A stretch of 32,277 nucleotides of DNA from contig QIAH01000384.1 in assembly GCA_003225465.1 (NCBI GenBank), positions 1 to 32,277 on the forward strand. The letters run 5' to 3'. Shown here in pieces: positions 1 through 32,277 of the stretch; positions within the stretch are counted from its first letter, which is position 1; every line of letters begins with the position of its first letter. The notes under the pieces are model-generated. The model was not told the DNA's origin. It did no database searches and was given only the letters and a program-made list of their open reading frames with translations. The position numbers were made by a program, and so were the translations under genes. Source of the DNA: Acidobacteriota bacterium. Lineage in GTDB: Bacteria > Acidobacteriota > Terriglobia > Terriglobales > Acidobacteriaceae.

Positions 1-41
1 GGGCTGTAGCATCCCGAAGCCTTGCGGCCGCGGGAGCCCCG

Positions 42-61
42 CTTAGAGCGACCGCTCTAAG
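42..61 (-). repeat. Perfect 9-bp inverted repeat over the leader-ORF stop
   Basis: CTTAGAGCG and CGCTCTAAG are separated by 2 nt. As RNA it would form a hairpin spanning the TAG stop codon. It has no U-tract, so it is more likely an attenuator or regulatory stem than a terminator. Confidence 0.5.
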
Positions 62-119
62 TCGCAGCCACCTCACCTGGTCTTTTGCACCATCTACTAC
101 TGCCTTCTGAACTTGTCAT
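57..119 (-). CDS. Very short ORF (20 codons), possible leader peptide
   Basis: I do not recognise this peptide. The ORF reads M-T-S-S-E-G-S-S-R-W then C-K-R-P-G-E-V-A-A-T and stops at TAG (57-59). A very strong ribosome binding site (AAAGGAGGTGG, 124-134) lies 6 nt before the ATG, and a sigma70-like promoter lies just upstream. The TAG sits inside a perfect 9-bp inverted repeat (42-61). Transcription runs off the left window edge, so it could be a leader peptide controlling an unseen gene. The frame stays open after the TAG to the window edge, so it could also be the start of a gene with a disrupted or read-through stop. The expression signals are good; the function is unknown. Confidence 0.45.
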   Translation of the reverse strand: MTSSEGSSRWCKRPGEVAAT

Positions 120-147
120 CCGACCACCTCCTTTCCGGTGTAATCGC

Positions 148-177
148 AGATTAGTACGGAAGGGCAGGGCGCGTCAA
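148..177 (-). promoter_or_regulatory. Sigma70-like promoter for the edge leader ORF
   Basis: On the minus strand TTGACG (172-177) and TAATCT (148-153) are separated by 18 bp. The predicted start near 141 gives a leader of about 22 nt carrying the strong ribosome binding site. No other gene on this strand starts here. Confidence 0.5.
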
Positions 178-223
178 CCGGCACGAAAGTGGGTTCCGGG
201 GTGGTCAACATAAAAAACAACAG

Positions 224-304
224 CAACCACGAAGGAACACGCAAGGAAATCACGAAGGCTCTCTTTGCGGGCATTTTGTGCAACCTTCGTGTCCTTGGTG
301 GTGA
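224..304. repeat. CCACGAAGG-type dispersed repeat, inverted pair
   Basis: The left part carries three near copies of an (A)CCACGAAGG-like motif. The right part (about 284-304) carries the reverse complement, CTTCGTGTCCTTGGTGGT. The two halves form an imperfect stem around about 40 bp. Related motifs occur near 10030-10060 and 13738-13790. The rest of 120-343 holds only the promoter above and no gene I can support. Confidence 0.5.
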
Positions 305-343
305 AGCGTTTGCTTTTCGGGGTTGCTGTGAGCTTGCAGCCTG

Positions 344-1045
344 TCACTTGAGTTCTTCGGCAGTTCGCGCAATATTCTCTGGAGTTCCCATGTCGCGCCA
401 GGAATATTCATCCGCGCGGAAGGCTTGAATACTTTCTCCCGCCCCCGCCAGACGCAAATACGATGTGATGATGGAGAAAGCGCCATCTTCCGTGAGCATC
501 GACAGCAGACCCGCGGAGACCACATGAATGCCGGAAAAGGCGAATGCGCCGACCTCCGTCGCGGGCCGGCCGGCGCGGCGTCCGCAAAGTTGCATCTGCG
601 AATCGAAGAGCAAGTAACGCGAGGTGGATCGATCCTGAACCGCCAGGGTAACCAGCGCCTGCTGTGTCCGGTGGAATTCGACCATGCGGGCGAGGTCGAT
701 CGTGCTGAGCACGTCCACATTGTGCAGAATGAAGGGTTCCTCGGAATGATCCTCAAGAAAAAACCACGCCGCTTTCTTGAGTCCCCCACCGGTATCAAGC
801 AATACGTCTTCGCGTGAAATGGCAATCTCCATACCGAAGTCATCGTGCTCACGTAAGTAGTCCACCACCACGTCGGCGAAGTGGTGAACGTTAACGATCA
901 CATCGCGAATGCCGAAACTACGTAGTCGCATCAGAGTGAGTTCGAGCAGAGTGCGGCCTGCGACTTCGACCAGCGCCTTGGGGCGATCATTGGTAAGCGG
1001 GCGCAACCGCGTGCCGAGTCCAGCCGCCAGGACCATGGCTTTCAT
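344..1045 (-). CDS. Sugar-phosphate nucleotidyltransferase, MurU-like
   Basis: A 233-residue NTP-transferase-family enzyme. Such enzymes join a sugar 1-phosphate to a nucleotide. The N-terminus carries the signature loop GLGTRLRPLT (residues 8-17) and PKALVEV; NVDVL (about residue 107) fits the metal-binding Asp, and the protein ends near the conserved DMGTPENI. The ATG overlaps the stop of the upstream kinase gene by ATGA, showing translational coupling; an in-frame extension further upstream would lie inside that gene. With an anomeric sugar kinase next door, the best parallel is MurU of the AmgK-MurU route, which recycles MurNAc to UDP-MurNAc in the cytoplasm. Substrate choice (MurNAc, GlcNAc or another hexose) cannot be read from sequence. 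Confidence 0.85.
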   Translation of the reverse strand: MKAMVLAAGLGTRLRPLTNDRPKALVEVAGRTLLELTLMRLRSFGIRDVIVNVHHFADVVVDYLREHDDFGMEIAISREDVLLDTGGGLKKAAWFFLEDHSEEPFILHNVDVLSTIDLARMVEFHRTQQALVTLAVQDRSTSRYLLFDSQMQLCGRRAGRPATEVGAFAFSGIHVVSAGLLSMLTEDGAFSIITSYLRLAGAGESIQAFRADEYSWRDMGTPENIARTAEELK

Positions 1046-2499
1046 TCGGCGCGGCTCTCCAACTCGCGATGATGCAGAACCACGTCCACACCATTGCGCG
1101 CGCGCAGTCGCTTCGCCAGTTGCTCCGCCAGGTAGACTGAGCGATGTTGGCCGCCGGTGCATCCAAAAGCTACCATCAGGTGCTTGAATCCGCGGCGCTG
1201 GTATTCATAGATACTGGCGTCCACCAAGGACAGCGCGCTGGCAAAGAATTGGTGCACGCTCTCCTGCTGATTGAGGTATTCGATCACGGGCGCATCTCGT
1301 CCGGTGAGAGGTTTGAAGCGTTCCTCGCGCCCGGGGTTCGGCAAGCCGCGGCCATCGAAGACGAATCCTCCCCCGTTGCCTGTCTCGTCCTTCGGCCAGC
1401 CCCGGTGAAAGGAAAAGCTGAAGATCCGTACCGTGAGGTTTTCCGCACTCGAGGCAAGAGCTTGCAGCTTTTCGGATCCGAGCATGCTGTTGAAGGCGTC
1501 CAGCAGGGTTGGCAGCGCGATGGGCAGCTTCACATTGTGAAGAAGCCAGCGCAGGTTTTTCAGCGCGTAAGGAACGCTTTGCAGGAAATGCGCCTTGCGC
1601 TCATAGAAACCGCGGAATCCGTATGCGCCCAGCGCCTGCATAATGCGCACATAGACAAATCCGTAGTAGTAGCGGAGGAACGCATCCCGATCGACCGCCA
1701 TGAAGCGTGCCAATTGATCGAGGTAGTAGTCGAGCAAGTGTTGGCGTAGTTCGGGTGGAAGGTCAGCCTTGGCGTCATAGAGAAGGGAGGCGATGTCGTA
1801 TTGCAAGGCGCCTTTGCGGCCGCCCTGGTAGTCGACAAAGTAAGCATTGCCTTCGAGCAGCATGATATTGCGCGACTGGAAATCCCGGTAGAGGAAATAA
1901 TCCTGCGGCGCGCTGAGCAGAAGTTCGGTCAACGCCTCGAAATCATCTTCCAGCTTCTGCTCGCTGAAAGGGATTCCGGCGAGGCGAAGAAAGTAGTATT
2001 TGAAGTAGTTCAAGTCCCACGCAATCGACTGCCGGTCAAAACGTCCGCGCGGATAGCAGATGCTGTAGTCGAGATCGTGTCCCGCCTCCACCTGGAAGCG
2101 CGGCAGCACCGCGACTGCCTTGCGATAGGCGTCGATCACCGCCGGCGCAATGTTTTCCCCGGGACGATTGCTGGACAGAAAATCAAACAGCGTCGTGTTG
2201 CCGAGATCCTGTTCCAGGTAGGCGCCGCGATCCAGATCCTCTCCGTAAATTTCCGGCACGGGAAGGCCATGCTTCAGAAAATGCCGTGTGAAAGCGAGGA
2301 AGGCGGCGTTCTCCTCGCGAACGTCGTGCAGGATGCCGATGGCGCTCTGTTGCCCGTCGGAGAGGCGGATAATTTTGCGTCCCGAGCCGCCCAGTTCTCC
2401 CTGCAACTGGACTACACGCGTGGCCGGACGATGGAAATGCTGTTCGAAGAGGGCGTTGAGAACGTCCATATTTGTTTCGGGGCATGACAAAGATACCAT
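1042..2499 (-). CDS. Anomeric sugar kinase (AmgK-like) fused to a RapZ C-terminal domain
   Basis: A 485-residue two-domain protein. Residues about 10-330 form an aminoglycoside-phosphotransferase/AmgK-type kinase: LYRDFQSRN (203-211, catalytic Asp206 and Asn211) and FVDYQGG with metal-binding Asp223, followed by YDIASLLYD. Residues about 355-480 match the RapZ C-terminal domain, with FDGRGLPNP (381-389), a TGRD motif and FGCTGGQHRSVYLAEQL (445-461). The RapZ N-terminal P-loop ATPase half is absent. In Escherichia coli the RapZ C-terminal domain binds glucosamine 6-phosphate and GlmY/GlmZ RNA. The kinase probably phosphorylates MurNAc or GlcNAc at C1 for the coupled nucleotidyltransferase. Neither the ATG at 2499 nor the one at 2469 has a clear ribosome binding site, so the start is uncertain. 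Confidence 0.85.
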   Translation of the reverse strand: MVSLSCPETNMDVLNALFEQHFHRPATRVVQLQGELGGSGRKIIRLSDGQQSAIGILHDVREENAAFLAFTRHFLKHGLPVPEIYGEDLDRGAYLEQDLGNTTLFDFLSSNRPGENIAPAVIDAYRKAVAVLPRFQVEAGHDLDYSICYPRGRFDRQSIAWDLNYFKYYFLRLAGIPFSEQKLEDDFEALTELLLSAPQDYFLYRDFQSRNIMLLEGNAYFVDYQGGRKGALQYDIASLLYDAKADLPPELRQHLLDYYLDQLARFMAVDRDAFLRYYYGFVYVRIMQALGAYGFRGFYERKAHFLQSVPYALKNLRWLLHNVKLPIALPTLLDAFNSMLGSEKLQALASSAENLTVRIFSFSFHRGWPKDETGNGGGFVFDGRGLPNPGREERFKPLTGRDAPVIEYLNQQESVHQFFASALSLVDASIYEYQRRGFKHLMVAFGCTGGQHRSVYLAEQLAKRLRARNGVDVVLHHRELESRAE

Positions 2500-2605
2500 C
2501 CGGCGCGGCTTTAAGCGTCCTGCATGAGTTCCGGATTGGGAAAGGCGTGATTGCGTTTGTTTCCCTTTGCGCTGATCGGCTGCGTGAGTTCGAACAGAAT
2601 CGGAT

Positions 2606-2636
2606 TATGTTAGGGAGGTACGCGGCGGCCGGAGGT
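2606..2636 (+). promoter_or_regulatory. Putative -10 and ribosome binding site of the OsmC gene
   Basis: TATGTT (2606-2611) could be a -10 box, but no convincing -35 lies at the right distance. GGAGGT (2631-2636) lies 4 nt before the ATG and fixes the start. Confidence 0.35.
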
Positions 2637-2640
2637 CATC

Positions 2641-3084
2641 ATGGAAGTCATCATCGAACATCTGGGTGCAGTGCAGTTCGAAATCAAGGCGCGCGGGCAC
2701 GCCATTGTTTCTGATCAGCCGCGTGAGAACGGCGGGTTTGACGAAGGCATGACTCCGCCCGAGCTGTTGCTTGCGTCGTTGGGATCGTGCGCAGCTTTTT
2801 ACGCCGCACAATATTTACGCAAGCACAAACTGGCCACGGAAGGCACTCGGGTGCGCGTGACCGCAGAGAAGGAAAAGAATCCGCCGCGTATTGCTCGCTT
2901 TCATGTCGAGGTTGACATGCCGGCTGCGCTGGATGACACACATCGCGCGGGAGTCGAGGATGCGGTGCACGCTTGCCTTATCCACAATACGCTGCAGCAC
3001 TCACCAGAGATTCATTTCGAATTCAAGTGCGGGACGGACACTTTTGTCGGAGAAACTTCGGCCGCATCCTCGAATCCTCGCTAA
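2641..3084 (+). CDS. OsmC/Ohr-family protein
   Basis: A 147-residue OsmC-family protein. Family members are cytosolic dimers that reduce organic hydroperoxides through two cysteines. Both expected cysteines are visible: GSCAAFYAAQYL (residues about 47-58) at the start of the central helix and HACLIHNTL (about 109-117). TPPELLLASLGSC is the classic OsmC run-in. The start is supported by GGAGGT 4 nt upstream. It resembles the shorter YhfA/OsmC-like branch more than Ohr, so a true peroxidase role is an inference. It stands alone, divergent from the AmgK-RapZ gene. Confidence 0.85.
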   Translation: MEVIIEHLGAVQFEIKARGHAIVSDQPRENGGFDEGMTPPELLLASLGSCAAFYAAQYLRKHKLATEGTRVRVTAEKEKNPPRIARFHVEVDMPAALDDTHRAGVEDAVHACLIHNTLQHSPEIHFEFKCGTDTFVGETSAASSNPR

Positions 3085-3213
3085 GTGCGGACCGCCGGGT
3101 TCGGATTCAGCCCCACCGGACATGTCCGGTTGCTATCTGGTCATTGACCTTTCTCCCTCCTAGACTGGAACTCTCCCCTCAGGGAACTTTAGATTCCTGC
3201 TAAGTTGTTGATT

Positions 3214-3816
3214 TTAGGCCTTCCAGCGATATGCGTCGGGCTGCGGCAGCCCCAGATGGGCGAGTACCCGGTAAGCAAATTCGCGAGCCAGATCATCTAA
3301 CGAAGTGGGGCGATTGTAGAAGGTCGGGATGAGGGGGAAGACGGTAGCTCCGGCATCGGCGGCTTTGTACATGTTGCGGATGTGGACCTTATGCAGCGGG
3401 GTCTCGCGCACGCAGAGCACCAGCGGCCTTCGTTCTTTGAGACTTACGTCGGCGGCGCGCTCGATCAGGTGTGAGGCGATGCCGTTGGCAATGCGTGCGA
3501 GCGTACCAACGCTGCAGGGGATGACGACCATCCCATCGGAAGGGTAAGAACCACTGGCCACGTTGGCGCCGATGTCGCTGTTGGCCTGGGAATGGATTTT
3601 GGTGCTGGGCTTGCCCAGCAACTGTCCGACAACATCGTTGCGGCCGCGCAGGCCGAGTTCTTCGGCAAGCACGCGCAGGCCACTGTCGGAGGCGATGAAG
3701 TTCACGGTCTGGATGCGCGCATCGCGTTCGGCCGCAAGTAGAAAGTGTTTGAGAAAAATCGAGCCGCTGGCGCCGGTGGTCGCAACCGTAAGGTTCTGGA
3801 GCGGCTGGTTGGGCAA
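3214..3816 (-). CDS. ubiX: Flavin prenyltransferase, UbiX family
   Basis: A 200-residue UbiX/Pad1 flavoprotein. This family joins dimethylallyl phosphate to FMN to make prenylated FMN, the cofactor of UbiD decarboxylases. Family motifs are clear: TTGASGS at the N-terminus (FMN binding), SDSG, PCSVGTLARIANGIASHLIERAADVSLKERRPLVL, RETPLHKVHIRNM, and a C-terminal PTFYNRP. I prefer the TTG start at 3816: AAGGAG (3822-3827) is 5 nt upstream and it gives the usual length. A longer form from an ATG at 3879 adds 21 unconserved residues and has no ribosome binding site. No ubiD partner is in the window. It is divergent from the ChaN-like gene. Confidence 0.88.
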   Translation of the reverse strand: MPNQPLQNLTVATTGASGSIFLKHFLLAAERDARIQTVNFIASDSGLRVLAEELGLRGRNDVVGQLLGKPSTKIHSQANSDIGANVASGSYPSDGMVVIPCSVGTLARIANGIASHLIERAADVSLKERRPLVLCVRETPLHKVHIRNMYKAADAGATVFPLIPTFYNRPTSLDDLAREFAYRVLAHLGLPQPDAYRWKA

Positions 3817-3930
3817 AGGATCTCCTTGGGCGGTGGCCCTGGAGTTCCGAGCATAGGGAGGCTGCTGAAGGGAAGTCAAGGCAGGGCGGGCAAAACCGCT
3901 TTGCCGGATCGATGACTTCCCGCACTGGAA

Positions 3931-5628
3931 ATGGCGAATCCGTCACACCTGCGATCGCGACGCTCCGCAGCGCAATTGCATGCTCTCGAAGGAGTCGAGC
4001 GCGAAATCCGCGCCAACGATCACAATGGCCGGCGAAAGTATTTGAAAGACTTTAGCGCCGCCTACCGGACCTACGAGTCTGTGGTGGATGTTTCCCGCGT
4101 GCATGAGGCGGTCGGTGGGGCTGATTTGGTGCTGATCGGCGATTACCATGCGCTGCCCGCCTGCCAGCGTTTCGCGGGTTCGCTTCTGGAGCAGCAGGCG
4201 ATCGCTGGAGATCGTCCGCTGGTTCTGGGAGTGGAAACGATCTTCGCGCGCGATCAACACATCCTGGACGAATGGTGGCGACGGGAAATCGACGAGACCG
4301 AACTCCACGAGCGCATGCGTTTCCAGCTGGATTGGGGCTACGACTGGGATCCTTTCTACGAACTGCTCGTCACCGCCCGGGAGCACAGTGAAGCAATCTA
4401 TGGTCTCGATTGCATGCCGCGCGAGGACCTGCGCAAAATCGGGGCGCGCGACCGGCATGCCGCGGAAAAACTTGCTGAGATTCGGTCGCGGCATCCCGAC
4501 GCGGTCATCGTAGTGCTGTTTGGCGAATCGCATCTGGCGCCCGCTCACCTGCCGCGCGAAGTGCGCACCCTTCTGCCTCAGGAGCGCATGCTGACTGTTC
4601 TGCAGAATGTGGATGCGCTGTACTGGCGCGCCGCAGGAGAGCGACACGAGCGGGTGGAAGCGGTGCAGGTCGCGCCTGACGTGATCTGCGTTTTCAATGC
4701 AACGCCGCTTGAAAAGTACGAGAACTATCGTCTTTGCCTGGATCGCTGGCGACGGGAGGAATCCGATCAGCCCGATCTCGGACCTACCGTTTACAACCTC
4801 ATCGATGGCTTGGTGCGCTTTTTCGGGATCAATCGCTATTCGCCGCACAATACGACGCAACCAAAGTTTCTCGTCGACCTGTTGCCGGAAGTGTATTACC
4901 GCTCGTCCGACGGACTGCTGCGGCGTCTCCTGTCGCGCAAAGGAGTGAGTGAGGAGGAGCGCGAGGCGATGATGCAGCGGGTGGAAGAACGCGGCTGCGC
5001 TTATTTGCCGCAGGTCAACGCGTTCTACATGCACGATTTTCAAATGCTGCACGCTTCCGAAGAGGCGGCTCGCTTCCTGCATCACGCTTGCCGCGGATTA
5101 CCAGCGAGGGTGACCGCGCGGGAAGAAGCCGCCGATGAACCCTCGGATTTCTTCTACGGTCGCGTGCTGGAGAACGCGCTGGCGTACTTTGGGTCGCGTG
5201 TGTTGTACCCCGCGCGCGCGGCGGTGCGCGAAGAAGACCTGCGCGAGTTGAGCGACCAGACTCGCGAAGACATTGAGCGGCAGACGGGACTCGGGTTTGC
5301 CGAGTCGATGCGCGCGCTCGATTTTCTGCTGTTGCACCGGCTACTGGAACTCGACGTCAAACAGTACGATCGGGTGCGCGGATCACTCGACGAAGGGATT
5401 CGTAGCAGCGGAGCCAAGTTCGAATACATCACGCAGCAACTTGGGTATCTCCTGGGCTGTGATCTTTATGACGGATACCTGGAAGGCCGGGTAACTCCCG
5501 GTTTTGTGCGGACTCTGTTTCTTACTCACGTAGAAGAACCCGGCGCTGCCCGGGATGCCTATTTTGGACTGGTGCAACGCCTCCGCGCTGTGCGGAGAAG
5601 AGGGCATCGATTCGAAAAGCGGACGTGA
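3931..5628 (+). CDS. ChaN-like (haem-binding fold) protein with a long C-terminal region
   Basis: A 565-residue cytosolic-looking protein with no signal peptide. Residues about 55-235 match the ChaN/DUF399 fold, related to TIKI/TraB and erythromycin-esterase proteins: GDYHALPACQRF (71-82), LGVETIF, and FGESHLAPAHLP with the paired Glu/His. ChaN itself is an iron-regulated haem-binding lipoprotein, but this protein has neither a lipobox nor export signals. Residues about 240-565 have no domain I recognise; they are rich in charged helices. The ATG at 3931 lacks a clear ribosome binding site. The biochemical role is unknown. Confidence 0.7.
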   Translation: MANPSHLRSRRSAAQLHALEGVEREIRANDHNGRRKYLKDFSAAYRTYESVVDVSRVHEAVGGADLVLIGDYHALPACQRFAGSLLEQQAIAGDRPLVLGVETIFARDQHILDEWWRREIDETELHERMRFQLDWGYDWDPFYELLVTAREHSEAIYGLDCMPREDLRKIGARDRHAAEKLAEIRSRHPDAVIVVLFGESHLAPAHLPREVRTLLPQERMLTVLQNVDALYWRAAGERHERVEAVQVAPDVICVFNATPLEKYENYRLCLDRWRREESDQPDLGPTVYNLIDGLVRFFGINRYSPHNTTQPKFLVDLLPEVYYRSSDGLLRRLLSRKGVSEEEREAMMQRVEERGCAYLPQVNAFYMHDFQMLHASEEAARFLHHACRGLPARVTAREEAADEPSDFFYGRVLENALAYFGSRVLYPARAAVREEDLRELSDQTREDIERQTGLGFAESMRALDFLLLHRLLELDVKQYDRVRGSLDEGIRSSGAKFEYITQQLGYLLGCDLYDGYLEGRVTPGFVRTLFLTHVEEPGAARDAYFGLVQRLRAVRRRGHRFEKRT

Positions 5629-5689
5629 AAAGCTTTCGGTCGATAGGTAGCCGCTGTCGCGAAGGAGAAGATCAGTTTTCACTGTTCAC

Positions 5690-5827
5690 AGGCTCGGAAA
5701 AAGCTCCCTTTCGAGGTCCGGAGTTTCCCTCAGCGGCTGAAGCCGCCCCGAAATTGTGGTTCTTACGGCTGGGCTGAAGCCCAACCCTTTCAAAGCGCAG
5801 CTTTCATGAGAGTTTTTCCGCAGCCTC
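5690..5827. repeat. About 138-bp dispersed element with inverted ends (copy A)
   Basis: It begins AGGCTCGGAAAAAGCTC and ends GAGTTTTTCCGCAGCCTC, near-inverted copies of each other. Inside are GCGGCTGAAGCCGCC, CGGCTGGGCTGAAGCC and CCCTTTCAAAGC. A second, related element lies at 7837-7966 and a partial copy directly follows. The form is like a small non-autonomous mobile element, but no transposase is nearby. Confidence 0.6.
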
Positions 5828-5910
5828 TAAAGCCGCGTCGAGTCTGCGGGTTTTTCGGCTGGGCTGAAGCCGAGCCCTTTCAAAGCGAGCAGATCTTCAG
5901 AGTTGTGTCG
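5828..5910. repeat. Partial second copy of the same element
   Basis: CGGCTGGGCTGAAGCCGAGCCCTTTCAAAGCGAGC repeats the right half of copy A, but the opening inverted end is missing or shared with copy A. The copies are head to tail. Confidence 0.5.
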
Positions 5911-5930
5911 GGTGTTGGTCTTGCGAAAAT

Positions 5931-5971
5931 CCCCACCCTAACCTCGCACAGAACGCGAGGTGAGGGTGGGG
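5931..5971. repeat. 41-bp palindromic hairpin (17-bp arms, 7-nt loop)
   Basis: The arms 5931-5947 and 5955-5971 pair with one mismatch around the loop ACAGAAC. Like the 37-bp hairpins elsewhere in the window it has a 7-nt loop and is followed by a CACC-type tail. The rest of 5629-6130 holds only these repeats and no gene. Confidence 0.6.
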
Positions 5972-6130
5972 CACCTGGCACCTGGGGCACGGCACCGCAC
6001 GCTCCGCGACTTTTCAAATCGCGATCGAAATCCGCGCTTTCTGTAATCTGTTCAGACATTAATCGGCGCACGATAACAGCTTGGCACCGGCCCGGCCTCG
6101 GCCAACTTCTGCGGCGTTTCGAAATCGCAG

Positions 6131-6176
6131 TTGACAGACTTTGATCGCGCGGATTATGTTCAACCGGATGGTTGAA
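6131..6176 (+). promoter_or_regulatory. arsR promoter with operator overlapping the start codon
   Basis: TTGACA (6131-6136) and TATGTT (6155-6160) are 18 bp apart. A perfect inverted repeat, TTCAACC-GGAT-GGTTGAA (6159-6176), overlaps the end of the -10 box, the predicted transcription start and the ATG at 6168. This is the expected form of an ArsR-family operator used for autorepression. The predicted mRNA starts at or next to the ATG. Confidence 0.65.
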
Positions 6177-6539
6177 TATTCCCAGGACATGCTGAATCGC
6201 GTTTTCTCAGCAGTTGCTGACCCGACGCGACGCGCTATCCTCGCCTCGCTGAGGAGCAAACCCGCCACCATCACTGAAATTGCCAGCTCGTTTCCCGTAT
6301 CTCTGAACGCGGTTTCAAAGCATGTCATGGTGCTGGAGCGGGCGGGCCTGGTTCGCCGGAACGTGCAGGGGCGCGAGCATGTTTGCAGCCTGAATGCCGC
6401 GCCTTTGCAGGATGCGACCGCATGGCTCGACCACTATCGCCAGTTCTGGGAAGTGCGCCTGGATGCCTTGGAGCACTACGTAAAGCGAAAGATGAAAGCT
6501 GTGAAGAAAGGAGCGACTGCGCATGGCGAATCCCACTGA
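6168..6539 (+). CDS. ArsR-family transcriptional regulator
   Basis: A 123-residue winged-helix repressor of the ArsR branch that accompanies SRPBCC genes. Motifs: VFSAVADPTRRAILASL (helix 1-2), the recognition region TITEIASSFPVSLNAVSKHVMVLERAGLVRR, then a basic C-terminal tail. No metal-binding cysteine box (ELCVCDL) is seen, so it is probably not an arsenic or metal sensor; the ligand is unknown. I choose the ATG at 6168 because family members begin MVxYS and the promoter -10 lies just before it. Longer starts at 6156 or 6141 would place the promoter inside the gene. It heads a four-gene operon and overlaps the next gene by 17 bp. Confidence 0.85.
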   Translation: MVEYSQDMLNRVFSAVADPTRRAILASLRSKPATITEIASSFPVSLNAVSKHVMVLERAGLVRRNVQGREHVCSLNAAPLQDATAWLDHYRQFWEVRLDALEHYVKRKMKAVKKGATAHGESH

Positions 6540-6999
6540 GGGGACGCATCGGATGTCGATTCGACGGAAGATGCCGGCCGCGAGGGAAGTCGTTTACGAA
6601 GCATGGATCGATCCGCAAGGCATCCGCGAATGGATGTGTCCGGGAGACGTGACCTCGGCTGAAGCTGTGCTCGATGTTCGAGTCGGAGGCTCCTACCGGA
6701 TCGTGATGAAGGGCAAAGAGCGGGATCACGTGCATACGGGCGTCTACCAGGTGGTCGAACCCAATGCCAAGCTGGTGTTCACCTGGACACAGGAAGGGAA
6801 TGACGTCACCACCCTGGTCACGGTCGAATTTCTGGCGCATGGGAATGAAAGCGAACTCGTGCTCACCCATGAGCGCTTTACGAAGCCCGATGTCGCCAAG
6901 CGCTACGAGAGCGGTTGGGGCACGATCGCCGAGAAGCTGTCTTCGTACCTGGTTCATCGCGGTCGACACGTCGTTCCGGCCCAATCACAACCCAAATAG
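6523..6999 (+). CDS. SRPBCC (AHSA1/START-like) domain protein
   Basis: A 158-residue ligand-binding-fold protein of the AHSA1 branch. Signatures are REVVYEAWIDPQGIREWMCP near the N-terminus, DVRVGGSYRIVMKG in the middle, HTGVYQVVEPNAKLVFTW, and a C-terminal helix with YESGWGTIAEKL. AAAGGAG lies upstream of the ATG inside the end of arsR, and the 17-bp overlap points to translational coupling. Such pairs are common in bacteria, but the bound molecule is rarely known. It has no signal peptide. Confidence 0.85.
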   Translation: MANPTEGTHRMSIRRKMPAAREVVYEAWIDPQGIREWMCPGDVTSAEAVLDVRVGGSYRIVMKGKERDHVHTGVYQVVEPNAKLVFTWTQEGNDVTTLVTVEFLAHGNESELVLTHERFTKPDVAKRYESGWGTIAEKLSSYLVHRGRHVVPAQSQPK

Positions 7000-7043
7000 G
7001 CGTTTGACCAATTTTGAAATCGCAAGAGGAGGACTGAAAATCG

Positions 7044-7349
7044 ATGCCGATTTACACGATCGCAGAATATCGAGTTCGCAAGTCTGGAATCGATAAGGTG
7101 AAGCGCGCCATTCAGGAATTTGTCCCCTACGTCAAGGCGAACGAGCCCGGCACCCGAATGTACCTGGCATGGCAACAGGAGGAAGATCCTACGCGCTTTG
7201 TTCATTTTTTTATTTTCGAGAATGAAGCTGCACACGAAACTCATGGTCGCTCCGACGCTGTGAGGAAATTCGAGGCCGCGTATGGTCCTGAACTGGATGG
7301 CGGAGATGTTGTCTTCACCGACTATCACTTGGTTGCCGGAAAGGTCTGA
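7044..7349 (+). CDS. ABM-domain (antibiotic biosynthesis monooxygenase-like) protein
   Basis: A 101-residue dimeric ferredoxin-like-barrel protein of the ABM superfamily, which includes quinol monooxygenases and haem-degrading enzymes. It opens with IYTIAEYRVRKSGIDKVKRAIQEF, then PGTRMYLAWQQEEDPTRFVHFFIFENEAAHETH, the typical beta-alpha-beta pattern with the conserved FENEAAHxxH. AGGAGG sits 12 nt before the ATG. It is the third gene of the arsR operon, between two SRPBCC genes. The substrate is unknown and a catalytic role is not proved. Confidence 0.75.
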   Translation: MPIYTIAEYRVRKSGIDKVKRAIQEFVPYVKANEPGTRMYLAWQQEEDPTRFVHFFIFENEAAHETHGRSDAVRKFEAAYGPELDGGDVVFTDYHLVAGKV

Positions 7350-7408
7350 TGGGCCTGACAACCAGGGATCACGACTGACGGGCTCCGATCCACAAATGGA
7401 GGAAAGCG

Positions 7409-7837
7409 ATGGCCGACATCAAACATTCAATTCCGATCACAGCGAAACCAGAAGCAGTCTATCCATTGGTTGCCACTGCCAAGGGATTCAGCCAGTGGTG
7501 GGCGGAAGACATAGTTGAGTCTTCGGGCGCAGTCGAATTGGGGTTCTTCAAGCGCAGTACGGTCTATCGCTTGCGACTCGACGTGGATAAGGCCTCTACG
7601 CACGCCGAGTGGGTCTGCGATAGCGGTGACGAGTGGAAGGCAACCCACCTGATTTTTCGGCTGGAGGCTGCGAATTCCGGAACTCTGCTCCGCTTCACAC
7701 ACGCTGGCTGGAAGGGCGAGACCGACTACTTCGTTGCCTGTACGACGACCTGGGGTGAGCTGATGTACCGTCTCAAGGCCATGGCGGAAGGCAAAAGACC
7801 CGGCCCGCTGTTTCGAATGGCCGAGATGGCGTACTAG
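7409..7837 (+). CDS. SRPBCC domain protein (second copy in operon)
   Basis: A 142-residue START-like protein: an N-terminal strand IKHSIPITAKPEAVYPLVAT, then GFSQWWAEDI, HLIFRLEAANSGTLLRFTHAGW, and a C-terminal helix TTWGELMYRLKAMAEG. GGAGG sits 6 to 7 nt before the ATG. It differs strongly from the first SRPBCC gene, so it is not a recent duplicate. The TAG stop (7835-7837) coincides with the beginning of a dispersed repeat, which may have changed the original C-terminus. It closes the operon. Confidence 0.8.
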   Translation: MADIKHSIPITAKPEAVYPLVATAKGFSQWWAEDIVESSGAVELGFFKRSTVYRLRLDVDKASTHAEWVCDSGDEWKATHLIFRLEAANSGTLLRFTHAGWKGETDYFVACTTTWGELMYRLKAMAEGKRPGPLFRMAEMAY

Positions 7838-7966
7838 AGGCTGCTGAAAAAATGCTTTCGATGTCCACAATTTGCCGCAGTGGCTGAAGCCGCCGATTTT
7901 GCTACTCGTACGGCTCGGAGCCGAGCCCTTTCAAAACATAGCGATGCCTGGAGTCCTTCAGCAGAC
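7837..7966. repeat. About 130-bp dispersed element with inverted ends (copy C)
   Basis: It begins GAGGCTGCTGAAAAA directly on the stop codon and ends CTTCAGCAGACC, an imperfect inversion. It contains TGGCTGAAGCCGCC and CGAGCCCTTTCAAAAC, matching the element at 5690-5827. Confidence 0.6.
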
Positions 7967-8005
7967 CGCTAAGAAGGCGAGCGGGATGGCTGGATGCTAA
8001 TGTAG

Positions 8006-8788
8006 ATGGCATCGGCCATCGGCGCGATACCGGGTACGCCCTTGAACGCGGAATCTCTCCACAAGTTGTTTGACGAGGTACGGCGCGGCAAGCTTTCCCC
8101 CGATGACGCCGTGGCACGCCTACGGCATTTGCCGTTTGAGGATCTGGGGTTTGCCAAGGTGGATCATCACCGCGTCCTGCGCACCGGCATGCCCGAGGTG
8201 ATTTTCGGCGAGAGAAAGACTCCGGCCCAGGTCGCCGGGATTTTTGCGAAGCTCGCGAAGCATGGAGGCAACGTGCTGGCTACGCGCGCCGATGCGAAGC
8301 AGTATGCCGCCGTGAAGAAGCTCGTTCGCGGCGCAAAATATCGGGAACTGGCGCGGGCGATTGTGCTCGAGCGCGACAAGAAGAAATATGGCAAAGGCGT
8401 CGTGACCGTCGTGTCAGCCGGGACCGGCGATATTCCGGTGGCGGAAGAAGCCGTGGTCACCGCCGAGTTGATGGGCAACGATGTCCAGCATCTTTATGAC
8501 GTGGGTGTGGCCGGTGTGCACCGTTTGTTGGCGAATCGCGAAGCACTGGCCAAGGCTCGCGTGCTGATTGTCTGTGCCGGTATGGAAGGCGCGCTCCCGA
8601 GCGTGGTCGGCGGCCTGGTGGGCGTTCCGGTGATTGCGGTGCCGACCAGCGTCGGTTATGGCGCGTCATTTAAGGGCCTGGCGGCCTTGCTCGGCATGAT
8701 GAACTCTTGCGCGTCGAATGTGAGCGTGGTGAACATCGATAATGGGTTTGGGGCGGGGTACGTGGCGTCGCTTATCAATCGGCTGTAG
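8006..8788 (+). CDS. larB: Nickel pincer cofactor biosynthesis protein LarB
   Basis: A 260-residue member of the LarB/AIR-carboxylase family. LarB carboxylates the pyridinium ring of nicotinic acid adenine dinucleotide and cleaves the phosphoanhydride, the first step to the nickel-pincer nucleotide of lactate racemase-type enzymes. The N-terminal helical part has LPFEDLGFAKVDHHR (42-56). The PurE-like domain spans about 132-255 with SAGTGDIPVAEEA (137-149), MEGALPSVVGG, PTSVGYGASF and NSCASNV, whose Cys235 probably corresponds to the catalytic cysteine. The ATG at 8006 has no good ribosome binding site. Neither larC nor larE is in the window. Confidence 0.9.
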   Translation: MASAIGAIPGTPLNAESLHKLFDEVRRGKLSPDDAVARLRHLPFEDLGFAKVDHHRVLRTGMPEVIFGERKTPAQVAGIFAKLAKHGGNVLATRADAKQYAAVKKLVRGAKYRELARAIVLERDKKKYGKGVVTVVSAGTGDIPVAEEAVVTAELMGNDVQHLYDVGVAGVHRLLANREALAKARVLIVCAGMEGALPSVVGGLVGVPVIAVPTSVGYGASFKGLAALLGMMNSCASNVSVVNIDNGFGAGYVASLINRL

Positions 8789-8793
8789 CGAGT

Positions 8794-8998
8794 GAGCTAC
8801 GAGCTTCGAGCTACGAGCTTCGAGCTACGACCCACATTTTTCAGTCGGTCGATTATTCGACCGGAAAAGAATTTCCGGGTTTCTCTTGTCGCAATCGGAC
8901 GCGGGGTCCTTCGACTCCGATGCGGCCTTCGCCGCATCTCCGCTCAGGATGACATCGTTGGAGGTAGCTCGAAGCTTGTAGCTCGAAGCTCGCAACTC
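8794..8998. repeat. Composite repeat: inverted heptad arrays around a core
   Basis: Five tandem heptads (GAGCTAC/GAGCTTC alternating, 8794-8828) stand opposite five inverted heptads (GTAGCTC/GAAGCTT-like, 8964-8998). The core contains CAATCGGACGCGGGGTCC and TTCGACT with CGCTCAGGATGACA (8891-8955). The same core plus heptads recurs at 12770-12934. No gene is seen in 8789-9053. Confidence 0.65.
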
Positions 8999-9005
8999 GC
9001 AGGCT

Positions 9006-9034
9006 AAAAAAAAGGCACGGCTTGCGCCGTGCCT
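9006..9034 (-). terminator. Rho-independent terminator of the BON gene
   Basis: On the minus strand the perfect stem GGCACGGC-GCAA-GCCGTGCC is followed by eight T. It lies 20 bp beyond the stop codon of the BON gene. Confidence 0.9.
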
Positions 9035-9053
9035 GGAGGAGAGAAGTGGATTT

Positions 9054-9827
9054 TTACAAACCTTGCTTCGACCCGTTGTCGACGACCAGGTTGTTTTCCA
9101 CGCTGAACACGCCGGGGACCTGGCCTGCGCGCATGCCGGCGATCTGCTTATCCATGGCGCTATCGACCGTGCCGTACAGGCTGACGTGGCCGCCGTCGAT
9201 GATGATGCGGATCGGACGGGCGGGATCGAGCGCGTAGCGGCTGAGCACGGAGTCACCGTAGAGCACGCGCGCGGTGTGGCGGCGAAGGTTGTCGTCGAAA
9301 ATCGAAACCTGCGAAACCTTGATCTCGTTCACAACATCCTTCACGCCCGGCATGCGATCGGCGATCGCCAGGGCCGAATCGCGGCCCACGTCGTTGTAGG
9401 TCTCTCCGCCGATCGTCGCCACGCCATCCTTCACGCTCAGAGTGAAGTAGTTGAACGCGCTGTCATACCATCCCACGCGATCGTAGTAGATCTTCCTGGA
9501 CAACTGCTCGTGCAGTTGCTCGTCGGTGACCGCTGGTCCGGCAACTGTGATCAGGTTGCGGACGCCCTGCACGTTCTTTTGCTTTTTGGCAGCCTTGGCG
9601 GCATCCAGCTTGTCCTGGTAAAGGTCGACGGTGCCAGTCAGGGTCACAATGCCGTCGTCAACCGAAGACTTAACGTTGTGAAATTTTTGATTGTCAGTGA
9701 GCTTATGCGTGACGCTGGTCTGAATCGTGGTGTCATAGCGTCCCGCGCTGGACGACTGTGCGAACAGACTCGCGCCCACTAAACCCACCATCAGCAGCGA
9801 TGAGAAAATGGCCTTCTTTGTAGTCAT
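9054..9827 (-). CDS. Secreted protein with three BON domains
   Basis: A 257-residue protein with an N-terminal signal peptide (MTTKK, hydrophobic stretch to about residue 20, likely cut after LFAQ). Three BON domains follow at about 32-97, 102-172 and 181-250, each with the beta-strand VTLTGTV/ATIGGET/VSLYGTV pattern and a final GVxxVxNxI/L strand. BON domains bind phospholipid or peptidoglycan-associated surfaces, and proteins such as OsmY and DolP protect the envelope. A periplasmic envelope-stress role is inferred. It has a strong terminator downstream and an inverted repeat in its leader, and appears to be a single-gene unit. Confidence 0.85.
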   Translation of the reverse strand: MTTKKAIFSSLLMVGLVGASLFAQSSSAGRYDTTIQTSVTHKLTDNQKFHNVKSSVDDGIVTLTGTVDLYQDKLDAAKAAKKQKNVQGVRNLITVAGPAVTDEQLHEQLSRKIYYDRVGWYDSAFNYFTLSVKDGVATIGGETYNDVGRDSALAIADRMPGVKDVVNEIKVSQVSIFDDNLRRHTARVLYGDSVLSRYALDPARPIRIIIDGGHVSLYGTVDSAMDKQIAGMRAGQVPGVFSVENNLVVDNGSKQGL

Positions 9828-9848
9828 GATCTTGTGCTCTCCGTCCCC

Positions 9849-9872
9849 AATTAACTAACTGTTTGGTTAATT
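9849..9872. promoter_or_regulatory. Inverted repeat upstream of the BON gene, possible operator
   Basis: AATTAACTAA-CTGT-TTGGTTAATT has 10-bp arms with one mismatch, 21 bp before the BON start. The AT-rich palindrome is unlike its surroundings and resembles TetR-type operators. No regulator gene is adjacent. The remainder of 9873-10109 shows only a CCACAAAGG-type repeat near 10030-10060. Confidence 0.4.
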
Positions 9873-10029
9873 ATTGGATGTGTCTGGGGCCTTCCGGGAT
9901 GCTCAAGGAAGCCTAGTGCGGCGGGCCGATAAGGCACTTGTTATCAAGCAGATAGATCGCAGCTAGGCGCGTTTACGAATCTTTACTATCAAGCAGCCCG
10001 TGAATCAGGGAGATCGGAACCATAAAAGC

Positions 10030-10062
10030 TAACCACAAAGGACACAAAGGAAGCACGAAGGC
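10030..10062. repeat. CCACAAAGGACACAAAGG-type dispersed repeat
   Basis: Short tandem motifs CCACAAAGG, ACACAAAGG and GCACGAAGG lie between genes, related to the copies near 224-304 and 13738-13790. Confidence 0.5.
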
Positions 10063-10109
10063 TCGACCAGCGGGAAACGCTGACCGCGGGCGAAGTCAAG
10101 TCTTACCAC

Positions 10110-10688
10110 TCAGCGGCCGTACTTTCCCATCAATTCTGTCTGCGCCAGAATGTGTCCTTTCATGGCGGATTCAACATCGTTCTTGGTTGCGCCGGCCTTT
10201 AGCGTGAGCTTCGCATTCAGCGCATAGAGCTTGAAAAAGTAGCGGTGCGGCTTGCCCGGTGGAGGACAGGGACCGTTGTAGCCGACCTTGCGAAAATCAT
10301 TTCGCCCCTGCAGCGTCCCGTCAGGGAGTTGCTCTTGTTTCTTTACTCCTTCGGGGAGTTCCGTGGCATTAGCAGGCAGGTTGTAGAGGACCCAATGTAC
10401 CCAGGTGCCAGCAGGGGCGTCGGGATCATCGGCGATGAGCGCAAAGCTTTGGGTTCCTGCGGGAGCGCCGGTCCAGTTCAGGGAAGGAGAGACGTCGGGG
10501 CCGTCGCAAGTGTAGTTCTTCGCGATCGAAGCTCCGTTGGAGAAGGCGGTGCTGGTGATCTGGAATGACATGGCGCCTCCTTGCGCGCAGATGGGGATGC
10601 CCGCGCAATACAGGACTACGCCCCACAGAAGCCGCTGGCTGATCATAGCTATCGCACCCTTCCGAGAAATTTGAAGCAGCCGCTTCAC
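10110..10688 (-). CDS. YbhB/YbcL-family (PEBP, Raf-kinase-inhibitor-like) protein
   Basis: A 192-residue phosphatidylethanolamine-binding-like protein. The family signature DDPDAPAGTWVHWVLYNLP spans residues 87-105, with YTCDGPDVSPSLNW before it and GYNGPCPPPGKPHRYFFKLYAL after it. A signal-like hydrophobic segment runs about 18-36, ending CAQ, so export is likely. The GTG start (10688) overlaps the DoxX stop by GTGA, suggesting coupling; an ATG at 10646 would give a more standard signal peptide and is a fair alternative. The physiological role of bacterial homologues is not established. Confidence 0.85.
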   Translation of the reverse strand: MKRLLQISRKGAIAMISQRLLWGVVLYCAGIPICAQGGAMSFQITSTAFSNGASIAKNYTCDGPDVSPSLNWTGAPAGTQSFALIADDPDAPAGTWVHWVLYNLPANATELPEGVKKQEQLPDGTLQGRNDFRKVGYNGPCPPPGKPHRYFFKLYALNAKLTLKAGATKNDVESAMKGHILAQTELMGKYGR

Positions 10689-11134
10689 GCCTCGATGGAT
10701 TCATTGCTGCCGTGCACGGTTGTATCGAGCGACAGGCGTCCGCTTCCCACTGCAATCAGAAACAGGGATCCCAACAGCATGCACAGATCGGTTCGAGCTT
10801 CGTGCATGGTGCCCCAGAATCCGTCCTTGGCCAGCATTGGGATTTTCGTGGTAGCGATGGCGACGCTGATATCAATGACCAACGGAATGGCGGCGAGTCG
10901 AGTGAGGAACCCTACAATGACCAACAACCCGCACACAATTTCGACCACGCCCACGAAGGGAGCGAAAAAATGAGGCGCTGGAATACCGATTTTCGCAAAA
11001 CGTCCAACACCCAATGCGGCGGGGAAAAGAAACTTCTGCACGCCTTCTGAGAAGAAGACCCACCCGACCAGCAAGCGAACCAGAATCACCGAGGCTTGCG
11101 CAGTTCCATCAAACAGCCAGTTTCTCCAGCGCAT
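10685..11134 (-). CDS. DoxX-family membrane protein
   Basis: A 149-residue integral membrane protein with four predicted helices. The first carries the DoxX signature LVRLLVGWVFFSEGVQKF; then come FVGVVEIVCGLLVIVGFLTRLAAIPLVIDI and a conserved HEARTDLCMLLGSLFLIAVG segment. DoxX proteins are linked to redox and thiosulfate or quinone chemistry in a few organisms; here the function is unknown. It lies 57 bp downstream of purB on the same strand and overlaps the ybhB-like gene. Confidence 0.85.
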   Translation of the reverse strand: MRWRNWLFDGTAQASVILVRLLVGWVFFSEGVQKFLFPAALGVGRFAKIGIPAPHFFAPFVGVVEIVCGLLVIVGFLTRLAAIPLVIDISVAIATTKIPMLAKDGFWGTMHEARTDLCMLLGSLFLIAVGSGRLSLDTTVHGSNESIEA

Positions 11135-11191
11135 TAATCAACGTTACGCTCGTCGAATCTCGGCGGCCAGACTTTCCTCAGCAAAGTTCGT

Positions 11192-12529
11192 TTACGCACG
11201 CTTGGGTGCCGGTTTCGGTGCTGCTTTTGCTTTTGCCTCCCGAAACACGCGCGCGAAAATTTTGTCGATATTTCGCAGTTGACGTTTCAAATCAAACGCG
11301 TGTTCCAATTGTTTGGCGGGCACGCGGCCGGTGATCTCCTTATCGTTCAACACGAGCCGGCGAAAATCGGCGCCCTGTTTCCACGCGCGCATTGCGTGCG
11401 CCTGCACCATCCGGTAGGCGTCTTCGCGCGAAACGCCGTGCTCCACTAAATCGAGCAAGAGCTGCCCACTGAATACCAGACCACGGGTGCTCTCCAAGTT
11501 CGTCTTCATTCTTTCCGGGTAGACGAACATCGTATCCACCAGGTTCGTGGTTTTCTGCAGGAGGTAGTCCACCAGCGTGGTCGAATCCGGAATGATGATG
11601 CGCTCCACCGACGAGTGCGAGATGTCGCGCTCGTGCCATAGAGCTACGTTTTCAAACGCGGCCTGCGCATTCGAGCGCACCACGCGGGCCAGTCCGCTGA
11701 TTTGCTCGCTGGTGACCGGGTTGCGCTTGTGCGGCATCGCGGAGGAGCCTTTTTGCTTCTCGCTGAAGAACTCCTCAGCCTCACGTACCTCAGTGCGCTG
11801 GAGGTGGCGAATCTCGGTAGCGATTTTGTCGAGGGTGGACGCGATCACGGCCAGAGTCGCGAGATAGTACGCGTGGCGGTCTCGCTGGATAACCTGCGAG
11901 GAGATGTCCGCAGCCTTGAGGCCAAGACGAGCGCATATCTTCTCCTCGAGTTCGGGAGACAAGTGCGCGAACGTGCCGACCGCTCCGGAAAACTTACCAA
12001 CTCGAAGACCTTCCGCAGCCTGATGGAAGCGCTCAATGTTTCTTTGCGTTTCCGAATACCAGTTCGCCAGCTTGAATCCGAACGTGATCGGTTCGGCATG
12101 GATTCCGTGGGTCCGGCCGATTTGCGGCGTGTCCTTGAATTCCCAGGCTCGTCGTTTGAGCACTTCCGCGAGCCGCTCAAGATCTTCGGTGATGATGTCC
12201 GACGCCTGTCCGATGAGCAGAGCCTGTGCGGTGTCGACCACATCGTTCGAAGTCAGGCCGTAATGAAACCAGCGCGCGTCGGGGCCAACGATTTCCGCAA
12301 CCGCCGTGGTGAATGCGATGACGTCGTGCCTAACCTCTGCCTCAATCTCCTGGATGCGTTCCAGTTTGAAGCCAGCGCGCTCCCGGATGGCCTTGGCAGC
12401 TTGTTTAGGGACCAGTCCGGCCTCCGCGAGGGTTTCCGTAGCGGCCACCTCTACCGTGAGCCAGGTACGAAAACGATTATCGTCGCTCCAGATGCGGCCC
12501 ATTTCGGGACGGGTGTAGCGGGGAATCAC
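11192..12529 (-). CDS. purB: Adenylosuccinate lyase
   Basis: A 445-residue fumarase-superfamily enzyme that removes fumarate from SAICAR and adenylosuccinate in purine synthesis. Motifs: IWSDDNRFRTWLTVE near the N-terminus, H69 in VRHDV, the GLTSNDVVDTAQ run (91-102), QIGRTHGIHAEP with H141, and the family signature GSSAMPHKRNP (261-271) holding the catalytic serine loop. The start is GTG at 12529, preceded by AGGAGA at good spacing. The last about 15 residues are an Ala/Lys/Pro tail, unusual for PurB but common as a disordered end. It leads the purB-doxX-ybhB run. Confidence 0.95.
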   Translation of the reverse strand: MIPRYTRPEMGRIWSDDNRFRTWLTVEVAATETLAEAGLVPKQAAKAIRERAGFKLERIQEIEAEVRHDVIAFTTAVAEIVGPDARWFHYGLTSNDVVDTAQALLIGQASDIITEDLERLAEVLKRRAWEFKDTPQIGRTHGIHAEPITFGFKLANWYSETQRNIERFHQAAEGLRVGKFSGAVGTFAHLSPELEEKICARLGLKAADISSQVIQRDRHAYYLATLAVIASTLDKIATEIRHLQRTEVREAEEFFSEKQKGSSAMPHKRNPVTSEQISGLARVVRSNAQAAFENVALWHERDISHSSVERIIIPDSTTLVDYLLQKTTNLVDTMFVYPERMKTNLESTRGLVFSGQLLLDLVEHGVSREDAYRMVQAHAMRAWKQGADFRRLVLNDKEITGRVPAKQLEHAFDLKRQLRNIDKIFARVFREAKAKAAPKPAPKRA

Positions 12530-12769
12530 GCTCTCTCCTATCTCGCTGAAATTGCGGGAACCGAGGATTGTAAACGAGTGCGGGAGGGGCGTCCAAACGT
12601 CCTGTCGTCAGTCTTCAGCGAAGCAAGCGGTCAGTTGGCGACTGAGGACAGTTGCCGGATGACTGAATCGGCTAGTCTGTCCGATGTTTCGAACATCCCA
12701 CCAACCCTGAGAGGCGACTTGCTTCCAGGGAAGGCAGTCGACGTGGTGGAAAAGCTCTCCAGGACTATC

Positions 12770-12934
12770 TGCTCGCAATCGGTCGCGGGGTCCCCTTCGA
12801 CTGCGCTCAGGGCAGGCTTTCGGCTCCGTTCGGTTGGCGCCTCACTGCGCTCAGGAAGACAGCTTTGAGGTGGCTTAAAGCTCATAGCTCGCAGCTCATA
12901 GCTCGTGGCTCGTAGCTCGCCGCCCGCAGCTCAC
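12770..12934. repeat. Composite repeat: core plus eight-heptad array
   Basis: The core (about 12776-12861) shares CGCAATCGG(T)CGCGGGGTCC, TTCGACTGCG and GCGCTCAGGA with 8891-8955. It is followed by eight heptads of the form AGCTCNN (12879-12934). No credible gene is present in 12530-13010; an 84-codon frame there is the translation of this repeat. Confidence 0.65.
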
Positions 12935-12997
12935 AACCGTTCGAAAATAGAAAACATCGTGATACGAGACATCACAGGAGTTCTTGTCTTGCTACGA

Positions 12998-13011
12998 TAT
13001 AATCCGCGGCA
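12998..13011 (+). promoter_or_regulatory. marR -10 box, predicted leaderless start
   Basis: A perfect TATAAT (12998-13003) ends 7 nt before the ATG at 13011, so transcription should begin at or next to the ATG. No good -35 is seen. GTGAT and ATCAC (12959-12975, 7-nt spacer) form a small palindrome that could be a MarR operator. Confidence 0.5.
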
Positions 13012-13475
13012 TGGAAACACTCACCCTGTCGGACTACGAATCTCTGGCGGAACTGCGTTATCAGATACGCTGCTTCCTCTCGTTTAGTGAACAGGCGGCC
13101 CGTGCCGCGGGCCTGGAGCCAAGGCAACATCAGCTTATGCTCGGCTTGAAGGGGTTGCCGCGCGGCGCGCGGCCTACCATTGGGGAATTGGCTGAGCGTC
13201 TGCAGATCCAGCATCATAGCGCTGTGGAACTTGTGAACCGTCTTGCGGCCACCGGTTACCTTCGGCGTACGCGCGGTGGCGAAGATCGGCGCGAAGTGCT
13301 GGTATCTCTCACCCCAAGGGGCGAGAAGGTGTTGCGCAGACTGTCATTGCACCATCGCGCGGAACTGCGCTCGGCCGGTCCAATGCTGGTGAAGGCTCTT
13401 CTTCGCGCAATGCGAGGAGCTCGCAGCAACGGCTCGCGTCCCAGGACGGCTGTTGCCACGAGGAAACGAGCCTAG
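13011..13475 (+). CDS. MarR-family transcriptional regulator
   Basis: A 154-residue winged-helix regulator. The DNA-binding part spans about 35-105: TIGELAERLQIQHHSAVELVNRLAATGYLRRTRGGEDRREVLVSLTPRGEKVL, with the DRR-x-VLVSLT wing typical of MarR. The N-terminal helix (YQIRCFLSFSEQAARAAGLEPRQHQLML) fits the dimer interface. The C-terminal 25 residues are Arg-rich. I choose the ATG at 13011 because of the adjacent TATAAT; a TTG at 12984 would lie upstream of that box. No obvious target operon is adjacent. Confidence 0.85.
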   Translation: METLTLSDYESLAELRYQIRCFLSFSEQAARAAGLEPRQHQLMLGLKGLPRGARPTIGELAERLQIQHHSAVELVNRLAATGYLRRTRGGEDRREVLVSLTPRGEKVLRRLSLHHRAELRSAGPMLVKALLRAMRGARSNGSRPRTAVATRKRA

Positions 13476-13495
13476 CCACTACCTGTCACAAATGA

Positions 13496-13711
13496 ACAAC
13501 GGGGGACCTGGCCTTTCCGGACGAAATGCTCTCTGAAGCTTCGGACAAGATGTTGCACCACAATATCGGGCGGCGCCTGCCCGTGGTCGAGCGGAGTGGC
13601 CGGCTCAAGCTTGTAGGCTACCTGGCACGGCATGGAGTTATGGCGGCGCGGCTGGGACGGCTCCATGAAGAACACGTTCGCGAACCGGGCTGGATCAGAA
13701 GAAGATTTTAG
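13496..13711 (+). pseudogene. Remnant of a CBS domain, likely from a ClC-type channel
   Basis: A frame of about 70 codons reads GDLAFPDEMLSEASDKML, HHNIGRRLPVVERSGR, LKLVGYLARHGVMAARL and HEEHVREPGW. This is the second half of a CBS domain with the tail seen in bacterial ClC chloride channel-CBS proteins. It has an in-frame TGA before it, no ribosome binding site and none of the membrane part, so it is a 3' fragment of a lost gene. A short ORF from the ATG at 13526 exists but is probably not functional. Confidence 0.6.
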
Positions 13712-13734
13712 GGAAGGCGAAGATCGAGGATTTT

Positions 13735-13800
13735 TTCACCACAGAGGCACAGAGACACGGAGAAGATCTTTCGGATTCTCTGTGCCTTTCTCGAAAGTTG
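13735..13800. repeat. CACAGAGGCACAGAGACACGGAG-type dispersed repeat
   Basis: Short motifs CACCACAGAGG, CACAGAGACACGG and the inverse TCTCTGTGCCTTTCTCG form an imperfect inverted pair. It is of the same class as the CCACGAAGG repeats at 224-304 and 10030-10062. Confidence 0.5.
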
Positions 13801-13861
13801 AATAAGGGAGATTCCTCCGCCGCGTTCGGCTTCGGAATGACAAGATTTGAGGATTCGATGG

Positions 13862-14833
13862 TTATTGCACGTGTACGTTGGTGGCGGGAACTCTTTTCTG
13901 TGCGGCCTCGATCAGCGGGCGAAGCGCGTCGACCGAGATACCGAGCGTTCCTCCAGAAAAGCCATCGATGTAAGCGGAGTTGATGCCGATGACCTGTCCT
14001 TGGGAATTGAAAACGGGACCACCGCTGCCGCCGTGGGCAGTGGGCGCGTCGTAAATCAGCTTGTCTCCTACGACATCTCCGAGATGTCCAACCGTTGCCG
14101 ACGGCCGGATCAGAGAGAGCGCTGCTAATTCGCTGGCGGCGCCGATATCATCGTGACGGTAGGCGAGACGCTCGTAAACCTCGGTTGGGGATTTTGCAAC
14201 CATCCCGGCAACTCCCATGGGGTAGCCGATCACTGTGACCAACTCTCCGGGCGGTGTGGCGCGTCTGGCGAGGGGAAGCGCTTCCAGGCTGCGTGAGGTA
14301 TTCGAGAATTCCACGTGCAAAATCGCCAGATCGCTATTCGACGATACGACCGTAGGCGTCAGCTCAAACGGAGTCGGGGAGCCGGGGAAGAATGCGACCA
14401 GCTTCTCCAGTGACGGCGTAGCCCCGCGGCGAATGAGGGCATCCGCTTCCGGATCACCAAACCAAGGTTCGGACACATGGCGATTGGTTGCCATCAGCCC
14501 GTTTGCGACGATGAAGCCGGTGCCGGAAACCCGCGCGCGCAGACGAGCAGGCTGGTTCGGAAATCCGACCTGGTAGACGCCAAAAACGTAACAAATCGAA
14601 TTGCGATAACGGTTCAGAACCATGACGGGCATGGCCTGTTCCTGTTTAAGAAGCTGTACTTGCTGGTTTAGTTGTTGGACCTGATCCTGCAGGTCGCTGG
14701 TCGGAGCGGGAGCGTAGTAGTGCACCAGAAGTCCGGTCGCAACCAGCAGCAGGAGGGCGGTCGCGCTCTGGATCAGCCAAGTCCAACTCTCTCCAGCCTG
14801 GTCTAGTTCAGGATTCAGATCTTGCTCAGACAT
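13862..14833 (-). CDS. Membrane-anchored trypsin-like serine protease (HtrA-type, no PDZ)
   Basis: A 323-residue protein with one N-terminal membrane helix (about 20-38), a short coiled coil (about 47-66, QDQVQQLNQQVQLLKQEQ) and a chymotrypsin-fold domain to the end. The catalytic triad is His119 (MATNRHVS), Asp168 (NSDLAIL) and Ser270 (AHGGSGGPV). There is no PDZ domain, unlike DegP. It probably faces the periplasm as an anchored protease; the substrate is unknown. The start ATG has only a weak GGA ribosome binding site. The 220-bp upstream gap (14834-15053) shows no gene; TATATT near 15010 on the minus strand could be its -10. Confidence 0.85.
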   Translation of the reverse strand: MSEQDLNPELDQAGESWTWLIQSATALLLLVATGLLVHYYAPAPTSDLQDQVQQLNQQVQLLKQEQAMPVMVLNRYRNSICYVFGVYQVGFPNQPARLRARVSGTGFIVANGLMATNRHVSEPWFGDPEADALIRRGATPSLEKLVAFFPGSPTPFELTPTVVSSNSDLAILHVEFSNTSRSLEALPLARRATPPGELVTVIGYPMGVAGMVAKSPTEVYERLAYRHDDIGAASELAALSLIRPSATVGHLGDVVGDKLIYDAPTAHGGSGGPVFNSQGQVIGINSAYIDGFSGGTLGISVDALRPLIEAAQKRVPATNVHVQ

Positions 14834-15053
14834 AGTGTTTTTCCAGGTGCAGCACTCTGTCAGGGGAGAAGGGGGCCCAGAGGCGACTACTTGTACCTTC
14901 CTATCTTGCCGGGAGATTCCTGTTTTCCCAAGGCACGGAAGGTGATGTACCGAGAGCCAGCGCTTGGTTGTGGAGCGGCTGGGGGGAGAACGCTATCTGG
15001 CATCAATATAAAGACTTAACGGCTAGGCGAGGTAACCGGGGATAGAGTGCGGC

Positions 15054-15317
15054 TTACTTTGAGGATTGCTGGATGCCTAAGCGCTTGGCCATCTTTTCGT
15101 ACAAGAAACCCTCACCGGGGCTGTAAGGCTGAATCCACTCACCATCAATAACGAACTGGGGGATGGAGCGTTTTCCCGTGCGTCGAATTACCTCTTCAGC
15201 TGCTCCGGGGGTGATTTCGATGTCGATTTCTTTGTACGGAACATTGTTCTGGCGGAGGAAGCGCCTGGCCACGCGGCAGTCGGGGCACCAGAAGGCAGAG
15301 TACAAGATGAGTTCCAT
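15054..15317 (-). CDS. Glutaredoxin-family protein
   Basis: An 87-residue thioredoxin-fold protein: MELILYSAFWCPDCRVARRFL with the active site C-P-D-C, then the cis-proline motif RSIPQFVID and a C-terminal helix. CPDC is atypical (CPYC in classical glutaredoxin), and the protein resembles NrdH-like or mycoredoxin-like small redoxins. I use the ATG at 15317; a GTG two codons upstream (15323) is possible. There is no ribosome binding site. It is the third gene behind the cupin and PLP genes, with a gap of about 105 bp, so operon membership is uncertain. Confidence 0.85.
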   Translation of the reverse strand: MELILYSAFWCPDCRVARRFLRQNNVPYKEIDIEITPGAAEEVIRRTGKRSIPQFVIDGEWIQPYSPGEGFLYEKMAKRLGIQQSSK

Positions 15318-15422
15318 AGGCACAGGTTGAATACCGAACGAGCTTATAGGATACGGATTTCAGGAACAATCAAGTAATCCCGATTTCAAAGAATTTGGTA
15401 TTGCGGGCTAGTGGCGGATTCC

Positions 15423-16406
15423 TCAGCCGAAGAGTTTGGCCAACAATTGGGGGTGTATGTTGCTCCCCGTCAGGACGGTCGCCAGCACATCGCCGGGAAG
15501 ACTATGTGCCTGAATAGCCGCCAGTCCCGCAGCGCCCGCAGGCTCCAAAACAAGCCCCAGCGTGGAGGATGCAAGTCGCATCGCGTCCAGAAGCTGCGCG
15601 TCGTCAACGAGCACCATGTCATCGACGAGCGCGCGCATGCGTTCCACTGATCTGGCGACGGGAGCACTGACCGCAATTCCATCCGCGAAGGTCGTTGCGG
15701 CTCCCGTGGAAATCGCTTTGCCGGCCCGCCAGCTTTGCGCCATGGCAGGCGAGCCAGTCGCGCAGACACCAATGATTTTGGTTTGCCGCGAATGCTCCTT
15801 TACCCAGGTTGCGACACCAGTGATGAGAGCTCCATCGCCGACCGGCAACACAATTGTGTCGATGCTCCCAGCGAGAAGCAATTCGATCCCGATCGTGCCA
15901 GCGCCTTCACTGATAGACGGATCTTCGCCGTCCTCGACGAAGACGCATCGTTTATCCTCCGCTGCCTTGCGGCGCGCATGCTGTTTCGCGGCATCAAAGT
16001 CGGCCCCGATAATGCTGACGGTTGCTCCCAAGGCTTTCATTCTCGCTACCTTGTCAGGATTGACGTCAGTGGGAACAAATACCTCCACGCCTATGCCGCG
16101 ACTGCGGCCCGCGTAGGCGACCGCCTGCCCAAAATTTCCAGCCGACGCGCAGACCACTTTGAGCTTCGGATCGAGGCCGCGCATCAGGAAGCAGGCTCCT
16201 CGGCCTTTGAAGCTGCGAATTGGGTTAGCGGTCTCGACCTTCACGATCGTCCGCCGCCCCAGTGCGGCGCAAAGCTGCTCGTCGACGAACTGTGGGCTAT
16301 TGCGAAAGACCGGGTCAATGACCCTTGCCGCTTGCTCGATGTTGGCGAGTTTCAGATCGGTGGTCGTTGTGCTGTTCATGATCACAAGGGGATCTCTGTT
16401 GATCAA
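15423..16406 (-). CDS. PLP-dependent threonine/serine dehydratase-like enzyme
   Basis: A 327-residue fold-type II PLP enzyme. The PLP lysine is K67 in RSFKGRGA; CASAGNFGQAVAYAGR (about 90-105) binds the substrate carboxylate, and the glycine-rich phosphate loop appears as VGDGALITG, which departs from the usual GGGGL. It lacks the C-terminal ACT domains of biosynthetic threonine deaminase IlvA, so it fits catabolic threonine deaminase, serine racemase or a diaminopropionate-like lyase. The ATG used (16406) has no clear ribosome binding site; an ATG nine codons further in is possible. It follows the cupin gene by 36 bp on the same strand. Confidence 0.85.
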   Translation of the reverse strand: MINRDPLVIMNSTTTTDLKLANIEQAARVIDPVFRNSPQFVDEQLCAALGRRTIVKVETANPIRSFKGRGACFLMRGLDPKLKVVCASAGNFGQAVAYAGRSRGIGVEVFVPTDVNPDKVARMKALGATVSIIGADFDAAKQHARRKAAEDKRCVFVEDGEDPSISEGAGTIGIELLLAGSIDTIVLPVGDGALITGVATWVKEHSRQTKIIGVCATGSPAMAQSWRAGKAISTGAATTFADGIAVSAPVARSVERMRALVDDMVLVDDAQLLDAMRLASSTLGLVLEPAGAAGLAAIQAHSLPGDVLATVLTGSNIHPQLLAKLFG

Positions 16407-16442
16407 TCGGAAGCCTACGATTCTACAATTTGATCCGACGCG

Positions 16443-16802
16443 CTAGACGCGTTCCAGTTCGTGCAGGGTCCGCTCGTTCTGCACGTTGCCGGTATTGAGC
16501 GTCGTTGCCGGCTCAAACAGTACGATCCAGGCCTCTTCGTCAGCGACAGGACGATGCTCAACGCCACGTGGGACCACCAGGAATTCTCCTTCTTCCAGCC
16601 AGATGTGGCGGTCGCGAAGCTCCATGCGGAACCGGCCTTTGACCACCAGGAACAACTCGTCCTCGTGCTCGTGGTGGTGCCAGACGAACTCTCCCTTCAA
16701 CTTGTCCAGCTTCACGAGTTGGCCGTTGAGTTCGCCCGCAATATAGGGCTTCCAATATTCGGTGATCTTCTTGAATTTGTCGGCGATGTTTACCTTTTCC
16801 AT
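16443..16802 (-). CDS. Small cupin-domain protein
   Basis: A 119-residue single-domain cupin. Cupin motif 1 is GEFVWHHHEHEDELFLVVKG (G-x5-HxH-x3-E-x6-G), and motif 2 is GEFLVVPRGVEHRP; the histidines and Glu form a metal site. Such small cupins are sugar isomerases, dioxygenases or sensors; the role here is unknown. The start at 16802 is set by AAGGAGAT 5 nt upstream; an upstream in-frame start would add 41 unlikely residues. It probably forms a short operon with the PLP gene. Confidence 0.85.
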   Translation of the reverse strand: MEKVNIADKFKKITEYWKPYIAGELNGQLVKLDKLKGEFVWHHHEHEDELFLVVKGRFRMELRDRHIWLEEGEFLVVPRGVEHRPVADEEAWIVLFEPATTLNTGNVQNERTLHELERV

Positions 16803-16977
16803 GGAAATCTCCTTCTCAGCGAAAGGCTCCGCAGCCTGCATTGCGTGGCAAATTACTTGATTCCCGAACTCTCGCTGAGGTCGCAGGAAGTTGGGTTGCC
16901 ACTCGGCCCGGACACGAATAGACACTCAACATTCAACCGCAGAGGAGCCTACAATTGGTGAATCACGATACAAGATG

Positions 16978-17014
16978 CCCGGGTTCGCGTCCAAAGGGCG
17001 GACGCGAACCTGGG
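16978..17014. repeat. 37-bp palindromic hairpin repeat (copy 1)
   Basis: Arms of 15 bp (CCCGGGTTCGCGTCC, one G-U type mismatch) surround the 7-nt loop AAAGGGC and are followed by ACACCGTGC. Copies 2 and 3 lie at 17745-17781 and 30595-30631. Confidence 0.8.
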
Positions 17015-17056
17015 ACACCGTGCTTCTATCTGCTAATCCAGAGGAGTGATCAGTAA

Positions 17057-17674
17057 ATGAGACTTTATTCCGGTCTCCGCAAGGAAAGATTCATGCTGGC
17101 ATTGTGCGCGTTCTTCATGATCCCGCACATTGCTTTTGCTCAGACGAATGAAGTTCTGGGGGAAGTCGAACTGGTGGGTGCCACCAAGGTCGAGAAAACA
17201 TCAGGGGTCTGGGTGGACGGCCAATATCTCGGTTACCTGGAGGAGCTGAAGGGCACGAAGAAGATTCTACTGTTGCCGGGCAAGCACGAGATTATTGTCC
17301 GTCAAGGGGGATATAAGGACGTGCCCATTGAGGTGGCGGTTCAACCTGGACAGAAGCAGATTTTTCGCGTGGTCATGGAAAAAGATACCCGCCTTTCGGT
17401 GCCAACCGTCACCGCCGAGATCAAGTTGATGGTCAATCCGGAACGGGCTGCGGTTTTTGTGGATGATCTTTTCATCGGGCACGTTGCCGAGTTCCGAGGA
17501 GTGGGAAAAGCCTTGCTGGTGGCGCCCGGCAAGAGGAAGATCAGAGTCAGCTTGCCGGGATATCAAAGCTTCGCGACCGAAGTCAATCTCGTGGCCAATC
17601 AGAAATTCGAGCTTAAAACAGACTTGATCAAGGCTGGCTCGATTGAACCCGATCCCACGCCTGATCAGAAGTGA
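17057..17674 (+). CDS. Secreted protein with two PEGA domains
   Basis: A 205-residue exported protein: signal peptide 1-28 (ends IAFAQ), PEGA domain 1 about 36-108 and PEGA domain 2 about 121-190. Each has the strand-turn pattern GVWVDGQYLGY...LLLPGKHEIIVRQGGY or AAVFVDDLFIGH...LLVAPGKRKIRVSLPGY. PEGA domains are surface beta-sandwiches thought to bind envelope polymers. AGAGGAG lies about 10 nt before the ATG. The gene is flanked by two copies of the 37-bp palindrome (16978-17014 and 17745-17781). Confidence 0.85.
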   Translation: MRLYSGLRKERFMLALCAFFMIPHIAFAQTNEVLGEVELVGATKVEKTSGVWVDGQYLGYLEELKGTKKILLLPGKHEIIVRQGGYKDVPIEVAVQPGQKQIFRVVMEKDTRLSVPTVTAEIKLMVNPERAAVFVDDLFIGHVAEFRGVGKALLVAPGKRKIRVSLPGYQSFATEVNLVANQKFELKTDLIKAGSIEPDPTPDQK

Positions 17675-17744
17675 GCCAGGGAGCCGAGGACAATTTTTCG
17701 CCGGGTGCTTTGGGAAACAACCCATAAAAAGTATCCATCCTATG

Positions 17745-17781
17745 CCCAGGTTCGCGTCCGAAGAGCGGACGCGAACCTGGG
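17745..17781. repeat. 37-bp palindromic hairpin repeat (copy 2)
   Basis: A perfect 15-bp stem, CCCAGGTTCGCGTCC, with loop GAAGAGC and tail CACCGTGCC. The rest of 17675-17984 shows no further gene. Confidence 0.85.
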
Positions 17782-17984
17782 CACCGTGCCTGTGAGGTCT
17801 CGGCGGCACTGCAGGACGATTCTGCCCCAGGCCGCCCGGTAGTAACTTTAGTCGGTGGTATTTCCGTAACTTCTTTACATCCCGTTCCTGACTAGAATCT
17901 CTGTAACTCCCCTCCAGTTTTGTGTGGATTGCGCAGGTGCATGACCGCGCCGGTGTTGACTCATTCGTATGCGGCGGAGTGGAT

Positions 17985-19307
17985 ATGACCGAGGATGTGG
18001 GGACTTTTGAAGTTCTGGTGACAGATTGCCAGACGCGGGCTGGCTTGGCGGTGGCGCGGTCTCTGGCGCGGCACGGTGTGCGTGTACTGGGGCTATGTTC
18101 TGAAGTGGGCAGCCCGGCATTCTACTCACGCATTCTGCAGAATGTGCTTCTCTCTCCATCGGCGATGAACGAGCCTGAAGCCTTCGTCGAATTTACCCTG
18201 CAGGCGATTCGCAAATACAGGATCCAGTTGGCGATCCCGATCACCGACCAGGCTCTTCTCCTCTTTGATCAATATCGGGCAGGATTCGAGAGCCTGACGC
18301 GAGTGGCCATGGCCGCACCGATGGCGCTGCGCTCGGCACTTGATAAGCGTGTCAATCTGGATCTCGCGGTCAAACTCGGTGTGCCTTGCGCGAAGCAGTT
18401 CGAGCTGACGAGTTTGAAGCAAATCCCAGAGATGATGGCTACGCTCGGCTTCCCGATTGTCCTGAAAAGGCCCGGAGATCCAGTCGACAAGACAGTCCCG
18501 TCGTTCTCCTTCCGTGTGTTGTATGCGCAGAACGAACAGCAGTTGCGCGGTTACATTGCCGAACATTGTGCCCACGGACAATATCCGTTGTTCCAGGAAA
18601 TGGCGACCGGCGAGATTCACAACGTGTGCTGTTTTGCGGCACAAGGCGAGGTACTGGCGGCACACGAGTACCAGTCGATTCGGCGGCTCGAAGGCGCAGG
18701 TGTTTTCCGCAAGATCATCGAACCCAGCCCGGATCTGCTGCAGTACGCGCGCGCATTGCTGCGGGCATTGCGCTGGGACGGCGTCGCGCACCTGGGCTTC
18801 TTCGTCGACAAGAAACGCGATCGCGTGTGGTACATGGAAACCAATGGACGCTTCTGGGCGTCGGTGCAGGGGTCCGTGCATGCCGGCTGGGATTTTCCGT
18901 ACTGGGTATATCAATATTTCCTGCACGGGCAACGGCCGAATCCGAGGCCCATCCAGGTAGGCAGCTTGACTTGTTGGCGCCTGGGAGACTTGATTGCCTT
19001 GCTCAATTTCTGGCGTGGCGGAGACATTCCAGCGACCGGGACGAATCCGACCAAGGTCCAGACCGCTCTGCAATACCTGAGTGGGTTCGCGCCGAACGTG
19101 CACTCGGACATGTTTGCATGGGACGATCCTGTGCCCGCCGTAATGGAGTACTGGAAGATTCGCAAGCGGCTGTGGGGAATGGTCCAGAAGAAATTGACGG
19201 TTGCCCCGGCTCCCGCCAAAAAGGGAAAGCCGTCCGTGTTGGCAGCGGGCTTGGAAGTGGTCGAACTGAATACGGCCAAGCAGGACGAGGCGTCAGCAGT
19301 GAAGTAA
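17985..19307 (+). CDS. ATP-grasp superfamily protein
   Basis: A 440-residue cytosolic ATP-grasp ligase-like protein. It starts with a Rossmann-like segment (VLVTDCQTRAGLAVARSLARHGVRVLG), then the ATP-grasp core: KRVNLDLAVKLGVPCAKQF, the lysine K161 in FPIVLKRPGDP, LFQEMATGE, and metal ligands E285 and N287 in WYMETNGRFWASVQ. It resembles CarB-like/carboxylate-amine ligases of surface or peptide-modification pathways, but the substrate is unknown. I use the ATG at 17985, with GGAG 6 to 7 nt upstream; starting at 17922 would add 21 non-conserved residues. Confidence 0.75.
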   Translation: MTEDVGTFEVLVTDCQTRAGLAVARSLARHGVRVLGLCSEVGSPAFYSRILQNVLLSPSAMNEPEAFVEFTLQAIRKYRIQLAIPITDQALLLFDQYRAGFESLTRVAMAAPMALRSALDKRVNLDLAVKLGVPCAKQFELTSLKQIPEMMATLGFPIVLKRPGDPVDKTVPSFSFRVLYAQNEQQLRGYIAEHCAHGQYPLFQEMATGEIHNVCCFAAQGEVLAAHEYQSIRRLEGAGVFRKIIEPSPDLLQYARALLRALRWDGVAHLGFFVDKKRDRVWYMETNGRFWASVQGSVHAGWDFPYWVYQYFLHGQRPNPRPIQVGSLTCWRLGDLIALLNFWRGGDIPATGTNPTKVQTALQYLSGFAPNVHSDMFAWDDPVPAVMEYWKIRKRLWGMVQKKLTVAPAPAKKGKPSVLAAGLEVVELNTAKQDEASAVK

Positions 19308-19311
19308 GAAA

Positions 19312-19336
19312 AAGCCGCCAGTTATGCTGGCGGCTT
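19312..19336. terminator. Bidirectional terminator between the ATP-grasp gene and clpC
   Basis: A perfect 10-bp stem, AAGCCGCCAG-TTATG-CTGGCGGCTT. On the minus strand it is followed by TTTTTC, so it is strongest for clpC; on the plus strand the U tract is weak. Confidence 0.85.
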
Positions 19337-19337
19337 G

Positions 19338-19366
19338 TTAAGAGCTAAAAGCCAAGAGCAGAAGCT
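19338..19366. repeat. Heptad-type repeat abutting the clpC stop
   Basis: On the minus strand the TAG of clpC opens TAGCTTCTGCTCTTGGC and then TTTTAGCTCTTAA, a run of AGCTNNT-like heptads related to the arrays at 8794-8998, 12879-12934 and 24407-24434. Confidence 0.45.
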
Positions 19367-21809
19367 AGTTCTCGTAGAGCAACACGCCTTCGTTCTTCTC
19401 CGAATCCACCGGACGGTAATACAGCTTGTCGCCATCGAGGAAGACCTCGATGAAGGCCGGCCGCGTCGTGATGGTGCCCTGGATCAAGGCTTCTGACAGT
19501 GGATCCTCGATGTACTTCTGCAACGCGCGCCGCAGCGGACGGGCTCCGTAGCTGCGATCGGTGAGCGTCTGGTTCAGGATCCAGCGCTTCGCTTCGTCGG
19601 CCACGGTGACCGTGATCGAACGCTGCGCCAGGTTCTGGTTGAGCTGGCTGACCATGAGTTCGAGGATCTGGATCAGATCCTGCTCGCTCAGCGCGCTGAA
19701 CAGAATGATCTCGTCCAAGCGGTTCAGGAACTCCGGATTGAAGGTGCGCTTGACTTCGTTCTTTACGAGGTCTTCGATCTTCTCCGAAACCATCTCTTCC
19801 TTGGTCGACTGGAAGCCCAGGCCTTCGCGGCGCTGCAGGTGCCGGGCGCCGATGTTCGACGTCATGATGATGATGGTGTTCTTGAAATCGACGGTGTTGC
19901 CTAAGCCGTCGCTCAGTTGACCGTCCTCAAAGACCTGCAGCAGGATGTTGAAGACATCGGGATGCGCCTTCTCGATTTCGTCCAGCAGGACGACTGAGTA
20001 CGGTGCACGCTTCACGCGCTCGGTCAGCTGGCCACCCTCTTCGTACCCAACGTATCCCGGAGGCGAGCCGATCAGCTTCGAGACCGAGTGCTTTTCCATG
20101 AACTCGGACATATCGAAGCGAACCAGCGATTTTTCGCTGCCGAACATGAAATGCGCCAGAGTGCGAGCGACTTCAGTTTTACCGACGCCGGTTGGGCCCA
20201 GGAACAGGAACGAACCGATCGGGCGATTCGGGCTCTTCAGGCCGGCGCGGCTGCGGCGGATGGCGCGTGCCAGAGCGACAATCGACTTATCCTGCGAAAT
20301 GATGCGCTTGTGCAGCTCTTCCTCAATGCGCAACAGTTTCGCGGACTCCTCTTCCTTGATCGACATGATGGGCACGCCGGTCCAGCGGGACACGACGTCC
20401 TCGATGTCCTCGCGGCCGACCACGCCGGTGGAAGATTCGTCGAGATGATATTTTTCGCGAAGAGCGCGCAGGTTCTCGCGCTCTTTGCGTTCCTCGTCCG
20501 AGTAGAAGCGCGCCTTCTCGAATTCGTGATTCGCGATGGCGTTCTCCATGCGGTGAACGATGAACTTGATGCGCTTCTGGACTTCGGTGATCTCCTCGGG
20601 CAACGAGGTCTGACGCAGCTTCACACGCGCGCCCGCCTCGTCGATGAGGTCAATTGCCTTGTCAGGCAGGAAGCGGTCCGGGATGTAGCGATTCGAGTGC
20701 GAAACGGAGAAGTTGATCGCGTCGTCGGTGTAGGTGACGGCGTGGAACTTTTCGTACCGGTCCTTGATGCCGAATAGAATCTTGACGGCATCGGCTTCGT
20801 TCGGCGGCGGAACTTTCACCGCCTGGAAGCGGCGCTCCAGCGAACGGTCCTTCTCAATCGACTTGCGGTACTCGCCCGGCGTGGTTGCGCCGATACACTG
20901 AATTTCGCCGCGCGAAAGCGCGGGCTTCAGGATATTGGCCGCATCGAGCGAGCCTTCTGCCGAGCCGGCGCCCACCAGCGTGTGCAACTCATCAATGAAA
21001 ATGATGGAATTTTGAGACTCCATCAGCTCCTTCATGATGGTTTTGAGACGCTCTTCGAACTGGCCGCGATATTTTGTTCCAGCCACGATCAGTGAGAGGT
21101 CAAGGGCCAGGATGCGCTTGTCAGCGAGGAACGATGGAACTTCTCCATCGGCGATGCGCTGCGCCAATCCTTCCACGATGGCAGTCTTGCCGACACCCGG
21201 CTCTCCGATGAGCACGGGATTGTTCTTGGTGCGGCGGCAGAGGATCTGGATCACACGATCGACTTCGCCTTCGCGGCCCACCAGGGGATCGAGCTGGCTA
21301 TCCATGGCGGCCTGGGTCAGGTCACGGGAAAACTCGGCGAGCAGCGAAGATTCACGCTGCCGCTGGGGTTGCGCTTTCTCCTGGCTGCTACGGGCCAACT
21401 CCTCGCGAATCGTGGGCAGGCGCAAACCGCGCTCGTGCAAAATTTCGGCTGCAAAACACTTTTCTTCCCGCAGCAGGCCTAAGAGGAGGTGCTCGGTCCC
21501 AATGTGCTTATGCGACAGACGCTCGGCTTCTTCCGCTGCGTAAGCGAGCACGCGCTTGCATTCGTTGCTTAAAGGAAGATCAACCGAAGTCGAGACCTTC
21601 TCCCGGATCGTAGTATGTCCTTCAATCTGCTTGCGGATGGATTCCACCGAGGCATGAGAGCGCAGGAAACGATTGGTCAGGGCCTTGTCTTCACGCAGCA
21701 ATCCCAGTAAAAGATGCTCGGTCTCAATGTAAGGAGAGCCGAACTGACTGGCTTCATACCGCGCGAAAAAAATGACGCGCCTGGCTTTCTCTGTATAACG
21801 TTCAAACAT
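19365..21809 (-). CDS. clpC: ATP-dependent Clp protease ATP-binding subunit ClpC
   Basis: An 814-residue Hsp100 unfoldase with two AAA+ modules. The double Clp-N domain (about 1-145) carries [11 protein letters not shown] twice. D1 has Walker A GEPGVGKT (202-209) and Walker B IIFIDE (269-274). The UVR-like M region lies about 415-460 ([15 protein letters not shown]). D2 has GPTGVGKT (538-545) and VVLLDEIE (607-614). A GLGF loop (663-666) fits docking to ClpP, as in ClpA/ClpC and unlike ClpB. GGGAAGGGGC precedes the ATG at 21809, which family alignment supports ([13 protein letters not shown]). Its partner clpP is not in the window. Confidence 0.95.
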
Positions 21810-21885
21810 ATAGCCCCTTCCCCCTGGAGTTCGCCCGGAATGGGAACAGACCGCCCAGCCCCAGAGAACTCCCGGCCCTACCCAC

Positions 21886-21915
21886 ATTATGCAATCAAGA
21901 GGCCAAGAAACCCAA
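21886..21915 (-). promoter_or_regulatory. Predicted clpC promoter
   Basis: On the minus strand TTGGGT (21910-21915) and CATAAT (21886-21891) are 18 bp apart. The predicted start near 21879 gives a leader of about 70 nt. The rest of 21810-22053 shows no gene and no strong heat-shock operator such as CIRCE. Confidence 0.45.
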
Positions 21916-22053
21916 CCCCCTGAAACGTTTTTCTTAAGGGCGAATTACGAATGGCACTCCCGTGCCATGGACTCGGCCCCCATTTCTGTTTTCGTTCTCC
22001 GCCCTGACACTGTTGTCTGTCCTTCGTTTCCTCACCGATTTTTGCGTTCGGTA

Positions 22054-22767
22054 TCATACCGGCAACGATTCCGGCATGACTTCTTCGACGTGCCCTTGGT
22101 GCAGGCGCAGCACGCGATGACACCGGCGTGCGAAGGCAAAGTTGTGAGTAGCAATAAGAGAGGTCAGTTGATAGTCGCGATGTAGCCGTGCGATCAATGC
22201 AAAAACCGCCTCGGCCGTACGGCCATCCAGGTCGCCGGTGGGTTCATCTGCCAGCAAGATCTTAGGCTTGGTGATGAGCGCCCGGGCTAAAGCGACGCGT
22301 TGCTGTTCACCGCCGGAAAGCTCTCCGGAACGGTGGTGTCCGCGGGGCTCCAGTCCCACCTCGCGCAACCAGTGAATCGCGTCCCCCTGAATTTCGGGCC
22401 AAGGCTGCTGGCGCACCAGCAGGGGCATGGCCACGTTCTCCAGTGCCGTGAACTCGGGCAGCAGATAGTGGAACTGCCACACAAAGCCGATTTCACGATT
22501 GCGAAAATCCGCGGCGGCATCATCCGCCAGCGAATTCAGCTGCAAGTGGGCGCAGTATACGTCACCGAAAGAAGGACGTTCAAGAGCGCCCAGGATGTGA
22601 AGTAAGGTGCTCTTGCCTGAGCCCGACTCCCCTACGATGGCCAGCATCTCTCCCTTGCGTACTTCGAAGGACAAATTCTCAAAGAGCACCAGGTCTGACT
22701 CGCCTGAGCGAAAGACCTTTTTCAAGTTCTCGACCCGCAACACCGAGTCCTGCGAGATTAGATGCAA
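22054..22767 (-). CDS. lolD: Lipoprotein-releasing system ATP-binding protein LolD
   Basis: A 237-residue ABC ATPase of the LolD/MacB class. Walker A is GESGSGKS (46-53), the Q-loop glutamine is Q98, the signature is LSGGEQQR (150-157), Walker B is ILLADEP (170-176) and the switch His is 208; [18 protein letters not shown] and [10 protein letters not shown] are typical of LolD. It powers transfer of outer-membrane lipoproteins from the inner membrane. The start is TTG at 22767: AAGGAG (22775-22780) lies 7 nt upstream. A longer frame from 22971 would run through a promoter region. It is downstream of lolC/E but separated from it by 279 bp. Confidence 0.9.
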
Positions 22768-22924
22768 TCTGCGTCTCCTTCGATACAGGGGGGCAGTTGC
22801 AACCGGAGCCCGCGCAAAATGGCGCTGAACCTTAGATGCTGCCCGGTTGCATGATGCCATTAAAACACGGGGCCCGCGGACAGCACCGAAACCTATTCCT
22901 AATATCGGACTATATGAGGCAAAC

Positions 22925-22966
22925 TGTATACCTGTTCTTGAACAGCGCAATGTGACGTTGGTCACA
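22925..22966 (-). promoter_or_regulatory. CRP/FNR-like site and second palindrome in a promoter for lolD
   Basis: A perfect TGTGA-CGTTGG-TCACA (22951-22966) matches the CRP consensus. TATACA (minus strand, 22925-22930) is a plausible -10; the site centre then falls about 41 bp before the predicted start, the class II position. Between them lies a perfect palindrome, CTGTTC-TT-GAACAG (22933-22946), a possible repressor site. Confidence 0.5.
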
Positions 22967-23046
22967 ATCAAAAAATTCGTGCATCTTTTACCCGGGAAAT
23001 TGTGGCCGATTTACGGGATTCTCCGCTCGTTAGTACTGTCGCGGCA

Positions 23047-24399
23047 TTACTCGTAGCGCAGGGCTTCGGCAGGCAGAATGCGGGCGGCAGACCACGAAGG
23101 ATACATGGTTGCGACAAAAGAGACTCCGATTGCAACCAACGCCACCAGCAGGCCATCCACCACGCGAGGCGCGAACGGCACATAGTCGATGGAGTAGACC
23201 TCAGGAGCCAGCGAGATGAGGTGGTAGCGTGCGCCCGCCCAGGACAAGGCATAACCCAAAACCAGGCCGATCGCTGTGCCGACCAGTCCGATGAGAACGC
23301 CTTGCGCGATGAACAGGCGCCGGATTTGCGATTTCCGGGTTCCCATCGAGAGCAGGACCGCGATGTCTTTGGTTTTCTCCATCACCATCATGGTGAGCGA
23401 AATGAGAATGTTCAGCGCGGCCACGAATACGATGAGACCGATGGTGATGAACGTAACCACGCGCTCCAGCCGCAGGGCGCGGAATAGTGCTTTGTTCTGT
23501 TCCATCCAACTGGTAGCCATGAAGCCCTTGCCCGCGGCTTGTTCCAATTCTTTGGCAACCACGTCTGCTTTGTAGATGTCATCGACCTTGAACTGAATCA
23601 CGGAAATGAGATCGCCGAGTCCGAAGAGACGTTGCGCGTCCGAGAGGCGCGTGAACGCCCATGAGGTGTCGTAGTCGAAGAAGCCCGAGTTGAAAATTCC
23701 GACCACGCGAAAACGGTTGTACTTCGGAACCATCCCAAAGGGGGTGAGTTCGCCCTGCGGGCTGGTAACGAGGACGACCGAGCCCACCGTTGCTCCCAGG
23801 TCGTCGGCCATATCCTTGCCAAGCACAATGGGCGGCATGGCCGCGACTCTCTGCTGGACCTCGCCGAGAGAATCGGCAGTTGTAGCGCCGGCGTCCTCGC
23901 CGGCTATTTTCGACTTCACGCCGCCGTCCGCGTTCAAACGGGAAATGTCTTCATCTACTGGGTTTGCTGTGCTCTCCTCCAGCGCCTCCGCTGACCCGAT
24001 CTTCACGGTGCTGAGCAGATCGCTGACTTTGCGCTCGTATGAAGGAATCATGCCCTTCAGCACGGCGCCGCGGGCGCGTGGACCGCGCGAAATCAGGACC
24101 TGCTCGTAGATGGCAGGGGCGGCAGCGACGACGTGCGGCTGGTGGCTTAGGCGATCGAGCAGCGCTGGCCAGTCCTTGATGCCGTCACTTTGCATGCGCA
24201 GCAGACTGACGTGCGAGGTCGAGCCGAGCAGACGCTGCTGCAAGTCCTGGCGGAAGCCGTTATTGATCGCAAGCGCAACGATCAGCGAGGCTACGCCAGC
24301 GGCCACTCCGAGGATGGAGATCGCGGTGATCACGCCAATGAACGCCTGCCGGCGCTTGGCGCGTAGATAGCGGGTTGCAACGAAAAGTTCGAAGCGCAT
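23047..24399 (-). CDS. Lipoprotein-releasing system permease LolC/LolE
   Basis: A 450-residue FtsX-type permease. The N-terminus MRFELFVATRYLRAKRRQAFIGVITAISILGVAAGV carries the first membrane helix; a large periplasmic domain spans about 48-310; three helices follow near 313-338, 362-386 and 410-432; it ends RILPAEALRYE. With LolD it extracts lipoproteins from the inner membrane. Only one permease gene is present, so it may be a LolC/E homodimer (LolF-like). It is about 50 residues longer than E. coli LolC because of an insertion near 140-182, part of which (IAGEDAGAT, residues 165-173) is the translation of a dispersed repeat. Confidence 0.88.
   Translation of the reverse strand: MRFELFVATRYLRAKRRQAFIGVITAISILGVAAGVASLIVALAINNGFRQDLQQRLLGSTSHVSLLRMQSDGIKDWPALLDRLSHQPHVVAAAPAIYEQVLISRGPRARGAVLKGMIPSYERKVSDLLSTVKIGSAEALEESTANPVDEDISRLNADGGVKSKIAGEDAGATTADSLGEVQQRVAAMPPIVLGKDMADDLGATVGSVVLVTSPQGELTPFGMVPKYNRFRVVGIFNSGFFDYDTSWAFTRLSDAQRLFGLGDLISVIQFKVDDIYKADVVAKELEQAAGKGFMATSWMEQNKALFRALRLERVVTFITIGLIVFVAALNILISLTMMVMEKTKDIAVLLSMGTRKSQIRRLFIAQGVLIGLVGTAIGLVLGYALSWAGARYHLISLAPEVYSIDYVPFAPRVVDGLLVALVAIGVSFVATMYPSWSAARILPAEALRYE
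23882..23912. repeat. Half of a GTAGCGCCGGC repeat inside lolC/E
   Basis: GTAGCGCCGGCGTCCTCGCCGGCT is nearly the same as the left end of the intergenic element at 25084-25179 (GTAGCGCCGGCATCTTGCCGGCTG). Here it is read in frame within the permease periplasmic domain. Confidence 0.6.
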
Positions 24400-24406
24400 G
24401 GAAAAC

Positions 24407-24434
24407 AGCTGTTAGCTTTTAGCCGTTAGCTCTT
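24407..24434. repeat. Heptad array upstream of lolC/E
   Basis: Four tandem heptads, AGCTGTT, AGCTTTT, AGCCGTT and AGCTCTT, are followed by GGCAAGG. They fill the 57-bp gap between the methyltransferase stop and the lolC/E start. Confidence 0.5.
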
Positions 24435-24456
24435 GGCAAGGCGGCCCAACAGCGGA

Positions 24457-25056
24457 TTATAGACGGGAGACGGTGTTTCCCAGTTTAGGGAGCACCGCGG
24501 GCACAGCATTGCGGTATTTGCGATAGTCTTCTCCAAAACGCTGTTCAAGCTCGGCGTCTTCGGCGCGAATCATGAACACTCCGGTGAAAATCGCGAGACC
24601 GGTCAGGCTGTAGCAAACGAGGAGACCGGTTCCGATGCTCCACGCCAGCATCTCGCAGAGATGTGCGAGGTACACGGGATGCCGCACTCGGGCGCGGATC
24701 CCGCCGGTCACTAGGCGCTGCTCGGCGTTTTGCAGCTTCAGTTCCGACACGCCGTAGAGTTGCTGCTTGCTGAAATTTACGCCTGCCTTCCGATAAAGCC
24801 AGATTCCGACAATGAACAAGCCGACCGCGGGGAGCCACCTCCATCCCGTGTGGTAGAGCGGAACTTGGCGCCAGGCATACGTCGCCAGGCCCATCACAAT
24901 CCACGTACCGATCCAAACCGGCACCAGAATGCAATAGGGCGACCGCCGCTGCGCTCGCCAGTATTCGGGACGCGAGTGAATCAGCAACCAAAACGATGGG
25001 ATGGTCGCATAAACCAAACAGGCCAGCCATCCGAGCGTCTGCAAGGTTCGAAACAC
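24457..25056 (-). CDS. Isoprenylcysteine carboxyl methyltransferase-family membrane protein
   Basis: A 199-residue integral membrane protein with about five hydrophobic helices and the ICMT/PEMT C-terminal signature: GIRARVRHPVYLAHLCEMLAW and RAEDAELEQRFGEDYRKYRNAVPAVLP (SAM and substrate binding). Bacterial members methylate small isoprenoid or other lipophilic thiols and carboxylates; the real substrate is unknown. The start is GTG at 25056 with no ribosome binding site; TAGAAT ends 6 nt before it, so a leaderless message is possible. It lies between the CoA-transferase and lolC/E genes on the same strand. Confidence 0.75.
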   Translation of the reverse strand: MFRTLQTLGWLACLVYATIPSFWLLIHSRPEYWRAQRRSPYCILVPVWIGTWIVMGLATYAWRQVPLYHTGWRWLPAVGLFIVGIWLYRKAGVNFSKQQLYGVSELKLQNAEQRLVTGGIRARVRHPVYLAHLCEMLAWSIGTGLLVCYSLTGLAIFTGVFMIRAEDAELEQRFGEDYRKYRNAVPAVLPKLGNTVSRL

Positions 25057-25083
25057 GAGGCTATTCTAAGAAACTCGGAACGT

Positions 25084-25179
25084 GTAGCGCCGGCATCTTG
25101 CCGGCTGTCCCGAGGGCGTCTCGCCCTCGCGGTTGCGGGCGGGACGCCCGCAAGACAGCCGCCGGGACGGCGGCGCTAC
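25084..25179. repeat. 96-bp nested inverted-repeat element
   Basis: The outer arms GTAGCGCCGGCATCTTGCCG... and ...CGGGACGGCGGCGCTAC form an imperfect 26-bp inversion; within are GAGGGCG-TCT-CGCCCTC and GCGGGCGGGACGCCCGC hairpins. On the minus strand the right end supplies the TAG stop of the CoA-transferase gene. Confidence 0.7.
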
Positions 25180-26717
25180 GTCTCTCCCGGCTTCATCTGG
25201 CCGCTGCGCAGGTATCGGCTGTGCCAACTGAGCGACTCCGTGGGCAGGTGCGGGGTGTGTTTGCCATACGACAGGCGCTCGGCGCGGTTGAAATAATCAA
25301 GCAGCAGCGGCTTGTAGTCCGGGCTGGAACACTTCTCGATGATCAGGTGTGCGCGCTGGCGGGGCGAGAGGCCACGCAGGTCCGCTAATCCGTGCTCGGT
25401 GACGATCACCTGCACATCGTGCTCGGTGTGGTCGACGTGCGAGACCATGGGGACAATTGTCGAGATGGTCCCTTTCTGCGCGGTCGAGGGGGCCATAAAG
25501 ATCGAGAGATATCCGTTACGAGCAAAATCACCGGAGCCGCCGATGCCGTTCTGGATGCGCGATCCCATCACGTGGGTGGAGTTCACATTGCCGTAAATGT
25601 CGGCCTCAATCATGCCGTTCATGGCAATCACGCCCAGCCGCCGAATGATCTCGGGATGGTTGGAGATCTCTTGCGGGCGCAGCACGATGCGGTCGCGATA
25701 GCTGCTCATATTCGCGTTGACCTCGGTCAACATTTCCGGACTGAGGGAAAACGCCGTTGCTGAGGCGCAGGTCAGCTTGCCTGATTTCAGCAGGCGGATC
25801 ATGCCATCCTGAATGACTTCTGTATACGAAGTCAGGCCTTCGAATTTGCCCTTCTCGAGGCCGAAAAGAACAGCGTTGGCGATGTTGCCGACGCCCGACT
25901 GCAGCGGCAGCAGGTTGGCTGGCATGCGGCCCTTCTGCACTTCCCAACTGAGGAACTCGAGAATGTGTCCCGCGATCAGCCGGGACGCCTGGTCGGGTGC
26001 TTTAAAGGCGCTGTTTCGGTCGGGAGCATCCGTGAGAACAATGGCGACGACTTTCTCGGAAGGGACTTCGAGATAAGGCGATCCAATGCGCTGGCCGGGC
26101 GTCACCAGCGGGATCGGACCGCGATTCGGAGGGGGCTGGAGTCCGTAATAGATATCGTGCATGCCCTCGAGCGCTGACGGTTGCCACGAATTTACTTCCA
26201 GGATTACGCGCTCGGCCTGGTCGATCCACGTTTTGTTATTGCCGATTGAGGAACTGGGGAGCAGGCGGCCGTCTTCGAGCACGGCGGCAACTTCAATCAG
26301 CGCGACATCCAGTTTGCCCAGGAATCCGTACTCCACGAATTGGGCGACATGGCTCAGATGAATGTCCATGTAGTCCATTTCGCCCGCGTTGATCCTCTTT
26401 CGCGTTTCCGGATCGGACTGGTAGGGAAGCCGGAGATGAATGCCTCCGGCCATGGCGAGCGCTCCATCCAGCTCAGGGCCAGTGGAGGCTCCCGTGAAGA
26501 CACTCACCTGAAATTTCTGACCGCGGAGATTGGCCTCGGCGATGCGGCGCGCCAATTCGATGGGCACGGCTTTGGGGTAACCCGAGCCGGTGAACCCGCT
26601 CATGCCCACCTGATCGCCGGAGCGTATGAGGGCGGCGGCCTCCGTTGCGCTCATGATTCTTTGCCCTAGGCCGGTGTTTAAGACGCGTGCCGTGGTGGTG
26701 GGAGCTGAGGTAACCAT
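25176..26717 (-). CDS. Acetyl-CoA hydrolase / succinyl-CoA:acetate CoA-transferase
   Basis: A 513-residue class I CoA-transferase of the AarC/Cat1/SCACT branch, acting in acetate and succinyl-CoA exchange in the cytoplasm. Motifs: GMSGFTGSGYPKAVP near the N-terminus (39-53), SGVGNIANAVL, the active-site region GLTSYTEVIQDG with Glu300, IEADIYGNVNSTHVMGSRIQNGIGGSGDFARNG, and HDVQVIVTEHGLADLRGLSPRQRA. The ATG at 26717 has GGAAAGG about 8 nt upstream. The TAG stop lies in the outer end of the repeat at 25084-25179, so the native C-terminus may have been altered. It could supply or use acetyl-CoA. Confidence 0.92.
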   Translation of the reverse strand: MVTSAPTTTARVLNTGLGQRIMSATEAAALIRSGDQVGMSGFTGSGYPKAVPIELARRIAEANLRGQKFQVSVFTGASTGPELDGALAMAGGIHLRLPYQSDPETRKRINAGEMDYMDIHLSHVAQFVEYGFLGKLDVALIEVAAVLEDGRLLPSSSIGNNKTWIDQAERVILEVNSWQPSALEGMHDIYYGLQPPPNRGPIPLVTPGQRIGSPYLEVPSEKVVAIVLTDAPDRNSAFKAPDQASRLIAGHILEFLSWEVQKGRMPANLLPLQSGVGNIANAVLFGLEKGKFEGLTSYTEVIQDGMIRLLKSGKLTCASATAFSLSPEMLTEVNANMSSYRDRIVLRPQEISNHPEIIRRLGVIAMNGMIEADIYGNVNSTHVMGSRIQNGIGGSGDFARNGYLSIFMAPSTAQKGTISTIVPMVSHVDHTEHDVQVIVTEHGLADLRGLSPRQRAHLIIEKCSSPDYKPLLLDYFNRAERLSYGKHTPHLPTESLSWHSRYLRSGQMKPGET

Positions 26718-26756
26718 GAAGAAGCCTTTCCGCAATTACGGGCAAACTTGCTGCCC

Positions 26757-26815
26757 AACATAGAGGGGAGGCTGACCTGCGTCTGTGATCCTGGTCACTT
26801 GTGATCCCGGTCACC
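26757..26815 (-). promoter_or_regulatory. Two tandem CRP/FNR-like sites upstream of the CoA-transferase
   Basis: TGTGA-TCCTGG-TCACT (26784-26799) and TGTGA-TCCCGG-TCACC (26800-26815) are direct 16-bp repeats, each an inverted repeat. On the minus strand TATGTT (26757-26762) is a likely -10; site 1 is then centred near -41.5 and site 2 near -57.5. The region is shared with the divergent MFS gene. Confidence 0.55.
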
Positions 26816-26878
26816 GGGGCCAGAGAGTGGGGCCTGCCGTTCGTCACGTTTTATCGTTTGTGGCACAGTAGAGAGCAC

Positions 26879-28129
26879 ATGGGGGAACGCGAAAGATTTC
26901 TTGAAAGGACCGGGACGTTTGCGTATCCAGACCTTGCGCTTTATCAGGTGGCGCGATTTTTCATCGTTGCCGCGCTTGAAATGCAGTCGGTCGCAGTGGG
27001 CTGGCAGGTGTATGAGATCACGCGGCGGCCCCTCGATCTTGGCCTGGTAGGGCTGGCGCAATTCCTTCCAGGTGTGTTTCTGTTCCTGGTGGCCGGCCAC
27101 GCTGCGGACCGGCATGACCGGCGGCGCTTGCTCAATATTTGCTATGGCGGATTTATCCTGTGCTCCGGTTTGCTATTAGCGCTGACTGTGCGAGGATCGC
27201 GTTCTGTCCATTTCATCTACCTGGTGCTGCTTTTGTTGGGTGCAGTACGCTCGTTCAATTGGCCGGCAAGCCGGGCGCTGCTGCCGGAACTCGTTCCCGC
27301 CGAGTATTTCTCGAAGGCCATAGCTTGGAATGCAACCACGTTGCAGGCTGCGACCATTCTGGGTCCTGCCCTGGGCGGTGTGCTGTATGCGGCCAATCGC
27401 GGGCCCGGCCTGGTCTATGGCACAGCGACCGCCGCGAGCGCGATTGCCCTGGTGGCAACTCTGCGCATTCGATCCCGGAGTGAGTCTCGCCCGGCCGAAG
27501 AGATGACCCTGCATACGGTGATGGCCGGGTTCCGTTACGTTTGGCGGGAAAAGGTAGTTCTTGGATCGATCTCGCTCGATATGTTCGCCGTGCTCCTCGG
27601 AGGCGCTGTGGCGCTGCTGCCTGTGTATGCGAGTGAAATCCTCAAGACCGGACCCTGGGGACTGGGACTGCTACGGAGTGCTCCCGGAGTAGGCGCTGCC
27701 GTGATGGCTATCGCGCTAGGAAAGTGGCCAATCCGGGGGCGGGCGGGTCTCATCATGTTGTGGTGCGTTGCGGGTTTTGGAGTGTTTACGATTCTGTTTG
27801 GTATCTCGCGCAGCCTGCTGCTCTCACTGCTGTCGCTTCTGCTGGTGGGCGCAACGGACATGGTCAGCGTCATAGTTCGAGCGATTTTGGTGCAGTTCGC
27901 GACCCCGGACGCTATGCGCGGACGCGTGAATGCTGTCGACATGTTGTTCATCGGAGCGTCCAACGAATTGGGCGAGTTTGAGTCCGGGCTGACGGCACAT
28001 TGGTTTGGCACCGTGCCGGCGGTGGTGCTCGGAGGTGTGGGAACACTGATCGTGATTGGATTATGGGCTTGGCTGTTTCCTGAGTTACGAAAAGTAGATC
28101 AACTGCATCCAGTCGATAGCGTTCGCTAG
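26879..28129 (+). CDS. MFS transporter, EntS-like (MFS_3)
   Basis: A 416-residue major facilitator protein with about twelve membrane helices and the loop 2-3 motif A GHAADRHDRRRLL (73-85). The branch (FAIVAALEMQ-like helix 1, then GLVGLAQFLPGVFLFLVAG) matches EntS/enterobactin exporter-like efflux proteins; the cargo is unknown. I use the ATG at 26879, because earlier starts add 26 residues that lack the family pattern and would overlap the CRP-like sites. It is divergent from the CoA-transferase, and the double hairpin after its stop may terminate it. Confidence 0.85.
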   Translation: MGERERFLERTGTFAYPDLALYQVARFFIVAALEMQSVAVGWQVYEITRRPLDLGLVGLAQFLPGVFLFLVAGHAADRHDRRRLLNICYGGFILCSGLLLALTVRGSRSVHFIYLVLLLLGAVRSFNWPASRALLPELVPAEYFSKAIAWNATTLQAATILGPALGGVLYAANRGPGLVYGTATAASAIALVATLRIRSRSESRPAEEMTLHTVMAGFRYVWREKVVLGSISLDMFAVLLGGAVALLPVYASEILKTGPWGLGLLRSAPGVGAAVMAIALGKWPIRGRAGLIMLWCVAGFGVFTILFGISRSLLLSLLSLLLVGATDMVSVIVRAILVQFATPDAMRGRVNAVDMLFIGASNELGEFESGLTAHWFGTVPAVVLGGVGTLIVIGLWAWLFPELRKVDQLHPVDSVR

Positions 28130-28140
28130 CCGGCTTTCCA

Positions 28141-28180
28141 GCGGAGCTTCGCTCCGCCGGGCAGACGAAGGCGTCTGCCC
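28141..28180. terminator. Double-hairpin repeat between convergent genes
   Basis: GCGGAGC-TTC-GCTCCGC (28141-28157) is followed by GGGCAGACG-AAGG-CGTCTGCCC (28159-28180), then CTGCGTTATTTT. It separates the MFS gene from the convergent propeller gene and is well placed as a bidirectional terminator. The form resembles the nested hairpins at 25084-25179. Confidence 0.6.
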
Positions 28181-28185
28181 CTGCG

Positions 28186-30480
28186 TTATTTTCGTCGGAT
28201 TACTGTCTTGCCCGCCGCCATGTTGTCGAAGCGGTCGTAGACACGAATGACAACCACGTGCTCGACTTGATCCGCGTTGTTCTTTTTGGTTTTCGCCGCG
28301 GCCTCCTGGGTGGCGAGGCTCTCGGCCGGGATCGAGATTTTAAAGTCGTAGCTCTCCGTTTTTGAGTCGGCGATCTGGCCTACCGGTTCGACGTACTGCC
28401 AATCGTTTGCGTCCAGAGAATATTCGGCGCGCTTGATGGGCGAGAAGCCGTCGGTGGCGCGGAAGGTGACACGAATGTTGTCCCCTTCCAGCGTGGCATG
28501 CAGATTCTCGAGAACAGGGGCGGTCGTGTCAACCTCGACGCGGGGACTCTCCTTCTCAGCCGTGAGCTCTTCGCCGGGAGAGTGCGACGGGGCATCCGAC
28601 GCGACCACCTTGAACATGTAAGCGCCGTCCGGGAGCAGGCTGGCATCAAACGAGTAGAACTTGTCGGTCAGGCCGTCTTTCAGCAGCAGCCAGCGCGACT
28701 CGCCATCGCCTCGATAATAAAGTGAGTAGACCAGCTGATCGTCGTTGTCATCATGCGCGACCCACTTCACACCGATCGACTCGCGGTCATGTGTGGTCGG
28801 CACAGGAGGTTCAAAGTGCGGCTGATTAGGGTTGATTCCGCTCGTGCCGCCGCCGATATCCGTGATTAACCCCGGCGGCTTGGGGAGGGGTTGATAGCGG
28901 ACGCCAATCTGTACGCCCACGTCATCGATATCCGGAGCTACGTTCTTGGACAAATAATTGAGGCTCACGCTCTCCACCCGCGGAGCGGGATTTCCAGAGT
29001 GCAGGACTGCCTTCCACTGCACGAAGCGGGCGGCTGGAATGCCGGTCTCCCCATTCTTCTCAGCCTCTACTTTTTTCCACGGACTCCAGTTACGATCGGG
29101 ATTGTCGACGTTGCCACTGCGGGCAAAGAGTTCCACGTTGCCAGCCCCCCGAAACTCGGCGCGTCCCCATCGGGAAAAGATCTTGGCATCATACACGTCG
29201 CTCTGGTAAGTGCCTTCCGACTGTGGCGAGGGGCCGAGCACGAAAATCTTGCCCAAGTTGCTGCCTGAGGCATACAGTCCCCCGCCCGGAGCCTTCGCGA
29301 ATGCTGTGACTTGTGACGCGCCGACTTTGAGCACGTCGCTGAAATCATCTTCGCTTTTTATGGCGAAGACGTGTCCACGGTTCCCGGTTCCGGCTATCAG
29401 CCGGCCACGAGCGTCAAACGCCAGCGCGTAGACGATGTCCTCCCGCGAAGTCCACATGCGGCGCGGCGAGCCGTCAGGGGCGATGCGGTAAATTTCCGAA
29501 CCGCCGGTTGCACCCGCGCCGGGCGCCGGGAAGTTCATCATCTGAGACATCATCGGCTGGGTCGGCGTAAGGACGATCCCGGCCGAAGGCCCTGTGAGCC
29601 CGGACGGAGTTGGTCCCGTGGGCTGACCGAAGGATGGGATGGTATTTTGGCCGGGCCGCTTTTCACCGACGCCGGCAGCGTAGATGTTTCCTTCGCTGTC
29701 GAGCGCAAGGGCAGTGATTTCCTTCTTGGGTGCGCTGTAGAGAACGAAAGCTTCACCGGAGGGCGATATGCGGTACACGAGTCCGCTGCCGTCCGAGCCG
29801 GCGATCAGATTCCCCTTAGGATCGAGTGCGAGCACGCGGATGTGCGCCTCATCACTCTTGAAAAATACCGTGTGGTCGCCTTTCGGCGTCACCTTGTAAA
29901 TTTCGCCTCGATCCCCGGTGGCTACGTAGAGGTTGCCGGAACTGTCGAACGTAAGGTCCCAGATGTACTTGGTCCCGGGATCGAAGTAGACGGAAGAACT
30001 CCAGTTCGGATCGAGCTGTCCTTTGGGCTTGTCGGCAGTAGATTTTGGGGATTCGGCTTTACTGCTGCGCTTGTTCTCAATCTTGTAGACTTTGCCGTCA
30101 GGTGCTGTGCCTGCGTAGACCACTCCATTTTTATCGACGACCAATGCTTGAACCTGCAATTCGGTCGGCTCAAAGATCGTGGTTGCTTGGCCGTTTGGAG
30201 TAATCCTATAGAGCCGGGCAGGAGCGCCCGCAGCCGCGTAGATATTGCCCGCCTCGTCCGAGGTGATCGCCCAAATATAAGTCGAAGGCGCGGTGTAGAG
30301 CACCTTGAAGGCGGGAGCGAGCTCCAAGCCTCCGATGCTGCGGATGGCGACACCTGTAGCTGTCCCCTTGGTGAATTCCTCAAATTTCGATTGTTCCCAG
30401 GTGCGGGTGCCTTCTGCGAAAACGGTGTGAGTTAGGCAAACAAGAAAAAAAACAGCCAGCTTCCGGCATTGGATCTGCAA
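28186..30480 (-). CDS. Secreted beta-propeller protein with C-terminal Ig-like region
   Basis: A 764-residue exported protein: signal peptide about 1-22 (LAVFFLVCLTHTVFA), then about seven NHL/YncE-like blades recognised by repeating DEAGNIYAAAGAPARLYRITPNG, DKNGVVYAGTAPDGKVYKI, DSSGNLYVATGDRGEIYKV, DPKGNLIAGSDGSGLVYRI and DSEGNIYAAGVGEKRPG motifs. The latter half (about 570-740) is beta-sandwich-like (YSLYYRGDGESRWLLLKDGL, APVLENLHATLEGDNIRVTFRATDGFSPIKRAEYSLD). It has no recognised catalytic site; binding or scaffold use at the cell surface is inferred. The start is TTG at 30480 with GAGG 8 nt upstream. It is downstream of the S55 gene on the same strand. Confidence 0.75.
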   Translation of the reverse strand: MQIQCRKLAVFFLVCLTHTVFAEGTRTWEQSKFEEFTKGTATGVAIRSIGGLELAPAFKVLYTAPSTYIWAITSDEAGNIYAAAGAPARLYRITPNGQATTIFEPTELQVQALVVDKNGVVYAGTAPDGKVYKIENKRSSKAESPKSTADKPKGQLDPNWSSSVYFDPGTKYIWDLTFDSSGNLYVATGDRGEIYKVTPKGDHTVFFKSDEAHIRVLALDPKGNLIAGSDGSGLVYRISPSGEAFVLYSAPKKEITALALDSEGNIYAAGVGEKRPGQNTIPSFGQPTGPTPSGLTGPSAGIVLTPTQPMMSQMMNFPAPGAGATGGSEIYRIAPDGSPRRMWTSREDIVYALAFDARGRLIAGTGNRGHVFAIKSEDDFSDVLKVGASQVTAFAKAPGGGLYASGSNLGKIFVLGPSPQSEGTYQSDVYDAKIFSRWGRAEFRGAGNVELFARSGNVDNPDRNWSPWKKVEAEKNGETGIPAARFVQWKAVLHSGNPAPRVESVSLNYLSKNVAPDIDDVGVQIGVRYQPLPKPPGLITDIGGGTSGINPNQPHFEPPVPTTHDRESIGVKWVAHDDNDDQLVYSLYYRGDGESRWLLLKDGLTDKFYSFDASLLPDGAYMFKVVASDAPSHSPGEELTAEKESPRVEVDTTAPVLENLHATLEGDNIRVTFRATDGFSPIKRAEYSLDANDWQYVEPVGQIADSKTESYDFKISIPAESLATQEAAAKTKKNNADQVEHVVVIRVYDRFDNMAAGKTVIRRK

Positions 30481-30594
30481 GTCTTAACCTCGCTGAATAA
30501 TGTATCGAGCGGGAAATTTCAGGGTAACACGGCTTCTTAAGGAACGGCGAGACGCGGAGCTCGCCAGAGGTTCACCAGCAGGCTTGCTCGTATG

Positions 30595-30631
30595 CCCAGG
30601 TTCGCGTCCAAAAAGCGGACGCGAACCTGGG
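30595..30631. repeat. 37-bp palindromic hairpin repeat (copy 3)
   Basis: A perfect 15-bp stem, CCCAGGTTCGCGTCC, with loop AAAAAGC and tail GCACTG. It lies 13 bp beyond the stop of the S55-domain gene and could act as its transcript end. Confidence 0.85.
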
Positions 30632-30644
30632 GCACTGTCTGGTA

Positions 30645-32277
30645 CTACTTGATCGTGATCGTCAGGACCTGAGCGCCGGCCACGACAAAATCGAGCGGAG
30701 GTGTGGCAACCTCGTTGACAGAAGATTCGCCGAGCACAACCATTTCCTGGGTGCCGCGCATGCCGTCCATGATGTTCATTACCGACAGCGGCAGGGTAGG
30801 CATCACCTTGTCGCCCACCATGGCTTCCGGATCGGCTTCCAGGAGCGATACATACACTCGATTGTTGGAATGCTCCTTGTTCAGCAGCGCAATGGTAGAG
30901 GCAAGGTCAAGTTTACGCGCCATCATCGGCATGCCGCGGCGCATGCGATCGAGCGTATCTCCATCGCTCACCAGGATGCGCAACGGGCCCTTGGAAGCGG
31001 AAGTTGGAATCTTGATGAGAATCTGGCGGACCACACGTTCGCCGCGATAAGGAGCCAGCACAGTTTCGACCGTGATCTCGTCGCCCGGCCGAGCTTCTGT
31101 CAAATCGGTGCGGGCGCTCTCCAGACGAGCCTGCCGACGCTCCTTCACGAGATCGAAATCCAGCTTCACGGATGTCACTGCGGGAACATCAAACGGATTA
31201 TCGTAGATGCGACCAAACCGGTCGCCCAGCGAAAGAGCCGCAAGAAATGCCGCAGGCTGGCCGGTATCTGTAGGAGCGAACATATTCTGCAGCTTGACCT
31301 GGGGATAACCCTTCACGCTGATCAAACCCTGGAGGCGATAGGTCGTTTCTTCACCGTAGTCGTTGATACCATGCAGTGCGTTAAAGACCGTGGCCATCAT
31401 GGCGACTGGGCTGAGCCGTGGGTTATTGAGCACCTCGTAGTGGATTTCTTTGGTGGCAGCGCCATTGTGGATATTCAGCGTCACCGGAATCATTTCGGGC
31501 TCCTTGTTCAGAATGCCCATGATTCCCGTGTGACGATCCTGCACAAATGCGCCCGCAGGCTCGGTCGTGTTGACGATCTTGAACGCGTTCAGCGGCGATG
31601 GCAGCGTGGCCAGAACGTAGGCCTTGGTCATGGGCAGATCGACGCTCCCGAATTGCAGCAAGGGGTGACCGCAGGCCAGCAAACGCTGGGGATCGATGTA
31701 GGTCACGGTGCAGGTGGCGGCGATATCCATATCGCCACGCACGAGAACAGCACTCACGGCCGATCCAGGTTCGAGCGGTTCGGGTTGTTTCTCATCGCTG
31801 GAAGACCCGGCGCCCATGACGGGAACAATCCCGTTGGCCGCAAACTGGGGCGCGAAGAGCTTTACTGCCTCTTCACTGAAACCGTTGAACACCAACGGCG
31901 CCTCAATGGGCTTTAGATAGTTGGCGAAGTTCTGAATGGGAAGTGTTGACGGCTCCCCGGGACCGGAAGTCCTGGTCGCAGCACTCACCGAACCGACAGA
32001 CGCCGACGAAATTCCGCCCGGGCTCTTATCGAGCGCGTTAATCTCCAGCATGTCGGCAATCGGCGTGACGCCCGCAATGGGTTCCTTCGAGAACTCTCCA
32101 ATGCGGAATGCCAACGCTCCTGCGAGTTTGCCATCGAAATAGACGGGGCTGCCGCTCATGCCTGCCACCACACCGGTGTACTCTGCCTTCGCGCCGTGCA
32201 GCCGTACGAGAATGATGTCCCCTTTGGGGCCGTTCATGTTCTTCAGAACGCCGAGAACTTCGACGTCCATCGGCTCT
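30645..32277 (-). CDS. SpoIVB peptidase S55-domain protein (5' end outside window)
   Basis: At least 544 residues of a large protein whose start lies beyond the right edge; the codons before the first Met in view (E-P-M) stay open to the last base. The visible part opens VLGVLKNMNGPKGDIILVRLHG, then the S55 motif GVVAGMSGSPVYFDGKLAGALAF with the catalytic serine of GMSGSP. In sporulating Firmicutes SpoIVB is a signalling protease; acidobacterial family members are large exported proteins of unknown target. Later there is a CGHPLLQFG block and beta-rich regions. Whether the protease is active cannot be judged without the N-terminal part. It ends at a TAG, 13 bp before palindrome copy 3. Confidence 0.85.
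   Translation of the reverse strand, partial: EPMDVEVLGVLKNMNGPKGDIILVRLHGAKAEYTGVVAGMSGSPVYFDGKLAGALAFRIGEFSKEPIAGVTPIADMLEINALDKSPGGISSASVGSVSAATRTSGPGEPSTLPIQNFANYLKPIEAPLVFNGFSEEAVKLFAPQFAANGIVPVMGAGSSSDEKQPEPLEPGSAVSAVLVRGDMDIAATCTVTYIDPQRLLACGHPLLQFGSVDLPMTKAYVLATLPSPLNAFKIVNTTEPAGAFVQDRHTGIMGILNKEPEMIPVTLNIHNGAATKEIHYEVLNNPRLSPVAMMATVFNALHGINDYGEETTYRLQGLISVKGYPQVKLQNMFAPTDTGQPAAFLAALSLGDRFGRIYDNPFDVPAVTSVKLDFDLVKERRQARLESARTDLTEARPGDEITVETVLAPYRGERVVRQILIKIPTSASKGPLRILVSDGDTLDRMRRGMPMMARKLDLASTIALLNKEHSNNRVYVSLLEADPEAMVGDKVMPTLPLSVMNIMDGMRGTQEMVVLGESSVNEVATPPLDFVVAGAQVLTITIK

Follow-up and report, generated by a model that had tools for sequence, protein, structure and literature searches.

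Why does an AmgK-like sugar kinase carry the C-terminal domain of RapZ? The question is raised by two overlapping genes in the window (the whole stretch of 32,277 nucleotides that was analysed, from a genome of the Acidobacteriota), the first of which encodes the kinase with the RapZ-type domain at its C-terminal end and the second a MurU-like nucleotidyltransferase (Table 1). The C-terminal domain (CTD) of E. coli RapZ alone binds glucosamine-6-phosphate (GlcN6P) (PMC7073468), and for this reason a sensor is the default reading of the fused copy; a preliminary description of the locus had taken this view and proposed allosteric control of cell-wall recycling by a sensor built into the kinase.

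Both parts of the protein that had been proposed were recovered in the Pfam, NCBIfam and PDB searches. The kinase region matches the Pfam APH family (E 4.6e-13; 49.9 bits against a cut-off of 23.2), and the C-terminal segment, whose failure to align with RapZ-CTD profiles had been named as a possible refutation, matches PF22740 over nearly its whole length (profile positions 2-121 of 121; E 4.5e-36), with 124.1 bits against a gathering cut-off of 27. The NCBIfam RapZ model aligns at model positions 151-278 only, which is its C-terminal half, and the protein has no P-loop half (PF03668). The PDB sequence matches were 5o5s, the CTD of E. coli RapZ, and the AmgK-like 3csv, which was also the best Foldseek match of the modelled kinase region. 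Structure prediction with AlphaFold, which had been suggested at the outset, modelled both domains with confidence (pLDDT 90.0 and pTM 0.71 for the full-length protein; pLDDT 92.5 for the RapZ-type domain modelled alone), and the model of the fused domain superposed on 5o5s with a Z of 20.1 and an rmsd of 1.5 over 123 residues, at 42% identity. The fusion recurs in 112 orthologs that were aligned, drawn from at least eight phyla, and is thereby confirmed as genuine and not a product of chance.

The annotated ATG of the fusion gene lies at 2499; most ortholog alignments begin at residue 10-11, and hence the ATG at 2469 (Met11) is the likelier start of the protein. The neighbours in the window at 2641-5625 are an OsmC-like gene (+), a Flavoprotein-family gene (-) and a gene for a ChaN-like haem-binding domain protein (+), and no connection to cell-wall recycling was seen for these.

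Table 1. Positions of the features of the fusion gene and its partner in the window (residues refer to the fusion protein unless given as a length)
Feature	Residues	Position	Strand	Basis
MurU-like nucleotidyltransferase, downstream in operon	233 aa	344..1045	(-)	NCBIfam and PDB matches
ATGA stop/start overlap of the two genes		1042..1045	(-)	sequence
Fusion gene, AmgK-like kinase and RapZ C-terminal domain	485 aa	1042..2499	(-)	ORF and domain matches
Kinase region	11-346	1462..2469	(-)	Pfam, PDB and Foldseek matches
Pfam APH core	61-264	1708-2319	(-)	
Kinase catalytic loop YRDFQSRNIML	204-214	1858..1890	(-)	ortholog conservation
Metal-binding segment FVDYQGG	221-227	1819..1839	(-)	ortholog conservation
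RapZ C-terminal domain PF22740	356-481	1057..1434	(-)	Pfam profile and model superposition
GxGGG insertion, just before the RapZ dimer strand	374-378	1366..1380	(-)	alignment
N-P-G-R (His190 -> Gly, Trp191 -> Arg)	388-391	1327..1338	(-)	
Phosphate loop CTGGQHRS, form C-X5-R-S	447-454	1138..1161	(-)	alignment

The kinase region has the APH fold together with the catalytic aspartate D206 and the metal-binding aspartate D223. Among the orthologs, the residues R205 to N211 are 99-100% conserved and D223 is conserved in 99%. The best NCBIfam kinase models for the fusion protein are both AmgK equivalogs (NF045698 and NF045759), whose cut-offs it misses with 49.8 against 500 and 43.4 against 550 bits, that is, at about a tenth of the score required. 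The partner protein finds its best family match, over its full length, in MurU (NF045761), at 125.8 bits and thus about half of the curated cut-off of 250; its best PDB match is 4y7t ('Nucleotidyl transferase') and the second 8hhd, an N-acetylmuramate alpha-1-phosphate uridylyltransferase. As these scores lie well under the equivalog cut-offs, the two proteins are by homology relatives of AmgK and MurU rather than proven members of either family, and the substrate of the nucleotidyltransferase is putative. The kinase resembles AmgK, the MurNAc/GlcNAc anomeric kinase of Pseudomonas, also in that its gene stands directly before a MurU-like gene; it differs in the extra RapZ domain, which lies past the AmgK-matched region.

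The coupling to a MurU-like nucleotidyltransferase, first seen in the ATGA overlap of the window, was borne out across the family. A codirectional nucleotidyltransferase gene adjoins the fusion gene in 102 of 115 loci, the distance being within 100 bases in 97 of the paired loci and the same 4-base overlap being present in 70. No adjacent nucleotidyltransferase was recognised in the other 13, some of which are contig ends, and nine of the ten carriers searched that have no adjacent copy possess a homolog elsewhere in the genome. The other neighbours of the fusion gene were not conserved across phyla. In three loci of Acidobacteriota (L041, L042 and L054), murQ and murA lie divergently beside it, so that genes for the salvage and the synthesis of peptidoglycan are clustered there.

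It had been supposed that similar fusions may exist in databases. The architecture can indeed be read from Pfam, and the searches found it in the Acidobacteriota and the Bacteroidota, as well as in further phyla. GTDB genomes were scanned and yielded at least 585 related stretches; the 80 that were kept belong to the Acidobacteriota, Bacteroidota, Ignavibacteriota, Calditrichota, KSB1, Neomarinimicrobiota (Fidelibacterota), Elusimicrobiota and Verrucomicrobiota (Opitutia), with one MAG labelled Deferribacteres; cultured carriers include Draconibacterium orientale and Mariniphaga anaerophila. Within the phylum of the window, the distribution is patchy: 46 of the 150 relatives searched carry the fusion, a count that takes in one genome with the kinase part only (G113, see below), and it is found in just 10 of 396 genomes drawn evenly across the phylum. 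No paper on the fusion was found in the open-access literature, nor one naming both RapZ and AmgK, and RapZ and Bacteroidetes were found mentioned together only in a review of RNA degradation. The family has apparently never been studied, and is a genuine and widely conserved variant of the AmgK-MurU pair.

A tree was calculated from 57 fused and 22 canonical RapZ domains, the latter including canonical domains from the same genomes of Acidobacteriota and Elusimicrobiota, and the fused domains formed one clade apart from the canonical ones (support 100/99). The simplest reading is a single ancient fusion event; the fused domain is not a local RapZ in decay. The earlier statement that the P-loop half had been lost is thus right as to the absence of PF03668, but does not hold as a recent decay of RapZ, the fused domain being an ancient separate lineage. 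Ordinary RapZ is also present in most of the fusion-carrying Acidobacteriota; unlike these relatives, the genome of the window gave no ordinary RapZ (PF03668) in the profile search, and either a true loss or a gap in the assembly of 590 contigs may account for this. Among 41 carriers beyond the close relatives, nine also have an ordinary RapZ, and in 32 the fused domain is the sole RapZ_C.

Some oddities met in the collection were set aside. In G004, G051 and G076 the apparently split gene is a single open frame that was matched in two pieces, and in G080 a contig break explains the split. A triple fusion of kinase, RapZ domain and nucleotidyltransferase (L084:3935-5893) is garbled after CTGG and is probably an assembly frameshift, and the long N-terminal extension of L110 (a 963-aa frame) has no Pfam family match and looks like a read-through frame.

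The residues of the fused domain were compared between the 112 fusions, E. coli RapZ and 12 canonical domains of Acidobacteriota, and are given here in E. coli numbering. It was found that C247, T248, G249, G250, H252, R253, S254 and H276 are invariant in fused and canonical domains alike; their equivalents in the window protein, C447, T448, G449, G450, H452, R453, S454 and H477, are essentially invariant across eight phyla. The CTGGxHRS loop, with its C-X5-R-S form, is present in 22 of 22 canonical domains and in 111 of the 112 fusions, the one row in which it was not recognised being probably a cut-short sequence, and the chance expectation from composition is 0.016 per domain. F181 and D182 of the dimer strand, which are needed for dimerisation of the RapZ-CTD (PMC5737377), are conserved in 100% of the fusions.

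The pocket has changed in other respects. Of the set H190, T248, G249, H252 and R253, four of five residues are kept; the position of His190, a pocket residue essential for the function of E. coli RapZ (PMC9841335), is occupied by Gly in all 112 fusions and by H/N in the canonical rows. The position of Trp191 is Arg (95%) or Lys (5%) in the fusions and F/Y in the canonical rows, N236 is replaced by Arg (97%), and the GxGGG insertion (G374 and G376-G378 in 100% of the 112 fusions) is absent from the canonical RapZ rows. Among the RNA contacts, R238 is replaced by Phe (100%), K251 by Gln (90%), K270 by Val/Ile/Leu and R211 mostly by Gln, and the basic RNA-binding C-terminal tail (KRK) is missing. 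The alignment thus indicates a phosphate-binding loop under strong constraint, an RNA surface that is mostly gone and a ligand pocket that has been remodelled. Hence, although the phosphate loop is kept, the idea of a GlcN6P sensor is weakened by the Gly at position 190, the Arg/Lys at 191 and the added GxGGG. Because of these three changes the same ligand as in E. coli RapZ cannot be assumed, and that of the fused domain may differ from GlcN6P. A role as a GlcN6P sensor is possible, and control of the kinase by the domain through an allosteric effect is plausible.

In beta- and gammaproteobacteria, either MurQ or AmgK-MurU is found (PMC5371407), and recycling by way of AmgK and MurU would lead one to expect that MurQ is missing more often among the carriers. 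MurQ is missing from 12 of 46 carriers against 7 of 104 non-carriers (p 0.0024), from 10 of 37 against 4 of 77 when only genomes at least 90% complete are taken (p 0.0017), and from 4 of 26 against 0 of 43 within the family of the window (p 0.017). With genus g92 counted once the p value for the genomes at least 90% complete is 0.063, and the genomes are related to each other, so the more frequent lack of MurQ in carriers is suggestive only. Many carriers, and the genome of the window with them, keep MurQ, so the AmgK-MurU route and MurQ do not always exclude each other. The pair is therefore like the MupP-AmgK-MurU pathway of Pseudomonas (PMC5371407) in its AmgK-like and MurU-like members and its association with MurQ absence, and unlike it in the fusion of the kinase to a RapZ domain and in the retention of MurQ by many carriers.

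The absence of AnmK does not differ (6 of 46 carriers against 13 of 104 non-carriers) and so supports neither a sensor nor an enzyme as the function of the fused domain. Eleven MurQ-negative carriers have AnmK, and for the route to operate in these a MurNAc-6-phosphatase would be required. The search for AnmK was negative in all seven f4 members examined (G105, G113, G120, G127, G133, G139 and G145); MurQ is present in most f4 members. The domain is kept without AnmK in the f4 carriers G105, G120, G127, G133 and G145, and without both AnmK and MurQ in G160, G166 and G179, although these absences may come partly from incomplete assembly. In the Acidobacteriota loci L134 (G000:C406, from the genome of the window), L132 and L136, anmK lies directly beside a NagZ-like GH3 gene and near a mutS-like gene; the identity of NagZ and AnmK was tested in L134 and read from sequence starts in the other two.

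A natural loss of the domain was seen in one carrier relative only, G113 (99% complete), and it is a clean one (L130:850-1950; G113:C70). Its kinase of 366 aa is 66% identical and has intact catalytic motifs, the kinase ORF is followed by an overlapping MurU-like gene, and the RapZ found elsewhere in the genome is canonical only. Since kinase and MurU-like gene are kept there without the domain, regulation by the domain is dispensable in this organism. Neither AnmK nor MurQ was found in G113, which fits a domain acting on MurNAc-6P, though one natural deletion is not decisive.

The explanation that we prefer, and to which we give about an even chance, is a salvage kinase with a ligand-responsive dimer domain. 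The two genes would then provide the final two enzymes of an anabolic salvage route for MurNAc and possibly GlcNAc, in which an AmgK-type anomeric kinase would form the sugar 1-phosphate, to be converted to the UDP-sugar by a MurU-type enzyme, the substrates and reactions of both being those suggested by homology. The fixed RapZ-derived module most likely dimerises the kinase; its remodelled pocket would hold a phosphorylated amino-sugar or a related anionic ligand, which would set kinase activity by precursor supply. The architecture, its conservation, the operon coupling, the kept and changed pocket residues and the folds of both domains are established; the regulatory role of the pocket and the identity of its ligand are inferences. 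The domain matches and folds, the kinase residues, the operon coupling, the AnmK, MurQ and NagZ-like genes in the genome of the window, the MurQ statistics, the murQ and murA neighbours, the binding of GlcN6P by the CTD of E. coli RapZ, the phosphate loop and the pair F181 and D182 count in favour of this explanation, and the AmgK and MurU scores below cut-off, the invariant H190G, G113 and the retention of MurQ in many carriers count against it.

The conserved F181 and D182, and the fact that the RapZ-CTD dimerises by itself (PMC5737377), would also suit a purely structural dimerisation module, whose anion pocket is vestigial and serves no ligand. Drift would be expected in such a pocket, but the loop residues and H477 of the window protein are essentially invariant, and G390, R391 and GxGGG have been added as new invariant positions; furthermore, provided that its gene works, G113 manages with no such domain. 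This explanation is considered unlikely.

C-X5-R-S is the signature of cysteine phosphatases (C-X5-R-[ST] in general form), and in the RapZ-type domain, as in PTP and LMW-PTP, the loop follows a strand and precedes a helix; in RapZ, phosphate or sulfate is bound by backbone and Arg. To our knowledge, no phosphatase activity has been described for a domain of this type. The fused domain might nevertheless be a cysteine-dependent phosphatase that converts MurNAc-6P to MurNAc for C1 phosphorylation by the attached kinase; the fusion protein would then combine the MupP and AmgK steps, with MurU as the next. Apart from the occurrence of the loop in nearly all fusions and all canonical domains, far above its chance expectation, it was reported that RapZ activity is abolished by C247A and C247S, a catalytic -SH being suggested, and that a likely chemically transformed GlcN6P product is seen in the RapZ pocket (Islam et al. 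2022, PMC9841335). The MurQ-negative, AnmK-positive carriers, with their conditional need for a MurNAc-6P phosphatase, and the loss of the domain in G113, where AnmK and MurQ were not found, point in the same direction. However, all RapZ variants tested by pull-down also failed in RNA binding (PMC9841335), which gives a non-catalytic explanation of the cysteine mutants. The domain is kept in the f4 members without AnmK and in the three genomes without AnmK and MurQ, other phosphatases, above all of the HAD type, could serve the same step, and no general acid was identified. A search of the PDB with a profile of the CTD alignment found only RapZ, even at E 10, and no PTP or LMW-PTP structure is among the Foldseek or VIA matches listed, where phosphofructokinase follows as the next group (Z about 6), a similarity already published for RapZ (PMC5737377); absence from these lists is compatible with a fold of the PTP, DSP or LMW-PTP type. 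A phosphatase role of the fused domain is considered unlikely. Slightly less likely again is its general form, in which the RapZ CTD as such is a cysteine-dependent sugar phosphatase and the two overlapping genes make up a complete MupP-AmgK-MurU pathway; if true, the GlcN6P sensor in RapZ itself would be a former or present phosphatase.

The kinase and the nucleotidyltransferase might also act on another sugar, such as mannose, galactosamine or a capsule sugar, in keeping with the modest AmgK and MurU scores, the nearness of mannose-1-phosphate guanylyltransferase models to MurU in the partner's matches (103 against 126 bits) and the lack of other neighbours conserved across phyla. Against this, two methods agreed on the MurU type as the top nucleotidyltransferase match, murQ and murA adjoin the fusion gene in three loci, and MurQ absence is associated with fusion genes, which makes another sugar improbable. 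That the fused domain binds RNA and the kinase is an RNA regulator like RapZ is very improbable, since, for all that the domain family is the same and the pocket of E. coli RapZ contacts RNA (PMC9841335), R238, K251, K270 and R211 are replaced, the basic tail is missing and H190 is Gly.

A RapZ-type pocket in a cell-wall salvage kinase, as in the preferred explanation, would link the sensing of amino-sugars directly to enzyme activity and not to a small RNA, and would show the RapZ domain at work without RNA. The fusion also lends itself to experiments on the role of the invariant cysteine and the pocket of RapZ, for which catalysis would serve as the readout. In Pseudomonas, AmgK-MurU recycling leads to intrinsic fosfomycin resistance (PMC5371407), and for this reason the organisms that carry the fusion may likewise be resistant to fosfomycin.
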